A stretch of DNA of 64,000 nucleotides. It comes from an uncultured Bacteroidales bacterium. Lineage in GTDB: Bacteria; Bacteroidota; Bacteroidia; Bacteroidales; Paludibacteraceae. The translations under genes were made by a program, and so were the position numbers. The notes under the pieces are model-generated. The model was given only the letters and a program-made list of their open reading frames with translations. It did not search any database and was not told where the DNA came from. Positions 1-64,000 of the stretch are shown one piece after another; position 1 is the first letter of the stretch; each line of letters starts with the position of its first letter. The stretch covers positions 1 to 64,000 of the forward strand of contig ONEZ01000005.1 in the NCBI GenBank assembly GCA_900316995.1, given 5' to 3'.

Positions 1-1
1 G

Positions 2-73
2 TACCTCCGAGGGGAATCGAACCCCTATCTAAAGTTTAGGAAACTTCTATTCTATCCGTTGAACTACAGAGGC
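2..73 (-). tRNA. tRNA-Arg (anticodon CCT)
   Basis: Read on the minus strand it folds into a full cloverleaf. The 7-bp acceptor stem is GCCTCTG with CGGAGGT. The anticodon stem is GAAGT with ACTTT around a 7-base loop TTCCTAA, giving anticodon CCT for AGG codons. The T-arm is GGGG, a TTCGATT loop, CCCC, and the discriminator base is A. The CCA end is not encoded. It lies just downstream of the deacetylase gene on the same strand and may be on the same transcript. Confidence 0.95.
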
Positions 74-79
74 GTATGT

Positions 80-1423
80 TTATTTTGCCAAATGCTCGGC
101 ACTCTTTTTGTCGTGTGTTTCAAGCAGAGATGCGTAGCGGTAAACGTATGACAGCGGTGTGTTCCAGCCCTGCCAGCGTCCACTGTCAGACAGCGCACAG
201 TTGCTGACTGCGCAGCAAAGTTGCCCTTCTACAGCCTTTACTCTATCTATCAATGGCTTAAGTAAATTGTCCATTTCAGATGGCTTAACTCCCATGTTCC
301 TTAACATATAGTCACAGAACACCATGCTGTGTACCTGAAGACGGGTCTTGCTCTCATGCTTTATATCATAGAAGCGGAACGGTGTGCAAGTGCCAGCTCT
401 AAAACCTACAGCATCAGGGTAACCCATTGAAAAATCCTCTTCTATACCTATCTTGAGCAGACTCTCATAGCTGCGTGGTATCTCAAATCTAAAGTTATGG
501 AACAAATTTGTTGAAACACGGTTCTTTACAATGCTGCCCTCTAACTTCTTTAGCTCTTTAGCCATTTTCTTAGGGTCAGAGTCTGAATAGTATGAAGGAT
601 GCAAACCTGTAACAAACATGCGGCGCAGTGACCTACGCAGGGAATAAAACATTGTATATGTGTTTCTGCAATCTTTCTTGCCTTTCTTAACCATTACGAA
701 GAATGACGGCATAAGGTCAGATTCATAATGGAAGTCTGTTATCTCCTTAATGTTGCTGTACGGGTCCTTGTCTATGTACAGCATTATTCTAAGCTGTTTG
801 TTGAAACTCTTGAAATCCCCACTGAAAAACTTTTTAAAGAGTTTCCCGATATTTGTCAAAACAGAACAATGGCGATACTTGTAATAGTTGTCAATAATTA
901 CAGAGGGGTGTACACGGTAGCCAATCTTAACCATTGGGGTACAACGGAACTTTTTAACAAGCATGCCCTCTAATTTGTACGCCCACTCATCCACTACAGG
1001 ACGGTCAAGGAATCCGTTTCTGTATGCTAAGCTGTTCTCTTTCTTGTAACGACCTTCTTCATCAACAGGTGCGTCATACTCCTCATAGCGGCTTAACAGG
1101 TAGAAGGATGCAGAGAATATGTCAAACGGCACATCGTAGTCTCCGTAACCAGTTTGAAAAAACATACGGGTGTCATCCCAGTCACTTACAGCTATCTCCT
1201 GCTTGCGTATTCCGGACTGGAACAGCAATCCGTGAGGGCAGATATTGATGGCATTAGGCAAAGTTACAGTGCGTGAGTAGCATATAAGCGGTTCTTTACA
1301 CTGCCTCGCTTTTTCTATATCCCTAAAGAATATAACATCCTCCCTTAGTATATGCTTGAATACATGTTCAGCCACATACTTAAAGCGCGATGTGTATTTC
1401 TCTGTGTAGATATATACCTTCAT
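80..1423 (-). CDS. Polysaccharide deacetylase family protein
   Basis: 447 residues, no signal peptide or membrane segment visible. The C-terminal half has the degenerate NodB-type pattern common in Bacteroidetes proteins of this group: IIDN near residue 177 in place of the usual DxD, GLHPSY near 287, and a GYPDAVGFRAGTCTPF block near 350. The N-terminal part matches my memory of the domain (DUF7033) paired with these deacetylases. A role in removing N-acetyl groups from a glycan is inferred from the family. It starts 15 nt after the radC stop, so the two are probably co-transcribed. Confidence 0.75.
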   Translation of the reverse strand: MKVYIYTEKYTSRFKYVAEHVFKHILREDVIFFRDIEKARQCKEPLICYSRTVTLPNAINICPHGLLFQSGIRKQEIAVSDWDDTRMFFQTGYGDYDVPFDIFSASFYLLSRYEEYDAPVDEEGRYKKENSLAYRNGFLDRPVVDEWAYKLEGMLVKKFRCTPMVKIGYRVHPSVIIDNYYKYRHCSVLTNIGKLFKKFFSGDFKSFNKQLRIMLYIDKDPYSNIKEITDFHYESDLMPSFFVMVKKGKKDCRNTYTMFYSLRRSLRRMFVTGLHPSYYSDSDPKKMAKELKKLEGSIVKNRVSTNLFHNFRFEIPRSYESLLKIGIEEDFSMGYPDAVGFRAGTCTPFRFYDIKHESKTRLQVHSMVFCDYMLRNMGVKPSEMDNLLKPLIDRVKAVEGQLCCAVSNCALSDSGRWQGWNTPLSYVYRYASLLETHDKKSAEHLAK

Positions 1424-1438
1424 CTTATTATAAGAATT

Positions 1439-2170
1439 TCAAAACAATATTCCTTCTTCTGCAAAACTATAATAGTTCTCACCAGCCACTATTATATGGT
1501 CAAGCACCCTTATTGAAAGTGCATTTGCACCCTCTATTATACGGTGCGTGAGTTCGGTGTCATGCTTGCTGGGTGTCAGATTCCCGCTCGGATGATTGTG
1601 GCACAGCACTATTCCTGTGGCTAAATGTTGCAAGGCCTCCTTAAATATTATCTTAGGATCCACCGATGTCTGATGCACTCCGCCTTGTGAAATCTTTATT
1701 TTTGCAAGGCAGTGGTTTGCATTATTCAGCAGCAAAATCCAGAACTCTTCATGCGGCAGGTCTGCAAGCATGGGTATAAAGGTTTCTGCAAGCTGGCTGC
1801 TCTTGCAGAGCCGCTCTCTTGCAGGTGCCTCCTCCATGCGGCGGCGTCTGCCTATTTCAAATGCGGTCATTATTGTAACCGCTTTAGCCTTACCCACTCC
1901 CTTAATGCCGCAAAGCTCTTTATAGCTCATTCTGCTTAAGTTTGTGAGTTTGTTGCCGGCTGCCCCCAAAATGCTACGCCCAAGCTCCACGGCATTCTGC
2001 TCACGGCTGCCCGAACCTATTAGTATAGCAAGCAGTTCAGTGTCAGACAGAGTCTGGATGCCGTTCAGGATGCTTTTCTCACGCGGACGGTCATTTTCTT
2101 TCCAGTCTTTAATGCCAGTGTTGTCAGATTGGCTGCACCTTGTGGGTGCAAAGATACGAAATTTATCCAT
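1439..2170 (-). CDS. radC: RadC family JAB/MPN-domain protein
   Basis: 243 residues with the start at the second in-frame ATG (2170). The 13 extra upstream codons would reach into the AT-rich promoter gap shared with tRNA-Glu and look unlike the family. The order is an N-terminal RadC segment (KENDRPREK, LSDTELLAILIGSG), a helix-hairpin-helix stretch (LCGIKGVGKAKA), then the JAB metalloprotease-like domain with HNHPSGNLTPSKHD, the metal-binding H-x-H...D pattern. The biochemical role of RadC is unsettled; the old DNA-repair name should not be taken as proven. Confidence 0.92.
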   Translation of the reverse strand: MDKFRIFAPTRCSQSDNTGIKDWKENDRPREKSILNGIQTLSDTELLAILIGSGSREQNAVELGRSILGAAGNKLTNLSRMSYKELCGIKGVGKAKAVTIMTAFEIGRRRRMEEAPARERLCKSSQLAETFIPMLADLPHEEFWILLLNNANHCLAKIKISQGGVHQTSVDPKIIFKEALQHLATGIVLCHNHPSGNLTPSKHDTELTHRIIEGANALSIRVLDHIIVAGENYYSFAEEGILF

Positions 2171-2185
2171 AAATTGTAAAAAAAA

Positions 2186-2217
2186 TTTGTGTGGTAAAAA
2201 AATATGCACTATTTTTG
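2186..2217 (+). promoter_or_regulatory. Promoter for tRNA-Glu and rpsT
   Basis: A Bacteroidetes-type promoter: TTTG at 2186-2189, 20 bp, then TATTTTTG at 2210-2217. It sits about 20 bp before the tRNA-Glu 5' end. No other promoter is seen before rpsT, so tRNA and ribosomal protein are probably made from one transcript. Confidence 0.75.
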
Positions 2218-2237
2218 CACTCTCAAAAAAATGGGAA

Positions 2238-2309
2238 GGCCCATTCGTCTATCGGTTAGGACGTAAGATTTTCATTCTTGAAAGAGCAGTTCGATTCTGC
2301 TATGGGCTA
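2238..2309 (+). tRNA. tRNA-Glu (anticodon TTC)
   Basis: Complete cloverleaf: acceptor GGCCCAT with ATGGGCT, anticodon stem TAAGA with TCTTG around the loop TTTTCAT (anticodon TTC), T-arm GCAG, TTCGATT, CTGC. The discriminator base is A and CCA is not encoded. Confidence 0.95.
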
Positions 2310-2332
2310 CGAATAACAAAAAACAATAAGAA

Positions 2333-2587
2333 ATGGCGAATCACAAATCGTCTGAGAAGAGAATCAGACAAACTGAAACAAAGAGACTGCATAATCGTTA
2401 TTATGCAAAGACTACACGTAACGCCGTTAGAGACTTGCGTGCAGCTCGTAAGAAAGAGGAGGCTGAAGCAATGCTTCCTAAGGTATCTGCAATGCTTGAC
2501 AAACTTGCCAAGATTAACGTTATCCACGCTAACAAAGCAAGTAACTTGAAGTCTAAGCTGGCTCTTCATGTAAATAAGATGAAGTAA
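2333..2587 (+). CDS. rpsT: 30S ribosomal protein S20
   Basis: 84 residues, the usual length for S20, very basic and helical, opening [14 protein letters not shown]20 binds 16S rRNA in the 30S subunit. It lies 23 bp after tRNA-Glu, with which it probably shares a promoter, and is followed by a strong terminator. Confidence 0.97.
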
Positions 2588-2613
2588 TAAGTTTGATACA
2601 CTTTTAATTTTAG

Positions 2614-2647
2614 TCCGCTCTCATTTTTTTTGAGAGCGGATTTTTTT
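2614..2647 (+). terminator. Rho-independent terminator after rpsT
   Basis: A perfect 10-bp inverted repeat, TCCGCTCTCA and TGAGAGCGGA, with a 7-T loop and a following 7-T run. It also lies against the stop codon of the convergent gene at 2646 and could work in both directions. Confidence 0.92.
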
Positions 2648-3569
2648 ATTTCAAAGATATTACAAACGGAACCTTGCGTCGTAATATCACTCTCTCACTG
2701 GTGAAGGCTTCAAACAGGACCACGTATATTCCGGGTGGCATCTGTAGGTTGCGCTCTGACTTCCCGTCCCATGTTATAAAACCTACTGGTGGCAGCATGG
2801 CGTTGTTTGCAAGGCGTTTTACAAGCACTCCGTTAGTGTTGAATATGTAAACATTGGCGGTGGAGCTTTCCGGCAGGCTGTAGCAGATGTATGCCAGCTG
2901 GTTTTCTCCGCTCCCGTCAGGGGTGAAGATGTCTGACAGCAGCCATACGCTGCCAGCGGGGTGTGCATCATAGTCAAAACTTACACCAGTGCGGCTGAAT
3001 CCCCATGCAGAAAAGGCGTGGCTGCGGGTGGATGTGTATTTAAACATAAAGCCGCAGTGGGTGGCATGATCAAATGTGTTCTCTTGTATCTCCGCCTCTA
3101 AAGTGGAGTCCGGCTCTGCTTCTATTTGTGAATACACCTGCCATACGCCAGCTTCAGAGCGCAGCGCTGATATGGTGAATGTACATGGCTCGTTAATGCG
3201 GCTTGTCTCTCCCTGTGCAACCACCTGGCTGTTGCTTCCACTTTGGCGGCATAAGGCTATGTTCTTGTTTGTGTGGCCTATGCGAATGTAGTAGCCGTTA
3301 AGCCTCTCTGTAAGATTCTCTGAATCAGACATCAGGTACCACTTGGCGTAGTTAGATGATGACGGGGCGTAGTCAAAACGGAAAGTGCAGCGCCAATATG
3401 CGTTGAAAACCACACTTGATGTGTCTGCTATGTACGCTTCGGCCGTTTCCGCGGGAGCGTTGAGCCTTATGGTGTCTGAACTGAAGCTGAACTTATCCAC
3501 ATCGCCGTGCCAGGCGTATAGATACGGTGCAGTTAAAATAAAAAGAAACAGTGCCTGTATATGTCTCAT
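2646..3569 (-). CDS. Secreted protein with a C-terminal FlgD-like Ig domain
   Basis: 307 residues starting at the ATG at 3569, which puts a clear signal peptide (MRHIQALFLFILTAPYLYA) at the N-terminus; the longer frame to 3650 has no signal peptide. The middle looks like a beta-sandwich. The end (PPGIYVVLFEAF...RKVPFVISLK) resembles the FlgD-like/gliding-associated Ig domain found at the end of many exported Bacteroidetes proteins. The function is not known to me. It is convergent with rpsT and divergent from asd. Confidence 0.6.
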   Translation of the reverse strand: MRHIQALFLFILTAPYLYAWHGDVDKFSFSSDTIRLNAPAETAEAYIADTSSVVFNAYWRCTFRFDYAPSSSNYAKWYLMSDSENLTERLNGYYIRIGHTNKNIALCRQSGSNSQVVAQGETSRINEPCTFTISALRSEAGVWQVYSQIEAEPDSTLEAEIQENTFDHATHCGFMFKYTSTRSHAFSAWGFSRTGVSFDYDAHPAGSVWLLSDIFTPDGSGENQLAYICYSLPESSTANVYIFNTNGVLVKRLANNAMLPPVGFITWDGKSERNLQMPPGIYVVLFEAFTSERVILRRKVPFVISLK

Positions 3570-3635
3570 TTCTAAAGATCTGAGGCAAGACAGGCTGCGC
3601 TTAAGGGAGTATTGAAGCACAAAGATATGCAAAGT

Positions 3636-3666
3636 TTTGCTTAGTGCCAAAAAAGTTGTAATTTTG
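3636..3666 (+). promoter_or_regulatory. Promoter for asd
   Basis: TTTG at 3636-3639, 19 bp, TAATTTTG at 3659-3666. It is 27 bp before the chosen asd start and supports that start over the upstream in-frame codon at 3666. Confidence 0.75.
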
Positions 3667-3692
3667 TGGGGTTAAAAAATAACGTAAATATT

Positions 3693-4706
3693 ATGAATGT
3701 AGCAATTGTGGGCGCCAGTGGTGCTGTGGGGCAGGAGTTTCTTAAAGTTCTTGCTCAGAGAAATTTTCCTATCGATAACCTTATGTTGTTCGGTTCTTCA
3801 AGAAGCGCCGGCACGGAGTATGAGTTTAAAGGCAAGAAATATACAGTGAAAGAGCTAAAGCATGGTGATGATTTTAAGGGCGTGGATATAGCTTTTACAT
3901 CGGCTGGAGCTGGTATTTCAAAAGAGTTTGAGAAGGATATAACCAAATTTGGCGCAGTTATGATTGACAACTCAAGTGCATTCCGCATGGATGCTGACGT
4001 GCCTCTTGTGGTTCCTGAGGTTAATGCCGCCGATGCCAAGATTCGTCCGCGCGGTGTGATTGCCAACCCTAACTGTACAACCATACAGATGGTGGTTGCC
4101 CTTAAGGCTATTGAGAATCTTTCACACATTAAGAGAGTTCATGTATCCACATACCAGGCGGCATCCGGAGCTGGTGCGGCTGCCATGGCTGAACTTGAAT
4201 TGCAGTATCGTCAGGTGCTTAACAATGAGCCCGTCACTGTTAATAAGTTTGCTTATCAGTTAGCATACAATGTAATTCCTCATATTGACGTTTTCACAGA
4301 GAACGGCTATACCAAGGAGGAAATGAAGATGTATAATGAGACCCGTAAGATTATGCACTCCGATGTTGAGGTGAGCGCCACCTGCGTGCGCACTCCGTCA
4401 CTGCGTGCACACTCTGAGTCTGTATGGGTTGAGACAGAACGCCCTATATCAGTAGAAGAGGCTCGTGATGCGTTCAGTAAGGCTGAGGGCGTGGTTCTCC
4501 AGGATAATCCTGCTGAAAAACTCTATCCAATGCCACTATTCCTGTCCGGCAAAGATGAAGTTTATGTGGGCCGCATACGTAAAGACCTTTCAAATAAAAA
4601 CGGTTTGGCTTTCTGGTGTGTTGGTGACCAGATTCGTAAGGGTGCTGCTTTAAATGCAGTACAGATAGCTGAGTACCTTGTAAAAGAGGGTGATATTAAG
4701 AAATAA
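3693..4706 (+). CDS. asd: Aspartate-semialdehyde dehydrogenase
   Basis: 337 residues from the ATG at 3693. It reduces aspartyl phosphate to aspartate semialdehyde, the branch point to lysine/diaminopimelate, threonine and methionine. Visible are the NADPH-binding loop GASGAVGQ at residues 7-14, the active-site ANPNCTTIQ with the catalytic Cys, and the substrate-binding [10 protein letters not shown] near residue 235. The lysine-branch gene dapB is also in the window, at 19157. gpmI follows after 21 bp. Confidence 0.97.
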
Positions 4707-4727
4707 TTAAAATTAGGAGACATTGTC

Positions 4728-6248
4728 ATGGGTAAAAAAGCATTATTGATGATACTTGACGGCTGGGGCATAGGCGCTCACTCTAAAGCCGATGTTATAT
4801 ATTGTACACCAACCCCTTACTGGGATTATCTGAACCGCACATATCCAAACTCACAGTTGCAGGCTTCTGGTGAAAATGTTGGTCTGCCAGACGGTCAGAT
4901 GGGTAACTCTGAGGTGGGACACCTCAACATTGGTGCAGGACGTGTGGTATATCAGGACCTTGTGAAGATTAACAAGGCTTGCGCAGACGGCTCAATACTG
5001 AAAAACAAGGAGGTGGTTTCAGCCTTTACATACGCGAAAGAGAATGGTAAGAACATTCACTTCATGGGTCTTACATCTGACGGTGGTGTTCACAGTTCTC
5101 TTGATCATCTTTTCAAACTGTGTGACATAGCCAAGGAGTATGGTATTGACAATGCCTACATCCACTGCTTTATGGATGGCCGTGACACAGACCCAAAGAG
5201 CGGCAAGGGCTTTATAGAGGCTCTTGAGGCTCACACTAAGAAGAGCGCCGGTAAGATAGCCTCAATAGTAGGCCGCTACTATGCTATGGACCGTGACAAA
5301 CGCTGGGAGCGTGTAAAGGAGGCTTATGACCTGCTTGTAAACGGCAAAGGCGCAGAGTATGCAGATATGGCGGAGGCAATGCAGGCATCGTATGACGCTG
5401 GTGTTACTGATGAGTTTGTAAAACCTATAGTGAACAAGAGTTTTGACGGCAGGATAAAGGAGGGAGACGTGGTTATATTCTTTAACTACCGTAATGACCG
5501 TGCCAAGGAACTTACCATTGTTCTCACACAGCAGGATATGCCAGAGGCAGGCATGCACACAATCAAGGATTTGCAGTACTATTGCATGACTCCGTATGAC
5601 GCTTCATTCAAGGGTGTTCACATTCTCTTTGACAAAGAGAACGTTACAAACACATTGGGTGAGTTCCTGTCTTCAAAGGGGCTCAAACAGCTTCACATAG
5701 CTGAGACGGAGAAGTATGCTCATGTAACATTCTTCTTTAACGGCGGACGTGAGACCCCGTATGATGGAGAGGACCGTATCCTTGTAAACTCGCCAAAGGT
5801 TGCCACATACGACCTCCAGCCTGAGATGAGTGCGTTCAATGTATGCGCCAAACTTGTGGAGGCGATACGTGAGGATAAGTATGATTTCATAGTGGTTAAT
5901 TTTGCTAACGGCGATATGGTTGGTCACACTGGTGTGTATGCCGCCATAGAGAAGGCCGTTACAGCAGTGGATGCTTGCGTTCATAATGTGGTTGAAGCTG
6001 CGCTTGCAACTGGTTATGAGGCTATTATAATTGCTGACCACGGTAATGCAGATAACGCCATCAATGCTGACGGCACACCAAACACAGCACACTCGCTTAA
6101 CCCTGTGCCGTTTGTTTATATATCAGAGGAACATAAAGATGCAAAGGTGCAGAACGGCATTCTCGCTGATGTGGCGCCATCTATACTCCACATAATGGAT
6201 ATAGAGCAACCTTCTGAAATGACTGGCAAAAATCTTATTTTCAATTAA
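4728..6248 (+). CDS. gpmI: 2,3-bisphosphoglycerate-independent phosphoglycerate mutase
   Basis: 506 residues, normal length. It interconverts 3- and 2-phosphoglycerate in glycolysis using two Mn ions. The first metal site is LDGWGIG at residues 10-16. The catalytic Ser is Ser61 in [19 protein letters not shown] near 145 and ADHGNADN near 440 supply further substrate and metal contacts. It sits directly after asd, apparently without its own promoter. Confidence 0.97.
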
Positions 6249-6293
6249 CAGAAAATGCAGATTATGGTAGAATTGTAAAATTGTTGAAAAATT

Positions 6294-6325
6294 TTTGGAT
6301 TTCTTTGCGATTTACACTACCTTTG
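6294..6325 (+). promoter_or_regulatory. Promoter for rpmH
   Basis: TTTG at 6294-6297, 20 bp, TACCTTTG at 6318-6325, 37 bp before the rpmH ATG. It is an almost perfect match to the Bacteroidetes housekeeping promoter. Confidence 0.8.
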
Positions 6326-6362
6326 CACGCTCAAAGCGGAAAATGATAAAAATTAACATATT

Positions 6363-6524
6363 ATGAAACGTACATTTCAACCTTCAAACAGAAAGAGAGC
6401 CAATAAGCACGGTTTCAGAGAGAGAATGTCAACTCCAAACGGCCGTAGAGTCTTGGCTGCACGTAGAGCTAAAGGCAGAAAGAAGCTGACCGTTTCTGAT
6501 GAACCAAATGTTCGTCGTAACTAA
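6363..6524 (+). CDS. rpmH: 50S ribosomal protein L34
   Basis: 53 codons, opening [18 protein letters not shown] and containing the hallmark [19 protein letters not shown] of L34. The gene is short and easily missed. It has its own promoter and terminator. Unlike many bacteria it is not followed by rnpA; the next gene is a PASTA protein. Confidence 0.97.
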
Positions 6525-6546
6525 AAAGTCTTTCAAACCGTAGTCA

Positions 6547-6582
6547 TAAGGGAGCGTCATTTGGCGGCTCCCTTATTTTTTT
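6547..6582 (+). terminator. Rho-independent terminator after rpmH
   Basis: Inverted repeat TAAGGGAGC and GCTCCCTTA with an 11-base loop, followed by a run of seven T. Confidence 0.9.
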
Positions 6583-6613
6583 GTAAAAACTCTCTTTTGT
6601 CAGGAAAAATGAG

Positions 6614-6621
6614 TATTTTTG
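6614..6621 (+). promoter_or_regulatory. Probable -7 element for the PASTA/rluD operon
   Basis: TATTTTTG lies 18 bp before the ATG at 6640. No well-spaced TTTG partner is seen upstream, so the call is weaker than the others. Confidence 0.45.
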
Positions 6622-6639
6622 TAAAATTTATGTAAACAG

Positions 6640-7266
6640 ATGAAAAAGTTCACAGACTTTATTAATACCCATCCTATCATAAGGACGTTCATACTGCTCT
6701 GTATTGTGATGGTGATCATGATGTTCCTGCTAATGTGGTGCCTTACACTATATACACGTCATGGTGAGAAGCAGATTGTTCCAAATGTGTGCGGGCTAAA
6801 GGTGGAGTCTGCAGCTTTGCTGCTTGAGGGTAAAGGTCTTAGATACGAGGTGGTTGATTCAGTATATTCAAAAGAGGTAGAGAAGGGTTGTGTGGTGGAG
6901 CAGGACCCCGCAGCTGGCAGTATGGTGAAAGAGGAACGCAATATATACCTTATAATCAACGCAACTCTTGACCGTATGGTGGCGTTGCCAAATGTGGTTG
7001 ACATATCAATACGCCAAGCCACCACTATTTTAAGCGCGTCTGGTTTTAAGGTGGAGAGGGTGACATATAAGCCAAGTGAGTACAAGGATTTGGTGCTGGG
7101 TGTGTATATGCGCGGTCGTCAGGTGCACCCTGATGAAATGATAAAGGCCGAGTCTTCTCTGGAATTGTATGTGGGTAGCGGAAATACCGAGGCACAGAAG
7201 GACAGCTTGTCAAATTCTGGAGATAATATTATAAAGGAATCTCTTGAAGAGGATATTGCTTTCTAA
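6640..7266 (+). CDS. Membrane-anchored PASTA domain protein
   Basis: 208 residues. Residues 14-38 form one transmembrane helix after a short cytoplasmic N-terminus. Two PASTA repeats follow, about residues 46-112 (IVPNVCGLKVESAALLLEG) and 113-180 (LPNVVDISIRQATTIL). PASTA domains bind peptidoglycan fragments in other systems, but here they are not attached to a kinase or PBP. The stop and the rluD start share one base, so the two are translationally coupled. Its specific role is unknown. Confidence 0.88.
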   Translation: MKKFTDFINTHPIIRTFILLCIVMVIMMFLLMWCLTLYTRHGEKQIVPNVCGLKVESAALLLEGKGLRYEVVDSVYSKEVEKGCVVEQDPAAGSMVKEERNIYLIINATLDRMVALPNVVDISIRQATTILSASGFKVERVTYKPSEYKDLVLGVYMRGRQVHPDEMIKAESSLELYVGSGNTEAQKDSLSNSGDNIIKESLEEDIAF

Positions 7267-8294
7267 TGGAAGAGTACGCAGAGAGCATACTTGAGAGTGA
7301 ACTGGAGCGTTATGAACATTACCGCTTTACGGCAGATCCAGGGCAGACTCCTATCAGGGTTGACAAGTACCTAACAGACCGTATTCCTGGAGCGTCGCGT
7401 AACAGGGTGCAGCAGAGCGCCGATGCCGGCAATGTGGAGGTGAACGGGGAACCGCAGAAATCATCATACAAGGTCAAACCTTGCGATGTAGTGACTGTTA
7501 TGATGAGTTACCCTCCTAAAGACACCTCAATAGTACCTGAGGATATACCGCTTGACGTGGTTTATGAAGATGACTCCCTGCTTGTAGTGAACAAACCTGC
7601 CGGAATGGTGGTGCATCCAGGGCATGGGAACTTTCAGGGGACTTTGCTTAACGCACTTGCATGGCATTTTGGCGAGCGTAAGCCGTTTGAGGCTGGTGAT
7701 GACCGCCTTGGGTTGGTACATAGGATAGATAAGGATACATCGGGGTTACTGGTGATAGCTAAAACCCCGCAATCAAAGGCGCATCTTGCGGCACAGTTCT
7801 TTAATAAGACAACAAGCCGCCTCTATAATGCGCTTGTATGGGGAGAACCCGATGCGGAGGGAACTATAATAGGCAATATAGGCCGTGACCCTAAAGACCG
7901 TCTTGCTATGGCCGTATTTCCTGAAGGCAGTGAGCAAGGTAAGCATGCTGTGACGCATTATAGGATATTGGAGAGTTTTGGTTATGTGTCACTTGTGGAG
8001 TGCAGGCTTGAAACAGGGCGTACACACCAGATAAGGGCGCATTTCAAACATATAGGGCATCCGCTCTTTAATGATGAACGTTATGGTGGTGACAAAATTT
8101 TACGTGGCACCACTTTTGCAAAATACAAGCAGTTTGTGGAGAACTGCTTCAAGGTATGCCCCCGTCAGGCGTTGCATGCCAGAACACTCGGATTTGAACA
8201 TCCCGTAACGCATGAGCGCATGGAGTTCACATCGGAGCTGCCAGAAGATATGATGCAGCTTATTGCAAAATGGAGAGAATACCATTCCAGTTGA
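7266..8294 (+). CDS. rluD: RluA-family 23S rRNA pseudouridine synthase (RluD type)
   Basis: 342 residues. An N-terminal S4 RNA-binding domain (RVDKYLTDRIPGASRNRVQ) is followed by the catalytic domain with HRIDKDTSGL (the catalytic Asp) and GRTHQIRAHFKHIGHP. RluD modifies helix 69 of 23S rRNA. RluD and other RluA paralogs are hard to separate by sequence alone; the S4 domain and operon fit RluD. Confidence 0.9.
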   Translation: MEEYAESILESELERYEHYRFTADPGQTPIRVDKYLTDRIPGASRNRVQQSADAGNVEVNGEPQKSSYKVKPCDVVTVMMSYPPKDTSIVPEDIPLDVVYEDDSLLVVNKPAGMVVHPGHGNFQGTLLNALAWHFGERKPFEAGDDRLGLVHRIDKDTSGLLVIAKTPQSKAHLAAQFFNKTTSRLYNALVWGEPDAEGTIIGNIGRDPKDRLAMAVFPEGSEQGKHAVTHYRILESFGYVSLVECRLETGRTHQIRAHFKHIGHPLFNDERYGGDKILRGTTFAKYKQFVENCFKVCPRQALHARTLGFEHPVTHERMEFTSELPEDMMQLIAKWREYHSS

Positions 8295-8295
8295 C

Positions 8296-8348
8296 ATTTG
8301 ACAGTTAAACGATTCACCGTATAACCGAATAACCGATTAAACAATAAT
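8296..8348. repeat. Short tandem-repeat leader before pyrE
   Basis: This gap is built of degenerate 8-9 bp units: TTGACAtTTGACAG, then AACGATTCACCG, ATAACCGA, ATAACCGA, TTAAAC. These are reverse-strand versions of the GGTGAATC and AACTGTC families seen at other gene starts in the window. It ends at the pyrE ATG. Confidence 0.7.
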
Positions 8349-8984
8349 ATGAACACCGTACAATCATTAGTGGCAGGAAAACTGCTTGAAATCAAGGCTG
8401 TAAAGTTACAGCCAGAGAAACCTTTTACATGGGCTTCAGGTTGGAAATCACCAATCTACTGTGACAATCGCAAGACTCTCTCATACCCGGAGGTTCGCAG
8501 TCTTATAAAAGTAGAGCTTGCACGCATAGTAATGGAGAAATACCCCGATGCGGAGGCTATAGCAGGTGTTGCCACTGGAGCTATTGCGCAAGGTGCGTTA
8601 GTGGCTGATCTGCTTGGACTGCCGTTTGTATATATCCGTTCATCAAAGAAAGACCACGGAATGGAGAACCTTGTAGAAGGGTATATAGAGGAGGGTAGGA
8701 AAGTGGTTGTTATTGAAGACCTGATATCCACAGGAGGAAGCAGTCTTAAGGCTGTGCAGGCCATTAGAGATGAGAAGAAGTGCGAGGTACTGGGTATGGT
8801 TGCCATATTCACATACGGATTCCCTCTTGCAGAGGAGCAGTTCCGTAATGCGAACGTAGAATTGACAACCCTCTCAAATTATGAGGCTGTTATAGAGAAA
8901 GCACTACAAATCAACTATATACCAGAGTCAGCATTGCCAACCCTGAAGGAGTGGCGTAAAGACCCGTCACACTGGAACGCATAA
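8349..8984 (+). CDS. pyrE: Orotate phosphoribosyltransferase
   Basis: 211 residues. It joins orotate to PRPP to form OMP in pyrimidine synthesis. The PRPP-binding signature VVVIEDLISTGGSS is near residues 118-131, and the Lys-rich loop RSSKKDHG is near 96. Its stop overlaps the start of the SRPBCC gene by one base. Confidence 0.96.
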   Translation: MNTVQSLVAGKLLEIKAVKLQPEKPFTWASGWKSPIYCDNRKTLSYPEVRSLIKVELARIVMEKYPDAEAIAGVATGAIAQGALVADLLGLPFVYIRSSKKDHGMENLVEGYIEEGRKVVVIEDLISTGGSSLKAVQAIRDEKKCEVLGMVAIFTYGFPLAEEQFRNANVELTTLSNYEAVIEKALQINYIPESALPTLKEWRKDPSHWNA

Positions 8985-9412
8985 TGACAACCTATCAAAG
9001 CAGCGTAAAGCATATTGCCGCTCCGGCGGAGAGAGTGTTTAACAAACTCTCAAATCTCAGACAGTTAGAACCTTTTGTTGAAAAGCTCAAGGAACAGGTG
9101 CCTGATGACAAGGTGAAAATAAAGGATGTGGTGGTAAATGATGACAGCATTTATTTCTGCATAGAGCCAATGGGTACATTGGGGCTTAAACTCATAGAGA
9201 AGGAACCGTTCAAAACTTTGAAGTTTGAATCTGACAAGTCTCCTATTGATTTTAATTTCTGGATTCAGCTTGTAGAGAAAGAGCCTGGCGATACCAAGAT
9301 AAGGCTCACTCTTAAGGCTGACATACCTTTTATGATAAAAATGATGTTGAAAGATAAGTTGGAGCAGGGTATTGAGATGGCGGCTGAGGCTCTGACAAAA
9401 ATAGAGTACTGA
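8984..9412 (+). CDS. SRPBCC-fold (START-like) protein
   Basis: 142 residues with the length and pattern of a polyketide-cyclase/SRPBCC small-molecule-binding protein: an N-terminal strand with AAPAERVFNKLSNLRQLEPF, a beta sheet, and a long C-terminal helix (KDKLEQGIEMAAEALTKI). The ligand is unknown. It lies between pyrE (1-bp overlap) and argH (2-bp gap), so it belongs to this operon. Confidence 0.75.
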   Translation: MTTYQSSVKHIAAPAERVFNKLSNLRQLEPFVEKLKEQVPDDKVKIKDVVVNDDSIYFCIEPMGTLGLKLIEKEPFKTLKFESDKSPIDFNFWIQLVEKEPGDTKIRLTLKADIPFMIKMMLKDKLEQGIEMAAEALTKIEY

Positions 9413-9414
9413 TT

Positions 9415-10749
9415 ATGGTTAATAAACTGTGGCAAAAGAACGTTTCTGTTGATTCTGAAATAGAACGCTACACAATAGGCAAGGACGCTGAGATGGATAT
9501 GTATCTCGCCCCGTTTGATGTTATAGGTTCAATGGCTCACGCCACCATGCTTGAAACTATAGGGCTGCTCTCTGCAGCTGACCGCGATGCCATCCTTTGT
9601 GGTCTCAAAAAGATATATGCCCAGATTCAGAAAGGAGAGTTCAGTATAGGCAAAGGTGTGGAGGATATTCACTCAGAGGTGGAGATGCGTCTTGGCGATG
9701 TGGGCAAAAAGCTCCATAGCGGACGTTCACGTAACGACCAGGTTCTGCTTGATCTTAAACTTTTTACCAGATACCAGCTACAACAGGTTGTACTTGCTGT
9801 AAAGCAGCTATTTGACACTTTACAGAAACAGAGTGAACGTTATAAGGATGTGCTTATACCTGGCTACACTCACCTGCAAATTGCCATGCCGTCATCATTT
9901 GGCTTGTGGTTTGGAGCATACGCAGAGAGCCTGCTTGATGATATGCAACTTCTTCTCAGTGCCTATAAGGTGTCTAACCGCAACCCTCTTGGCAGTGCTG
10001 CAGGATACGGCAGCTCATTCCCGCTAAACCGCACCATGACCACGGAACTGCTTGGTTTTGACTCAATGAACTACAATGTAGTTTACGCTCAGATGGGCAG
10101 GGGCAAGACAGAGCGTATAGTGGCACAGGCCGTTGCAGGCGTGGCTGCAACGTTATCTAAACTTGCTTTTGACAGCTGTATGTTTACATCGCAGAACTTT
10201 GGGTTTATGAAACTTGACCCTAAGTTCACCACCGGTTCAAGCATAATGCCTCATAAAAAGAACCCTGACGTATTTGAGCTTACACGTGCTAAATGCAACC
10301 GCATACAGAGCATCCCTAATGATATTACGCTGATTGTAAACAATCTGCCATCGGGTTACTTCCGTGATTTGCAGATTATCAAAGAGGTTTATATGCCTAT
10401 GTTTGATGAGATTCTTGACTGCATTGGCATGGTTAGAAGCATGATGGAGCAGATAACTGTTAATGAGCATGTTCTTGATGACCCTAAGTATGACTACATT
10501 TTCAGCGTGGAGGAGGTGAACCGTCTTACTACTGAGGGTATGCCGTTCCGTGACGCATACCGCAAGGTGGGGCTTGATATAGAGGCTGGCAACTTTACCC
10601 CAAATAAGAAGATTAACCATACTCATGAAGGCAGCATAGGTAACCTCTGCAATAAAGAGATTGCAGCTCTTATGGAGAGTGTGATAGCCCAGTTCCCATT
10701 TGAGAAGGTAAACAACGCTGAGAGTGCATTAATTAATGGGAACTCCTAA
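9415..10749 (+). CDS. argH: Argininosuccinate lyase
   Basis: 444 residues. It splits argininosuccinate into arginine and fumarate. Landmarks are SGRSRNDQV near 105 and the superfamily signature GSSIMPHKKNPD near 275. The final codons and stop (AAC TCC TAA) are the first unit of an AACTCCTA tandem repeat, so the extreme C-terminus has been set by that repeat. Confidence 0.96.
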   Translation: MVNKLWQKNVSVDSEIERYTIGKDAEMDMYLAPFDVIGSMAHATMLETIGLLSAADRDAILCGLKKIYAQIQKGEFSIGKGVEDIHSEVEMRLGDVGKKLHSGRSRNDQVLLDLKLFTRYQLQQVVLAVKQLFDTLQKQSERYKDVLIPGYTHLQIAMPSSFGLWFGAYAESLLDDMQLLLSAYKVSNRNPLGSAAGYGSSFPLNRTMTTELLGFDSMNYNVVYAQMGRGKTERIVAQAVAGVAATLSKLAFDSCMFTSQNFGFMKLDPKFTTGSSIMPHKKNPDVFELTRAKCNRIQSIPNDITLIVNNLPSGYFRDLQIIKEVYMPMFDEILDCIGMVRSMMEQITVNEHVLDDPKYDYIFSVEEVNRLTTEGMPFRDAYRKVGLDIEAGNFTPNKKINHTHEGSIGNLCNKEIAALMESVIAQFPFEKVNNAESALINGNS

Positions 10750-10775
10750 ACTCCTAAACTCCTGAACTCCTGAAC
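10741..10775. repeat. AACTCCT(A/G) tandem repeat
   Basis: Four head-to-tail 8-bp units, AACTCCTA twice then AACTCCTG twice, plus a partial AAC. The first unit is the end of argH including its stop codon, and the array ends 7 bp before the radical SAM start. Confidence 0.9.
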
Positions 10776-10782
10776 TTTAAAA

Positions 10783-11532
10783 ATGTTATTCCATTCTACA
10801 ATATTCGGACCGATACACAGCCGCAGGCTCGGTAACTCCTTAGGGGTGAACCTTGCTCCTAATAATGGCAAGATATGCTCATTTGACTGTGTATATTGTG
10901 AGTGCGGCCTTAATGCTGACGGACGTGATGACCGTGTGATACCGTCACGTGCTGAGGTTAAGGAGAAACTTGACAGTTATCTAAAAACCACCAATGAGCA
11001 GATAGACAGCATAACCTTTGCAGGTAACGGAGAACCCACCGTACATCCTGAATTTGACGGTATTATTAATGATACCATTATGCTCCGTAACCGCTATATT
11101 CCGTCTGCAAAAATATCAGTTCTTACCAACGCCTGGCAGGTAAGCAACCCCAAGGTGGCAAAGGCGTTAAAAATGGTGGATAATAATATATTAAAACTTG
11201 ACAGTGCCATTGCTTCAAGCGTATCAGCCATCAACCGCCCAGTAAGTCCTGAGTTTAACATAGAGGAACACATCAGGCTTCTTGCGCAGTTCAGCGGCAC
11301 ATGCGTTATTCAAACGCTATTCCTTACGGGTGATACTGTAAATAACACCACCGATGAAGAGGTTAGCGCTCTGCTTGCCGCATACGCTAAAATACAGCCT
11401 CGTCTGGTACAACTGTACAGTCTTGACCGCAAGACTCCGTTCAACACCCTGCATCCCGCATCGGAAGAGTTCCTAAACAGCGTTGCCGTGCGTGTTAAGA
11501 AACTTGGCATCGGCGTTCTTGTCACGCCGTAA
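10783..11532 (+). CDS. Radical SAM protein
   Basis: 249 residues. The iron-sulfur cluster motif CSFDCVYCECG is at residues 32-42 (CxxxCxxC), and the glycine-rich SAM-contact segment FAGNGEPTVHPEF is near 80. The opening GPIHSRRLGNSLGVNLAP is typical of the COG0731-like group related to wyosine-type enzymes. The substrate cannot be predicted from sequence. The AACTCCT repeat array replaces a normal leader. Confidence 0.85.
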   Translation: MLFHSTIFGPIHSRRLGNSLGVNLAPNNGKICSFDCVYCECGLNADGRDDRVIPSRAEVKEKLDSYLKTTNEQIDSITFAGNGEPTVHPEFDGIINDTIMLRNRYIPSAKISVLTNAWQVSNPKVAKALKMVDNNILKLDSAIASSVSAINRPVSPEFNIEEHIRLLAQFSGTCVIQTLFLTGDTVNNTTDEEVSALLAAYAKIQPRLVQLYSLDRKTPFNTLHPASEEFLNSVAVRVKKLGIGVLVTP

Positions 11533-11544
11533 ATGTAATTTTTT

Positions 11545-11614
11545 GGTGAATCGGTGAATCGGTGAACTGGTGAATCGTTTAACTATCAACTGTCAACTGT
11601 CAACTGTCAACTAT
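11545..11614. repeat. Composite GGTGAATC / TCAACTG tandem repeat
   Basis: GGTGAATC twice, GGTGAACT, GGTGAATC, then GTTTAACTA and three TCAACTG units. It joins two of the repeat families in one array and overlaps the start of the glycosyltransferase frame (GTG at 11570). Confidence 0.9.
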
Positions 11615-12565
11615 ACATTAGTAGCACCGCTAAATTGGGGGCTCGGCCATGCCGCAAGAGTAATCCCAATTATAAACCGCCTTATAAATGAGGGGGCTGA
11701 GGTGATGATTGGCGGTAATGGTGAGTCCCTTAAATTTCTCAGAGCTGAATTTCCTAATCTTAAATATGTGGAGCTGCCAGGGGTTAATATTAAGTATTCC
11801 AGTGGCAAATCACAGGTATGGGCTGTGCTTAGGCAGTTGCCTTCTATAATTCATTATTCCATTAAAGAGCATAAAGCCATAAAGGATATTGTACGGCGTT
11901 ACAATATCACTGAGGTTATTTCAGATAACCGTTTCGGCCTGTTTGGAAGCGGTGTGCGCAGCGTCTATATAACTCACCAGATAATGGTAAAGATGCCAGC
12001 TTGGCTGAAACTGCTGGAACCGCTTGGTTACCGTATGCATAAGCGTATAATTGAACGGTATGATGAGTGCTGGATTCCTGACTATGCTGAGGCGGAGCGT
12101 TCGCTGGCTGGCGACCTCACCCACAAATATCCTCTTCCGCATAATGCAAGGTTTATAGGACCTCTGTCAAGATTTACAGATATGAAGGATGGGTGCAAGC
12201 CTGTAGATTGTGATGTGCTAGCCATTATGTCTGGGGTGGAGCCTCACCGCACACTCTTTGAAAAGAGCATAGCAGAGCGTTACCATGGCTCAAAACTAAA
12301 GGTTATACTGGTGCGTGGAAAGTCTGGCTTAGTTCCAAGTAGTATTGATTATGGCAATATAGAGGTTAAAGGGGTGCTAACAGCGTCAGATCTGCTACCA
12401 TATATACTTGGGGCTAAAAAGATTATTTGCCGCTCAGGCTACACTACAGTGATGGATATGCATCTGCTTGGAAAAACAAACCTGGAGTGGAGCGCCACCC
12501 CAGGGCAGACGGAGCAGGAGTATCTGCTTACCCAAACAAATCTTCAAGCACACACAAAGATTTAA
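11570..12565 (+). CDS. Glycosyltransferase family 28-like protein (MurG-type fold)
   Basis: 331 codons from a GTG inside a tandem repeat; no ATG exists upstream of the conserved LVAPLNWGLGHAARVIPIIN, which normally sits within a few residues of the start in this family. The nucleotide-sugar-binding end is visible near 285-318 (ICRSGYTTVMDM, ATPGQTEQEYL). The protein seems slightly short after TEQEYL, and the last 38 bp overlap the convergent recO gene. The substrate is unknown. The true start could also be a non-ATG codon nearer residue 15. Confidence 0.7.
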   Translation: MNRLTINCQLSTVNYTLVAPLNWGLGHAARVIPIINRLINEGAEVMIGGNGESLKFLRAEFPNLKYVELPGVNIKYSSGKSQVWAVLRQLPSIIHYSIKEHKAIKDIVRRYNITEVISDNRFGLFGSGVRSVYITHQIMVKMPAWLKLLEPLGYRMHKRIIERYDECWIPDYAEAERSLAGDLTHKYPLPHNARFIGPLSRFTDMKDGCKPVDCDVLAIMSGVEPHRTLFEKSIAERYHGSKLKVILVRGKSGLVPSSIDYGNIEVKGVLTASDLLPYILGAKKIICRSGYTTVMDMHLLGKTNLEWSATPGQTEQEYLLTQTNLQAHTKI

Positions 12566-13214
12566 TCTCAGGCATATCAGGCAGGTTGAACTTGAAGTAA
12601 CGTAGCATGGCGCGGAGCAGAATTTGTCGTTCTGTATGTGTGAACACTCTCTCCTTGCAGCTCTTCTGTGCCTCTATAAGGCGGAGAAACAGTTCTCGTT
12701 CATCTGGCTCTTTTGCACTGTTGAGAAACTCATTCACCACAAGGCGTTCTGCATCGTGAGTGGGGTTGAACCCTAAATAATCAGAGAGGGAAATCATAAA
12801 TCTCAGCGCAAAGTGACCGTCAGGCGGCGTGTCAGAGTCAAGACTTTCAACTACACTGCGTAGTGAACTGTAGAGCTCAGCATCGGGGTTCTCAGGGAGA
12901 ATACAGGCGTTTGTAACCTCTGCCACAAACATAGCCAAGGCTATCTTACCGGGGCTTGATAGTATGTTCATGCCTGTGGACACTGGGCGCAGCTCTTTTA
13001 TGGCCTGAATGGTGCGGTTTGGCTTGTGCTCTGCATCTAACTCAAGCAGGGTGAGCGGCTGGAAGTATGACATTCTTGTGCGGCTGCGTTTGCTCTGTGG
13101 AGCGTAAACGGCGTATGTGACAATTCCGTGCTCACGTGTGAGTATGTGCGCAAGGTATTTGTTGTCTTTGTAGTTATAGCAACGTAATACTATGCCCTCT
13201 GTTTTGGTAAGCAT
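12528..13214 (-). CDS. recO: DNA repair protein RecO
   Basis: 228 residues. It opens with the OB-fold signature MLTKTEGIVLRCYNYKDNKYLAHILT and continues into the helical C-terminal domain. RecO works with RecF and RecR to load RecA at single-stranded gaps. Its 3' end runs 38 bp into the convergent glycosyltransferase gene. Confidence 0.93.
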   Translation of the reverse strand: MLTKTEGIVLRCYNYKDNKYLAHILTREHGIVTYAVYAPQSKRSRTRMSYFQPLTLLELDAEHKPNRTIQAIKELRPVSTGMNILSSPGKIALAMFVAEVTNACILPENPDAELYSSLRSVVESLDSDTPPDGHFALRFMISLSDYLGFNPTHDAERLVVNEFLNSAKEPDERELFLRLIEAQKSCKERVFTHTERQILLRAMLRYFKFNLPDMPEIKSLCVLEDLFG

Positions 13215-13220
13215 TGAGTG

Positions 13221-15464
13221 TCACCTCCTGATAATTTTATGAACCTCTTGCTCGCCACCGTAAAAGATTGTAATCAGATAGACACCCTTAGCTTCTGGTA
13301 GTTGTATTGGTGTGTCTTCACCATCAATCTTGATAGTCTTGCTCTGCAATGTCCTGCCGCTAATGTCAGAGAGGCGGAAACTTACTGCATTGACAGATGA
13401 ACTGAGAGCGTGCAGATATGTGCTGCCGTTTGACGGATTAGGGAATATGCTGAATTTGTATTTTGTGACGTCTGCCTCAGCCTCTGCCGCGGGAGTCCCG
13501 TTTGAGGGGTGCGCTACAGGCTCTATCCACAGCGATGCAGGCATTGCATCTGTGGGGTACTCTGTAAATGGTTTCCAACTGTTAGAGTTCTTATAGTATG
13601 CTGTGTTATAGGAGCCGCCAGTGCGGTTTACAGTCTGATATAGTGCAAGAGTGTCTTTAGTGCCTGTGGCCTGCTCAAATTGAACGCCTATCATGCACTC
13701 TTCTCCTACCCTCACAGGCTCTGCAAGCCTAACGTAAATCTCTCGTTTGGTCCAGTTTGTAAAGATTGATGATTTAAGCTCTCCTGAGTATGTGAACATA
13801 TAGTCTGTAGGCTTGACAACCGTAGATGAGACCTTTTCAAAAACTCCTCCGTCGTTTTTTCTATAGATGTTCAGATACACAGGGTGTTCAGCCCTGTACA
13901 TGCCTTTGCTGGTCATGACATACACACCTCCAATGGTCATATCCTCGTCAAAAGTGTAACGCTCTCCATACTCATAAAATCCAAGATTGTTGTCACCTGC
14001 CTGGTAGCCTTTATATGCGCCATCAAGCTGGTATGCGTCAAGTATGTCACCGTCAGATGTGTTTGTAAGACGGGTGCAGGCATCGTGGTCTTTATAAAGA
14101 TACTCTCCATCCATCTGCGTAATGCCTGTAGATGCAGGGTCAAGCCACGTTTTGAGGCTCTCAGAGGGTGCTGTGTTGAAGTTATACTGTGCAGAAATCT
14201 GTGAGAAATAGTCATTTATAGGGCTGGTGCAGGTTGAAGCTCCTCCTGTCAGTGTACCTATAATGCGGTTATTGGCATCGAGCAGAGGAGAGCCGGAAGA
14301 GCCTGCCTGTGTGGTACCCTTGTTCCAGCGTGACACCCTCCAGAAACTCTCATAAGGAAACACGTCACGGCTAAAACTTATATATGATTTCTGAGGCGTG
14401 GAGTATGATGTTGAAATCTTTGTAAAGTCACCATTAGGATGTTGTATGCAGCATACGGGAGATGAGGGGCTGGAGGTTAAATCCCAGCCTGCCATATATG
14501 GCCTGTAGTCTTGAGGCGGTGTCTGGTTTAACTCCATAAGCAGCATATCAATGTCTTTCTTGTATGCCCGTGTTACAGCTCCTGCAATGGTAAGTTCCAT
14601 AGAGCCAATGACTAACGTATCTTGTGCGGGCGTTTGGTACTGGAAGTAGAAGACTGTTTTTTTTGCCCATTCCACATCGTCAAGCAGATGCGCCGCAGAT
14701 ATTACGTATGGCTTATGGTTGGTATTGTTTATAAGTGTGCCGGAGCCGAACCAAGAGCCGCTTGTGCCTGTTATGTACAAGGCGCACGATGCGTCCTTTA
14801 CAGGGTTGCCGTATGCCCACTGGTTAACGTGAGGTGTACAGATATTGCCCTTACCAGGGTTGGCTCGTCTGAGCTCCCCAATGTCATAGAAGTTATGGCT
14901 TGCCTCGCCTATGCGCAATCTGCCCTTGAACTCTTTTCCACCGTCAGTTGGTTCCACATACTCCACCACTAATGAGTCTGCCGCCAGCGGCTGTACTGGA
15001 AGTATGTTGCTGCAATTGTTATTGTCTGCGGTAAAAGCTCCTAAAATAATGCTCTGTGATGGGTTGTAGATAAATAACCTGGCCCCTTTGGGGATGTTGA
15101 ACTCGGTGAAGACCAGTCCTATGGACTTTGCTCCCGCCGATGTCACACCAGTGCGCCATATCAGGTTCCCGTCTTGTGAATACACTGTTCCGCTGTTCTC
15201 TGGTGTGAGGTCTAATTTGCATGTGTTACCCACATAGAGGCACTTGAACCCGTTGTTTTCCGGCTCGCGCCTGACAGTGTCCACATCAAGAGTTGTAAAA
15301 AAGGAGCCATACGCCCCTAAACAGCTAAACTTGCCAGCCGGCGCTCTCTTTACGGTACCATACTCAGATGCGTTGAAACGGTATGGTATTCCGCCGCTGC
15401 TAATTTGGCCGTGTGCTGTTAATGTTACAGTCAGAAAGGTTAATATGTAGAGAAGTCTCTTCAC
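13221..15464 (-). CDS. T9SS-exported trypsin-like serine protease
   Basis: 747 residues. A signal peptide (MKRLLYILTFLTVTLTAHGQ) is followed by a pro-region and then a chymotrypsin-fold domain with the triad His in ISAAHLL (near 257), Asp in KKDIDMLLMEL and Ser in AGSSGSPL (near 395). Next is a jelly-roll-like segment. The C-terminal T9SS type A sorting domain runs from IFPNPSNG (near 675) to GVYLITIFYGG and the basic end HKIIRR. The layout resembles lysyl endopeptidases of the Achromobacter type. It should be secreted or bound at the cell surface. It ends 6 bp before recO on the same strand. Confidence 0.88.
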   Translation of the reverse strand: MKRLLYILTFLTVTLTAHGQISSGGIPYRFNASEYGTVKRAPAGKFSCLGAYGSFFTTLDVDTVRREPENNGFKCLYVGNTCKLDLTPENSGTVYSQDGNLIWRTGVTSAGAKSIGLVFTEFNIPKGARLFIYNPSQSIILGAFTADNNNCSNILPVQPLAADSLVVEYVEPTDGGKEFKGRLRIGEASHNFYDIGELRRANPGKGNICTPHVNQWAYGNPVKDASCALYITGTSGSWFGSGTLINNTNHKPYVISAAHLLDDVEWAKKTVFYFQYQTPAQDTLVIGSMELTIAGAVTRAYKKDIDMLLMELNQTPPQDYRPYMAGWDLTSSPSSPVCCIQHPNGDFTKISTSYSTPQKSYISFSRDVFPYESFWRVSRWNKGTTQAGSSGSPLLDANNRIIGTLTGGASTCTSPINDYFSQISAQYNFNTAPSESLKTWLDPASTGITQMDGEYLYKDHDACTRLTNTSDGDILDAYQLDGAYKGYQAGDNNLGFYEYGERYTFDEDMTIGGVYVMTSKGMYRAEHPVYLNIYRKNDGGVFEKVSSTVVKPTDYMFTYSGELKSSIFTNWTKREIYVRLAEPVRVGEECMIGVQFEQATGTKDTLALYQTVNRTGGSYNTAYYKNSNSWKPFTEYPTDAMPASLWIEPVAHPSNGTPAAEAEADVTKYKFSIFPNPSNGSTYLHALSSSVNAVSFRLSDISGRTLQSKTIKIDGEDTPIQLPEAKGVYLITIFYGGEQEVHKIIRR

Positions 15465-15502
15465 TTACAAATGCTTATACGGGTGTAAAGTTATGAAAAT
15501 GT

Positions 15503-15533
15503 TTTGAATATTGGAGCTTATATTTTAACTTTG
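15503..15533 (+). promoter_or_regulatory. Promoter for the S37-type peptidase gene
   Basis: TTTG at 15503-15506, 19 bp, TAACTTTG at 15526-15533, 20 bp before the ATG at 15554. Confidence 0.75.
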
Positions 15534-15553
15534 CACGTCAAAAGGTTAAAAAT

Positions 15554-16990
15554 ATGAAAAAAACAATTACTCTTATTTTGTGCGGCATGCTTGTTATGCT
15601 GGCATCGTGTAAAAAAGATGAACCTGTTCCGGCGGAGGATTCCGCTCTTGTAAAGGCGCTCAGTCAAGACCCTTACATTCAGGAAATTAAAGTTTATAAC
15701 ATAAATGATATCATCTCTGAAGGATTAGATCCCTATAGGGCTAAAATCTTAGGTACCTATAAGGAGTGTCTGGAATTCTTGTATATACAGCCTGTTGATC
15801 ACAATAACCCTTCAGGCCCCACATTCTACCAGCGTGTCCGTCTTTTTTACGCTGGCCCAAACACTAACACAGTTCTGCATACGGCAGGGTATAGCTTGAG
15901 TGAGAATATGGAGATGGGATTTGTTTCACTCTCTCTGAAAGGCGGTTACAACTTAGTGGAGGTGGAACATCGGTATTTCTATGGCTCAGACCCAAGTGGC
16001 ATCGACCCCAATTACACCTATTTTAACGCCGTGCAGGAGTCTGCAGACTTGCATGATGTGACGACATCGCTGAAGAAAGTGTTGGGAGGCAAATGGATTT
16101 CAACGGGCTGCAGTAAAAATGGTATAACCACGGCTCTCTATGCAAATCACTATCCTAATGATATGGATGTTTATGTGCCATTTGACGCGCCTTTCTGCAT
16201 AGGTAGAAAAGATGGTAGAATAGCAGATTATTTGAATAATAAGATAGGAACTTCCGAGCAGAGACAAAAGTTGTATAACTCTCAAGTCATGGCACTTGAC
16301 AGGATGGACGAGATTGCCGCCTACATATATAAGAAGGGCGAGGGTAAGGGTTCGTCTGAGATTCCGCCTGCTAAACTGGAATCTTACCGAGACAGTGTGA
16401 AAATTGGTGTGTTGGCCAGATTCTACCAGATGTGGACTTCTCAGGCTGTGGACAAATGGATAAATCTGGTGCCGCAGAAAGAGAATAGTAGCACTATTTC
16501 AACAGACTCGCTGTATAGATACTACTACAAGTATATGTTTGAGAAGAACATACCTGATACGCCTCTTGACTCCTACACACTAACCTATCCGTATTATATT
16601 CAGGCTTGGCTTGAGTTGGGCTTCTTTTCAGATGATTTGTCCAGATTTGATTCTAAATACGGACTTAACCCTGAGAAACACGGACGTGATTTGAAAAATG
16701 AATTGACAAAAGAGGATTTTGCCAAGATAGGTAGTCGCGAATTTAACAATGCAACCATGCACAATGTTGTAGAATTTATTAAGAATACTGGCGGCACCAA
16801 GATGGTAATGGTTTACGGCGCCAATGATTACTGGACTGGAGCCGGGGTGAAAAAAGAGGAGTGCGACCCTCAGAATGTAAAGTACCATCTGATTACACGA
16901 GGCACTCATACAGATAATCTTGATGAGTTTGAAATAGAGTCAGAGGCTGACGCTATTTGGAATGATATTCAAGCCTTTCTTAATAAATAA
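15554..16990 (+). CDS. S37-family-like serine peptidase lipoprotein
   Basis: 478 residues. The lipoprotein signal peptide ends in the lipobox LASC with Cys19. An alpha/beta-hydrolase domain follows with a nucleophile elbow TGCSKNG near 186-192 (TGWSKGG-like in the PS-10/S37 tripeptidyl aminopeptidases), a probable Asp in YGANDYW near 423 and a His in RGTHTDN near 448. Predicted to be a periplasmic or surface aminopeptidase. The Cys before the Ser and the Asn after the Lys are deviations from the motif I remember. Its end overlaps the convergent WbqC gene by 51 bp. Confidence 0.75.
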   Translation: MKKTITLILCGMLVMLASCKKDEPVPAEDSALVKALSQDPYIQEIKVYNINDIISEGLDPYRAKILGTYKECLEFLYIQPVDHNNPSGPTFYQRVRLFYAGPNTNTVLHTAGYSLSENMEMGFVSLSLKGGYNLVEVEHRYFYGSDPSGIDPNYTYFNAVQESADLHDVTTSLKKVLGGKWISTGCSKNGITTALYANHYPNDMDVYVPFDAPFCIGRKDGRIADYLNNKIGTSEQRQKLYNSQVMALDRMDEIAAYIYKKGEGKGSSEIPPAKLESYRDSVKIGVLARFYQMWTSQAVDKWINLVPQKENSSTISTDSLYRYYYKYMFEKNIPDTPLDSYTLTYPYYIQAWLELGFFSDDLSRFDSKYGLNPEKHGRDLKNELTKEDFAKIGSREFNNATMHNVVEFIKNTGGTKMVMVYGANDYWTGAGVKKEECDPQNVKYHLITRGTHTDNLDEFEIESEADAIWNDIQAFLNK

Positions 16991-17575
16991 TATACTCTCA
17001 GGCCCCATATTGAATATAAGGTCAAGTATGGTGAGGTTTGGCTGAAAGCCTAACTTCATGCCAAACACCTGATAGTATGGTTCCAAATAAAGATACTCAG
17101 GCACTTGGGCGTGTTTTTCAGCCAGGTGCCTGTAATCATTTTCAAGCACCTTCTCATAGTGGTCTGTAAAACGCAGTTCAGGGCTGATGCCTAAAATGGA
17201 GCAGATGGTCTGGGTCATCTGCATATTGTAATCTGCAAGGTATTTGAACTTTCTGGTATAGAAAGGCAGCAGGTCATCAATGTAGAATTCTAAGAACGGC
17301 GATGTGTTGTATGCCGTCTGTATGGCGCGCAGGTGCTCTGTCTGCCAATTCTTGTCATTGTTTACAAGTATGTCTTTAACCAAGGTCTTTTCTGCTGGTT
17401 TTACTACCGGTACGGTCAAAGCCTCACGCCCGTTAGCCCCCATTATTATTGTTCTGTTGCGGTACGTCTGGCGGCTGTAATTGTCATATATCTCAACATA
17501 AACAACTGAAGCACCTGCCATAAGTTTGTAAATGGCGGTGCTTCCTGCGTATGCTGATGGTAATGTTATGGTCAT
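16940..17575 (-). CDS. WbqC family protein
   Basis: 211 residues, matching the WbqC-like family by its N-terminal LPSAYAGS and the conserved HLRAIQTAYNTSPFLEFYIDDL block. Members occur near surface-polysaccharide or signal-peptidase genes; a glycan-related role is only inferred. Its start overlaps the lepB stop by 4 bp, so the two are co-transcribed. Confidence 0.82.
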   Translation of the reverse strand: MTITLPSAYAGSTAIYKLMAGASVVYVEIYDNYSRQTYRNRTIIMGANGREALTVPVVKPAEKTLVKDILVNNDKNWQTEHLRAIQTAYNTSPFLEFYIDDLLPFYTRKFKYLADYNMQMTQTICSILGISPELRFTDHYEKVLENDYRHLAEKHAQVPEYLYLEPYYQVFGMKLGFQPNLTILDLIFNMGPESILFIKKGLNIIPNSVSL

Positions 17576-18984
17576 TTTATGTTGTCAACGCTGTTAAACA
17601 GGCGGCTCCAGCGTATTTTGCTGAAGAAATTACCGTCCTTGTTCCATGAGAGCCATATAAAAAGCGGCTTGCCCACGATGTGATCTTCCGGCACATAGCC
17701 CCAGAAGCGGGAGTCTGCGGAGTTATGACGGTTGTCTCCCATCATCCAGTAGTAGTTCATTTTGAATGTATAGTGGTCGGCCGGCTCTCCGTTCACGTAT
17801 ATGGTGCTGTCCTTGACCTCTAAGGTGTTGCCCTCATAGTTCTTTATTATGCGTTCATATAATGGCAGGTCCTCCATGGTAAGCGGGGTGGTGGCACCCT
17901 TGCGTGGAATGTAGATAGGCCCATAGTTGTCACGTGTCCATCTCCCCTGGCCTAATGGGTAAACATCTTGTGTGAATATGCCTTTGTCAATTTTTACGCT
18001 TACCACGTTTTTCATAGCCTGTGCTTTTTTTAGGGCTGCCTTGGTGAGAGGTACATAATACACAGGGTTAAACACTCCATTGCTCGCCGTAGTGTACCCC
18101 ATGTAATTCAGAAGGTTAGGACCCTGCGCCCAAGCGTTCACAAAATTGCGGTCGTCAACGCTTACACCTAACTCTTCAAACTGGCTGTTCGCCATACGGC
18201 GTCCGTCAGTTTCAATAAAGTAGTTGAGCTGCATATACTCAGGCTCATGCTGTGGCTTGCCGTTAATGTATATGTGATTGTCTATTATCTGTAGGGAGTC
18301 ACCTGGCAGACCCACACAGCGTTTCACGTAGTTTTCACGGCGGTCAACAGGACGGCATATAATCTCTCCAAACTTCTCTGGATGCGCTTTTATGAAATCA
18401 CGTCCGTACATGGCGCACAGTGTGTAGTAGTCCGGATTTTGCTGTAGCACAGCTACAGTATCACCAGCAGGGAAGTTGAAAACCACTATGTCAAGACTCT
18501 TTATAGTATCAAGCCCGGCTAAACGTTTGTAGTCCCATTTGATAAGCTCTGAGTATGATTTCGTGGTTTGTGACCACGGCATTGTGTGCTGTGTGAGCGG
18601 CATTGACAGCGGTGTTTGTGGCACACGTGGACCGTAGCTTACCTTGCTCACCATCAGAAAGTCTCCAACAAGCAGTGACTTCTCAAGGCTTGATGATGGT
18701 ATCTGATAGTTCTGGAACAAGTACAAGTTTATGAAATATACTGCCACAAGTGCAAATACAATGGCATCAAGCCAGCTGCATATAGTGTAGAGTGTGGGTT
18801 TGGTATCCTTGTATTTACGCCACCATGTCCAAGGTATTATCTTGGTAAGGTATATGTCAAATATGGGTATGAGTAATAATAACCACCAGTAGTTCCCCAC
18901 CCATATAATAAACAAGATGTAGATTACTGCCACTATGGCAAACTTAATCCACTGCGCAAGGCTGAAATTTGAATTTTTGAACAT
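17572..18984 (-). CDS. lepB: Signal peptidase I
   Basis: 470 residues, long because of the insertions usual in Bacteroidetes. Three hydrophobic segments lie before residue 95. The catalytic Ser is in IPSSSLEKSL (Ser99) and the general-base Lys in NYVKRCVGLPGD. The C-terminal MMGDNRHNSADSRFWG is the family box E. It removes signal peptides from exported proteins, such as those encoded at 2646 and 13221. The upstream region is the repeat array at 18992. Confidence 0.95.
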   Translation of the reverse strand: MFKNSNFSLAQWIKFAIVAVIYILFIIWVGNYWWLLLLIPIFDIYLTKIIPWTWWRKYKDTKPTLYTICSWLDAIVFALVAVYFINLYLFQNYQIPSSSLEKSLLVGDFLMVSKVSYGPRVPQTPLSMPLTQHTMPWSQTTKSYSELIKWDYKRLAGLDTIKSLDIVVFNFPAGDTVAVLQQNPDYYTLCAMYGRDFIKAHPEKFGEIICRPVDRRENYVKRCVGLPGDSLQIIDNHIYINGKPQHEPEYMQLNYFIETDGRRMANSQFEELGVSVDDRNFVNAWAQGPNLLNYMGYTTASNGVFNPVYYVPLTKAALKKAQAMKNVVSVKIDKGIFTQDVYPLGQGRWTRDNYGPIYIPRKGATTPLTMEDLPLYERIIKNYEGNTLEVKDSTIYVNGEPADHYTFKMNYYWMMGDNRHNSADSRFWGYVPEDHIVGKPLFIWLSWNKDGNFFSKIRWSRLFNSVDNIK

Positions 18985-18991
18985 TTATTTT

Positions 18992-19041
18992 GGTGAATCG
19001 GTGAATCGGTGAATCGGTGAACTGTTTAATCGGTTAATCGT
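18992..19041. repeat. GGTGAATC / TTTAATCG tandem repeat before lepB
   Basis: GGTGAATC three times, GGTGAACT, then GTTTAATCG and GTTAATCG. It lies 8 bp upstream of the minus-strand lepB ATG, in the 172-bp gap to dapB. Confidence 0.9.
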
Positions 19042-19069
19042 ATTAAATTGAATTTTGTGCAAACCGAAC

Positions 19070-19102
19070 GCAGAAGCCAAACTTGTTTGGATTATGCTGA
19101 GG
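19070..19102. repeat. Left copy of a 33-bp inverted repeat around dapB
   Basis: Begins GCAGAAGCCAAACTTG and ends ATTATGCTGAGG. It matches the reverse complement of 20100-20132 at 32 of 33 positions. Its centre, CCAAACTTGTTTGG, can itself form a hairpin. Confidence 0.9.
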
Positions 19103-19144
19103 TGCAGCCAAAATCACGGAAAGGCGAAGCCTTGGAGTTATTAT

Positions 19145-19163
19145 AACTGTCAACTGTCAACTG
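19145..19163. repeat. AACTGTC tandem repeat at the dapB stop
   Basis: AACTGTC, AACTGTC, AACTG. On the minus strand the dapB stop codon (TGA at 19157-19159) and the last serine codon lie within this repeat. Confidence 0.85.
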
Positions 19164-19876
19164 AATTGTAGCATGTCCTGCATTGTAAGCATACCTTTTT
19201 TGCCTGCTGTAAATTCCGCGGCCATTACTGCTCCAAGCGCAAAGCCTTCACGGTTCTTGGCGCTGTGTGTGATGGTTATGGTATCAACATCTGAATCATA
19301 TTGTATGGTGTGAATACCTGGAACCTCGCCCTCACGCACCGCCTCTATGCCTATCTGATCAGCTTGCTTTTCCGCGCCAAGCACCCAGCTGTTTTTGCGG
19401 TCAATGTTTGCCAGAATACCCTCCGCCAGTGTTACTGCGGTGCCGCTTGGAGCGTCAAGCTTATGTATGTGGTGGGTTTCTGTCATGTTTACATTGTAGT
19501 TTTCAAAGCCGTTCATTATCTTGGCAAGATACTTGTTCAGTGCAAAGAAAATGTTTACGCCAAGTGAAAAGTTTGATGTCCAGAAGAATGCTAACCCTTT
19601 CTGCTCGCAGAGCTCTTTTATCTCAGGCATACGCTCTGTCCAGCCTGTGGTGCCGGACACTACGCGTACTCCTTGCTCAAATGCTTTCTTGTAGTTCTCC
19701 ACAGCCACTTTTGGTGCGGTGAACTCTATTGCTACATCTGCGCTGCGGAATGCGTCGCTGTTAAAATCCTCTTGATTGTCTATGTCAATGCGTGCCACTA
19801 TCTCATGGCCTCTGCTCTGGGCTATTCTCTCAATTATTTTGCCCATCTTACCGTAACCAATAAGTGCTATTTTCAT
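19157..19876 (-). CDS. dapB: 4-hydroxy-tetrahydrodipicolinate reductase
   Basis: 239 residues. It acts in lysine and diaminopimelate synthesis. The nucleotide-binding GYGKMGK is at residues 7-13, and the catalytic/substrate region TETHHIHKLDAPSGTA is near 130-146. The C-terminus ends in an AACTGTC repeat that supplies the stop. A 33-bp inverted repeat pair flanks the gene. Confidence 0.95.
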   Translation of the reverse strand: MKIALIGYGKMGKIIERIAQSRGHEIVARIDIDNQEDFNSDAFRSADVAIEFTAPKVAVENYKKAFEQGVRVVSGTTGWTERMPEIKELCEQKGLAFFWTSNFSLGVNIFFALNKYLAKIMNGFENYNVNMTETHHIHKLDAPSGTAVTLAEGILANIDRKNSWVLGAEKQADQIGIEAVREGEVPGIHTIQYDSDVDTITITHSAKNREGFALGAVMAAEFTAGKKGMLTMQDMLQFS

Positions 19877-20172
19877 AAAAAAAGTCTTAAATGTTTATTT
19901 TATATTCAACCAATAAGTTTTTTTATGAAAATGCACTTATTGGTTACTCTTTTTGCTTTTTTATAGTTCTACTCGCTTCGCTCATAGAACTTTTCGCCCT
20001 TTGGGCGGAGCACAGAAGTGCTCTTGTCGCTACGCTCCGTAATTCTTCAACTTAGCACAGAAGTGCTCTTGTCTGGACTTCGTCCGGGAACTTACCTTGC
20101 CTCAGCATAATCCAAATAAGTTTGGCTTCTGCAAGTCTCACTCCTTAACTCCTGAACTCCTCAACTCCTTAA
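19877..20172. other. Intergenic stretch of small hairpins
   Basis: 296 bp between dapB and yraN with no gene. It holds a 9-bp inverted repeat (CCAATAAGT at 19910-19918, ACTTATTGG at 19935-19943). It also holds a cluster of short palindromes: CGCCCTTTGGGCG; GAGCACAGAAGTGCTC near 20009-20024 and AGCACAGAAGTGCT again near 20056-20069, both followed by TTGTC; and GGACTTCGTCC. The right 33-bp repeat copy and the AACTCCT array follow. Confidence 0.75.
20100..20132. repeat. Right copy of the 33-bp inverted repeat around dapB
   Basis: Begins CCTCAGCATAATCC and ends GGCTTCTGC, in inverted orientation to 19070-19102 with one mismatch. Confidence 0.9.
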
Positions 20173-20174
20173 CT
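20145..20174. repeat. AACTCC tandem repeat at the yraN 3' end
   Basis: TTAACTCC, TGAACTCC, TCAACTCC, TTAACT: the same family as the array after argH. It ends at the yraN stop codon. Confidence 0.85.
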
Positions 20175-20556
20175 AAAAAATCGGACTCACGAACGCATCC
20201 TCTATATGCTCTATGTCAAAACGCCCGTCGGGTTGTTTTATTATTGAAATAATGTCAAACCTAACCGGAAGGTCTAATTTGTAATAACGCAGGTAACCGT
20301 CTGTGGCGTTTACAATGCGGCGTATTTTGCGGTCAGAGACGGCATCGGCGGGGTCTCCGTATTCGCTTGTGCTGCGGGTTTTAACCTCAAACACCACCAG
20401 CATCCCCTCTTTCTCAGCTACAATGTCAAGCTCCAGATGCCCGCAGTGCCAGCGTGTGTTGCGTATGGTATAACCATTACTCCTCAGGTGGCTTATAGCG
20501 GCAGCCTCCCCCTCAACGCCTAATACAGTGTGCTGTGCCACTTGTTTATTCATCAT
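20173..20556 (-). CDS. yraN: YraN family (UPF0102) putative endonuclease
   Basis: 127 residues with the start at 20556; the longer frame to 20622 runs through the promoter at 20595-20602. The restriction-endonuclease-like core is visible: ELDIVAEKEGMLVVFEVKTRS, the D...E-x-K nuclease pattern, near residues 46-66. The function is not firmly established in any organism. Confidence 0.85.
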   Translation of the reverse strand: MMNKQVAQHTVLGVEGEAAAISHLRSNGYTIRNTRWHCGHLELDIVAEKEGMLVVFEVKTRSTSEYGDPADAVSDRKIRRIVNATDGYLRYYKLDLPVRFDIISIIKQPDGRFDIEHIEDAFVSPIF

Positions 20557-20572
20557 AAAATCATTATCTTTG
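20542..20572 (+). promoter_or_regulatory. Promoter for the RHH-like gene and tadA
   Basis: TTG at 20542-20544, 20 bp, TATCTTTG at 20565-20572, 40 bp before the ATG at 20612. It overlaps the 5' end of yraN on the other strand. Confidence 0.7.
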
Positions 20573-20594
20573 CTACCTGTAATTACAGAGGTCA

Positions 20595-20602
20595 CAAAGG
20601 TA
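20595..20602 (-). promoter_or_regulatory. Probable -7 element for yraN
   Basis: Reads TACCTTTG on the minus strand, 39 nt before the chosen yraN start. Together with the rightward promoter at 20542 it forms an overlapping divergent pair. Confidence 0.6.
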
Positions 20603-20611
20603 ATAAAATAA

Positions 20612-20806
20612 ATGCAAACCAAGAAAAATAATCCTTATCTAAGACGCAACCGCTTTACTGTTGTGTTCAATGATAAGGAGTATGCCACTCTGAATCGTTT
20701 TTTTGAAAAATATAAGGTGTCTAACAAATCCAAATTCATACGAGAGTCTGTTATGAAAGCAGTGTTAAAGCGTTTGGAGGAGGATTACCCAAGCCTTTTT
20801 GACTAA
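20612..20806 (+). CDS. Small ribbon-helix-helix-like protein
   Basis: 64 residues. A basic N-terminus is followed by a short strand (NRFTVVFND) and two helices (EYATLNRFFEKY, SKSKFIRE-like), a pattern that fits the ribbon-helix-helix DNA-binding fold. Its stop shares one base with the tadA start. The target is unknown; an uncharacterized conserved protein is the safe reading. Confidence 0.6.
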   Translation: MQTKKNNPYLRRNRFTVVFNDKEYATLNRFFEKYKVSNKSKFIRESVMKAVLKRLEEDYPSLFD

Positions 20807-21240
20807 TGGAGGAAGATGTAAGGTTTATGAAGGCGGCCTTGACAGAAGCTCAGGAGGCTTATCGCCGTGACGAGGTGCCAATAGGTGCCGTAGTGGTGCA
20901 TAGTGGTATGATAATAGGTCGTGGACATAACCTAACGGAGACGCTCTCCGATGTAACCGCTCATGCAGAGATTCAGGCAATTACAGCAGCTGAGCAGACA
21001 TTAGGCTCCAAATATCTGGAGGGATGTACGGTTTATGTCACCGTAGAGCCTTGTGTAATGTGCGCCGGGGCTATGTATTGGGCTAAGATTGCACGTCTTG
21101 TATATGGCGCCCCCGATGCAAAGTATGGCTACACTCAGGTCTCTCCTGCTGCACTTCACCCCAAGACAGAGGTTACCAGTGGTATCCTTGCCACTGAATG
21201 CGCCTCTCTTATGAAAGAGTTCTTCAAGAATAAGAGATAA
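20806..21240 (+). CDS. tadA: tRNA-specific adenosine deaminase
   Basis: 144 residues. It converts A34 to inosine in the tRNA-Arg wobble position. The zinc-binding cytidine-deaminase motifs are THAE-like HAEIQAI near residues 49-55 with the catalytic Glu, and VEPCVMCAGAM near 83-93. Other nucleoside deaminases share this fold, but length and motifs fit TadA. Confidence 0.9.
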   Translation: MEEDVRFMKAALTEAQEAYRRDEVPIGAVVVHSGMIIGRGHNLTETLSDVTAHAEIQAITAAEQTLGSKYLEGCTVYVTVEPCVMCAGAMYWAKIARLVYGAPDAKYGYTQVSPAALHPKTEVTSGILATECASLMKEFFKNKR

Positions 21241-21246
21241 TCAGTT

Positions 21247-22176
21247 TTAACGCTTCTCGCTATTACGCTCCCAAAACACCCCATCGGCGTAGCCTTGGAT
21301 GGTAGGGTTGGAGTCTGCCATCAATATGCGTTTGGCAGCCCAGAGGCAGTACTCCTGGTTTATCTCCACCCCAATGTAACGGCGGTCCAGTTTCTTAGCC
21401 ACCACACAGGCAGTGCCGCTGCCCATAAAGGGGTCAAAGATAACATCGCCTGGCTTTGATGATGCCAAAATTAGTTTTGCGTAGAGTTTCTCAGGTTTCT
21501 GTGTGGGGTGGTCTGTGTTCTCTGGCATAGACCAGAATGGCACACTTATGTCATCCCAGAAGTTAGAGGGGCATGTGGTGCGGAAATTGCCCTGCTCCGT
21601 GGCCTCCCAGTCTTTAGGCTTGCCGTTATCCTTGTACGGAGCCAAAACCTTGCGGCGCACCTTTACGGCGTCAACGTTAAAAAAGTAGTTGTCTGGGTCC
21701 TTGACGCCAAACCAGATATCCTCCATTGAGTTTTTCCAGTTCCGCTGTGCGCCCCGCCCTTTCTCACGCTGCCAAGTTATGCGGTTGAGCACTGTAAGTT
21801 CCTCTTGCATAACTGTTTGTAACGCCGATGTACACTTCCAGTCACCACACAGGTAGAGACTGCCGTGTGGCTTCAGCTTGCCGCATACCTTGCTGAACCA
21901 AGTGTGCAGGTATGCCTCATATTCGCTTTGAGAGCGTGCTGTAAAGGTGGTTCCGTTAAAGTTTTTTGTGAGATTGTATGGCGGGTCTATTATTATTAGG
22001 TCTGCCACTCCGTCTGGAATGTTATCTATAACCTGCATAAGGTCTGCGTTTATAAGCAGGTTACGGAACTCTGCCGCATCTGGCAGGCTATTGCTGCTTA
22101 CAATGCGCTCCTTTAGTGCGGCAACCTCATCTGGGGCTACCGTAAGTGTTCTGTTATTTGGGGCTTTTGCCGGCAT
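21247..22176 (-). CDS. DNA N6-adenine/N4-cytosine methyltransferase (beta class), orphan
   Basis: 309 residues with the start at the ATG one base after the ridA stop. The catalytic motif DPPYNLTKNFNG (near 82) comes before the SAM-binding DPFMGSGTACV (near 258), the order of beta-class enzymes. HPTQKPEKLYAKLI is motif X-like. No endonuclease gene is adjacent; neighbours are ridA and tadA. It is probably a stand-alone epigenetic methylase. The target sequence cannot be read from the protein. Confidence 0.88.
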   Translation of the reverse strand: MPAKAPNNRTLTVAPDEVAALKERIVSSNSLPDAAEFRNLLINADLMQVIDNIPDGVADLIIIDPPYNLTKNFNGTTFTARSQSEYEAYLHTWFSKVCGKLKPHGSLYLCGDWKCTSALQTVMQEELTVLNRITWQREKGRGAQRNWKNSMEDIWFGVKDPDNYFFNVDAVKVRRKVLAPYKDNGKPKDWEATEQGNFRTTCPSNFWDDISVPFWSMPENTDHPTQKPEKLYAKLILASSKPGDVIFDPFMGSGTACVVAKKLDRRYIGVEINQEYCLWAAKRILMADSNPTIQGYADGVFWERNSEKR

Positions 22177-22177
22177 T

Positions 22178-22552
22178 TTATACAGCTGCAACCACCTCAA
22201 TTTCTACCAATGCGCCTTTGGGCAGAGCCTTTACCGCTACGGCAGAACGGGCAGGGTAGGGTTCGGTAAAGAACTCGGCGTACACGGCGTTCATATCGGC
22301 AAAATCATTCATATCTGCCATAAACACGGTGGTCTTAACCACGCTACTCATGCTAAGTCCAGCCTCTTTAAGTATGGCTTGTACGTTCAGCAGTGACTGG
22401 CGTGTCTGCTCCTTAATGCCGCCTGCCACCAGTGCGCCGGTTGCAGGGTCTATAGGTATCTGTCCCGATGTATAGATTAAGTTCCCAACTTTTATGGCCT
22501 GGCTGTACGGCCCTATAGCCGCAGGAGCGTTCTTAGTGCTTATTGTCTCCAT
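22178..22552 (-). CDS. ridA: RidA family enamine/imine deaminase
   Basis: 124 residues, the standard length. The conserved Arg in PARSAV (near 103) and the final EIEVVAAV are family hallmarks. It hydrolyses reactive 2-aminoacrylate and similar intermediates. The methyltransferase follows after one base. Confidence 0.93.
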
Positions 22553-22619
22553 AATTGCTTATTTTCTTGCAAAGATAGTGAAAAAATCACCATAAGTTTA
22601 TGAAACGACCGGTGCGTTA

Positions 22620-23981
22620 TTATTTTGTAGTTGTTAGAAACTGTGTCATATATACAGGCAGCATTAGCAATGCACCATCCTTACGCAAATCTTTTGTGTA
22701 CAGCAGATAGCGGTCACCAACATGCATTGAGTATTTTTTGCAAAATTCATCTAACGATGTGTGAGCTTTGTAGCTTGAGGATTTGACCTCGACGGGGCAT
22801 ATCTTTGCTCCCCTTGACAGGATGAAATCAACCTCATAGTTGTGCTTCCCGCTTGGCGTTGGCCATGTATGGTAATACAACTGGTTCCCAGCCGCACGGA
22901 GCATTTGCGCAACAACATTCTCATACACACAACCTAAGTCCGTGGCAAGCTTGTCACTTAACAGTTTCTGGTAAATTATGTTATCCGTAACACTGCTGTC
23001 CCAAAACGCCAAGGTTACAAACAATCCAGTGTCACCTATGTACATCTTGTAACGTTCCATATCCTTATGCTGCGACAGACCTACAGACGGGTCATTTGCA
23101 TGATATGCAAAATTAACAGTCATACTATCTTCCATATCCTGCAGAATCTCCTTCATCTCATTTTCATCTTGAGAACGCCCTAATACACTACTAACCTGAT
23201 AACGTGAGGCGTTGCTTGTAAGCTGTGACGGAGCAGCCATAAACATTCTGGTTGCCCTGCCCGTAGGGTCTATCTTTCTAAAGTCTTCTGCGTAAAGGTC
23301 TATTATTTCACGTTTTGCCGCATCCACTTCTGCCAGATTGTTTGTATCTATATAGGCATTTACAGCCTGCGGCATGCCGCCTACGAGCATATACAAGCGG
23401 AAATCTCTCATTAGCTTACGACACACAGCATCCCCTACACCTACCTGTTTATCAAATGTTTCTTTCATTATTGAAACAGTAACCTCGTCACCCAGTGCCC
23501 AGCGGAACTCCTCGTAATCAAGAGGGAACATATCTATTCTTGTCTCCTCACTTGGAATCACAATGCCCTTTGTGTTCTTTTTAATGGAAAGTAAAGAACC
23601 TGTTTCTATATAATCATACCTATGGTCTTTTACCAGATATTTAATTGCTTCTCTAACCTTGGGCGCTTTCTGTATCTCATCAAAAATAATTACTGATTTG
23701 CGTTCATACAGACGGACATTGTAGATAAGCTGTAGTTGCAGAAAGAAATAGTTGCGGTCACTAATATGCCCAACGGCTTCCCACAGCGCATCTGGGGCAT
23801 CGGCAAAGTCAACTTTTATATATGAGTTATACTCCCTCTTTGCAAACTCTTCTGCTATGGTTGATTTTCCTACACGGTGGGCCCCACGTATCAAAAGAGC
23901 TGATTTGCCATCTTTTGTCCGTTTCCACTCAAGAAGTTTTTCATATATCTTGCGCTTAAATATCCGTTCTTGATTTTCCAT
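22620..23981 (-). CDS. AAA ATPase with C-terminal DUF4143 domain
   Basis: 453 residues. Walker A is GAHRVGKST near 33-41 and Walker B VIIFDEIQKAP near 96-106. The C-terminal DUF4143 region includes the VEVKSSS nuclease-like segment near 397. Such proteins are common in Bacteroidetes with no settled role. Its start lies inside the third copy of a repeated sequence (see 23985-24080), which hints at self-regulation. Confidence 0.85.
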   Translation of the reverse strand: MENQERIFKRKIYEKLLEWKRTKDGKSALLIRGAHRVGKSTIAEEFAKREYNSYIKVDFADAPDALWEAVGHISDRNYFFLQLQLIYNVRLYERKSVIIFDEIQKAPKVREAIKYLVKDHRYDYIETGSLLSIKKNTKGIVIPSEETRIDMFPLDYEEFRWALGDEVTVSIMKETFDKQVGVGDAVCRKLMRDFRLYMLVGGMPQAVNAYIDTNNLAEVDAAKREIIDLYAEDFRKIDPTGRATRMFMAAPSQLTSNASRYQVSSVLGRSQDENEMKEILQDMEDSMTVNFAYHANDPSVGLSQHKDMERYKMYIGDTGLFVTLAFWDSSVTDNIIYQKLLSDKLATDLGCVYENVVAQMLRAAGNQLYYHTWPTPSGKHNYEVDFILSRGAKICPVEVKSSSYKAHTSLDEFCKKYSMHVGDRYLLYTKDLRKDGALLMLPVYMTQFLTTTK

Positions 23982-23984
23982 TTC

Positions 23985-24080
23985 CTCAAAATGTTTGGTA
24001 TTTGCATGTGCAAAAATAGCCCATTTTGTCGGAATCTCAAAATGTTTTTAGCCATTTATGTATGGAATCTCAAAATGTTT
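23985..24080. repeat. Three direct repeats before the DUF4143 ATPase
   Basis: The 17-mer GGAATCTCAAAATGTTT occurs exactly at 24031-24047 and 24064-24080, and its core CTCAAAATGTTT again at 23985-23996 next to the start codon. A TTTGCA/TGCAAA inverted repeat lies between, at 24001-24014. They could be operators or a copy of a ribosome binding region. Confidence 0.85.
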
Positions 24081-24095
24081 GACCTCTGGCGATGC

Positions 24096-24131
24096 AAAAA
24101 TCTCCACACGCAGCTTGCACATGGAGATTTT
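24096..24131 (-). terminator. Terminator of a lost minus-strand gene
   Basis: A perfect 10-bp inverted repeat (AAAATCTCCA at 24097-24106, TGGAGATTTT at 24122-24131) which, read leftward, is followed by T residues. It sits just past the stop codon of the T9SS remnant at 24153. Confidence 0.7.
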
Positions 24132-24152
24132 AAGTTTGGAAGCAAATTCAAA

Positions 24153-24224
24153 TTACTTCACCAGTATTTTTGCAGACTCACTGCCTACCGTTACCAAATA
24201 AACGCCAGCCACTGGAGTCCCGCC
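24153..24224 (-). pseudogene. Remnant of a T9SS sorting domain
   Basis: The last 23 codons read GGTPVAGVYLVTVGSESAKI then LVK and stop, a textbook end of a T9SS type A sorting domain. Directly upstream the frame is closed by TAA, and the sequence farther up (to about 24420) gives only short interrupted frames. With the terminator behind it, this looks like the 3' end of a deleted or frameshifted secreted-protein gene. Confidence 0.65.
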
Positions 24225-24594
24225 TTAACCAAATGTCCAATATGCAGTGTGCCGTCCATAAAAAACGTGAACCGTTTAATTTGCTTATTAAACCAGAAGG
24301 CTCGGCAAAGCCCTAACACTAACAAGCACGAAACGGCTCACGCCTAATGACGTGAACATTCCGCTGGCTTATTCTCCGTGTTAAAATTTTGCCGAATTTT
24401 CTGGTAGAGAATAAGAGCGTACGCTCTAAAAATCAAATATGTATATTACTTATTTTCTTGTTTATATTATTAATCAGCCTCGTAATAAACGGAATCCTCA
24501 CAAACAGTATTTGAGCATAACCCCTCCGATGCAAACATCCCTTCAAAGCCCAATATTACTGCAAACTTACGCAAAAAAATTGATTCTTACGCTC
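24225..24594. other. Non-coding decayed stretch
   Basis: About 370 bp with no credible gene on either strand. It includes AGAGCGTACGCTCT (an inverted repeat near 24414-24427) and CCTACGTAGG at the end of the next frame. It may be leftover sequence between the T9SS remnant and the alkylation-repair fragment. Confidence 0.6.
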
Positions 24595-24861
24595 CTACGT
24601 AGGAAAATTTGCAGATTTCAACTCTTGTTTCTGCTCTGGGGTGATGCGGTAGCTTTCACGGGCTTTTTGTATGGCTTTGCGGCGTGTCCACTCCTCAAGT
24701 GTGCCTTGCAGCTGCTTGGCGTATTGGCGTAACAATGGAGTGCGCACCCCTATAACCGCCTCTCTTGGCACAGTATGCACTATGCGGCAGTTAAAGTCAC
24801 CATACTCCTGCTCTGCGTGTGCAAAGAGGTATGCCAGTATTTCTGAGTTCTGCTTGCCCAT
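24595..24861 (-). pseudogene. Truncated DNA alkylation repair (AlkD-like) protein
   Basis: 88 residues. Residues 1-55 resemble the N-terminus of small HEAT-repeat alkylation repair proteins (EYGDFNCRIVHTVPREAVIGVRTPLLRQYAKQL). After about residue 56 the sequence is highly charged and does not continue the family, which is normally over 200 residues. Loss of the rest by deletion is likely, next to the decayed region. Confidence 0.65.
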
Positions 24862-24907
24862 TTTAGAGCAAAATTAAATTTTTTTCGTGATATTCCATCC
24901 TTTTTTG

Positions 24908-24915
24908 TAATTTTG
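24908..24915 (+). promoter_or_regulatory. Probable -7 element for tyrS
   Basis: TAATTTTG, 20 bp before the tyrS ATG. The -33 side is T-rich but has no clear TTTG. Confidence 0.55.
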
Positions 24916-24935
24916 CGGTTCAAAAATTTTTAACG

Positions 24936-26225
24936 ATGGATTTTGTAGAAGAACTTAAATGGCGTGGAATGTTAAGTAACATCATGCCTGGTACACAAGA
25001 GCATTTGAATAAAGAGATGACAGTTGCATACCTTGGTATAGATCCAACTGCAGATTCTCTTCATATAGGGCACTTGTGCGGAGTTATGATGCTCCGCCAC
25101 TTTCAGCGATGCGGCCATAAGCCTATTGCACTTATAGGCGGTGCCACTGGTATGATTGGAGATCCGTCTGGCAAGAGCCAGGAGCGTAACCTGCTTGATG
25201 AGGCCACTCTCCGCCACAATCAGGAGGCTATTAAAAACCAGCTCTCCAAGTTCCTTGACTTTAACGGAACTCAGCCAAACGCTGCTGAGATGGTCAATAA
25301 CTATGACTGGATGAAGAATTTCAGTTTTCTTGACTTTGCCCGCGAGATAGGCAAGCACATCACAGTAAACTACATGATGGCCAAGGAGTCAGTGCAGAAG
25401 CGCCTTAACGGTGAGGCACGTGACGGACTCTCATTCACTGAGTTCACATACCAGCTGCTGCAAGGCTATGACTTCCTGCACCTATATGAGACAAAAGGCT
25501 GCCGTTTGCAGCTTGGTGGCTCAGACCAGTGGGGTAACATTACAACCGGCACGGAACTTATCCGCCGCAAACTCAGTGGTGAGGCGTACGCCATAACCTG
25601 TCCGCTTATTACCAAGGCAGACGGCACCAAGTTTGGTAAGACTGAGAGCGGTAACGTATGGCTTGACCGTCGTTACACATCACCGTACAAGTTCTATCAG
25701 TTCTGGCTCAATGTGGCTGATGATGATGCTGCACGTTACATCAAGGTGTTTACATCACTCACTAAAGACGAGATAGATGCCCTTATAGCTCAGCATGCTG
25801 AGGCTCCGCATCTAAGGGTTTTGCAAAAGAAACTTGCAGAGGAGGTTACAGTAATGGTTCACTCACGTGAGGACTATGATAAAGCGGTAGAGGCTTCACA
25901 GATTCTGTTTGGTGGTGGTTCAGCCGATGCACTCCGTAGCCTTGATGAGGCCACTATGCTTGATGTGTTTGCAGGTGTGCCCACTTTTGAGTTCTCTATT
26001 GCTGAGAATATGGGAGCAAGGCTTGCAGACCTTATGGTTGACAAAGCGCCGGTGTTTCCGTCAAAGGGCGAGATGCGTAAGCTTGTTCAAAACAACGGCT
26101 TCTCTGTGAATAAAGTTAAAATTACAGATCCAAACGCCACACTCACAGAAGATATGCTGCTTGGTGGCAAATACGTTCTTGTGCAGAAGGGCAAGAAGAA
26201 CTATGTTCTACTTATAGGCGCATAG
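24936..26225 (+). CDS. tyrS: Tyrosyl-tRNA synthetase
   Basis: 429 residues. The class I signature is HIGH at residues 42-45 and the KMSKS equivalent is KFGKT near 231. GGSDQWGNI near 194 contacts the tyrosyl adenylate. A C-terminal S4 domain occupies about residues 360-429. It charges tRNA-Tyr. Confidence 0.97.
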
Positions 26226-26260
26226 TATCAAAACATTTTTTGTAAAAAGTTTTGATTTTT

Positions 26261-26292
26261 TTTGGTTTTGTAGGTGAATTGCACTACCTTTG
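26261..26292 (+). promoter_or_regulatory. Promoter for tRNA-Met
   Basis: TTTG at 26261-26264, 20 bp, TACCTTTG at 26285-26292, 30 bp before the tRNA. Confidence 0.75.
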
Positions 26293-26322
26293 CAACGCTT
26301 TTGGAAACAGAGGCTATATGAT

Positions 26323-26396
26323 GGGCTCATAGCTCAGTCGGTTAGAGCATCGGACTCATAACCCGCAGGTCCTTGGTTCAAGTCCAAGTGGGCCCA
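26323..26396 (+). tRNA. tRNA with anticodon CAT (Met or Ile2)
   Basis: Acceptor GGGCTCA with TGGGCCC, D-arm GCTC/GAGC, loop CTCATAA (anticodon CAT), T-arm CTTGG, TTCAAGT, CCAAG. The anticodon stem is odd: TCGGA against CCCGC leaves T27-C43 and A31-C39 unpaired, so only three Watson-Crick pairs remain. CAT could be elongator Met or lysidine-modified Ile; I cannot separate them by eye. It does not look like initiator tRNA. Confidence 0.9.
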
Positions 26397-26403
26397 CATA
26401 AAA

Positions 26404-26431
26404 AGGTCAGCTGAACGGCTGACCTTTTTTT
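26404..26431 (+). terminator. Rho-independent terminator after tRNA-Met
   Basis: AGGTCAGC and GCTGACCT with a 6-base loop, then a run of T. Because A residues precede it, it may also stop the convergent ClC transcript. Confidence 0.88.
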
Positions 26432-26458
26432 ATGTGCGGCACGCAGATGCGTGCTTCG

Positions 26459-28228
26459 TTATTCTGATGATAGCTCCACAAGCACATCACGGTAAGCGGT
26501 AAACACCTTTGATTTGGACACAAACCCTACGTACTTGTCACCGTCAAGCACAGGCAGATTCCATGCGTGTGAATCGTCAAACTTGCGGGCTACGGTCTCC
26601 ATTGAATCTCCAATATAGACTTTAGCAGGAGGAGACACCATAAGGCGGCGCACTGTGAAACGGTTATACAGCTCTGGACGGAACATAATGTTACGCACCT
26701 CCTCTAATGACACTATCCCAAGAAACACGCCTTTATTATCAACCACAGCAAAAATATTACGCTTAGACTGTGATATAAGCTTTATAAGGTCTCCAAACAT
26801 GGCGGATGGGGCTATGGTCTGAATATCAGTCTCTATAAGGTCATCTGTTTTAAGAAGGCTTAGCACGGCCTTGTCCTTGTGGTGGGTCATAAGCTCGCCT
26901 TTCTTGGCCAAACGCATGGCATAAAGGCTGTGTGGCTCAAAAACATATATCGTAATGTAAGATATAACGCTCACTATCATAAGCGGTATGAACAGGGTGT
27001 AACCGCCAGTAAGCTCGGCTATAAGGAATATGCCTGTAAGCGGAGCGTGCATTACACCAGACATAAGCCCTGCCATGCCTGCAAGCGCAAAGTTCTGCGC
27101 CGGTACGTCAACTCCCATGACATTTAGTATTACAGCCACCAGGAAGCCCGTAAAACAGCCCACAAACAGCGATGGCGCAAATATACCTCCGCATCCGCCT
27201 GCGGCATTTGTGGCAGCCGATGCAAATATCTTAAAGAGTATTATCATTAGTAGGTAGGCAACAAGCCATATAGTGCTGTTCTGCAAACCGTAGAAGAGAC
27301 TCTTTTCAAAGATCTGTGACTGGTTAAGGTTAAGCAGTGCCGATATGGAGTCATAGCCCTCACCATACAGAGGTGGAAATATAAATATGAGCGCACTAAG
27401 AATAACGCCTCCTATTGCAAACTTTACCCAGATGTTTTTAACCTTTCTGAACATATCCTCAATCCAGTTCATCCCACGTGTAAAGTAGAGAGATGAGAAA
27501 CCGCAAACCAGACCTAAAATAATGTAGTAGGGAATGCGTGAGAGAGAGAACGCCTCACTGTTAAGATTAAATAGCGCCGAATCCCCTTGTAGGATATAGG
27601 CTATGGTGGTGGCTGTGACAGATGAGATAAGAAGCGGTATCACAGATGAGAATGTCATGTCAAGCATAAGCACTTCAAGGGTGAATACAATGCCAGCTAT
27701 AGGAGCCTTGAATATGCCGCCTATGGCGCCAGCCGCACCGCAGCCTACCATTAGCATCAGTGTTTTCTGGTCCAGTTTGAAAGCTCTGCCCAGGTTTGAG
27801 CCTATGGCGGAGCCTGTCAGCACCACAGGAGCCTCAGCACCCACAGAACCACCAAAACCTATTGTAAAGGCGCTGGCGATAATGGAAGACCACATATTGT
27901 GTGGTTTTATGATGCTTTTACGCTGTGATATTGCAAACAGAATCTTGGTTACACCATGGCTGATGTCATCCTTAACCACGTACTTTACAAATAGCAGCGC
28001 CAGTACAATGCCTACTGACGGGTAGAGAAGGTAGAGGTAGTGAACCTCATTTATGGAGAAATTAAGGGTGAGCAGGTACTGTATTAGATGGATAAGACCC
28101 TTTAGCAGGCTGGCTGCCAGCGATGTAAAGATACCCACAATGAAACTAAGCAACAGGATAAAACGGTCATTGGGAATAGACCTCTCCCTCCATTGCAGAA
28201 TCTTAGTGTATCTCTCATTCCAAGTCAT
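26459..28228 (-). CDS. ClC-family chloride transporter with CBS domains
   Basis: 589 residues from the ATG at 28228, which shares one base with the upstream stop. About ten hydrophobic segments cover residues 20-440. GGSVGAEAP near 128 holds the gating Glu position and GGCGGIFAPSLFVG near 350 lines the pore. Two CBS domains fill residues 455-585 and probably sense nucleotides. Whether it is a channel or a chloride/proton antiporter cannot be told from the sequence. Confidence 0.9.
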   Translation of the reverse strand: MTWNERYTKILQWRERSIPNDRFILLLSFIVGIFTSLAASLLKGLIHLIQYLLTLNFSINEVHYLYLLYPSVGIVLALLFVKYVVKDDISHGVTKILFAISQRKSIIKPHNMWSSIIASAFTIGFGGSVGAEAPVVLTGSAIGSNLGRAFKLDQKTLMLMVGCGAAGAIGGIFKAPIAGIVFTLEVLMLDMTFSSVIPLLISSVTATTIAYILQGDSALFNLNSEAFSLSRIPYYIILGLVCGFSSLYFTRGMNWIEDMFRKVKNIWVKFAIGGVILSALIFIFPPLYGEGYDSISALLNLNQSQIFEKSLFYGLQNSTIWLVAYLLMIILFKIFASAATNAAGGCGGIFAPSLFVGCFTGFLVAVILNVMGVDVPAQNFALAGMAGLMSGVMHAPLTGIFLIAELTGGYTLFIPLMIVSVISYITIYVFEPHSLYAMRLAKKGELMTHHKDKAVLSLLKTDDLIETDIQTIAPSAMFGDLIKLISQSKRNIFAVVDNKGVFLGIVSLEEVRNIMFRPELYNRFTVRRLMVSPPAKVYIGDSMETVARKFDDSHAWNLPVLDGDKYVGFVSKSKVFTAYRDVLVELSSE

Positions 28229-29628
28229 CACATTCCCTTTCCTGTTAAAATAGTTCGTATGGTGTATATTGAAATCTTGGCGTCAAGCAGCAGCGATGCG
28301 TTCTCCAGATAGATGATGTCATACGCAGCACGCTCCACCATCTTATCCACTGTGTTGGCGTAGCCAAACTTAACCATTCCCCATGATGTTATGCCAGGCT
28401 TCACATTCTGTAGCATATAGTAGTACGGAGCCACCTTCACAATCTGGTCTATAAAGTATTTCCGTTCAGGACGTGGCCCTATTATTGACATTTCACCACG
28501 TAAGACATTGTAAAATTGCGGCAGCTCGTCAAGACGGTACTTGCGCATAAATCTCCCAAGTCTTGTAATACGGCTGTCACACTCCGATGCAAGCATCGGG
28601 GTGCCGTTTTCAGCCCCTATAATCATGCTGCGGAATTTGTACATTATAAATGGTTTGCCGTGAATACCTATCCTTTCCTGTCCTACTATAGGTTTGTGCC
28701 ATATAAGTATTAGAAACAGGATATAGAGTGGTGAGAACACCACCAGAATTATCAGTGATACAAGAATATCAAGGGCACGTTTCATGCACACCTCATGGTC
28801 AGACATTTTTATGGCTGAGAGGTCTATGACAGGAATTCCATACAGGGTGTTTAGTTTCACACTGCCGGTAATGAGCTGATACCTTGATGGTATGAACTTG
28901 ATTTTCACTCCCATGTCGCCTACAAGCCCTATTACCGCATATATGTCATTCTCTGTAATGTCATTCTTGGCTATCACTATCTCACACACCTCCAGATCTG
29001 ATATTATATCCCTGAGTTGCGATATATCTCCCAAAACCATTTTTTCATCAACCACAGAGTCCTCACTCGCTGAGACCCTCACAAACCCCTTAACTATGTA
29101 TCCTGTGGATTTTGGAGTGGATTTAAGGTCTTCAATGAGTTTGGCGGCCTTGACTCCCACGCCTAAGATAAGGGTGTTAAAACCTATCTCTCCACGTTTT
29201 ATACGAGTTATGGAAAGAGATGTTATTGTAATCCTTGCAGCGTATGTCAGGCAGAAGTGCACTCCCATAAGTAGCATAAGTGAGTGCAGAAATACGGTAT
29301 AGTCGCTAACAGGGTCATCTATCAAGATGAAAAAGAACAGCAGTATGGAGCCAAAAACAGTGGATATGGCGGTGGAAACAAACTCAGAGAGCCTTGATTT
29401 GAACCACAGTGTGTTGTAGTATCCTGACAGCCAGTATATGGTTATCCAGAATAGGGGAATGAGCGGATAAACTATTTTAGCGTTATACTCAGGCAGCAAA
29501 TACATGTATCTGAAGTCATCAGTACGCAGTACATCCATGGTTCTTACTCCATTTACAATAGCCCATGCTATAAGTGCAGTGATGGCGTCAAAACACAAGT
29601 ACTTGTATAACTGAATCTTATCCTTCAT
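28228..29628 (-). CDS. Polyprenyl glycosylphosphotransferase (initiating sugar transferase)
   Basis: 466 residues. Four or five N-terminal membrane helices, a CoA-binding-like middle domain, one more helix near 275-297, and a C-terminal sugar-transferase domain with KFRSM, RKYRLDELPQFYNVLRGEMS and IIGPRPE. It should move a sugar-1-phosphate onto undecaprenyl phosphate to start a surface glycan. No other glycan cluster genes are adjacent, which is unusual. Confidence 0.9.
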   Translation of the reverse strand: MKDKIQLYKYLCFDAITALIAWAIVNGVRTMDVLRTDDFRYMYLLPEYNAKIVYPLIPLFWITIYWLSGYYNTLWFKSRLSEFVSTAISTVFGSILLFFFILIDDPVSDYTVFLHSLMLLMGVHFCLTYAARITITSLSITRIKRGEIGFNTLILGVGVKAAKLIEDLKSTPKSTGYIVKGFVRVSASEDSVVDEKMVLGDISQLRDIISDLEVCEIVIAKNDITENDIYAVIGLVGDMGVKIKFIPSRYQLITGSVKLNTLYGIPVIDLSAIKMSDHEVCMKRALDILVSLIILVVFSPLYILFLILIWHKPIVGQERIGIHGKPFIMYKFRSMIIGAENGTPMLASECDSRITRLGRFMRKYRLDELPQFYNVLRGEMSIIGPRPERKYFIDQIVKVAPYYYMLQNVKPGITSWGMVKFGYANTVDKMVERAAYDIIYLENASLLLDAKISIYTIRTILTGKGM

Positions 29629-29634
29629 TCGTAA

Positions 29635-30228
29635 CTATTTCCTCAAAAGTACAAATGTACCGTTTTTTTCTAACTTAATTATGCCTGAAGGCTGTTTTTT
29701 TTCTTTGTCACCCCGGCGGTAATCCACAATGTAGTCAACTCCGCTCTTTATCTCGTCTGAAATCTCATAAAATGTGGCGGCTGCAGGCTCCCCGCTTATG
29801 TTCGCCGATGTGGAGACCACAGGCTTTTTAAGGGCGCCGCAGAGGTATTTTGAGAACTTCTCTGATGTGATGCGCAGTCCCACACTGCCGTCTTCTGCAA
29901 TCAGGTTTGGCGCCAGGTTCACCGCATCGGGGTAGATAATAGTGAGCGGCTTTTCAGCCAGTTCTGTAAGGTCGTATGCTATTTCAGGTATCTCTTTAAC
30001 GTATTGTGAGACACGTGCCATGGAGTCACACAGACAGAGCATTGACTTGCTGTCAGCACGGCGTTTAAGGGCGTATATGCGGCTTACGGCATCGGTGTTT
30101 GTGGCGTCACACCCAATGCCCCACACCGTATCTGTGGGATAGAGAATTATGCCTCCGTCACGCATAACTTGAACCGCCTTTTTCACTTCTTCAACTATAA
30201 TTTTATCAAGTTCTTCTATTTTTTCCAT
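29635..30228 (-). CDS. tsaC: L-threonylcarbamoyladenylate synthase (Sua5/YrdC family)
   Basis: 197 residues starting at 30228, after the -7 element at 30251-30258; the longer frame to 30264 overlaps that element. The YrdC fold is shown by ILYPTDTVWGIGCDATN, KRRADSKS and STSANISGEPA. It supplies threonylcarbamoyl-AMP for t6A37 of tRNAs. A second YrdC-fold protein is at 34750, so the assignment of TsaC to this copy rests on the closer match to the SxSANxSG motif. Confidence 0.85.
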   Translation of the reverse strand: MEKIEELDKIIVEEVKKAVQVMRDGGIILYPTDTVWGIGCDATNTDAVSRIYALKRRADSKSMLCLCDSMARVSQYVKEIPEIAYDLTELAEKPLTIIYPDAVNLAPNLIAEDGSVGLRITSEKFSKYLCGALKKPVVSTSANISGEPAAATFYEISDEIKSGVDYIVDYRRGDKEKKQPSGIIKLEKNGTFVLLRK

Positions 30229-30250
30229 AATATTATTAACTTTGTGTCTG

Positions 30251-30258
30251 CAAAGGTA
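30251..30258 (-). promoter_or_regulatory. -7 element for tsaC
   Basis: Reads TACCTTTG on the minus strand, 22 bp before the ATG at 30228. Confidence 0.6.
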
Positions 30259-30267
30259 ATACAAAAT

Positions 30268-30324
30268 GATGAATCGGTGAACCGGTTAATCGTTTAATCG
30301 ATTAACCGATTGTACGATTAAACA
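30268..30324. repeat. GGTGAATC / TTTAATCG repeat before recJ
   Basis: Units GATGAATC, GGTGAACC, GGTTAATC, GTTTAATC, GATTAACC, GATTGTAC, GATTAAAC: at least seven 8-bp degenerate units in the gap between the tsaC promoter and the recJ start. Confidence 0.85.
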
Positions 30325-30332
30325 AATAAGAT

Positions 30333-32054
30333 ATGGAATCCCGCTGGATAATAAATAATCTTTCTGAGGAGGATGAAAGATGCAAAGAGAGTTTGGTTGA
30401 GGAGTTGAAGATTAGCCCCACATTGTGCCAGCTTCTGGTTCAGCGTGGCATACGCACAATGGAGGACGCCCGCCGTTTCTTTCATCCGCAGTTAAATCAC
30501 ATTCATGACCCGTTCCTTCTCAATGACATGGACAAGGCTGTGGAACGCATAAACCGTGCGTTGGGCAAGAAAGAGAAGATACTCATATACGGAGACTATG
30601 ATGTGGATGGCACCACCGCTGTGGCGCTTGTGTATAAGTTCTTGCAGCAGTTCTACTCTAACATAGACTTTTACATTCCAGACCGTTATGATGAGGGCTA
30701 TGGCATATCATACAAAGGTATAGACTACGCATCGGAGAACGGCTTCTCTCTGATAATAGTGCTTGACTGCGGCATCAAGGCTGTGGAAAAGGTGAAGTAC
30801 GCCACGCAGAGGAACGTGGATATAATTATCTGTGACCATCATAACCCCGATGATGTGCTTCCGCCGGCGGTGGCGGTCCTTGACCCTAAACGTGTGGATT
30901 CCACATACCCGTACTCTCACCTCTCAGGCTGCGGCGTGGGCTTTAAGCTAATGCAGGCTCTTGCCACAAGCAACGGATTCTCACTTGATAAGATGCTCTT
31001 CCCGTTAATGGATCTTTTAGCCGTGAGCATTGCCTCAGACATAGTGCCTATTACAGGAGAGAACCGTGTGTTGATGATGTACGGTCTCAAGCAGCTGAAC
31101 TCAAACCCAAGTGTAGGCTTGCAGGGGATAATTGAGGTGTGCGGTCTGCGTGGCAAGGAGGTTACTGTAAGCGATATTGTGTTCAAGATAGGTCCGCGTA
31201 TAAACGCATCCGGTAGAATGCACTCTGCTGGTGAGGCGGTGGAACTGCTTGTAACAAAAGACCTGCGTTTTGCAAAGGACCGCAGCGGACGCATTGACCG
31301 TTATAACCAGGAGCGTAAGGACCTTGACAAAAAGACCACAGATGAGGCTCTGGACAGTATAAAGGATGACCATGAGTTTGCAAACCGTAACTCTATAGTG
31401 GTTTATAACCCTAAGTGGAGCAAGGGTGTCATAGGTATTGTGGCATCAAGGCTAAGTGAAAAGTACTATCGCCCGTCTGTTGTGCTCACTCTCTCTAACG
31501 GGTTTGCCACAGGCTCAGCTCGCTCCATAAGCGGATTTGACATATACAAAGCCATAGACTCATGCCGTGATTTGCTTGAAAACTTTGGCGGACACATTTA
31601 TGCGGCAGGTCTCACCCTTAAAGAGGAGAATGTGCCTGAATTTCAGCGTCGTTTTGACGAGTATGTGACAGCTAATATAACAGAGGATCAGAAGACTCCT
31701 CAAATTGACGTGGATGCGGTTATACATTTTAGTGAGATTACTCCTAAATTCTTTAATATTTTGCACAAGTTTGCTCCGTTTGGCCCTGAAAACCTGAAAC
31801 CTGTGTTTGTAACTCACAATGTGGTGGATTTTGGAACCAGCCGCCTTGTAGGGCGTGACTTGGAGCATCTTAAACTGGAACTTACTGAGCCTGACAGTGA
31901 GAATGTTATGAATGGCATAGCTTTTGGCATGGGAGAGCAGTTCAATGACCATATAAAGGAACTAAAGCCCATAAGTATATGTTACACCATTGAAGAGAAC
32001 AACTTTAACGGTAACAAATCCATTCAGCTGATGGTAAAGGATATTAAGGTATAG
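30333..32054 (+). CDS. recJ: Single-stranded-DNA-specific exonuclease RecJ
   Basis: 573 residues. DHH-family motifs are DYDVDGTTA near 90, DCGIKAVE near 144, CDHHNPD near 167 and the C-terminal GGHIYAAG near 422. It degrades single-stranded DNA 5' to 3' in recombination and mismatch repair. The leader is a repeat array. Confidence 0.96.
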   Translation: MESRWIINNLSEEDERCKESLVEELKISPTLCQLLVQRGIRTMEDARRFFHPQLNHIHDPFLLNDMDKAVERINRALGKKEKILIYGDYDVDGTTAVALVYKFLQQFYSNIDFYIPDRYDEGYGISYKGIDYASENGFSLIIVLDCGIKAVEKVKYATQRNVDIIICDHHNPDDVLPPAVAVLDPKRVDSTYPYSHLSGCGVGFKLMQALATSNGFSLDKMLFPLMDLLAVSIASDIVPITGENRVLMMYGLKQLNSNPSVGLQGIIEVCGLRGKEVTVSDIVFKIGPRINASGRMHSAGEAVELLVTKDLRFAKDRSGRIDRYNQERKDLDKKTTDEALDSIKDDHEFANRNSIVVYNPKWSKGVIGIVASRLSEKYYRPSVVLTLSNGFATGSARSISGFDIYKAIDSCRDLLENFGGHIYAAGLTLKEENVPEFQRRFDEYVTANITEDQKTPQIDVDAVIHFSEITPKFFNILHKFAPFGPENLKPVFVTHNVVDFGTSRLVGRDLEHLKLELTEPDSENVMNGIAFGMGEQFNDHIKELKPISICYTIEENNFNGNKSIQLMVKDIKV

Positions 32055-32056
32055 CG

Positions 32057-32125
32057 CGTCATGCTGAGCAGAGCGAAGCATCTCGCAACCATTATGAGAT
32101 CCTGCGGCGTGGCCTCAGGATGACG
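32057..32125. repeat. Palindromic intergenic element (copy A)
   Basis: Starts CGTCATGCTGAGCAGAGCG, contains GATCCTGCGG, and ends CTCAGGATGACG; the two ends can pair. It lies between the convergent recJ and ribF genes. A related copy is at 44401-44496. Confidence 0.85.
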
Positions 32126-32129
32126 AGTG

Positions 32130-33047
32130 TCAGACTGATAACGTATCCGTCTTGATCTGCTTTGCCAGCATTTGAGGGCTCTCAAACCTCTCCTCCGCAC
32201 GCAGGTATTTGATAAGTTCTATGCGTATCTTTTTTTGGTAGATGTCCTTCTCAAAGTCAAGGATGTGCACCTCTATGGTCTTGGAGGCGCCTAATGCGAT
32301 AAATGTAGGTCTCACCCCTATGTTAAGTACTCCTTTGTAGCTCTTGCGGTCCCCCTCAATATTAACCTTTACGGAATATACACCCTCCATAGGTATTAGT
32401 TTGCGGACATCGCTGAGCGCCACGTTTGCGGTAGGGAATCCTAATGTTTTGCCTATGCTTCTGCCATGAACTATAGTTCCCTCTATTGTGTAGTTGTAGC
32501 CAAGATAACGGCTGACAGAGTCAACCTTGCCAGCCTCAAGCTCCTTGCGTATCATAGATGAGCTGACCTGCTTTTTGCAAACTGAATATACGCCGCAGGC
32601 CTCCACCTCTATGCCGTACTTGGTCCCGCAGCTCTTATAGTAGTCAAAACCGTTCTCGCGGTCCTTGCCAAAATGGTGGTCATAGCCTATAAGCAGGTAT
32701 TTCACATTCAGCTTTTCTGCAAGCACATGATGCATGAAATAGCTGCTTGACATATCAAATGTCTCTTTTGATTTAATTATATAGCATAAATCAATGCCCT
32801 CTTTCTCAAGCCTCATTATGCGTTCGTCTTTTGTGGTAAGCAGTTTGGGGACGTAGCTTGCCTTTAGCACTTCACGCGGATGTACGGCAAATGTAACCAC
32901 CACGGTTTTCAGACCTCTTGCCGCCGCCGCACTCTTAAGATTGTCAAGCAATGACTTGTGACCAATGTGCACACCATCAAAAAAGCCTATTACGGCAGCG
33001 TATCCGCCGTCTGAATCAAACCTTTCAGAATCTTCTATAACCTGCAT
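32130..33047 (-). CDS. ribF: Bifunctional riboflavin kinase / FAD synthetase
   Basis: 305 residues. The N-terminal FAD synthetase has GFFDGVHIGH near 22-31; the C-terminal flavokinase has GKTLGFPTANV near 205. It turns riboflavin into FMN and FAD. No FMN riboswitch is visible in the leader. Confidence 0.96.
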   Translation of the reverse strand: MQVIEDSERFDSDGGYAAVIGFFDGVHIGHKSLLDNLKSAAAARGLKTVVVTFAVHPREVLKASYVPKLLTTKDERIMRLEKEGIDLCYIIKSKETFDMSSSYFMHHVLAEKLNVKYLLIGYDHHFGKDRENGFDYYKSCGTKYGIEVEACGVYSVCKKQVSSSMIRKELEAGKVDSVSRYLGYNYTIEGTIVHGRSIGKTLGFPTANVALSDVRKLIPMEGVYSVKVNIEGDRKSYKGVLNIGVRPTFIALGASKTIEVHILDFEKDIYQKKIRIELIKYLRAEERFESPQMLAKQIKTDTLSV

Positions 33048-33074
33048 TTTTGTGACCTTCCATTAGAATTTTGG

Positions 33075-33082
33075 CAAAGGTA
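33075..33082 (-). promoter_or_regulatory. -7 element for ribF
   Basis: Reads TACCTTTG on the minus strand, 27 nt before the ribF ATG and divergent from the tRNA-Gln promoter. Confidence 0.6.
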
Positions 33083-33093
33083 ATATATTTTTT

Positions 33094-33124
33094 TTTGTTT
33101 TTTATCAAATTTGACGTAACTTTG
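33094..33124 (+). promoter_or_regulatory. Promoter for tRNA-Gln
   Basis: TTTG at 33094-33097, 19 bp, TAACTTTG at 33117-33124, 26 bp before the tRNA. Confidence 0.75.
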
Positions 33125-33150
33125 CATCGCTTTTCTAAAGAGAGAGTAAT

Positions 33151-33222
33151 TGCCTTGTCGTATAACGGTTATTACATCAGATTTTGGTTCTGACTATCTC
33201 TGTTCGATTCAGAGCAAGGCAA
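33151..33222 (+). tRNA. tRNA-Gln (anticodon TTG)
   Basis: Acceptor TGCCTTG with CAAGGCA, anticodon stem TCAGA with TCTGA around TTTTGGT (anticodon TTG), T-arm CTCTG, TTCGATT, CAGAG, discriminator A. It has its own promoter. Confidence 0.95.
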
Positions 33223-33230
33223 CAATAAAC

Positions 33231-34745
33231 TTAGCGCTCTCCTAAGAATGTAGCTTTTATAACCGTATCCTTGGTTTCAGGGGTACGGTTTTTTCCTCCA
33301 TATATGTACATTGACACTGAGTTTGTGTATGAAGAGAAGAATCCGGTAGGCGTATCGTTCAAGTCTGTCTCATACCAGCGTGGCATAAGGCAGTAGAGCA
33401 AATCTCCGCTCAAATCCCTATAGTAGGCGTAGTGTAGCACTCCTGTGGTGTAGAAAGCCTCCTCCATTTGTGCTGAGGTGCATACATTCTGAAGCCCTGG
33501 TATAAGATAAAAAAACTCCATTGCCTTTTTCTGAACATCCGTTAGTTTTTGTCCGGCTTTCTCTATCTCCTCACGGTTAAGGTAAATGTTTCCGTTTTTG
33601 CAGCTCAACACCCACTTTTTCTGCCCGTAAAAAGCCATAAGGTATGAGTTGAGCAGGGCGGAGTACTTGTCTGCGTTAAAGGCGTTATACTCAATTCTTT
33701 TGTTGGTGGCCTGTGTGACGTTACGCATATATGTGCGTGAACCTGTAAGCACCACTGTAAGATTCTCCTTGCCCACCTTGTTCTCTACGTTCTCAAGCAG
33801 CCTTTTAAGGGTTTTGTCAAGGCGCAGGTAGCTGTCTTCAAGTTCCAGTGAGGTCTTTGCTTCCTGCTTCAGGTAAAATCTTGATAGAGAGAAATTCACC
33901 ATAAGCAGGTCTGTGGTCATGTCATTCCCCATCTTCTCCTTTTCAATTGCCTTCAGAGCTACATCGCAGATGTAGTCATTGCAGTACGGAATGGTGGTGA
34001 AGTTCTGAAACATCTTAAGGCCGTTGCAGGCACCGCGTACATTATAGCTGAATCCAGTTCCTCCCACGCTCGATGCTGAGACATAGTAGGCGGCAGGATA
34101 TATGTTCTCCCAGTTACGGTCCAGATATTGGTCTATTGGCTTCTCAGCATTATACTCCTCCAGCCATTTGGGCATTGCGTCAGCGTAGTATGAAGATGTG
34201 CTCCACTCGCCGGTAAGGTTGTTCATATATATTGGAAGCCCGCTGTGCCCTGCCATAAGCATGGCTATGGTTGGGTCTGTGGCAACTGACACAATCTTAG
34301 GCAGCCCATGCCTGTCTTCACTAAGGCGGTCTGCGTATGTGGTTGAGAGTAGCGGTTTGCCGCTAAGGTGCCAGTCATCATTTAGCCCTTTTGCATCGGG
34401 GTCTGTTAGTGAGTGTATGTATTTCAGCTCTTTTGAAAAAAAACGCTTACTGCCTATTATGCCGTGAAAGTTGGGGTTTGTGCCGCTAAACAGTGTGGCA
34501 ATGTCTGTGGCGTAGTCTGTAGGAAGGTACTGGAACTCCACATTGGGGTAGTATGTGCCGGAGGCAAGACGCTTAAAACCACCGTCAAACTCATTAAAAT
34601 ATTTGTCAATAAGCTCCTGGTTCATATCCTCTACAGTGATAATCACCACAAGTTTGCTGCTGTCAGATAAAAGTTTATCAGCAAACACTGTTGCTGATAA
34701 AAGTAAAAAAGATATAATGGAGATTGTTTTTTTTAGTGAACTCAT
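33231..34745 (-). CDS. Secreted alkaline-phosphatase-fold protein, probably inactive
   Basis: 504 residues with a signal peptide (MSSLKKTISIISFLLLSATVFA). The fold of PafA-like phosphatases is recognisable: VEDMNQELIDKYF near 38, LPTDYATDIATLFSGTNPNFHGIIG near 73-97, and ELEDSYLRLDKTLKRLL near 302. But the metal ligands are missing: where active enzymes have a STDYIGH-like motif this one has SLSRFYLK, and where they have ADHG it has TGSRTY. I read it as a pseudoenzyme kept for another role. Confidence 0.7.
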   Translation of the reverse strand: MSSLKKTISIISFLLLSATVFADKLLSDSSKLVVIITVEDMNQELIDKYFNEFDGGFKRLASGTYYPNVEFQYLPTDYATDIATLFSGTNPNFHGIIGSKRFFSKELKYIHSLTDPDAKGLNDDWHLSGKPLLSTTYADRLSEDRHGLPKIVSVATDPTIAMLMAGHSGLPIYMNNLTGEWSTSSYYADAMPKWLEEYNAEKPIDQYLDRNWENIYPAAYYVSASSVGGTGFSYNVRGACNGLKMFQNFTTIPYCNDYICDVALKAIEKEKMGNDMTTDLLMVNFSLSRFYLKQEAKTSLELEDSYLRLDKTLKRLLENVENKVGKENLTVVLTGSRTYMRNVTQATNKRIEYNAFNADKYSALLNSYLMAFYGQKKWVLSCKNGNIYLNREEIEKAGQKLTDVQKKAMEFFYLIPGLQNVCTSAQMEEAFYTTGVLHYAYYRDLSGDLLYCLMPRWYETDLNDTPTGFFSSYTNSVSMYIYGGKNRTPETKDTVIKATFLGER

Positions 34746-34749
34746 AACT

Positions 34750-35358
34750 TTATCCTATAAGTATTCCCTTCCCTTTGCGTCTCTCAACAGGTTCATCGCC
34801 TGTGCAGTCTATTATGGTTGACGGTTCTGTGCCGCCTGTGCCGCCGTCTATAACACAGTCAACCAAATCACGGTAGTTCTCTTCTATAAGCTCCGGGTTA
34901 GTGCAGTACTCCTCGTCATCCTCGTTTATAGGAATTGAAGAAGACAGAATAGGGTGTCCTAACTCCTCTATTATGGCTTGTGCTATGGAGTTGTCTGGTA
35001 TGCGCACCCCCACTTGCTTGCGCCTTTTAAGTATGCCCGGAAGCTCCTTGCTTCCTTTGAATATAAAAGTGAAAGGCCCGGGCAGGCACCCTTTCAGCAT
35101 CTTGTAGGTGGCGTTGTTTATTGTGGTGAACGTGCTTATCTGGCTGATGCTTCCGCACACTATGGAGAAGAGTGCAGTCTCAGGGTCAATGCCCTTTATT
35201 CTGGCTATGCGCCTTACTGCATCGGCGTTGTTAATGTCACAGGCAAATGCGTAGAGAGTGTCAGTGGGGTATATGACAACCCCTCCGCCACGCAGTATAT
35301 CAACTATTTGTGATACCTCCCTCTTGTTGGGATTCTCAGAGTGGATGCGCAATATCAT
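34750..35358 (-). CDS. YciO-like protein (YrdC/Sua5 fold)
   Basis: 202 residues. The YrdC core is seen as VIYPTDTLYAFACDINN and GPFTFIFKGSKELPG. It has SSSIPINEDD instead of STSANxSG, which points to the YciO group rather than TsaC. The function is unclear. Its start overlaps the stop of the SPOR gene by 4 bp. Confidence 0.8.
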   Translation of the reverse strand: MILRIHSENPNKREVSQIVDILRGGGVVIYPTDTLYAFACDINNADAVRRIARIKGIDPETALFSIVCGSISQISTFTTINNATYKMLKGCLPGPFTFIFKGSKELPGILKRRKQVGVRIPDNSIAQAIIEELGHPILSSSIPINEDDEEYCTNPELIEENYRDLVDCVIDGGTGGTEPSTIIDCTGDEPVERRKGKGILIG

Positions 35359-35831
35359 AACTCCTGAGGCTCTGTATTCTCTGTGGTGTTAAAATAGATA
35401 GGCTTGATATTATCCTCCTTTACCACAAACACCTCTGTGGCACGCTCAGGAAAAGTGTCTTTAACCTTGTTGCTAAAGATAAGAGCCTCATAGTATGAGG
35501 AAAAATCCCCCACTCTCACTTTCCAGAAAGGGGCGGTGTAGGTTATGTATGCGTGCGTCTCAGGGAACTGCTCTGTGAATTCCTTCTCAATGTCAAAAGC
35601 GCCTCTTTTTGCTATCTGGTTTCTATTGCTTGAGTATATCTGTACACGGAATCCCTGTGTGATAACACCCTGCTGAGGCTGATGTTTTGACTCTGTGTTC
35701 CCAAACAAGGCAGACTCAAGTTCCTCGCTCTGGTTTATGGTAACAGAGCCTTTGCCGTTCTCCAGTTCCTGTGCTGAAACCGCAGCTAATATAAAAAATA
35801 GAACTGAAAAAATAAGAAATATACGCTTCAT
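35355..35831 (-). CDS. SPOR domain protein
   Basis: 158 residues. A signal peptide (MKRIFLIFSVLFFILAAVSA) precedes a C-terminal SPOR domain at about residues 58-135 (FRVQIYSSNRNQIAKRG, WKVRVGDFSSYYEAL). SPOR domains bind denuded glycan strands at division sites in other bacteria. It is the first gene of a pair with the YciO-like gene. Confidence 0.85.
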   Translation of the reverse strand: MKRIFLIFSVLFFILAAVSAQELENGKGSVTINQSEELESALFGNTESKHQPQQGVITQGFRVQIYSSNRNQIAKRGAFDIEKEFTEQFPETHAYITYTAPFWKVRVGDFSSYYEALIFSNKVKDTFPERATEVFVVKEDNIKPIYFNTTENTEPQEL

Positions 35832-35879
35832 AACAAGTCTTAATCTTCTCTTAGAACGGCAAAGTTAGTAAAAAGTTTT

Positions 35880-36575
35880 CTATTTGCTGTTTAGAATGTT
35901 CAAAATATGCCCTTTCATGCTCTCTGATACAGGAATAATGCGCTTGCCAATAATCAGTCCGTCTGTTGTGAGAACCTTTATCTGTGATATGTTTACCACA
36001 AATGAGCGGTGAACTTTTACAAACTCAAGGTCAGGCAGGCTCTTTATTATTTGTTTAAGAGTTACCAGAGTGAGGTACTCCCTTTGTTTGGTAACCACCT
36101 TCATATAGTCCTTTACCGCCTCCACGTAGATTATGTCGTCCGTGTCAATCTTTATTATCTGGTAGTTGCTCCTTATTGTAAGGTATCTCTTCTCCGATGC
36201 AAACTGCATACTGTTAATGTAGCGTACAGCTTTGAATGTGGCTTTGCGGAAATCCACATACTGAACTGGTTTTAGCAGGTAGTCAACGGCGTCCACTTTG
36301 AAACCGTCCAGTGCATACTCCTGAAACGCGGTTATAAAAATGACAAAAGTGTGTTCAGGTAGGATCTTTGCGAGCTCTATACCGCTCATTCCAGGCATGT
36401 TGATGTCTGAGAACACAATGTCAATACTACCGGTGGATATCTTTTCCATAGCCTGCATGGCGTTGCTATAGGCACCGGCAAACTCAAGCTCCGGCGTTTT
36501 CTTAATGTAAGCTTCAATTAATGACAGTGCAAGTGGTTCGTCATCAATGGCGATGCATTTGTACTTGTAGTTCAT
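35880..36575 (-). CDS. LytTR-family response regulator
   Basis: 231 residues. The receiver domain has the acidic pair at 11-12, phospho-acceptor Asp57 in VFSDINMPGMSG, and LLKP near 102. The C-terminal LytTR DNA-binding domain covers about 130-231. It is the last gene of the efflux/sensor operon, 23 bp after the kinase, and is the probable partner of that kinase. Confidence 0.93.
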   Translation of the reverse strand: MNYKYKCIAIDDEPLALSLIEAYIKKTPELEFAGAYSNAMQAMEKISTGSIDIVFSDINMPGMSGIELAKILPEHTFVIFITAFQEYALDGFKVDAVDYLLKPVQYVDFRKATFKAVRYINSMQFASEKRYLTIRSNYQIIKIDTDDIIYVEAVKDYMKVVTKQREYLTLVTLKQIIKSLPDLEFVKVHRSFVVNISQIKVLTTDGLIIGKRIIPVSESMKGHILNILNSK

Positions 36576-36598
36576 AGCTAAATGGGTTAAGATGGGTA

Positions 36599-37669
36599 TT
36601 AAGTGTGAATAATTAGTTCTGCTACATATTTCTTTTCAATTATATCCGTTATAAAGGAATATCTGTCTTCATATAGAAAATCAAGCCTTCTTTTAAGGTT
36701 TCCAAGACCTATCCCTGAACTGGTATGGTCTGATACGGCTCGTGGGTGATTACTGTTCTCCACTTGGCATACAATGCTTCTGTCTTTTACATCGATGTTG
36801 ATATGTACAAATGAAGGCTCTATGGTGCTAATGCCATGTTTGAAAGCGTTTTCCACCAATGCAATAAACATCATAGGCGCTATCTCTATTCCATGACAAT
36901 TCTGGCAATAGTGCTCTTTTATGCTCACAACGCCCTGATACCGTATCTTCATAAGCTCAGTGTAGGATTTTATAAAGTCAATCTCCTTGCTAAGCGGTAG
37001 GGCTTCATTGTTGCTTTCATACAGCACATAACGTAGCATATCGCTCAAATGGTGAACGGCATATTGGGTTTTGTCTGCGTCAATAGCGGCAAGTACATAA
37101 ATGGTGTTGAGTGAGTTGAAGAGGAAGTGAGGGTTCAGCTGGCTTTTAAGGCTTGCAAGCTCCGCCACTTTCTTCTCCATCTCGTATGTCTTAATGGTAA
37201 CGTCCTTTACGTATGAGTTATACGTCATCTTAATAGCCACACTCAGAGCTATAAAGAAAACAATTGAAATGCCCTGATGCAGTAGCACTCCTACAAGTTT
37301 TTGCAGTAGAGTGGCTTTAAACATCTCATCTCTTATCAAACCTGGAGGCGTTACATTTTTAGGATGTGTAAACCCGAATATGGAAACCATTACTGATATG
37401 CAAATGGCAAACAGAACAAAATTCAGCAGTATGTAGAGAAATATGTTCTTATGAAACAGGAATCTGTCTATCAGGTAAAAGTAGTTGATATAGAAAACAA
37501 GGGGGCATATCATCAAGTCAGGCAACATTCTAAGATAACGCTCTGTTGTAAGACTGATACCACTAAGATATGACATAAAGAATGGGAAGCATAGGTATAT
37601 AATCCAGAATACCACATGAATTATGCAGTATGACTCCTTTCTCTTTAATGGTATGACGCTGTTACTCAT
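36599..37669 (-). CDS. LytS/YehU-type sensor histidine kinase
   Basis: 356 residues. Four membrane helices lie between about residues 17 and 150. The His-kinase domain has QLNPHFLFNSLNTI with His181 as the likely phosphorylated residue, then ENAFKHGIS and GIGLGNLKRRL of the ATPase domain. There is no large periplasmic sensor, so the signal is probably sensed in the membrane. Its start overlaps the permease stop by 8 bp. Confidence 0.92.
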   Translation of the reverse strand: MSNSVIPLKRKESYCIIHVVFWIIYLCFPFFMSYLSGISLTTERYLRMLPDLMICPLVFYINYFYLIDRFLFHKNIFLYILLNFVLFAICISVMVSIFGFTHPKNVTPPGLIRDEMFKATLLQKLVGVLLHQGISIVFFIALSVAIKMTYNSYVKDVTIKTYEMEKKVAELASLKSQLNPHFLFNSLNTIYVLAAIDADKTQYAVHHLSDMLRYVLYESNNEALPLSKEIDFIKSYTELMKIRYQGVVSIKEHYCQNCHGIEIAPMMFIALVENAFKHGISTIEPSFVHINIDVKDRSIVCQVENSNHPRAVSDHTSSGIGLGNLKRRLDFLYEDRYSFITDIIEKKYVAELIIHT

Positions 37670-38882
37670 ATCTGATTGCTTCTATAGGGTCTAATCGAGC
37701 CGCCTTTTGTGCGGGATACCAGCCAAAGAATATTCCAGCCACAGTACAAACGGCAAATGCTAATACCACAGACCATAGTTGCACATATACTGGCCAGCCA
37801 ACCACAGCCCCCACTATCCACGATGCCACCAATCCTAAAATCACTCCTAACACACCTCCTGTTATGCTTATCATAATGGCCTCAATAAGGAACTGGAGCA
37901 TTATGTGGCGTTCCTTGGCACCTATTGACATTCTCAAACCTATCTCCTTAGTACGCTCCGTAACACTTACAAACATAATATTCATTATACCTATACCGCC
38001 TACAAGCAGAGAGATTCCTGCAATGCAGGCAAGCAGAATTGTCATCATGTCTGTGGTCTGGCTCATGGTGGATAATAGCTCCTCCTGTGAGCGTATCTCG
38101 TAGTCATCAGTACCGCCGGCAGCTATCTTGTGGTTGCGTCGCAGCACTGAATGTATCTCTGCTATGGCTTTGTCAGATTCCGCCTCTGATGTGGCGGACG
38201 CTGTCAGACTCTGGAAGTACGTTATTGACAGGAGCCTCTTCTGTACGGTAGTGTATGGTGCAAGTATCACATCGTCCTGGTCCATACCCATACTGTTTGT
38301 GCCTTTTGACTCTAACACTCCCACTATGGTCATTGGTATTTTGTTAAAGCGGAACACCTTGCCAATAGGGTCTTCTCCGCCAGGGAACAGGTTTGTAACC
38401 ACTGTTTTACCCACTACAGCCACCTTGGCGGCTGTCTTAACATCGTGTTCTGTGAAAATAGAACCCTCTGCAATCTTATACCTGCGTATGTCAAGATACT
38501 GCTCATTCACACCATATATTGTGCCAGGCGCATTGTTGGCGCCAAAAACAATCTGACCACTTGAGTTCACCTGAGGCGTGCAGGCTGCCACGTGCGGGCA
38601 CTCGCTTATAATGGCGGTGTAGTCCTCCGGCTTGAGAGTCTGCATATCAGACGAGCTCTGACGCACTCCGCCTCTCATTCCACCGCCGGGGCGTATCATT
38701 ATCATGTTGGAGCCCATTTCGGAAATCTGTTCCTTTATGCTACGCTTGGAGCCTTGGCCTATGGCAAGCATGGTAATTACAGAAGATACGCCTATAATCA
38801 TTCCAAGCATAGTGAGGAAACTACGCAGTTTATTGCTCCGTATGGCTTTTAGTGCTATGTAAAACAGGTTTGCGTAGTTCAT
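37662..38882 (-). CDS. MacB-type ABC transporter permease
   Basis: 406 residues. One N-terminal helix (residues 21-43), a periplasmic MacB core domain (50-265), and three C-terminal helices with the FtsX fold, including SVTERTKEIGLRMSIGAKERHI. In E. coli MacB, ATPase and permease are one chain; here they are split. It overlaps its ATPase gene by one base. Confidence 0.92.
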   Translation of the reverse strand: MNYANLFYIALKAIRSNKLRSFLTMLGMIIGVSSVITMLAIGQGSKRSIKEQISEMGSNMIMIRPGGGMRGGVRQSSSDMQTLKPEDYTAIISECPHVAACTPQVNSSGQIVFGANNAPGTIYGVNEQYLDIRRYKIAEGSIFTEHDVKTAAKVAVVGKTVVTNLFPGGEDPIGKVFRFNKIPMTIVGVLESKGTNSMGMDQDDVILAPYTTVQKRLLSITYFQSLTASATSEAESDKAIAEIHSVLRRNHKIAAGGTDDYEIRSQEELLSTMSQTTDMMTILLACIAGISLLVGGIGIMNIMFVSVTERTKEIGLRMSIGAKERHIMLQFLIEAIMISITGGVLGVILGLVASWIVGAVVGWPVYVQLWSVVLAFAVCTVAGIFFGWYPAQKAARLDPIEAIRYE

Positions 38883-39619
38883 TACTCTTCTTTTGGCAGT
38901 GATTCAAGTGTTTTCTGTGCGTCAAGCATCTGCGGGTTGCTTGTATCATCAACAATACGTCCGTCACGCAGGGTTATGGTGCGGCTGCTGTATTGTGAAA
39001 GCTCTGGGTTGTGGGTTACAAACACTATTGTTTTCCCCTCACGATGCAGACGCTGGAACAGGGCTATAATCTCAAACGATGTGTGGGTGTCAAGGTTTCC
39101 TGTGGCCTCATCAGCGAGTATCATCACAGGGTCATTCACAAGCGCACGGGCTATTGCCACACGCTGCATTTGTCCGCCTGACATTTGGTTTGAAAAGTGA
39201 TACATACGCTCTTTAAGACCCACCTCTATGAGAGCTTTCTCCGCCTTTTCTTTGCGCTCCTTGCGGGTTACATTGCCGTTGTAAAGCAGCGGAAGCTCCA
39301 CGTTCTCAAGTGCCGTGGTGCGTGAAAGAAGGTTGTATGACTGAAACACAAAACCTATCTTCTTGTTCCTCAGTTCGGCAAGGCGGTTCTTGTTCATCTG
39401 CCTGACTGCATTGCCGTCAAGGATATATTCTCCGGCGGTGGGGCGGTCAAGGCAGCCAAGTATGTTAAGCAGGGTTGATTTGCCGCTGCCGCTTGTTCCC
39501 ATTATGGTTACAAACTCACCCTCATAAATGGTAAAAGAGATACCCCGCAGTGCGTGAACGGTCTCATCGCCCACAATAAAGTCACGTTTAAGGTCATGTA
39601 TCTCTATTATCTCTTTCAT
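38882..39619 (-). CDS. MacB/LolD-type ABC transporter ATPase
   Basis: 245 residues. Walker A is GTSGSGKSTLLN, the signature MSGGQMQRVAIARAL, and Walker B VMILADEAT. It powers the adjacent permease. It overlaps the adaptor stop by 4 bp. Confidence 0.95.
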   Translation of the reverse strand: MKEIIEIHDLKRDFIVGDETVHALRGISFTIYEGEFVTIMGTSGSGKSTLLNILGCLDRPTAGEYILDGNAVRQMNKNRLAELRNKKIGFVFQSYNLLSRTTALENVELPLLYNGNVTRKERKEKAEKALIEVGLKERMYHFSNQMSGGQMQRVAIARALVNDPVMILADEATGNLDTHTSFEIIALFQRLHREGKTIVFVTHNPELSQYSSRTITLRDGRIVDDTSNPQMLDAQKTLESLPKEE

Positions 39620-40827
39620 CTTCTTCTGTTTCCGCCCGGACGTTTTGGCATGAACGGACTTGTGCTGTTTTCTGTGGGCTTTGGCAAGGATTTCACCTCG
39701 GCGGTCTGAGCTGTAACTATGGTGTCGCCAACAGAAAGCCCGCTCAGGATCTCTGTCTTGGTGCCGTCACTAACACCTGTCGTAACTATAACAGGGTGTA
39801 TCATTCCGCCATCTTTTACAAACACCTTCTTGGCATCGCGGAACTTTGCCATCTTCTCCTTTATACTGTCAGGCATAACCACTTGCAATGAGTCCTTGCC
39901 GTTAAACTTTCTATGTGGACGCTCAGATATTTCAGGCTTGAATGTGAGCGCTTTAGACGGCACGTAGATGGCATCGGAGGCTCTGGCTGTTATTATGGTT
40001 ACATTGGCAGTCATGCCTGGCTTAAGCTTCAAATCTTTGTTTGGCGCTGTAATCACCACCTCGTATGTCACTACGTTTGATGTGGTGGTGGCTTGCAACC
40101 TTACTTGGGTGACTTTGCCTTGGAACACCTCATCAGGGAATGCATCCACGCTGAACTCCACGTCAAGCCCCTCTTTAACGTTTCCTATGTCCGCCTCATC
40201 CACGTTTGCTATAACCCGCATCTGGGTAAGGTCTTTAGCAATGGTGAAGAGGGTGGGGGTGTTAAAGCTTGACGCCACGGTCTGACCCTCCTCTACGGCT
40301 CTGTAAAGCACAATGCCGTCAATGGGGGAGTATATGGTGGCATAACTAAGGTTCTGTTTGACTCTTACCATGTCTGATTGCGCTTTTGAATAGGCTGCTT
40401 TGGCTTTTGAATATGTGTATTCAGCCTGCTCCATTTCAGAGTCGCTTATTACTTTGCGTTCAAAAAGCTCTTTTATACGTTTATAATTTGCCTCCTGGTA
40501 TGTAAGTTCCGCCTTGCAAGACTCAAGATTCGCCTGTGAAGAGAGAAGTTCAGCTTGTAGTGTGGTTTTGTCAAGCTCTGCTATCACCTGTCCGGCTTTT
40601 ACCTCACTGTTGTAGTCCACATACAGGCGTTTGATTATGCCTGAAACCTGAGTACCCACATCCACGCTGTTGACCGGCTCTACATTGCCAGTGGCTGTTA
40701 CGCTGTTAGTTATGGTTGTACGCCCTACCACCTGAGTTTCAAATGACTCCTCCACAGAAGGTTGCTTGCTGCAACTTACCAATGCCGCTGCTGCTAATAA
40801 TATGTATGATATTCTTTTCATTTTCAA
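39616..40827 (-). CDS. MacA-like periplasmic adaptor (membrane fusion) lipoprotein
   Basis: 403 residues. A lipoprotein signal ends in the lipobox LVSC near residue 19. The lipoyl-like half motifs, an alpha-helical hairpin at about 95-165, and a beta-barrel domain follow. The C-terminal tail is rich in Pro, Arg and Gly. It links the ABC pump to TolC. It overlaps the tolC stop by 4 bp. Confidence 0.92.
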   Translation of the reverse strand: MKMKRISYILLAAAALVSCSKQPSVEESFETQVVGRTTITNSVTATGNVEPVNSVDVGTQVSGIIKRLYVDYNSEVKAGQVIAELDKTTLQAELLSSQANLESCKAELTYQEANYKRIKELFERKVISDSEMEQAEYTYSKAKAAYSKAQSDMVRVKQNLSYATIYSPIDGIVLYRAVEEGQTVASSFNTPTLFTIAKDLTQMRVIANVDEADIGNVKEGLDVEFSVDAFPDEVFQGKVTQVRLQATTTSNVVTYEVVITAPNKDLKLKPGMTANVTIITARASDAIYVPSKALTFKPEISERPHRKFNGKDSLQVVMPDSIKEKMAKFRDAKKVFVKDGGMIHPVIVTTGVSDGTKTEILSGLSVGDTIVTAQTAEVKSLPKPTENSTSPFMPKRPGGNRRR

Positions 40828-42149
40828 TTGACTCCAACCTTAATCTCTTTGTCCTGTAGGAGGTTCAGCAACTGAATGCTTATTATGGCCTGATAGCGGC
40901 ACTGCACCACCTCCTGCTGGGCTTGAAATAAGTTCTTTTCTGCAGTAAGCAGTTCTACTGTGTTCTTCATGCCCACATTATATTGCTCTGCCACAAGGTC
41001 ATAGCTGTCTTGCGCAAATCCCAGTTTCTCTGTGGCGTTAATGTAATTGTCTTGTGCATTGAGTGCATCAACGTATAGTGACTCCACATCTTTTGAGATT
41101 TTACTTTCCGCCTGCCTGTAGGATATCTTACTGTTCTCTATGTTAATCTTTGCTTTGTTAACGGCTGTTTTGGCTGTGCGCTGGTCATAGATGGGTATGT
41201 TTATTGCAATGCCGGCTGTGGGACCAAGGCTTGTCTTGAACTGCTCGCCAAGGCTTTCGTAGTTTGCGGTGGAGTAACTGCCGCTAAGGCCTGCATTGAG
41301 TGATATTGTAGGCATCCAGTTGCCCTGTGCCACTCTTTTACCTATCTCTGCGCTCGTAATGTTCAGTTCCGCCTGCTTTATGCTTGGCATGGTTGCCATG
41401 GCTGTGTGGTAGATGTCCATCATGCCTGGTAGTGGTTCAAGTATCTCGTCATCGCTTATTTCTGGTATTGCAATGCTGAACTCCACATCGATGCCTATCT
41501 CAAGCAGTTGCTTAAGAGTCAGAAGCGCCGTTCGTAGGCTGTTGCGGCTTTTTGAGAGATTGAATTTGTTCTGACTCCACTGTGTGGCCACTTGTGCCAG
41601 GTCACTTTTGGTAATCTTACCCACCTCATACATTATCTTTGAGCGTTCATACTCTGCATTGCTAAGTTCAAAAATTTTCTCGTTGGTCTTTACGGTCTCA
41701 TTATTGTAGAGTACGGTGAGATATGCTCCAAGCACATCTTTTTGCAGTTGCTTCCTGGCGCTTAGAACACCCTCCTGGCTTGCTTGTAAAATTACATCAT
41801 TCTGGCGTTTTGTGTATGTGAGCCTGCCACCGTTAAAAAGTGTCATGCCTGCGGATATGCCGTAGTTTGCGTTATACACAGACTCGTTGTCAGGACCAAG
41901 CATATTGCGGTATGCATAGTTCTGGTTAGTGCTTGCGCTAACCGTAGGGGCAAACGCCGCCTTAGACTTACGTAAGTCCTGTTCAGCAGAACTCTTGGCG
42001 GTGATAGACTTTAACACGGTTGTGTTATTGTCAAGCGCATATTGCATACACTGCTCAAGTGTCCAATTCTGAAATGTGTTGTCATTTTGGGCGCACAGCA
42101 TCACAGTTGCCGTTACAACTGCCCATGTTAAAACAAATACTTTTTTCAT
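40824..42149 (-). CDS. TolC family outer membrane efflux protein
   Basis: 441 residues from the ATG at 42149, which gives a signal peptide ending at LCAQ. It has two OEP repeats of long coiled-coil helices. It is the first gene of a six-gene operon: outer membrane channel, adaptor, ATPase, permease, histidine kinase, response regulator. Confidence 0.92.
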   Translation of the reverse strand: MKKVFVLTWAVVTATVMLCAQNDNTFQNWTLEQCMQYALDNNTTVLKSITAKSSAEQDLRKSKAAFAPTVSASTNQNYAYRNMLGPDNESVYNANYGISAGMTLFNGGRLTYTKRQNDVILQASQEGVLSARKQLQKDVLGAYLTVLYNNETVKTNEKIFELSNAEYERSKIMYEVGKITKSDLAQVATQWSQNKFNLSKSRNSLRTALLTLKQLLEIGIDVEFSIAIPEISDDEILEPLPGMMDIYHTAMATMPSIKQAELNITSAEIGKRVAQGNWMPTISLNAGLSGSYSTANYESLGEQFKTSLGPTAGIAINIPIYDQRTAKTAVNKAKINIENSKISYRQAESKISKDVESLYVDALNAQDNYINATEKLGFAQDSYDLVAEQYNVGMKNTVELLTAEKNLFQAQQEVVQCRYQAIISIQLLNLLQDKEIKVGVN

Positions 42150-42188
42150 ATTAGGGAACAAATTTAATATTTAACAATTATTTTCATA

Positions 42189-42196
42189 CAAAAGTA
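42189..42196 (-). promoter_or_regulatory. Probable -7 element for the efflux operon
   Basis: Reads TACTTTTG on the minus strand, 40 nt before the tolC start. No well-spaced TTTG is seen, which would fit an activator-dependent promoter. Confidence 0.45.
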
Positions 42197-42278
42197 TAGA
42201 CCAATAACCTTTTTTTACCGACGAAAATAGTGCGCTAAGTTAGCGAATTTTAACTGAACTCGCCAACATATCTCTATT

Positions 42279-44345
42279 TTAGCTGATAAAGCTCCAGTTC
42301 ACAACGTTTCTGGTTTTGCTGTGGAGTTGGTTGAGAAGCAGTGCATTCTCAGGATGTGAAAGCATAGGGTCTGAGGTGAGGAGTTGCTCAGCCTCATCAC
42401 GTGCCATGGTGAGCAAGGCACCGTCACGGCTAAGGTCTGCCACACGCAGGTTGAACGGCAGACCGCTCTGCAGTGTACCCTCAAGGTCGCCGGGGCCTCG
42501 CAGGCGCAGGTCAGCCTCTGCTATCTCAAAGCCGTTTGTGGTCTGTGTCATTATGTCAATACGCTTTCGCGTATCAGAGGAAATCTGGTATTTAGTTATA
42601 AGAAGGCAATATGACTGATCTCCGCCACGCCCCACTCTGCCTCTCAACTGGTGCAGTTGTGACAGCCCGAAACGCTCGGCGTTCTCTATAACCATGACAG
42701 TGGCGTTAGGCACGTTCACACCCACCTCTATCACCGTGGTGGAAACAAGCATATTGGCTCTGCCGCTTATAAACTCCTGCATCTGAGCCTCTTTCTCGGC
42801 AGGCTTCATCTTGCCGTGAACCATGCAGACAGTGAACTCCTTAAAAACGTTCTTCATGGCCTCAAAGCCATTCTCAAGGTCTTTCATATCAGACTTCTCA
42901 GACTCTTTTATAAGCGGATAGACCACATAGACCTGTCTGCCTTGCGCCATCTGCCTGTGCAGGAAGTTGTTCAGCTGAGGGCGCTTTTCATCAAAGACAT
43001 GCTCAGTCTGTATGGGTTTGCGCCCAGGCGGCAGCTGGTCTATCACACTCACGTCCAAATCTCCGTAAAGAGTCATGGCAAGGGTGCGGGGAATAGGGGT
43101 GGCGGTCATTACAAGCACATGAGGCGGACGTACGTTCTTGCCCCACAGCTTGGCTCTCTGCGCCACTCCAAAACGGTGCTGCTCGTCAATTATTACAATG
43201 CCTAACTTGGCAAACTGCACCTTGTCTTCAAACACGGCGTGCGTGCCCACAAGTATTTTAAGGTTCCCCGATGTCAGCCCATCTGCAATATATTCACGCT
43301 CCTTCTTACGTGTGGAGCCAGTAAGCAGACGCACTTCAAGTCCCAGAGGCTCAAGCATCTTGCTCATGCTCTCATAATGCTGAGTGGCAAGAATCTCAGT
43401 GGGAGCCACTATGCACGCCTGATAGCCGTTATCTATGGCCATAAGCATGCTGAGCAGCGCCACTATGGTCTTGCCGCTACCCACATCACCCTGCAGAAGG
43501 CGGTTCATCTGACCAGGCCCACGTACATCAGCACGAATTTCACGGAGCACCCGTTTCTGCGCATCGGTGAGGTCAAATGGCAGACACTCCTTGTAGAAAG
43601 TGTTGAAATAGTGCCCTATAGTGTTGAACGGATGTCCCATAGCTTTGCTGCGGAACTGGTTTGCCTGCCGCAAAATGGCAAGCTGAATGTAGAAGAGCTC
43701 CTCAAATTTGAGGCGTGCCAAAGCCTTGTCGAGCGTGGGCATATCCTTAGGGAAATGGGCGGTTACAAGCGCCTCCGCCGCATTTGGGAAATGATACTTA
43801 TCTATAATATGCAGAGGCAGAGTCTCTTCAATCTCCTTGCGGTTAATGCTTTTAAGGGCGGTTAGCACCAGCTTTTGAACAGCCTTGGAGTTGAGAAAAT
43901 GGTTCTTCATCTTCTCCGATGTGTGATAAAGCGGCATAAAGCCAGTAATGCGGTCTGGCGACGGTTTCTCTATCTCAGGGTGTACAAATGAGAACTTGCC
44001 GTTGAAAAGGCTCGGCTTGCCAAATATGATGTACTCAGTATCAAGCAGGTAAGCGTCAAGAATGTAGTTCAGTCCCTTGAAAAATACCAGTTCAATGAAG
44101 TCATCGCCGTCAGTGAACATTGCCACCAGACGCTTGGCACGGCCTTCACCCATCTGACGGAAACCTTTAATAACGCCTCGCACCTGAACGTACGCAGTGG
44201 CGGTCTCTATCTCACGTATCTTGTAGAACTTGCTGCGGTCAATGTAACGGTATGGGAAATAGTGTATCAGGTCAGAGATTGTGAGTATCTCTAACTCCTT
44301 TTCCAGTATCTGAGCCTTTTTAGGCCCCACACCGGGGAGATACAT
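42279..44345 (-). CDS. recG: ATP-dependent DNA helicase RecG
   Basis: 688 residues from the ATG at 44345. It has the N-terminal wedge/OB domain, Walker A GDVGSGKT, DEQH box, and the C-terminal LSQLHQLRGRVGRG. It remodels stalled forks and Holliday junctions. The conserved LPGVGPKKA lies at residue 3, whereas relatives usually have about ten more residues. Upstream is only a TTG (44360) and then an AACTGTC repeat array, so the original start region may have been lost. Confidence 0.93.
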   Translation of the reverse strand: MYLPGVGPKKAQILEKELEILTISDLIHYFPYRYIDRSKFYKIREIETATAYVQVRGVIKGFRQMGEGRAKRLVAMFTDGDDFIELVFFKGLNYILDAYLLDTEYIIFGKPSLFNGKFSFVHPEIEKPSPDRITGFMPLYHTSEKMKNHFLNSKAVQKLVLTALKSINRKEIEETLPLHIIDKYHFPNAAEALVTAHFPKDMPTLDKALARLKFEELFYIQLAILRQANQFRSKAMGHPFNTIGHYFNTFYKECLPFDLTDAQKRVLREIRADVRGPGQMNRLLQGDVGSGKTIVALLSMLMAIDNGYQACIVAPTEILATQHYESMSKMLEPLGLEVRLLTGSTRKKEREYIADGLTSGNLKILVGTHAVFEDKVQFAKLGIVIIDEQHRFGVAQRAKLWGKNVRPPHVLVMTATPIPRTLAMTLYGDLDVSVIDQLPPGRKPIQTEHVFDEKRPQLNNFLHRQMAQGRQVYVVYPLIKESEKSDMKDLENGFEAMKNVFKEFTVCMVHGKMKPAEKEAQMQEFISGRANMLVSTTVIEVGVNVPNATVMVIENAERFGLSQLHQLRGRVGRGGDQSYCLLITKYQISSDTRKRIDIMTQTTNGFEIAEADLRLRGPGDLEGTLQSGLPFNLRVADLSRDGALLTMARDEAEQLLTSDPMLSHPENALLLNQLHSKTRNVVNWSFIS

Positions 44346-44364
44346 TATGGGGGAGCTCAAATTC

Positions 44365-44396
44365 AGTTGACAGTTGATAGTTGACAGTTGACAGTT
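44365..44396. repeat. AACTGTC tandem repeat before recG
   Basis: Read on the minus strand: AACTGTC twice, AACTATC, AACTGTC, AACTG. It borders the recG start. Confidence 0.88.
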
Positions 44397-44400
44397 TTAT

Positions 44401-44496
44401 CGTCACTCTGAGCGTAGCGAAGAGTCTCATAATAATTATTCGGGACAAGCCCTCATCAATTCGTAAGAGATCCTTCGGCATAGCCTCAGGATGACG
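44401..44496. repeat. Palindromic intergenic element (copy B)
   Basis: Starts CGTCACTCTGAGCGTAGCG, contains GATCCTTCGG and ends CTCAGGATGACG, like copy A at 32057-32125. Its right end carries the last codons and stop of ispD. Confidence 0.85.
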
Positions 44497-45145
44497 TGTG
44501 TGTATTCACCAAATCGGTTATATATGTAATCTTCTTATTATTAACATCTCCTTTTGTAAGATATATTTTGTGCCCTGCATGCTCCACCACCGATGCATCG
44601 TCAGTAAACAAGGGGCTGAATTCCACATTGTACGCCTGTTTTAGTATAGAGGCGCGAAACACCTGCGGGGTTTGCACTAACTTTACACGGCTGCGGTCAA
44701 TGGGGGCGTTTGAGCTTCCGTTTTCACTCACAATGCGCACAGAATCAGTGCAGTCAACCACTGGCACGGCGCATCCTTGCTCTTCCGCCATGCGGTACGC
44801 CTCCTCTATCACAGATGGTGTCACAAATGGTCGCACTCCGTCATGAACACCTACAATGGCGTCATCGGGGATAACAGTCAGAGCGTTTTTTACAGAGTTG
44901 AAACGTTCCGCTCCGCCAGCCACAAGCGTACACTCCGCCTCAAAGCCATACTGCCTGCACAGTTCACGCCAATAGTCAAAATTATCCTTGCCCAGAACTA
45001 ACACTATCTTTGCAGTGCCACGGAACGCCTCTATGGTGTGCATAAGCACAGGCTTGCCGTCAAGGGGCAGGAACTGCTTGGGCACAGGGCCTCCAACCCT
45101 CACGCCCTTGCCAGCCGCCACTATAATCACATATCGGTTTGTCAT
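44486..45145 (-). CDS. ispD: 2-C-methyl-D-erythritol 4-phosphate cytidylyltransferase
   Basis: 219 residues. It acts in the MEP isoprenoid pathway. The CTP-binding VAAGKGVRVGGPVPKQF is at residues 9-25 and VHDGVRPFV near 99. The C-terminal THTSS and the stop are encoded by the end of the palindromic element, so the natural C-terminus may have been replaced. Confidence 0.95.
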   Translation of the reverse strand: MTNRYVIIVAAGKGVRVGGPVPKQFLPLDGKPVLMHTIEAFRGTAKIVLVLGKDNFDYWRELCRQYGFEAECTLVAGGAERFNSVKNALTVIPDDAIVGVHDGVRPFVTPSVIEEAYRMAEEQGCAVPVVDCTDSVRIVSENGSSNAPIDRSRVKLVQTPQVFRASILKQAYNVEFSPLFTDDASVVEHAGHKIYLTKGDVNNKKITYITDLVNTHTSS

Positions 45146-45157
45146 ATCGTGTTTTGT

Positions 45158-46639
45158 TTACTTTACAAGTTTAAGTCCTTTTTCAGATAGGTAATATCGT
45201 TGTTTGGGGTGGTTGGGTTTATCTGGATAAGAACGTAGTACATAACCCTTGTCTATTGCTGGTTTTAATAAACTCATACGAACGTACCTTCTGCTTGAGA
45301 TGTTTAATTTGGTTTGTAACTCGTCCATTGAGATAGTTGTATCCCTAATAATATCAATGAGTTTTAGGACTTGTACCCCAGCTTGTTCCCTAGCTTGTTC
45401 CCTAGCTTGGTCACTAACTTGGTCACTAACTTGGTCACTAACTTGGTCACCAACTTGGTCACCAAACCAGTAAGTGATGGTGGAACTAACCAAATCGCCG
45501 GCAAACTCTACCTTCCCCTTTGTCAGTTGCTCCCAAGCCAGCATCTTGTCAATGCCATAGCCCGCATTCTCTCCAAGTTTTGCATAACGGAAAAACTTGA
45601 TTATGTTTGGATTGCGAGGAATGGAATGAATCTGAGTGCGAAGTTCTGTCAGCGGGAACATAAACCGTCCTGGGTTCTGTAGCTCAATACGGTTTGTGAA
45701 CACGCGGATAGTAGGGTGCATAGGGCTGAAGTAGTCAGCGTGGGCGCAACAGTTTGTGAGCCCTTCTCTAAGGGCGTATAACTGTGATTCGTCTTCAATG
45801 CCAACACCATTAGGAAGCGCCTTGTATGGGGCGTCAACAAAGTTGCGTAAGCGTTGGATGATAATCTGATATGACTCCCAGATGTTATCCTGCTCCTGCA
45901 TTCTATAGGTGTAACGTACTCGTGCTTCTGCAAGGCTTTTGCCAGGAATCTCAAGATAGTCAATCCAGAAGTTGCTAATATAGCGTTGCACGATGTCACG
46001 TTTGCCGAGCATCAGTATGCCGCCTATGGTCAAAAGCCCATTTCTTGAGATGCCAACTTTTTCACAAAACTGCTCATCGGGGAGGTCTTTGTATGGAAAT
46101 GTTGGATTATCATTGCGGATATGATTCCTGTAGGTCTCAAGTGAACCCTTGTTCAAATCTTCAAAGCTTGTTCCCTCAACCACTTGTTCACTCTTACTGC
46201 CAAAAGCTTGGTCCCGCATCATAGCCATAACCTCTGTTTCAGTTGCACGTCGGTCTCCACTGCCAGTTCTAATGAATGTGTTGATTGGGTTGCTGTAGTA
46301 GATTGGCTTAATTTCAGATGATGGTATAAAGAATGCTAACACTTTTTTCCCTTCAATGTTGAACTTTTGCCCTTTAGCGGAGAGGCGCATATTGAATTTT
46401 TGTCCGTTCCGTAGTGTGTTGAGAAAGTCTGATTCTGTCTTTTCTCCGTTATTGACACCCTGAACTACAAATCTTTTGCCCTGTTCTTTAACCCCAAAGA
46501 CAATCCAGCCTCCTGATGTATTTGAAAAGGCTGATACCGTGGCCCATACATCTTCTGGTAACTTATCTTGAGCTGCTTTACACTCAAAATCATCCCACTC
46601 AATATCGGTCAGTCTATTTAAAAGTTCCTCCTTTGTCAT
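45158..46639 (-). CDS. AlbA_2 (Schlafen-type) ATP-binding regulator-like protein
   Basis: 493 residues. The AlbA_2 domain at about 8-130 contains ECKAAQ and FSNTSGGWIVFGV. A GHKL-type ATPase-like domain at 285-385 contains REGLTNCCAHADY and NPGR. A winged helix closes the chain. Between them, residues about 395-425 are a repeated DQVS/REQA linker encoded by 12-bp DNA repeats. Such proteins are often called transcriptional regulators without proof. It is the last host gene before the prophage. Confidence 0.8.
   Translation of the reverse strand: MTKEELLNRLTDIEWDDFECKAAQDKLPEDVWATVSAFSNTSGGWIVFGVKEQGKRFVVQGVNNGEKTESDFLNTLRNGQKFNMRLSAKGQKFNIEGKKVLAFFIPSSEIKPIYYSNPINTFIRTGSGDRRATETEVMAMMRDQAFGSKSEQVVEGTSFEDLNKGSLETYRNHIRNDNPTFPYKDLPDEQFCEKVGISRNGLLTIGGILMLGKRDIVQRYISNFWIDYLEIPGKSLAEARVRYTYRMQEQDNIWESYQIIIQRLRNFVDAPYKALPNGVGIEDESQLYALREGLTNCCAHADYFSPMHPTIRVFTNRIELQNPGRFMFPLTELRTQIHSIPRNPNIIKFFRYAKLGENAGYGIDKMLAWEQLTKGKVEFAGDLVSSTITYWFGDQVGDQVSDQVSDQVSDQAREQAREQAGVQVLKLIDIIRDTTISMDELQTKLNISSRRYVRMSLLKPAIDKGYVLRSYPDKPNHPKQRYYLSEKGLKLVK
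45380..45474. repeat. In-frame 12-bp tandem repeat within the AlbA_2 gene
   Basis: Units of the type TTGGTCACTAAC and TTGGTCACCAAC, with shorter related GCTTGTTCCCTA units beside them. Since 12 is a multiple of 3, copy-number change would lengthen the linker by four residues without a frameshift. Confidence 0.85.
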
Positions 46640-46903
46640 TATCGTTAGATTCTATAATATTTGCAAAGATAAACAAAATAAGCTATTCTAAAGACATTTC
46701 AGCATGCTTGACTTTTCATACTCATAAAAAATGTGAAAAGCTTTGAGTTTTAACTCTTTTCTCCTATCTGCCTCGTTAATATAATCGGCAAAACCAAATG
46801 TGAAGAAAAATTAAAACCAAATGTGTAATTTTTTATAAAATTAATCCCTTAAACAAGATTTAATTACTGTTTAAGGGATTTTTATGATATATTGGTACAA
46901 TCT
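46640..46903. other. Gap between host gene and prophage end
   Basis: 264 bp with no gene. It holds a minus-strand -7 element (reads TATCTTTG, 46664-46671) for the AlbA_2 gene, a 13-bp direct repeat AAAACCAAATGTG at about 46791-46803 and 46814-46826, and the terminator at 46843. The prophage end should lie here, but no attachment site can be fixed without the other end. Confidence 0.6.
46843..46883. terminator. Terminator at the end of the prophage structural genes
   Basis: A 13-bp perfect inverted repeat, AATCCCTTAAACA and TGTTTAAGGGATT, with a 12-base loop. It closes the leftward transcript of the fibre and glycosyltransferase-like genes. Confidence 0.8.
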
Positions 46904-47758
46904 TCATTTTACCGTATTATATTTCCAATACTCATTTTCCTTGGTATGCGCGAGCATATCCGGTGCAATGCGCTTTAGCAGATCTTCTATCTCGTCCACT
47001 CTGTTGTACTTGGCGGCGGCGAGCAGGTGTGTATAGCCTATCCTTGCAGCGTCCTCCTGAATATCACCGTTAAGTATGCACTTAACCTTCTTGTTCATGA
47101 TAGAGGTTAGTTCGTGAAGACACTGCTGCTCCGTCACGACGTCTGGGATAACGTTCCCTTTTACCTCTTCCGCACCCATTATCTCCTTGACACGGCTACT
47201 GTAGCCGTCATCATGCAGTACACGTGCAACTGTATTGAAGTACATATCTGTATACGTATCCTTAAGCTCCTGGTTCATAAACTGTGTTACACCTGCATTC
47301 CATGCCAGCGGATAGTCTATGTGCAAGCCCTTTAGGAGGTTATGCTGACCTACAGCCTGTTGTGAATATTGATAGGTATTATCCGTACGCCACTTCTCAC
47401 CCTCCTCACTCTGCACAAGCAGGTCATACTTGCCGTCAAAGAGCTCTGCCAGCTTGGGGTTCTTCAGGAACACATCACCGTCTATGTGCATAGAGCCAAG
47501 CGGCTCCCTGGCGGTGGCGTAGAGCTTTCCGAAAGCCCAGAACGGAGCTATGCCACGTGGCAGGTCGTTGAGGTCACGATACACCTCATCGTATGGTATT
47601 GCGCTGAGCATTGCTGCGCCTGGAGTGTCGGCATGGAGCACAACCTGCGCTCCTATGCGTTTTGCAAAATAGTAGCTGCACGCAAAGCACAACATTGTGC
47701 TATGCACCTTCTCACGTGTCATCGGTGCAGTCCAAAGTGTATGATAAATTCTAAGCAT
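46904..47758 (-). CDS. Prophage glycosyltransferase-like protein (DUF6734-like)
   Basis: 284 residues, no signal peptide. The opening RIYHTLWTAPM, the middle SMHIDGDVFLKNPKLAELF with a DxD-like motif near 91, and TEQQCLHEL near 211 look like a GT-A type glycosyltransferase of the group I know as DUF6734. It lies 12 bp after the leucine-rich-repeat fibre, as the last gene of the leftward operon. It could glycosylate the fibre, or alter the host surface. The family name is from memory. Confidence 0.6.
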   Translation of the reverse strand: MLRIYHTLWTAPMTREKVHSTMLCFACSYYFAKRIGAQVVLHADTPGAAMLSAIPYDEVYRDLNDLPRGIAPFWAFGKLYATAREPLGSMHIDGDVFLKNPKLAELFDGKYDLLVQSEEGEKWRTDNTYQYSQQAVGQHNLLKGLHIDYPLAWNAGVTQFMNQELKDTYTDMYFNTVARVLHDDGYSSRVKEIMGAEEVKGNVIPDVVTEQQCLHELTSIMNKKVKCILNGDIQEDAARIGYTHLLAAAKYNRVDEIEDLLKRIAPDMLAHTKENEYWKYNTVK

Positions 47759-47770
47759 AGTAATATAGTT

Positions 47771-50260
47771 TTAAGGTATTGTGTATTCTATTGTGTAGCC
47801 TCGTGTTGCAAGGCGGTCTAAAGTTGTCTGAGGGATCTCTCCTTGACGGTCTTGATGCACATATATTGTCATAGTGCCATTCCGTGCGTAACCAAGTCTG
47901 TTAAGCATAATATCAAGTGTCTCAGTCGTGATGCCAGGGAAGGCGAAGAAGATGTTATCTGCGGCATTCACATTAGGCTCCCACATATAGGGGAACTCTA
48001 TTACTTCAATGTTGTTAGTTAGAAGACTCTCCCAACTGTACTTGAACATATCCTTGTCAAGACGGAATGGGGCACGAGCAAACACCAACCTTGTTAAATC
48101 TTCACTCCTTATAAACGCACCTGAATCAGTTAAATTAGATGTAACAACCAATTCTTTAACACTCCCAAATTGACCTCCGCAACTGCCCACCGAATGTGGT
48201 AAATAGAGTGTTATATTATGATTCTCGTTAAAAAGTCCCATGATATTACTACCTATGGAAGCAATGCTTGTGCGAGAAAGGTCTATAGAACCGATACTTT
48301 CACAATACGAAAAGACCCCGTCGCCCATATCATTCACCGATGCGGGTAATACAACACTCTCCAAGGCACTGCACGCAAAGGCTTCTTGGCCTATACCTGT
48401 AACGCCCTCAGGCAGTTCAATGTGAGTTAGCCCTATATATTTAAATACTCTGTTATATAGAGATGTATTACCTGTGGTTTTCACCACACCATCCTCAAGG
48501 CTCACCGTATAAATACCCGGCTCAAACACCTTGCTGCCAAGGCGGAACTGGCACTGGAGTTCAAGTGTTATGCTGTCATAGTCAGCAAAGTTTATTTTGC
48601 GGCTGCTTCCTCTTTCCAGACTACCACTGTAAGAATAATAGAAATCACCTATTATACCGGTTATTCTTGGAATGCCTCTTGTAGGAATAAGATCCTCTGT
48701 ATAATCCACAACAAATGTAATGGTGTCTCCAAGAGCAAAAGCATAGTCGTTACTATCACAGTGTAGCATTACCGCAGCCACTTCATACCCAGAGAACGTG
48801 CCATCCTTAGTAACGTGGAACGTCTCATCTACAGGGAACTTATAATCTCCTATGCGACCGAATTTAGCCGGCATGTCAACTGTGCGGAAGTTAACTTCAC
48901 GTAAGGACGTGCAACCGCTAAAGGTGCCATCAAGGATGAGTTCCGGTAGATCCTCCACAACCTCTGCATCGCCTTTGTCAAATGTGACACGCTCCAGACT
49001 CTCACAGTATTCAAAGGTATTACTGAGTTGCTCAATACCTGCGGGTAGCGTAACCTCCTGGAGTTTGCTGCAACCTGAAAATGACGAGCCTACTCTTTTA
49101 AGTGTGGACGGCAGGCTTATCTCATCAAGGCCGCTGTAAGCAAACTCACGGCCTTTTTCAAGAGTCTCAATACCCTCCGGCAGCTCCAGCGAGCCTAACT
49201 TATCACAATACGCAAAGGCGTATGCTCCTATCTCACCTATACCCTCAGGTATCACTACAGAGCCAAGCTCTGAGCAGTAGGCGAAAGCACCTGAGCCAAT
49301 ATTAGTTCCTACAGGCAGCGTAACAGCATACAATCCAGTGCGAGCAAAGGCATAGTCACCTATGGCCGTTAGCGAGGACGGCAGTTCTATGTCTCTCAGC
49401 AGGGAGCAGCCGTCAAAGCTGTGGTCCGGTATCTCCTCAAGCGTGGCGGGCAGCGTAACACTCTTAAGGCGTGTACAGAAAGAGAAAACACCGTCACCTA
49501 TCTCCACATCGTCAGAGATCACAACACTGTTAAGTTTTGCACCTGAAAACGCATAGTCGCCAATGGTCTCAACGTCCATGGCGGTTAAGTCAAGGTCACC
49601 AAGGATAGGAGCTGCGTAGAAAGCTTCAGCACCTATGGCAGTTAGCGAGGACGGAATATTTATCTCCACAAGGTTGTTGCAACCCTTGAAAGCACCGTCT
49701 TTAATCTCAAGAAGCTCCTCTGGAAGAGTAACAGCACACAGTTTGACGCAATTAATAAAGGCGTGCCAGCTTACAGTCTCCGTGCCGTCGGGAAGTGACA
49801 ACGTGGTAAGAATTTCCTTGTCTTCCATAAACTCCGTATCGGAGTAGTTCATGGTTCCATCCTCCCAGCCGAACACATATTTAGTGCGGTCAGGAAACTG
49901 GTAACGGATAACATCGGTATCCTCTGTTATATTAACCAGCTCAGAGAGTTTCTTGCCCTGCCAGCTGTTGCGGGTTTTATCGTCATCCACTGCAGGCATA
50001 GCTGCGATGAAGCCTCCCTCATTAGCCTTCTGCACGGCTATGGGCGTGCCGTCCTGATATTTAAAATTGACGGAATGGGAGTTATCCAACACCTCAACAG
50101 TATCCTTAATGTCAGACAATTCGCTATCCAGACTCTCAACATCTGAGATTTGTATTTTTTCACTTTTATGCCAAAAGCTGTCAAATACAGCTGCAAACTG
50201 TGCCGCAGTAGGCTTCATGCCACGCTGAAACCATGATTTTATTGTGTTAATTGAAACCAT
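47771..50260 (-). CDS. Prophage tail fibre with BspA-type leucine-rich repeats
   Basis: 829 residues. Residues 1-45 (INTIKSWFQRGMKPTAAQF) resemble N-termini of other Bacteroidetes phage fibres. Residues about 140-460 and 620-700 are BspA-type repeats of about 23 residues with the pattern aF.gC..L..v.lP..l..Ig. Between them lies a Pro/Gly-rich beta segment. It is the last structural gene after the collar fibre, so a receptor-binding role is likely. The ligand is unknown. Confidence 0.82.
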   Translation of the reverse strand: MVSINTIKSWFQRGMKPTAAQFAAVFDSFWHKSEKIQISDVESLDSELSDIKDTVEVLDNSHSVNFKYQDGTPIAVQKANEGGFIAAMPAVDDDKTRNSWQGKKLSELVNITEDTDVIRYQFPDRTKYVFGWEDGTMNYSDTEFMEDKEILTTLSLPDGTETVSWHAFINCVKLCAVTLPEELLEIKDGAFKGCNNLVEINIPSSLTAIGAEAFYAAPILGDLDLTAMDVETIGDYAFSGAKLNSVVISDDVEIGDGVFSFCTRLKSVTLPATLEEIPDHSFDGCSLLRDIELPSSLTAIGDYAFARTGLYAVTLPVGTNIGSGAFAYCSELGSVVIPEGIGEIGAYAFAYCDKLGSLELPEGIETLEKGREFAYSGLDEISLPSTLKRVGSSFSGCSKLQEVTLPAGIEQLSNTFEYCESLERVTFDKGDAEVVEDLPELILDGTFSGCTSLREVNFRTVDMPAKFGRIGDYKFPVDETFHVTKDGTFSGYEVAAVMLHCDSNDYAFALGDTITFVVDYTEDLIPTRGIPRITGIIGDFYYSYSGSLERGSSRKINFADYDSITLELQCQFRLGSKVFEPGIYTVSLEDGVVKTTGNTSLYNRVFKYIGLTHIELPEGVTGIGQEAFACSALESVVLPASVNDMGDGVFSYCESIGSIDLSRTSIASIGSNIMGLFNENHNITLYLPHSVGSCGGQFGSVKELVVTSNLTDSGAFIRSEDLTRLVFARAPFRLDKDMFKYSWESLLTNNIEVIEFPYMWEPNVNAADNIFFAFPGITTETLDIMLNRLGYARNGTMTIYVHQDRQGEIPQTTLDRLATRGYTIEYTIP

Positions 50261-50272
50261 ATTAAATAATGT

Positions 50273-51211
50273 TTAAATCACTTTTATAAGTTTATATAAC
50301 GCAAAGTATGGAGGGCGGTTCTCATGCGGGCCACTGGCGCTTTGTGCGGAGGTGGGATTAACAGTAACTGTAACTCCAAGAGCCGCGTCTCCAACTATTC
50401 TTGAATTATCAGCTGTTGCACCAATCCAGTAACCATGCTCAGCCATCTGCTTTGCCGCCGTCACGCTACCACTTGCGGTGTGGCTGTGCGCTGGCAATCC
50501 AGACTGTGCGGCTGTAAGAGTTACCTTATTAGAGCCACCAGTAGAACCTTTGGCGTACGATGTATCCATACTGCTATTAGTGCCGGCACCAACAATAAAC
50601 CGACCAGTCAAATCAGGTACATTCACGCCATTGACACTTGTAATTTTTGCATAATAAGTATAGCCGTTATATTGTTTCTGCTTTGCTATATTCATTCTGT
50701 TGTAGCGGCTCTGCCATTTCGCAAGTTCTGCATCAACCTCGCTTGTGTTATTTGGGAAGAACCCGCCGCATGGAACCCAGCCAAATGGCAGATTGTCACA
50801 GGAGGCTTCTCCGTACCAATCTATAACAGTTCCTTTGGGTACATGATGCTTTTGTGATTCCTCCATAGTCATCACTTTTGAGAAACTTGACACAAGTGTT
50901 CCTGAATAACTTGAGTAAACAGCAACCTTGGTTGTCCTGGCATTCTCAATGGTTTCACTTAAGAACGTGACATCCTCAGATGTTGTCTCCACTGCGATAC
51001 GTGCTGCTGGTGTGCCTGTAAGAGGCATTAGTTCTCCGTTAACTATCACCAGGCCAGGTGCTGTTGAAGAACTCTCTTTCAGGATTATATTCGTACCAGC
51101 AAGACTTGTAAGTCCGTAAACCAGCTTTATTTGTTCCTGAATGAAATCAAGAGTGTCCGTAGATAGTGGGAATTTGTTTCTCCCGTTGTTTTTGAACTTT
51201 TGAGTATTCAT
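50273..51211 (-). CDS. Tail collar fibre protein
   Basis: 312 residues. The C-terminal half is a classic phage tail collar domain: PKGTVIDWYG, LPFGWVPCGG, VPDLTGRFIVGAG, SGLPAHSHTASG and ENRPPYFALYKLIKV. It carries the His-rich metal-binding HSH motif near 245. It probably attaches to the baseplate and carries or precedes the leucine-rich-repeat fibre. Confidence 0.88.
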   Translation of the reverse strand: MNTQKFKNNGRNKFPLSTDTLDFIQEQIKLVYGLTSLAGTNIILKESSSTAPGLVIVNGELMPLTGTPAARIAVETTSEDVTFLSETIENARTTKVAVYSSYSGTLVSSFSKVMTMEESQKHHVPKGTVIDWYGEASCDNLPFGWVPCGGFFPNNTSEVDAELAKWQSRYNRMNIAKQKQYNGYTYYAKITSVNGVNVPDLTGRFIVGAGTNSSMDTSYAKGSTGGSNKVTLTAAQSGLPAHSHTASGSVTAAKQMAEHGYWIGATADNSRIVGDAALGVTVTVNPTSAQSASGPHENRPPYFALYKLIKVI

Positions 51212-51699
51212 TGTTGTATGTTAAATGTTCTTGATGCTAATCTATATTTATTAACCACAGCCTTTATACGTGCCAGGTTATAATCATTCCAATCAACTGA
51301 AGCTGGTACTATCACATCAAAGGCCACTGTAGGTGTCATTATCAGTGACTCATCATATACCACAGGTGAATTATCGTCCGCTATAACAACATAATCTTCC
51401 GTGTCAAATTCAGGCACCTCATCATAAACCACAACCCATTCCCCTACGGTGTTCACATCTTCAATCTCAAATCCGGCAGCATAGTCTGATATTTCAAACT
51501 CATCATTTAAGGCCGCTTTTATATGGCATATCTGGCTTGTGTGCGTAATCTCATAAAGTCTTACGTCACGATTCCTCTGGTGCTTGTCATGCATAGCCTG
51601 TAAAGGAATCATCATTACCCTTAACAGTGACATTATCACAGGCTGCCTTAGGAATGTAGGCAGCAGTAACACGGCCAGTTTCTTGTAATCAATTATCAT
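51208..51699 (-). CDS. Prophage tail protein of unknown type (baseplate I position)
   Basis: 163 residues from the ATG at 51699. The sequence is not one I recognise. Its position, directly after the baseplate J gene (11-bp overlap) and before the fibre, is where P2-like phages have gene I, the protein that joins fibre to baseplate. Confidence 0.5.
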   Translation of the reverse strand: MIIDYKKLAVLLLPTFLRQPVIMSLLRVMMIPLQAMHDKHQRNRDVRLYEITHTSQICHIKAALNDEFEISDYAAGFEIEDVNTVGEWVVVYDEVPEFDTEDYVVIADDNSPVVYDESLIMTPTVAFDVIVPASVDWNDYNLARIKAVVNKYRLASRTFNIQQ

Positions 51700-52528
51700 A
51701 CGGAACATACTGAATGTTTAGTTCTGCTCTGTCTCCTTTGAAATATCCCGATACAGGCTGACAGTAAGCCGTGACAGGTTTCATGCTTGATGATATTTCC
51801 CCATGGTAAACATTGCCAAGTTCCACCATCACAATGCCAGGTGTGTTCTGCAATGCGTCAACCATCTCATTCTTGCGGAACTCACCATTGAATGGCAGGT
51901 TCTCAATGTAATTCTTAATTGCAAGCTCTGCTACCTTAGAGCCGTCAGCTTTGCTTTCTCCCTCTGCCGTTATCAATAACGGGTTATAGAACACGGTCAT
52001 ATCCAGTCTTAGATAATCTCCGTCTTGTGATGTTACGTCTATTCTAACACCGGCGTCCTTTATCTCTCGCATATAAGCCTCAAAGGCGCTCTTCTCTTCA
52101 TCTGTCAGCGGTTCAGGTCCTCTCTTGGCAACCTTCAGATATAGAGTCGCATTGCTCTCAGTGCAGGCGGCAAACGTAACTGGCATAACCACACCCTCAT
52201 CGTCATCCGCGAGCGCATATTTGTCGGTGCCGGGAATAAGAGATTCACCATAATGGAACGCCTTTGCCTTCTCCACATACCAGCGCAGGGAGTGCGGCTT
52301 CATAGCCGCAATGTATTCAGTCACTTCCGCCGTGTGAGAATCCATTAGTTTCTCCAATGTCCATATAGCTGTTGCCACTATGTAGAGCAGCAAGTTCTCA
52401 ATGCTCACTTTACTGAACCTGGAATCAAACTTATCCCCTTCAGAGAAACCATACTTTGCCTGCAGTGTGCTGTCAGTTATAAACGCCTCTGTAAGCTCTG
52501 TTTTAATCTGTGCTATTGTCCGTGCCAT
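51689..52528 (-). CDS. Baseplate J-like protein
   Basis: 279 residues from the ATG at 52528. It resembles baseplate J family proteins through the N-terminal TIAQIKTELTEAF and the C-terminal FNGEFRKNEMVDALQNTPGI. It should form the baseplate wedge periphery. Confidence 0.7.
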   Translation of the reverse strand: MARTIAQIKTELTEAFITDSTLQAKYGFSEGDKFDSRFSKVSIENLLLYIVATAIWTLEKLMDSHTAEVTEYIAAMKPHSLRWYVEKAKAFHYGESLIPGTDKYALADDDEGVVMPVTFAACTESNATLYLKVAKRGPEPLTDEEKSAFEAYMREIKDAGVRIDVTSQDGDYLRLDMTVFYNPLLITAEGESKADGSKVAELAIKNYIENLPFNGEFRKNEMVDALQNTPGIVMVELGNVYHGEISSSMKPVTAYCQPVSGYFKGDRAELNIQYVPYDN

Positions 52529-52529
52529 G

Positions 52530-52826
52530 TTATTGTACCTCAAATTCTAATTCTATTCTCCAGAACTCAATTCCCTCACCAGTTTCAAGTATGTTGTTTA
52601 TCTCCGTGGTTGTTATTGCAGTGGCAGGTTTAATTGATTCCGCTGCATATCTGGCCACGGTGTCTTTGTTCATCGCAGCTGGGACATTGCTGAAAGTAGC
52701 ACCTACGGCGATGTCATCAGTGAGGCTGACTCCATTGTCAAACGCCAAATCATACGCAGTCTCAGCATTGCCACAGTGCTGCAACGCAAGATCAAACAAC
52801 CCTTGTCTGGATGTAACGGTAATCAT
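52530..52826 (-). CDS. LysM-like tail protein (gpX position)
   Basis: 98 residues. QGLFDLALQHCGNAETAYDLAFDNGVSL fits a LysM/gpX motif, in which a short domain recognises glycan or joins the tail tube end. The match is by pattern only. Confidence 0.55.
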   Translation of the reverse strand: MITVTSRQGLFDLALQHCGNAETAYDLAFDNGVSLTDDIAVGATFSNVPAAMNKDTVARYAAESIKPATAITTTEINNILETGEGIEFWRIELEFEVQ

Positions 52827-53368
52827 ATTATTCTGTAATGTCTAAGTATCACCAAAATCACAACAAGCACCACCGCAAATATTGACGCTATCAGTGTTAT
52901 CACCCATGACGGAGTGCTGATTTTGACCTCTTGCTTTGTGTCAGACTGTTCTTTTTGTTCAGAAGCGGCGCTTATGCTGGTATCATCTTGTTCCTTTAGA
53001 ACGGTCTCTGTGTTTTTATGACTGTTTGAGACAATGTTGTTACAACCCTTGCTGCTGCGTTCAGCCACCTGCTTTGTCACTCCAGTCACATACTGTCTCC
53101 CCAGACTATCTGGGATGCTTAGTGTAGTGGTAATGGTTGTTATAACAATGTCATCTGAGAACACACTTAAATCAACCTTGCTCCAACTGGAGACAGAGCT
53201 GTCAACAACATCCTTATTGCTGGTTGTTTGAACCTCCAGTTCTGACTCCGCATGGCTATTTGTCTTCTGCACCGTCTTCACTGTTTTGCAGCTCACTGCG
53301 AACAGGACACATGCCAGCATGAGGACAGTCCTGAATACGTGCAATGGCACGATTGAGTGTTTTAACAT
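52823..53368 (-). CDS. Spanin-like lipoprotein with C-terminal membrane helix
   Basis: 181 residues from the ATG at 53368. An N-terminal lipoprotein signal ends in FAVSC. A Ser/Thr/Lys/Glu-rich periplasmic stretch follows, then a C-terminal helix (WVITLIASIFAVVLVVILVIL) with a short basic tail. This double anchor, outer-membrane lipid plus inner-membrane helix, is the design of unimolecular spanins, which fuse the two membranes at lysis. The gene starts 113 bp inside the upstream gene in another frame, as Rz1 does in Rz. Confidence 0.65.
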   Translation of the reverse strand: MLKHSIVPLHVFRTVLMLACVLFAVSCKTVKTVQKTNSHAESELEVQTTSNKDVVDSSVSSWSKVDLSVFSDDIVITTITTTLSIPDSLGRQYVTGVTKQVAERSSKGCNNIVSNSHKNTETVLKEQDDTSISAASEQKEQSDTKQEVKISTPSWVITLIASIFAVVLVVILVILRHYRII

Positions 53369-53573
53369 CCTTTCTAAGTCCATTTACTTCCTTTTTTAAT
53401 GGTTCTACTATGTATTCGTTAAATCCGTCTATCAGTTTTTTAAGGTTGTCAATTTCCATTGACTTGGCCTCTTCAGAAGCCTTCTTCTTGGTGGATCTAA
53501 GAGTTACCAAGGTAACAATGAGTGTTCCGCCAAGTACTGACTCTATTACAAGTCTGATTATCTCCTCTGTCAT
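53256..53573 (-). CDS. Lysis-cassette membrane protein (holin or Rz-like)
   Basis: 105 residues from the ATG at 53573, overlapping the amidase stop by 4 bp. One helix at residues 8-27 is followed by a coiled coil (about 30-85) and a CPHAGMCP end. It could be a holin, or an inner-membrane spanin (Rz) paired with the overlapping lipoprotein gene. Confidence 0.6.
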   Translation of the reverse strand: MTEEIIRLVIESVLGGTLIVTLVTLRSTKKKASEEAKSMEIDNLKKLIDGFNEYIVEPLKKEVNGLRKDVKTLNRAIARIQDCPHAGMCPVRSELQNSEDGAEDK

Positions 53574-53986
53574 AATCCTGCCTCCTTCCTCCATTTCTGC
53601 ACATCAAATGACGGGCAGTCTTTAGCCGCAAACTCATTATGTCCGTGAACACTCGCATCTGGATAACGTTTAAGCAACTCTCGTACAAGACGCACCATTG
53701 ACGCTCTCTGAGCCGGTGTTCTTGTGTCCATTGCACGCTTGTTGTCACGGCTCATTCCACCTATATAGCAAATTCCAATGCTGTGAGCATTCTGTCCTTT
53801 GCAGTGTGCGCCAGGAACATCATCAGGCCGTCCTTTATGTACACTGCCGTCCAAGTATATCACATAATGGTACCCGATGCCGTTATAGCCTTTTTCTTTG
53901 TGCCATGTGTCAATCATTTCGGCGGTGATGTCACGCCCTTCAGGGGTTGCGCTGCAATGAATTATTATTTTGTCAATCTTCCTCAT
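53570..53986 (-). CDS. N-acetylmuramoyl-L-alanine amidase (endolysin)
   Basis: 138 residues, an Amidase_2/PGRP-fold enzyme like T7 lysozyme. Zinc ligands are His10 in IIIHCSAT, His116 in VHGHNEF and Cys124 in KDCPSF. It cuts the peptide side chain from MurNAc. No signal peptide, so a holin should release it. Confidence 0.92.
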   Translation of the reverse strand: MRKIDKIIIHCSATPEGRDITAEMIDTWHKEKGYNGIGYHYVIYLDGSVHKGRPDDVPGAHCKGQNAHSIGICYIGGMSRDNKRAMDTRTPAQRASMVRLVRELLKRYPDASVHGHNEFAAKDCPSFDVQKWRKEAGL

Positions 53987-53987
53987 A

Positions 53988-54287
53988 TCACTTGTATTTA
54001 GAATCTATAGTCAGTTGGCCGCCACTAATATCAACCTTATTCACAAGTTGTCCGTCGGCCTCCAATGTCTCAGTTATAGTTCTTTTCCATGCGCTTAAAT
54101 CATGGTCGTTAATAATGTCATTTATTCCGGCTCCAAGCATCGGGAACTCTTTCAGTTCCCCTTTATGAGCCATAAGCAGGAACGCCGTGTTCTGCGATGT
54201 GGTTTCACCAAGGGAGACTCCGCCTCCTTCAATTATCAGGTCAAACCCTGAATCGTCAGATGCTCGTGTGCATTGTAATCCAATCAT
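53988..54287 (-). CDS. Baseplate wedge candidate (gp25/W position)
   Basis: 99 residues from the ATG at 54287, 5 bp after the spike stop; the longer frame to 54359 lies within the spike gene. The sequence is small and acidic. Its place between spike and J-type genes suggests the gp25/W wedge component, but the family match is not certain. Confidence 0.5.
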   Translation of the reverse strand: MIGLQCTRASDDSGFDLIIEGGGVSLGETTSQNTAFLLMAHKGELKEFPMLGAGINDIINDHDLSAWKRTITETLEADGQLVNKVDISGGQLTIDSKYK

Positions 54288-54292
54288 TGCTA

Positions 54293-54850
54293 TCAATGTT
54301 TTATCTTGGTGTTCTCTATGTCGCTTTTTTGTGTAATTGTCAGCTGTGAGCCAGCCCATGCTGATAAGGCACCTTTAAGTGCCGTTCCCCCGTCTTGAAC
54401 CACTGGAGACCAGCTAGTAACAGCACTCTTCAAATTGTTTATGTCATTCTCTAGGTTGTTAAGTTTCTGTGTCAGTGCCTGTGCCTTTACCAAACCGTCA
54501 AGGTTTCCTCCGTTTAGTATTATACCGTTATTGTCAATATCAATTGTCGTGTTCCCTGCTTTTATTTCAATTTTCTCCACCTCTGACATGGAAAGCACAA
54601 CCAAATCTCTCAGTCTTCCAGCGCTTAAGTCATATACAAGCACCATACTTCCAATCTTAGGGGTGAGCAATACTTTATCCTCCTTATCATTCACCACTGC
54701 ACGCAGACGCACATCCTCTAACCTAAGACTTCCTATCATAACAGTACACTTGTAACCGTTACAGCTCACAACCTTGGCAACCCTTAGCCATGACAATTCT
54801 TTGCCAGCTATCTCTCTGATTGCGTCCTTTATTTTTGAATAGATGTCCAT
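54293..54850 (-). CDS. Baseplate spike protein (gpV-like)
   Basis: 185 residues. An N-terminal OB-like region carries KVLLTPKIGSMVLVYDLSAGRL near 60-82. A beta-helix-like segment follows with GNTTIDIDNNGIILNGGNL near 98-117, the typical spike tip pattern. It should form the membrane-piercing point. Confidence 0.75.
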   Translation of the reverse strand: MDIYSKIKDAIREIAGKELSWLRVAKVVSCNGYKCTVMIGSLRLEDVRLRAVVNDKEDKVLLTPKIGSMVLVYDLSAGRLRDLVVLSMSEVEKIEIKAGNTTIDIDNNGIILNGGNLDGLVKAQALTQKLNNLENDINNLKSAVTSWSPVVQDGGTALKGALSAWAGSQLTITQKSDIENTKIKH

Positions 54851-54868
54851 AACTAACTATTTGTACTG

Positions 54869-55834
54869 TCAGACTCTACGTCCAAGTGTTACCTTTCTAA
54901 CTCCACCGGCGGAACCAAATTCCACCTCCGTTGATACCACGTAATACGTGCCCGTTTTCATAGGATATTCTGCATCCCTTATCATCACTTTGTACGTCGG
55001 TTCAACGTATGGCTCCAGCCATCCCGTTATGCTTCCCTCATACCCATCATAACACCACAGATTAAACTCACTCATTGCTGCAGTTCTGGCGCTGGCCACA
55101 TCACTTGCGGCAATGGTCTTATGCTTTGTCGTCCCATGGGGGCTGCCGTATTGCACGGTTTTGTTTTCTCCGTCAGGCATCAGGCATGTGACCTCTACGC
55201 TGATGTTCTTATCTGTCGCTTTTACATACTTCAAATCACTCTTCTCTACATTCACAGCAAAGTCATACACAACCGGGACAGCATTCCTTATCTGGCTATA
55301 TGGTGCATGAATGTGCAGCACATCTTCCGCAAAATATATGTTAGCCTTTGTCTCTTCCTGAACCTGTTTGAGCACATCTATTGCGCTGGCCTTGTAAAAC
55401 GTGAACTTCTCATAATTAAAATCATAGTCACAAACCACGTTGTATATTTTACCCGATGTGGCACTTACCTGTGAACTCACCTTTTGAAGCAGAGCCTTCA
55501 GGCTGATGTTGGATAGTTGTATGTCATCAAGAGGAACACGCCACAGATATAGGGAATCCTCACACTCCAGTGTAATACTTCCATCATCAGTTTGAATGCT
55601 CTTTAAATATCCTTTGAACTCCGTTTTAAGGTCATCGTCATAACCCAGTTTGATTGTCACCTCGTCACCCGTATGTATAAAGCTTTCAATGTCTATGCCG
55701 GCGTTAATATACGTGCCAGGCAGAACAACAATGGCCGTATCAGACAGTGTCTCTACGCTCTTATGTATCTTAACACTATCAATCATGCCAAGTCTCCACG
55801 TGCCCACCGTTATCCTATGGTTCATTGCAAGCAT
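54869..55834 (-). CDS. Baseplate hub protein (gpD / Mu gp44-like)
   Basis: 321 residues. Beta-rich hub-like fold; the block HTGDEVTIKLGYDDDLKTEFKG near 54-76 and the order tape measure, DUF6046-like, hub, spike fit gpD. It should hold the spike at the tube end. Confidence 0.7.
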   Translation of the reverse strand: MLAMNHRITVGTWRLGMIDSVKIHKSVETLSDTAIVVLPGTYINAGIDIESFIHTGDEVTIKLGYDDDLKTEFKGYLKSIQTDDGSITLECEDSLYLWRVPLDDIQLSNISLKALLQKVSSQVSATSGKIYNVVCDYDFNYEKFTFYKASAIDVLKQVQEETKANIYFAEDVLHIHAPYSQIRNAVPVVYDFAVNVEKSDLKYVKATDKNISVEVTCLMPDGENKTVQYGSPHGTTKHKTIAASDVASARTAAMSEFNLWCYDGYEGSITGWLEPYVEPTYKVMIRDAEYPMKTGTYYVVSTEVEFGSAGGVRKVTLGRRV

Positions 55835-55835
55835 A

Positions 55836-56399
55836 CTATATTGCAGTTAGAAGGTTCTTCTTGTCAAAATCATCACTGGAAGCTTTGATAGAGAACATCT
55901 GATTCTCCATTCCCTTGGTAAAAGGGAACTCATAGCTCTCAATGGCCACTTTGGTTATATTGTATAGTGTGAATATGTCAGCTTTCACCTCAACGCTTTT
56001 ACGTCCCTCGCAATAGGAGCGCAGGCGTAGTATGTCTTCTTCAGGCATCAGACCGTTATATTTGCTAATAAACATGCCCGATATGGTGATAGAGTAATCA
56101 TCCTGGCTCCATAGTTCCTTGACAGTTCCACGCCTCTCTATGTCAGTGTTGGGGACTTTTAGCACGCTGCGCTTGACTATGTTGTTCTTGCCTGAGATTG
56201 AGATAACAGGGTCAATTGGAAAGCACCACCACACCGGTTCCTCTGCCCATTTGATTGCCAGCGGACATATAGAGATAACATTCTGCGTTCCGGCTGATGG
56301 TGGTTCGCTTAATCTTGGGTCAAGAACCGGGACAGGATGTGTCAGAAAGTATGGAGGTGTTCTGAACGGTGTCGCTATGTCAATGTTTGTAACAGCCAT
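55836..56399 (-). CDS. Prophage DUF6046-like protein
   Basis: 187 residues. It resembles proteins I know as DUF6046 in Bacteroidetes prophages (VPNTDIERRGTVKELWSQDD near 88). It lies between the tape measure and the hub, so it is probably a tail-end or baseplate part. Confidence 0.6.
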   Translation of the reverse strand: MAVTNIDIATPFRTPPYFLTHPVPVLDPRLSEPPSAGTQNVISICPLAIKWAEEPVWWCFPIDPVISISGKNNIVKRSVLKVPNTDIERRGTVKELWSQDDYSITISGMFISKYNGLMPEEDILRLRSYCEGRKSVEVKADIFTLYNITKVAIESYEFPFTKGMENQMFSIKASSDDFDKKNLLTAI

Positions 56400-56402
56400 G
56401 TG

Positions 56403-58187
56403 TTAGATGCTTGTCTGTACCATGCCTAACACCTGATACAGGCACTCGGCAAATGTTTTCTCAATGTCATTCTTATTCTCGCTTACAGCGCCACTGAATG
56501 TGACCTGACGTATCATATCACCAATGTTTATGTGAACCTCGGTATTCCTGGTCCCACCAGTGGCCACCGCCTCCGTGGCCTTTGATGATTCCTGTGACAG
56601 ACTGTTAAGTGACATACCGCCGCCACCTGAATTTGTGGCCGCTATCAACTGGTCGTTTACACCCAAAGCGGCGGCAGCAGATTCACTTTTAATGCCGCTC
56701 TTCCATCCAAGGGATGAGAAGCCCTCGGTTATTGCGTTTTTAGCTTTCAGAGCGTTGTCAAGCACTGATTTGGCACCGTCTGTTATAGCCTTCTGGCGTT
56801 TCTCAATGTCTGCGTTTATAGATTCAATAGCAGCTCTGTTCTCATCGCTGTCACCCAGTCCGCACTCCTCCTTGAATTTGTACCAGCCCAGTTTTATCTT
56901 ATCAAGCCCCATTAAAAAACCGTTGATGTAGGTGTCAAAATATAATTTGACAGCATCCACAAAGGCATAGAAGCTGAACTTCATAAAACTAACCACTCCG
57001 TCCCATAGTTTTCCAAGACCTGTAATATGGTTACACAGATAGATTATCACACCTACCAAGGCCACAATGCCGGCTATAATCAGACCTATTGGATTGGCAG
57101 TCATTACAGCATTGAGTACGGCCTGTGCTCCTGCCCATAGTGTGGTTGCGGTTTTAACCACACCTTCCCAGACAATGAGCGCCTGAAGAGCTATGTTTTG
57201 AGCCTGGACTGCGATGGTCACAGCGGCAATTGCTTCAGCCATACCCATCCAGATGGGTAGAGTGTCAATAATGAAATCATACATTCTTCTCAAGAATGAG
57301 AGAAGCCCGGAAAAGGCATTCGCCACGTCTGTAACCACGGCCACTATAACATCCTGCTTTGATTCGATTAGTGATATTGCTTTCTCCGTCAATTGTAGAA
57401 TCTTGCCAATCGCAGGTAACAGTGCGTTCTGAACCCGGACATATAATGCGCCTACACGCTCACGCATATCTCCAATGCTGTTTGCCACTTGGCGCATCCT
57501 ACCTTCAGGCGTTTGCGCAAGAGCCTCATTCACACCACCCACGGCACTTGACACAACATCTGCAAGTGTTGCCGCACGCTGCTCTTCAGTCCCAAACTTT
57601 AGTATCTGAGCTTGCGCCTCAGTAAACTTGTACCCGTAACGGCTAAGTGCGCCTACCTGACCGTCCATAACCTTTCCCATCATAGTGGCTATGTTCACGG
57701 CACTCTCCTGACTTGCGTTAAGCCCGTATTGCTGCGCCACCATGTCATTCATTACCGGGATGAGTTTCTGGAGTGTCTCAGTCTTGCCAAGATATGTGCC
57801 CAGTTCCTGTGCGCCGGCCAACTGTACTTCGTCACCTATAACACCAAGGCGCTGCTGTGCGGAAGCCAATTCTTTAATGCTTGCAATTTCAGCGTCAGAG
57901 GCGGCCATGGTGTTGCGCATAACAGTGGCAAGCTTTGTCTCCGCTTGAATCTGTGCGGAATTAGCCTGCTCAAATGCGCTCATTGTGCTGATGACCGTTC
58001 CAACTATGGTACTCATAGCCTGGAATATGTTGTTAATCTTAAACGCCGCACTGTTCAGCCTCTCCAGCAGACCCGTTGTTTTGGAGGCATCAACAGAAAC
58101 CTTGTTGAGCGCACGGTCTATCTGGGCTATACCTGTGTACGCATTCCCATTAAGATTAATTGTAAATTGCAGGATATTGTTTGCCAT
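56403..58187 (-). CDS. Tail tape measure protein
   Basis: 594 residues: long helical N-terminal half, two hydrophobic segments (about 310-335 and 365-385, ANPIGLIIAGIVALVGVIIY), and a variable C-terminal half. Its length would set the tail length; at about 1.5 A per residue this gives a tail near 90 nm. The tail assembly chaperone gene upstream is the usual neighbour. Confidence 0.88.
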   Translation of the reverse strand: MANNILQFTINLNGNAYTGIAQIDRALNKVSVDASKTTGLLERLNSAAFKINNIFQAMSTIVGTVISTMSAFEQANSAQIQAETKLATVMRNTMAASDAEIASIKELASAQQRLGVIGDEVQLAGAQELGTYLGKTETLQKLIPVMNDMVAQQYGLNASQESAVNIATMMGKVMDGQVGALSRYGYKFTEAQAQILKFGTEEQRAATLADVVSSAVGGVNEALAQTPEGRMRQVANSIGDMRERVGALYVRVQNALLPAIGKILQLTEKAISLIESKQDVIVAVVTDVANAFSGLLSFLRRMYDFIIDTLPIWMGMAEAIAAVTIAVQAQNIALQALIVWEGVVKTATTLWAGAQAVLNAVMTANPIGLIIAGIVALVGVIIYLCNHITGLGKLWDGVVSFMKFSFYAFVDAVKLYFDTYINGFLMGLDKIKLGWYKFKEECGLGDSDENRAAIESINADIEKRQKAITDGAKSVLDNALKAKNAITEGFSSLGWKSGIKSESAAAALGVNDQLIAATNSGGGGMSLNSLSQESSKATEAVATGGTRNTEVHINIGDMIRQVTFSGAVSENKNDIEKTFAECLYQVLGMVQTSI

Positions 58188-58189
58188 AG

Positions 58190-58220
58190 TTGTTTTTCTA
58201 CAAATTAATTGTTATCTTTG
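58190..58220 (+). promoter_or_regulatory. Opposite-strand promoter inside the tail operon
   Basis: TTG at 58190-58192, 20 bp, TATCTTTG at 58213-58220. It points against the structural operon and lies 4 bp before the ATG of the small membrane protein, so transcripts may be leaderless. Confidence 0.7.
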
Positions 58221-58224
58221 CCGT

Positions 58225-58464
58225 ATGAAGATACTTTTTGTCATAGTTCTGATCGTGTTGCTTTCTCCGGTTGCATTCTTTATTTTTGCAATCCTGGCGA
58301 ATGTGTTCCTTCTGGCCACTGGCAGAATGACAAAGGATGAATTGTCTAAGAAGGTTTCTGATTACAGAAAAAGCCATTCATCAAAAAGATCCACACGTAA
58401 GTGTTCTTCCTGTGACTTCCTTTCCTATCCTTCCCCTCTTAATGAATGGAGCCTTTGGAATTAG
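58225..58464 (+). CDS. Small membrane protein on the opposite strand (moron candidate)
   Basis: 79 residues. The first 32 are strongly hydrophobic (ILFVIVLIVLLSPVAFFIFA and on), then a basic tail with KDELSKKVSDYRKSHSSK and a CSSC pair. It fills the 251-bp gap between the tape measure start and the chaperone end, where no leftward gene exists, and has its own well-spaced promoter. Such single-gene, own-promoter inserts are called morons and are often expressed in lysogens. No function can be named. Confidence 0.65.
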   Translation: MKILFVIVLIVLLSPVAFFIFAILANVFLLATGRMTKDELSKKVSDYRKSHSSKRSTRKCSSCDFLSYPSPLNEWSLWN

Positions 58465-58636
58465 CCTTGGTGTTAGCTTTGGCCTCCTCTGTTCTTATCC
58501 ACTCCAGTTCTTTTATACGCATTGCCCATTCTTCGTCGCTTAGGCTGTCGGGGTCGGAGATGTGCATATAGTAACGCAGTTGTGCGTTAATCTTACGTAT
58601 GCCATCTCCGTCACCAACCTCGGCAGCCTCTAAAGC
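58439..58636 (-). CDS. Frameshift extension of the tail assembly chaperone (GT-like)
   Basis: The -1 frame is open for 65 codons from the slip site to the TAA at 58439. It has no start codon suited for independent translation and reads like real coding sequence (SDPDSLSDEEWAMRIKELEW). Joined to the upstream frame it makes a 161-residue protein. This is the counterpart of lambda GT, which recruits tube subunits to the tape measure. Confidence 0.85.
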   Translation of the reverse strand, partial: ALEAAEVGDGDGIRKINAQLRYYMHISDPDSLSDEEWAMRIKELEWIRTEEAKANTKANSKGSIH

Positions 58637-58923
58637 TTTTTTATCTCCGCCTCCTTTATTTGAATAATGTCAGCGAGCTTTGTTGATGCAGAAAGGAATA
58701 GGTAATCGTCCTCCCTTATCTCCTCATCACCATCCAGCCATGATTCATTCAGAATAACTTCATTGAACTTAAGAGGGTTCTCCTTTGCCGCCATAGACGC
58801 AAATCCTAATGCCTTTCGTGATGGCTTTTTTACGTAGCAGCACTTGTCTTCCACGGTGATTTGAAACACATCGCCATGCTTGGCTTTTAGAGCCGCCAGC
58901 TGCTCCTTTGATAATTCTTTCAT
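58630..58923 (-). CDS. Tail assembly chaperone (gpG-like)
   Basis: 97 residues, acidic and helical, ending IIQIKEAEIKKL. It lies between the tube and tape measure genes, the position of gpG in long-tailed phages. A slippery A AAA AAG ends the frame two codons before its stop. Confidence 0.85.
   Translation of the reverse strand: MKELSKEQLAALKAKHGDVFQITVEDKCCYVKKPSRKALGFASMAAKENPLKFNEVILNESWLDGDEEIREDDYLFLSASTKLADIIQIKEAEIKKL
58636..58642 (-). promoter_or_regulatory. -1 ribosomal frameshift slip site
   Basis: On the minus strand the sequence is A AAA AAG in the 0 frame, the canonical XXXYYYZ heptamer, followed by CTT TAG in the 0 frame and GCT TTA GAG in the -1 frame. Confidence 0.85.
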
Positions 58924-58936
58924 AACTTGATAGTGT

Positions 58937-59377
58937 TTAATTGCCTACATTATACTGTATGTCCGTACAGATGAACGGCAGACTAATCTCCATAAACTTG
59001 TCTCCTTGGTTGAGTGCTTTGGCGTTCTCAGTGAACTGGATGCCATAAAGGCGGTCTGTTGTCATAACAGCTGCAGGATCCTGTAGAGGATTACCATAAC
59101 AAACCACAGCATTCATACTTAATCCAAGTATTGAACTTCTGCCGGTACTGGCTTTTGCGGCCAGAATTAGAGTCTCCAGCTCAGACTGGGTCAATTTCAT
59201 CTCACCTTCGTAACCAATATTGCCTTTCTGAATACTAAGAGGTTTATTGCCTTTGCCGTAGAGAAGTTCCTTCTCCTGTTTCTCTTTGTAGCTTATGCCA
59301 CGTAATCCGCAGACATCACGCCCGCCGAGAATCAGTGACACATCTGCAAACTCGTATTCTCTTCCATTTATTATCAT
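58937..59377 (-). CDS. Tail tube protein
   Basis: 146 residues, about the usual size of a tube protein (XkdM-like). Placed between sheath and chaperone. Beta-rich sequence with the block GNIGYEGEMKLTQSELETL near 52-70. Confidence 0.75.
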   Translation of the reverse strand: MIINGREYEFADVSLILGGRDVCGLRGISYKEKQEKELLYGKGNKPLSIQKGNIGYEGEMKLTQSELETLILAAKASTGRSSILGLSMNAVVCYGNPLQDPAAVMTTDRLYGIQFTENAKALNQGDKFMEISLPFICTDIQYNVGN

Positions 59378-59380
59378 AGC

Positions 59381-60583
59381 TTATTCCTCCGTATTAGTGG
59401 TTATAAAACCAAGTTCTATATCAATGTATTTGGCATAGCCGTATGGCTTCACCTGAATAACCATATTCAGTTTAGAAGTGGCAAGGATGTTCTGCTTAGG
59501 ATTCACATAGCACTTGCAGCCCTTGTCAGACGTGTCTGAAGGATCTGTGCCAAGTTCTCCTGCCGCTGTCATCTCATTGGCAATGGATGCTATCACCTCA
59601 CTCTCTACGCCTTTAGCGTATGCAGGCGAAACATATCCGTCATCTGTTACAGGCACTTCATCATTCACAAACTCGAGCATCGTGTTGTATGCGATTCTGT
59701 AGGCCTTGTCAATGGTTCTGCGACGGGCGATGCTTCTATAGTCATCACTTGTTGCGGTTGCCAGATTGTCATCCGCTATGAAATAGCCTGACTTTCCGGT
59801 GAATGTCCTGAATGTGATGTAACCTTTGTCATTGACGGTCTCCACATTGGCCACTGACGGGTCATCATCATCAATAAAGAGTGACATAACCGGCAACGCT
59901 CCGTCTCTTACACGGCCTATGTGGCGATGTACGGGACAGGCGGCTATCTGACCGGCCACAAGGGCTACTGCAGCACCTTCACTCTCCTTGACAGTATCGC
60001 CCAGAACCACACCTACACGGTTGTAGTTGAATGTTGTAAGGTCTGCCAGTTCTGTGATATTCTCTTTCGCATAGCCACGTGCGGCGAGCAGAACAAACAA
60101 CGGAGCAAAACGTGAATCCGTGGCCCACTCTGCAAGCTGCTGAGCTTTCTGAGCCGCCACAAGCACATCGCTATCCAGTCCGTCTTCAATATCAGCCTCG
60201 TATGCTGCAGCTGGCTTGTGAGCCACGGCTATAAAGCGGATGCGACCGTTGGCGAGTAGAATGAGCTTCTTGGCGTAAGCGTTCTCCTTATCCACCGCAT
60301 CGGACGGTTTCACACTGTCTGCCACACCCATAAGCCAAAGCTCCGCACCGTCACCAGCTGCGTCATAGAACTCCTTGATATGCTTGTATGCAAATGCGTT
60401 GTTCGTGCTATTCAGACCGAGAGTCGCAAGGTCTGACATCTGATGAATAATATAGCCGTTGCCAAGCACGAATGTGTCCGACACTGCAGCTGCTGTGACT
60501 ATAAGTCCGGCCACGCAGTCAGCAGAGGGAGCAACAGTGCCTAAGGCACCGTTGCTGAAGTTTATCTTTACTCTTGGTAACAT
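59381..60583 (-). CDS. Tail sheath protein (DUF2586-like)
   Basis: 400 residues. It opens LPRVKINFSNGALGTV and has the family end VIQVKPYGYAKYIDIELGF. I match it by memory to DUF2586, the sheath-like protein of Bacteroidetes prophages. Its presence makes this a contractile-tail phage. Confidence 0.8.
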   Translation of the reverse strand: MLPRVKINFSNGALGTVAPSADCVAGLIVTAAAVSDTFVLGNGYIIHQMSDLATLGLNSTNNAFAYKHIKEFYDAAGDGAELWLMGVADSVKPSDAVDKENAYAKKLILLANGRIRFIAVAHKPAAAYEADIEDGLDSDVLVAAQKAQQLAEWATDSRFAPLFVLLAARGYAKENITELADLTTFNYNRVGVVLGDTVKESEGAAVALVAGQIAACPVHRHIGRVRDGALPVMSLFIDDDDPSVANVETVNDKGYITFRTFTGKSGYFIADDNLATATSDDYRSIARRRTIDKAYRIAYNTMLEFVNDEVPVTDDGYVSPAYAKGVESEVIASIANEMTAAGELGTDPSDTSDKGCKCYVNPKQNILATSKLNMVIQVKPYGYAKYIDIELGFITTNTEE

Positions 60584-60609
60584 AATCTCTACTGGTGTTT
60601 AATGGTTAT

Positions 60610-61938
60610 TTACGCTTGTGAGGCCATAGCCTGGCTTACTGTAACCTCCTTGGTTACGGATGTGCCCTCAATGCCTATTGTTACAGTCGCGGTACGCGGA
60701 TCTGTAGCTTCAGCATCGTATGCGTATGCTGTGGCCTGCATCTTCACCTTGTTACCTGTAACGGTAAGGGTCAGCCACTCAGCTTCTGTGGTTGCTGTTA
60801 CACCTGCGCCGTTGCTTGTTGCATATACGCGATTTACTGCTGTGCCAGCAGCGGAGAGGGAAACAGTGTCAGCTCCTGTTATTGTAGGAGTAACCTCTGA
60901 ATACACATCAGATACAATGGCACCGATGGCCTCATTTTTAAGAGGCAGGCAGATGAAGTAATGACGTAGGTTGTAACGCCACTCCTGAGTCTGTGTGTCT
61001 GGCTCGTCTACGTATGCCTTTGTCTCACCTGTAGCCTTCATCATACGTGGAGCGTAGAATGCAACGGAGGCATTGCGGTCACCACTGCCGGCTGTCTGCC
61101 CGAAGGTCTTCTTTGTCAGGTTACTTACAGTATAGAGAGGAGAATCCACAAACTCGTAGATTTCAAATCCGTACATATTAGCTATCTCACCTGTGGTTGT
61201 GTTGTTGTAACGCTGGGCGAATGTCTTGTCCTGGATAAGTAGGTCGTTTACATGCTCTGGACAAAGCACAAGAATACGTCCTGCTGTAGGAACTTTCATC
61301 TTGTCAAACTTCTCCTTCAGGGCTATAATATCATCAACAACCATACGTCTGCGGGTTCCGTCTGCAGCACCAGTGGTTAGCAATACAGGTGTATTTGTGG
61401 TGTTGCCAGAAGGGGCGAGTGCATGTAATGCCTTGGAGTATTTAGTCTCATCAACCTTGTCACGATGGCGCTCAATCACACTGCCAATCTTATCATAGCT
61501 CAGACCTCTTGCCTCGTCATCAGTAATTTTTGTGGCTTTTGTCTGATACTTGTCCAATCCTATAGCCTTATCTGCGTCATCAAGTGTTTCAACACCCAAT
61601 GGGTATGTGGTGTTATTGATAAGCACTGTTGGATCTCCACCCAAATCTACAAACTGTATAGTGTTATTCTTTGCGACCTGTGAGTCAAATGAACGTATTT
61701 TGTTCAACCATCCAATGCTCTTTAGCGAGTTGCGGAAAGCTTTTATGGTTTCACCTGTCCAGATTTCAGTATAGAGACCTGCTCTCAGACCCTCAATCCC
61801 TAAAAATGGGGACGCCACCGCTACGGCGTTGAGCGTTACCGCACCAATCCAAGGTGCCATTCCTACCATAGCGGAAAGAGTTCCGCCAACAAGGCAGTTT
61901 ACAACAACTGCCAATAAAAGAACAATAAACTTTTTCAT
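60610..61938 (-). CDS. Major capsid protein with C-terminal BACON-like domain
   Basis: 442 residues from the ATG at 61938. The first 23 are a hydrophobic signal-peptide-like segment (MKKFIVLLLAVVVNCLV). A HK97-like shell protein covers about 45-340 (YTEIWTGETIKAFR, NNTTYPLGVETLDD, LDKYQTKATKITDDEARGLSYDK). Residues about 350-442 form a BACON-like Ig domain: ATSNGAGVTATTEAEWLTL and the strand EVTVSQ at the end. Confidence 0.85.
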   Translation of the reverse strand: MKKFIVLLLAVVVNCLVGGTLSAMVGMAPWIGAVTLNAVAVASPFLGIEGLRAGLYTEIWTGETIKAFRNSLKSIGWLNKIRSFDSQVAKNNTIQFVDLGGDPTVLINNTTYPLGVETLDDADKAIGLDKYQTKATKITDDEARGLSYDKIGSVIERHRDKVDETKYSKALHALAPSGNTTNTPVLLTTGAADGTRRRMVVDDIIALKEKFDKMKVPTAGRILVLCPEHVNDLLIQDKTFAQRYNNTTTGEIANMYGFEIYEFVDSPLYTVSNLTKKTFGQTAGSGDRNASVAFYAPRMMKATGETKAYVDEPDTQTQEWRYNLRHYFICLPLKNEAIGAIVSDVYSEVTPTITGADTVSLSAAGTAVNRVYATSNGAGVTATTEAEWLTLTVTGNKVKMQATAYAYDAEATDPRTATVTIGIEGTSVTKEVTVSQAMASQA

Positions 61939-61957
61939 GTTGTGTAATTTTTTATGG

Positions 61958-62926
61958 TTAATCTTTTGGTAAATCAATACCATACTCAGCCTTGTAAAGG
62001 CGCTTGTAGGTGTCAATATCATTCTCTCTCATTAAGGCAACCTGGTCAGCCGGAACCTCTGACAGTTTCTTGTACTCTGTAGCTCCGTTTGCGGATGCCG
62101 GGTTAATCACGTCTGAGGGTCTTACCGCTCCGCCCATAAGAGACAAGGTTTCCTTAAGCTGAGCAAGTCCAATCTTCTCGCCCATGCTTATGAACATCTG
62201 CTTTTTGTCAGCAGTGATTTTCTGAAGGCGTACAGCCTCATCTACAGCCTCTGTCAAGGCTTTCTTCTGCTGCTCTTCACGCTCTTTCTTCAGTTGCACG
62301 GCTTGTGCCGCCTGACCTTGCAGGGCTTCAATTTTTGCAAGAACCTCGTTCTCGGTGGCCGTCTCAGGCAGGCCGAGTTTAATACAAATCGCTTTCATGT
62401 TGAATGTGTTTAACTGTTGTTTAATAGGGTTTATAATATCGTTTAATACGCTATCGTTAATGTTGTCTGCCAGGCACAGCATCTTACCGGAGTGACGCAG
62501 AGCCAACGCTTCATCATTCGCTCCTATATCCACCACGCTCACCTCCACAAGCTTTGACTTGGTTACGGTTTCACGTGTCTGACCAGGTAGAAGTACTGAA
62601 GGGTCTGAACTACGCTCTTTAACATCAAGGCCAGCCGACACCATTTTTAATATACCGGCATCCCATTTGTCCTGGATCTGTTTGGCGAACTCATCTTTTT
62701 CATCAAACACAAGCGTGCCAGTCAGACGGTCGCCGTCAACCTGAATGTCCTTGACAGTGCCTATTGGCAGCACCTCGTTCTTTGTTCCCATATACGGACG
62801 GTTGTGCATCCAGAGCAGTATGGGATTACGTTGGTATTGACGTATGTCAATACCTGATGTCAGAACTCTGAAACCATAGCTGTTCAGGCCTGACGTGCTT
62901 ATTACAACCTTTCTTTCTTTGCTCAT
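61958..62926 (-). CDS. Prohead protease with C-terminal scaffold
   Basis: 322 residues from the ATG at 62926, chosen because the ATG at 62944 overlaps the promoter at 62944-62951. Residues 1-150 resemble phage prohead serine proteases (LWMHNRPYMG with a possible catalytic His, MVSAGLD, VEVSVVDIGANDEAL). Residues 177-322 are helical and charged like a scaffold. An internal ATG at 62398 could make the scaffold alone, as in lambda Nu3 or Mu Z. Confidence 0.82.
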   Translation of the reverse strand: MSKERKVVISTSGLNSYGFRVLTSGIDIRQYQRNPILLWMHNRPYMGTKNEVLPIGTVKDIQVDGDRLTGTLVFDEKDEFAKQIQDKWDAGILKMVSAGLDVKERSSDPSVLLPGQTRETVTKSKLVEVSVVDIGANDEALALRHSGKMLCLADNINDSVLNDIINPIKQQLNTFNMKAICIKLGLPETATENEVLAKIEALQGQAAQAVQLKKEREEQQKKALTEAVDEAVRLQKITADKKQMFISMGEKIGLAQLKETLSLMGGAVRPSDVINPASANGATEYKKLSEVPADQVALMRENDIDTYKRLYKAEYGIDLPKD

Positions 62927-62943
62927 TTCTCTGTTTGTTTTCA

Positions 62944-62975
62944 CAAATGTAAAGCATTGAAAAACGCATTACAAA
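62944..62975 (-). promoter_or_regulatory. Leftward promoter for capsid and tail genes
   Basis: On the minus strand: TTTG at 62975-62972, 20 bp, TACATTTG at 62951-62944. It precedes the ATG at 62926 by 17 bp. Confidence 0.7.
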
Positions 62976-62980
62976 TATCT

Positions 62981-63016
62981 GTACAAGGGTTGAATACTTC
63001 CGTTCAAGGTGTGTAC
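62981..63016. promoter_or_regulatory. Imperfect palindrome between divergent prophage promoters
   Basis: GTACAAGGGTTGAA, 8-base spacer, TTCAAGGTGTGTAC: 10 of 14 arm positions pair. It lies between the two -33 elements and could be a site for a regulator of both transcripts. Confidence 0.5.
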
Positions 63017-63022
63017 GGTTTC

Positions 63023-63053
63023 TTTGGAGCACCTTTTTAAGATGTTATTTTTG
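63023..63053 (+). promoter_or_regulatory. Rightward promoter for terminase genes
   Basis: TTTG at 63023-63026, 19 bp, TATTTTTG at 63046-63053, 34 bp before the ATG at 63088. Confidence 0.72.
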
Positions 63054-63087
63054 TGGTGTTATAAACACAACTTCAAACAAAGAGGAC

Positions 63088-63549
63088 ATGGCAAAACAAC
63101 AACAATTAGAGCAGGCGCAGCGCAAGGAGTTCGCTCGTATGCTTTACATGCAAGGGCACACGCAGAAAGAGATAGCCGAGAAAGTTGGTGTGACACGTAA
63201 CACCATAAGTGCCTGGATAAACTCCGAGAAGTGGGGCGAGCTTAAAGCGGCAAAAACCATCACAAGAAAAGAACTGGTGGCCAAGATGCTCGCTAAAATC
63301 AACGAGAAGCTTGATGCGGATGACTGGACTTCAGATGAGATGGCCAAGGCCACAGCCGCCATTGAGAAGCTGGACAAGCAGACCAATGTAGTTACAATTA
63401 TCGAGGTCTTCTCAGCATACGATACGTGGCTGATTGCACGTATGAAACTGGACCAGGAACTGACACCGGAACTGGTAAAGGTGATGAACCGTTATCAGGA
63501 CATGTTTATTGGTGAGCAACTTGGCAAGACAACCGTAGAACTGAAGTAA
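63088..63549 (+). CDS. Terminase small subunit-like protein
   Basis: 153 residues. The N-terminal helix-turn-helix is GHTQKEIAEKVGVTRNTISAW near 24-44, followed by a helical C-terminal part. HTH plus position just before the large subunit fits a DNA-packaging recognition protein. Confidence 0.8.
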   Translation: MAKQQQLEQAQRKEFARMLYMQGHTQKEIAEKVGVTRNTISAWINSEKWGELKAAKTITRKELVAKMLAKINEKLDADDWTSDEMAKATAAIEKLDKQTNVVTIIEVFSAYDTWLIARMKLDQELTPELVKVMNRYQDMFIGEQLGKTTVELK

Positions 63550-63553
63550 TCCT

Positions 63554-64000
63554 ATGGCGACGGTAAAGGGACAGAAAGAAGCGTACAAGCAATGGAAGCA
63601 GCTATGCCGCACCATTGAGTCAATGTCAACGGTTGATGAGCTGGAGACCGAAGCACAGCGTCTCAAACGCATTGAGCGCTGCCGTAATGATTATGCCTAT
63701 TTTGTTGAGTACTACTTCCCTCACTATTGCACAGACCAGGACACAGGACTGATAATACCTTCAGCCAAATTCCATATTGCAGCAGCTACAAAAATCAAGG
63801 CCAATAGAGACTTGAGAGCCGAGTTCAGATGGGCGCGCGGTCACGCCAAATCAACCCACATGGATGTAATGATACCAATGTGGCTGAAATGTCAGAAGCG
63901 CAAGGAGATTCATGTAATGGTTCTTGTTGGCAAAAGCGAGGACAGTGCCAAGACCCTGCTTGGAGACCTTCAGGCAGAGCTTCAGTTTAACAAGCGATAC
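63554..64000 (+). CDS. Terminase large subunit (5' part, cut by the window edge)
   Basis: 149 codons visible, open to the edge. The ATPase P-loop is ARGHAKST near 100-107, typical of terminase large subunits (SARGHGKST-like). It powers DNA packaging; the nuclease domain lies outside the window. Confidence 0.88.
   Translation, partial: MATVKGQKEAYKQWKQLCRTIESMSTVDELETEAQRLKRIERCRNDYAYFVEYYFPHYCTDQDTGLIIPSAKFHIAAATKIKANRDLRAEFRWARGHAKSTHMDVMIPMWLKCQKRKEIHVMVLVGKSEDSAKTLLGDLQAELQFNKRY

Follow-up and report, generated by a model that had tools for sequence, protein, structure and literature searches.

A BACON-type domain at the C-terminus of a Bacteroidales-phage major capsid protein and its exchange between capsids

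An Ig-like (Big_2-like) domain within a phage capsid protein is already known from phi29, where it is described as sitting above the shell (PMC5701804), and De Jonge and colleagues (PMC6949934) suggested that BACON ORFs located near head genes may be capsid decorations. Regarding BACON on the major capsid protein itself, it is already known from the GenBank annotation of hankyphage-type phages: the major capsid protein of PV107408.1 is annotated with "contains BACON domain", and in four PQ5712xx records the hankyphage-type capsid protein goes by the name "BACON domain-containing protein". Beside these annotations, we found no paper in the open-licence literature that reports a major capsid protein with a fused BACON domain. 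Neither of two hankyphage papers uses the word BACON in its main text, and one of the two suggests mucus adhesion via a C-type lectin; the strain studied in the hankyphage paper is jmh43. Repeated loss, gain and exchange of such a domain between unrelated capsids found no description in the open-licence papers either. With capsid BACON itself already annotated, it is the clear record of modular exchange that is the unusual and interesting part of the locus described here.

The capsid gene and its surroundings

The window, i.e., the whole stretch of 64,000 nucleotides that was analysed, contains a capsid gene surrounded by other phage genes within a bacterial assembly of 2.15 Mb. The following features, all on the minus strand, are relevant here.

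59381 to 60583 (-): contractile tail sheath (DUF2586), encoded downstream of the capsid (Pfam 2.1e-62; phrog_907 tail sheath 3.3e-44)
60610 to 61938 (-): major capsid protein gene, 442 aa (phrog_267 "major head protein", match spanning residues 49-395, E 4.8e-39; HK97 fold by AlphaFold/Foldseek; start ATG shared by homologues)
60625 to 60891 (-): C-terminal BACON-type Ig-like domain, residues ~350-438 (Pfam below threshold; sibling, profile and reciprocal matches; domain model and Foldseek)
60628 to 60798 (-): stretch matched by Pfam BACON PF13004, residues 381-437 (Pfam; same place in the whole-genome search, 21.1 bits)
60910 to 61794 (-): HK97-fold core, residues ~49-343 (homologue comparison, AlphaFold model)
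61795 to 61938 (-): hydrophobic, signal-peptide-like N-terminal ~48 residues (length and hydropathy in homologues)
61958 to 62944 (-): prohead protease (Peptidase_S78), encoded upstream of the capsid (Pfam score 25.1 bits vs a cut-off of 21; phrog_11321 1.2e-90)

The open frame extends from 60610 to 62022 (-), and the ATG at 61938, which is the start of the homologues, gives the 442-aa protein; residue 350 lies at 60891, and 60610-60890 thus holds the last ~93 residues and the stop codon. The prophage is that of a contractile-tailed, apparently temperate phage, and its host is probably a gut Bacteroidales bacterium. Among named sequences, the closest relatives are found in Paludibacteraceae MAGs, three of which were obtained from horse faeces, and this places the window's genome probably in the Bacteroidales. 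Downstream of a tail fibre gene, an 829-aa BspA-type leucine-rich-repeat protein is encoded at 47771-50260 (-) (LRR_5, 1.5e-92), possibly a lysogenic conversion or receptor-binding protein; of the eight bacterial BACON proteins treated below, two also contain LRR_5.

For comparison, 103 capsid loci (labelled here with L-numbers) were collected, of which 97 are complete at the 3' end, the six incomplete ones being dropped; removal of duplicates left 82 distinct proteins, the window's included. Sequence match, fold and the adjoining prohead protease place the window's protein among the HK97-fold major capsid proteins (phrog_267). In phmmer it also matches the "Major capsid protein" 9jwb (E 2.9e-4), by its title a cyanophage capsid. 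The full-length AlphaFold model, of modest confidence (pLDDT 79.4, pTM 0.60), matches HK97-fold capsid proteins in Foldseek, led by a mycobacteriophage protein and phi29 capsid chains over 356-440 columns including gaps, with low TM-scores. The protease, which has weaker matches to head-protease families as well in the PHROG search, is matched upstream of the capsid gene in 96 of the 97 complete homologues, the exception being L075, with just 161 bases before the match. At the N-terminus, judged simply by length, 76 of the 82 distinct homologues possess at least 45 aa ahead of the WTG motif, and in 75 of these 76 the 19-residue hydropathy mean reaches at least 1.6 in the stretch before the motif. 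These ~48 residues are possibly removed by the prohead protease; for capsid proteins of P. gingivalis phages, PMC10367356 mentions signal peptides that are likely cleaved by the prohead protease.

Identity of the C-terminal domain

The preliminary description had claimed that a BACON-like domain ends the capsid protein, and this observation is confirmed: residues ~350-438 form a separate, BACON-type Ig-like domain, beyond chance. The Pfam search that it had proposed as a check did match PF13004 but under the curated cut-off of 25 bits, which is the curators' cut-off and not a biological feature (20.2 bits, E 5.9e-4, on a 103-aa piece; 18.2 bits, E 0.0025, on the whole capsid protein); BACON_2 (PF19190) reached 15.9 bits on the domain, its cut-off being 25 as well. 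Such weak scores alone prove little, because in genome searches at E<=1 the same Pfam BACON model also matches seven of the 14 control genomes, one of them above the cut-off, and the identity is carried by other lines.

Among these, 12 of 14 homologous C-terminal tails, the window's included, match BACON at E<=1 (best 1.4e-6). Three of the seven related phage-protein domains scanned pass the curated cut-off (L138, 28.3 bits; L184, 26.1 bits; L128, 30.6 bits), the domain of L138 being 61% identical to the window's; L178, L181, L140 and L144 fall under it in the same scan. Moreover, a profile built from 29 tails gave as its first matches to PDB sequences 8va4 (GH16, 5.9e-6) and 3zmr (BoGH5A, 0.0019), and, at a threshold of E<=1e-4, found matches in 106 of the 393 genomes belonging to the window's order. 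In the reciprocal direction, all eight bacterial proteins scanned among the profile matches are Pfam BACON proteins (PF13004, 92.8-205.1 bits). Modelled in isolation, the domain is a separate beta-sandwich (pLDDT 94.6) whose best PDB fold matches in Foldseek are both chains of 3zmr (E 1.4e-4, TMq 0.67), which we take to be BoGH5A with the BACON domain at its N-terminus. The Ig-like domain of the lambda tail tube, 2l04, is another fold match, and a viral structure library returned mixed Ig-like matches; among the best 50, a single one is named as a decoration protein and none as a major capsid protein. When the phages collection was searched with the window's domain alone, or with the tandem region of L181, no match was obtained.

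Regarding other origins of the domain, a common capsid decoration such as Big_2, which the preliminary description had named as the outcome that would contradict it, did not appear: Big_2 is absent from the matches of the window's domain and was found in a single one of the 14 tails (E 0.02), so that this identity was rejected. Addition of the domain by a programmed frameshift was likewise rejected, since it is encoded in the same frame as the capsid protein with no intervening stop or frameshift; in agreement with the earlier placement of the domain on each subunit, every subunit should therefore carry it. Nor does the prophage hold a second BACON gene as far as the window goes, only the capsid domain matching the tail profile at E<=0.1 within it; the other Pfam BACON matches of this genome are located on other contigs.

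Distribution and exchange of the domain

A C-terminal tail of at least 60 aa is present in 33 of the 97 homologues complete at the 3' end, corresponding to 31 of the 82 distinct proteins, and 30 of these 31 tails are BACON-like by the profile, 29 of the tails it recovered having gone into its own construction. The remaining homologues end at most 16 residues after the core match, the domain-less relatives stopping a few residues past the core (..AIVSD). The single tail of another kind belongs to L090:666-2000, a capsid homologue prolonged at its C-terminus by ~92 aa in which the BACON tail profile finds no match; L090 was left out of the tree count. On a quick tree of the cores, with SH-aLRT support only and no bootstraps, presence and absence of the domain require at least 11 changes, eight of which are forced by well supported branches. 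Presence is nonetheless clustered on the tree, shuffling giving a mean of 24.5 changes vs the 11 found.

Sister pairs that differ in the presence of the domain (L004/L027, L003/L031 and L018/L057) illustrate these changes. In the first, the gap between capsid and sheath genes is 199 bp in L004, which lacks the domain, vs 203 bp in L027, which carries it, and a replacement decoration gene between capsid and sheath was rejected on this basis for close relatives; the sheath could be located in 63 of the 97 loci, and distant relatives, carriers and non-carriers of the domain alike, show a gap of 1-2 kb. The domain is thus an optional accessory module, dispensable for building the shell, because close relatives lack it without any visible replacement gene at this place. 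In a census of the order, a capsid match was found in 45 of 393 genomes and the domain in 3 of the 30 loci listed, the window's included, while a domain search of the same order's genomes gave an additional carrier, L141. Two of the loci, L109 and L037, have an identical printed C-terminal tail and may represent the same genome.

The domain is exchanged between phages as a cassette. Between L013 and L065, which by their contig names come from different metagenomes, DNA identity is 96.3% in the BACON stretch vs 61.3% in the core, with 51.5% for the sequence upstream and 54.9% for that downstream, an assembly chimera being possible for any single pair; between L062 and L063, dS is 0.526 in the core vs 0.012 in the C-terminal tail, several of the dS values overall being near or above saturation. 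Other comparisons set limits to the claim of exchange. Across 465 pairs (L057, with its amidase part, and L090 included), tail identity exceeds core identity by more than 8 points in 40 pairs, and in 120 pairs cores above 55% identity go with tails below 35%. Divergence in the other direction is seen within L001/L026, where the tail is more diverged than the core (85.4 vs 96.1% DNA identity). In L015/L070, the tail is 99.1% and the upstream DNA 99.0% identical, the core 87.3%, and judging from these sequences it may be the core that moved.

Carriers of the domain extend beyond this capsid family. An alignment scan with the window's subfamily, recognized by its RTYATSNGA motif, confirmed 20 loci from 36 pattern matches, the other 16 being unconfirmed and 13 of the 20 lying on contigs already seen; its patterns favour the window's subfamily and give little information on more distant BACON domains. 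Thirteen of the 20 loci belong to this capsid family, three to a distant phrog_267 branch and three to hankyphage-type capsids (phrog_11320 and phrog_1623), and one is a protein without family match, located directly after a head maturation protease. Among the hankyphage-type carriers, the core of L140 is 71.7% identical to the annotated major capsid protein of Bacteroides phage jmh72_hp, a protein for which the tail profile gives 47.3 bits and the core profile -2.0. We consider it somewhat more probable than not that the RTYATSNGA-type subfamily is a cassette that recombination moves onto the C-termini of several unrelated Bacteroidales-phage capsid families, amounting to a natural form of phage display that draws on a shared stock of exchangeable surface modules.

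The domain forms the end of the protein in 19 of the 20 scan loci, the exception being L171, on the contig of L057, where amidase-like sequence follows. At L057:2031-3758, the capsid-BACON protein continues in frame into this kind of sequence (phrog_822), which may reflect either a genuine fusion or a faulty assembly. The hankyphage-type capsid protein at L181:1771-3270 has two tandem BACON domains (scored by the tail profile at 34 and 114 bits). Near a tape-measure-like gene, L144:1501-2226 (-) encodes a 242-aa protein with a BACON-like domain at its end, which recalls the Ig-like domain of the lambda tail tube.

Probable outward display, possible roles and comparison with known systems

The C-terminal tail is under purifying selection, with dN/dS of 0.08-0.28 in pairs with at least 15 changes, and hence the domain is used. 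It probably faces the outside of the capsid, as suggested by the phi29-like match of the full-length model, modest as its confidence is, by the acidity of the tails and by phage K1F, in which the C-terminal end of the frameshifted (minor) capsid protein serves as the fusion site for displayed proteins, according to PMC13370021. Indeed, 28 of 29 tails are net acidic and one is neutral (L057 and L090 left out), with a median of -4.1 per 100 aa vs -0.7 for the cores, which are themselves mostly acidic (72 of 82). That the C-terminus instead points inward, touching DNA or scaffold, is very improbable in view of the same three observations.

Regarding function, the preliminary description had suggested that the domain attaches virions to gut mucus or host glycans. 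This is plausible, but it was over-read from the name, which is insufficient to establish carbohydrate binding because the BACON domain of BoGH5A bound none of the substrates tested, in the account given by PMC9853417, with a similar statement in PMC6949934. A single common ligand is moreover unlikely, because the tails of other groups share just 16-32% identity with the window's. On adhesion and its ligand we therefore put forward a hypothesis, to which we give somewhat better than even chances: the BACON module, present on every capsid copy, would be an optional, exchangeable outer decoration whose most likely job is a weak, many-fold adhesion of the virion to gut glycans. Under this hypothesis, the module, which passes as a cassette from phage to phage and even to unrelated capsid proteins, would sit outside the shell on each capsid subunit of a contractile-tailed phage; through many weak contacts the virion would stick to gut surfaces bearing glycans or glycoproteins, be it mucus or the host bacterium's glycan coat, and so be held near its hosts. 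Binding to the bacterial surface may be a further role. A T=7 shell has about 415 copies of its subunit, the T number being linked to genome size, and the contigs of several relatives measure 36-42 kb. If displayed, hundreds of copies of the domain per head would thus give strong avidity to a weak binder.

Two other roles have to be weighed against adhesion. As capsid cement, the Ig-like domain would reach over neighbouring subunits and stabilize the expanded shell. Stabilizing capsid Ig-like domains have been described or proposed for phi29 (Big_2-like) and for N4 gp17, following PMC5701804 and PMC11768535, and purifying selection would suit such a role, but the domain is repeatedly lost and gained with no gene taking its place before the sheath in close relatives. 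Furthermore, nearly identical domains sit on cores only 61% alike in DNA, and related ones on capsids that show no sequence similarity, leaving little room for a specific, co-evolved interface; we thus regard cement as unlikely. Alternatively, a domain devoid of ligand could serve as a spacer or shield, masking or extending the capsid surface, for instance against immune recognition, which would fit both the non-binding BoGH5A domain, described as a linker in PMC9853417 and PMC6949934, and the variable, exchanged tails, which would also suit antigenic variation. Against this reading, and as a precedent for adhesion, K1F displaying a single-BACON protein on its minor capsid protein was taken up by epithelial cells more than the wild type, uptake being higher in mucus-rich lines, as reported in PMC13370021, though the protein displayed differs from the window's domain; a mere spacer or shield appears quite unlikely. 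The natural pairs with and without the domain, together with carriers such as the hankyphage, would make the retention of phages in gut mucus by capsid Ig-like domains directly testable.

Among known systems, crAss-like and other gut phages likewise have phage-borne BACON domains, some of them near head genes, according to PMC6949934, but as separate ORFs and, in some lineages, as tandem repeats near tail genes, whereas the window's domain is fused to the capsid subunit. With phi29 gp8, the window's protein shares an HK97 core and an Ig-like domain on every subunit, in line with the Foldseek match of the full model. The Ig-like domain of gp8 is also C-terminal; it is, however, Big_2-like rather than BACON and belongs to a Bacillus phage with a prolate head. 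T4 Hoc and other Ig-like head decorations similarly place Ig-like domains on the head, and mucus adhesion has been shown or proposed for them (BAM model). Hoc is a separate, added protein with fewer copies than the shell protein, while the window's domain is part of the capsid subunit. The closest likeness in make-up, a major capsid protein with a C-terminal BACON domain, is offered by the hankyphage type, comprising Bacteroides phage p00, presumably the hankyphage itself, jmh72_hp and their relatives, in which the terminase genes are also divergent from the protease-capsid pair, as in the window. The two differ in the gene that follows the capsid, an amidase in jmh72_hp vs the tail sheath in the window, and in the capsid core, that of the hankyphage type having no detectable similarity to the window's by the core profile.
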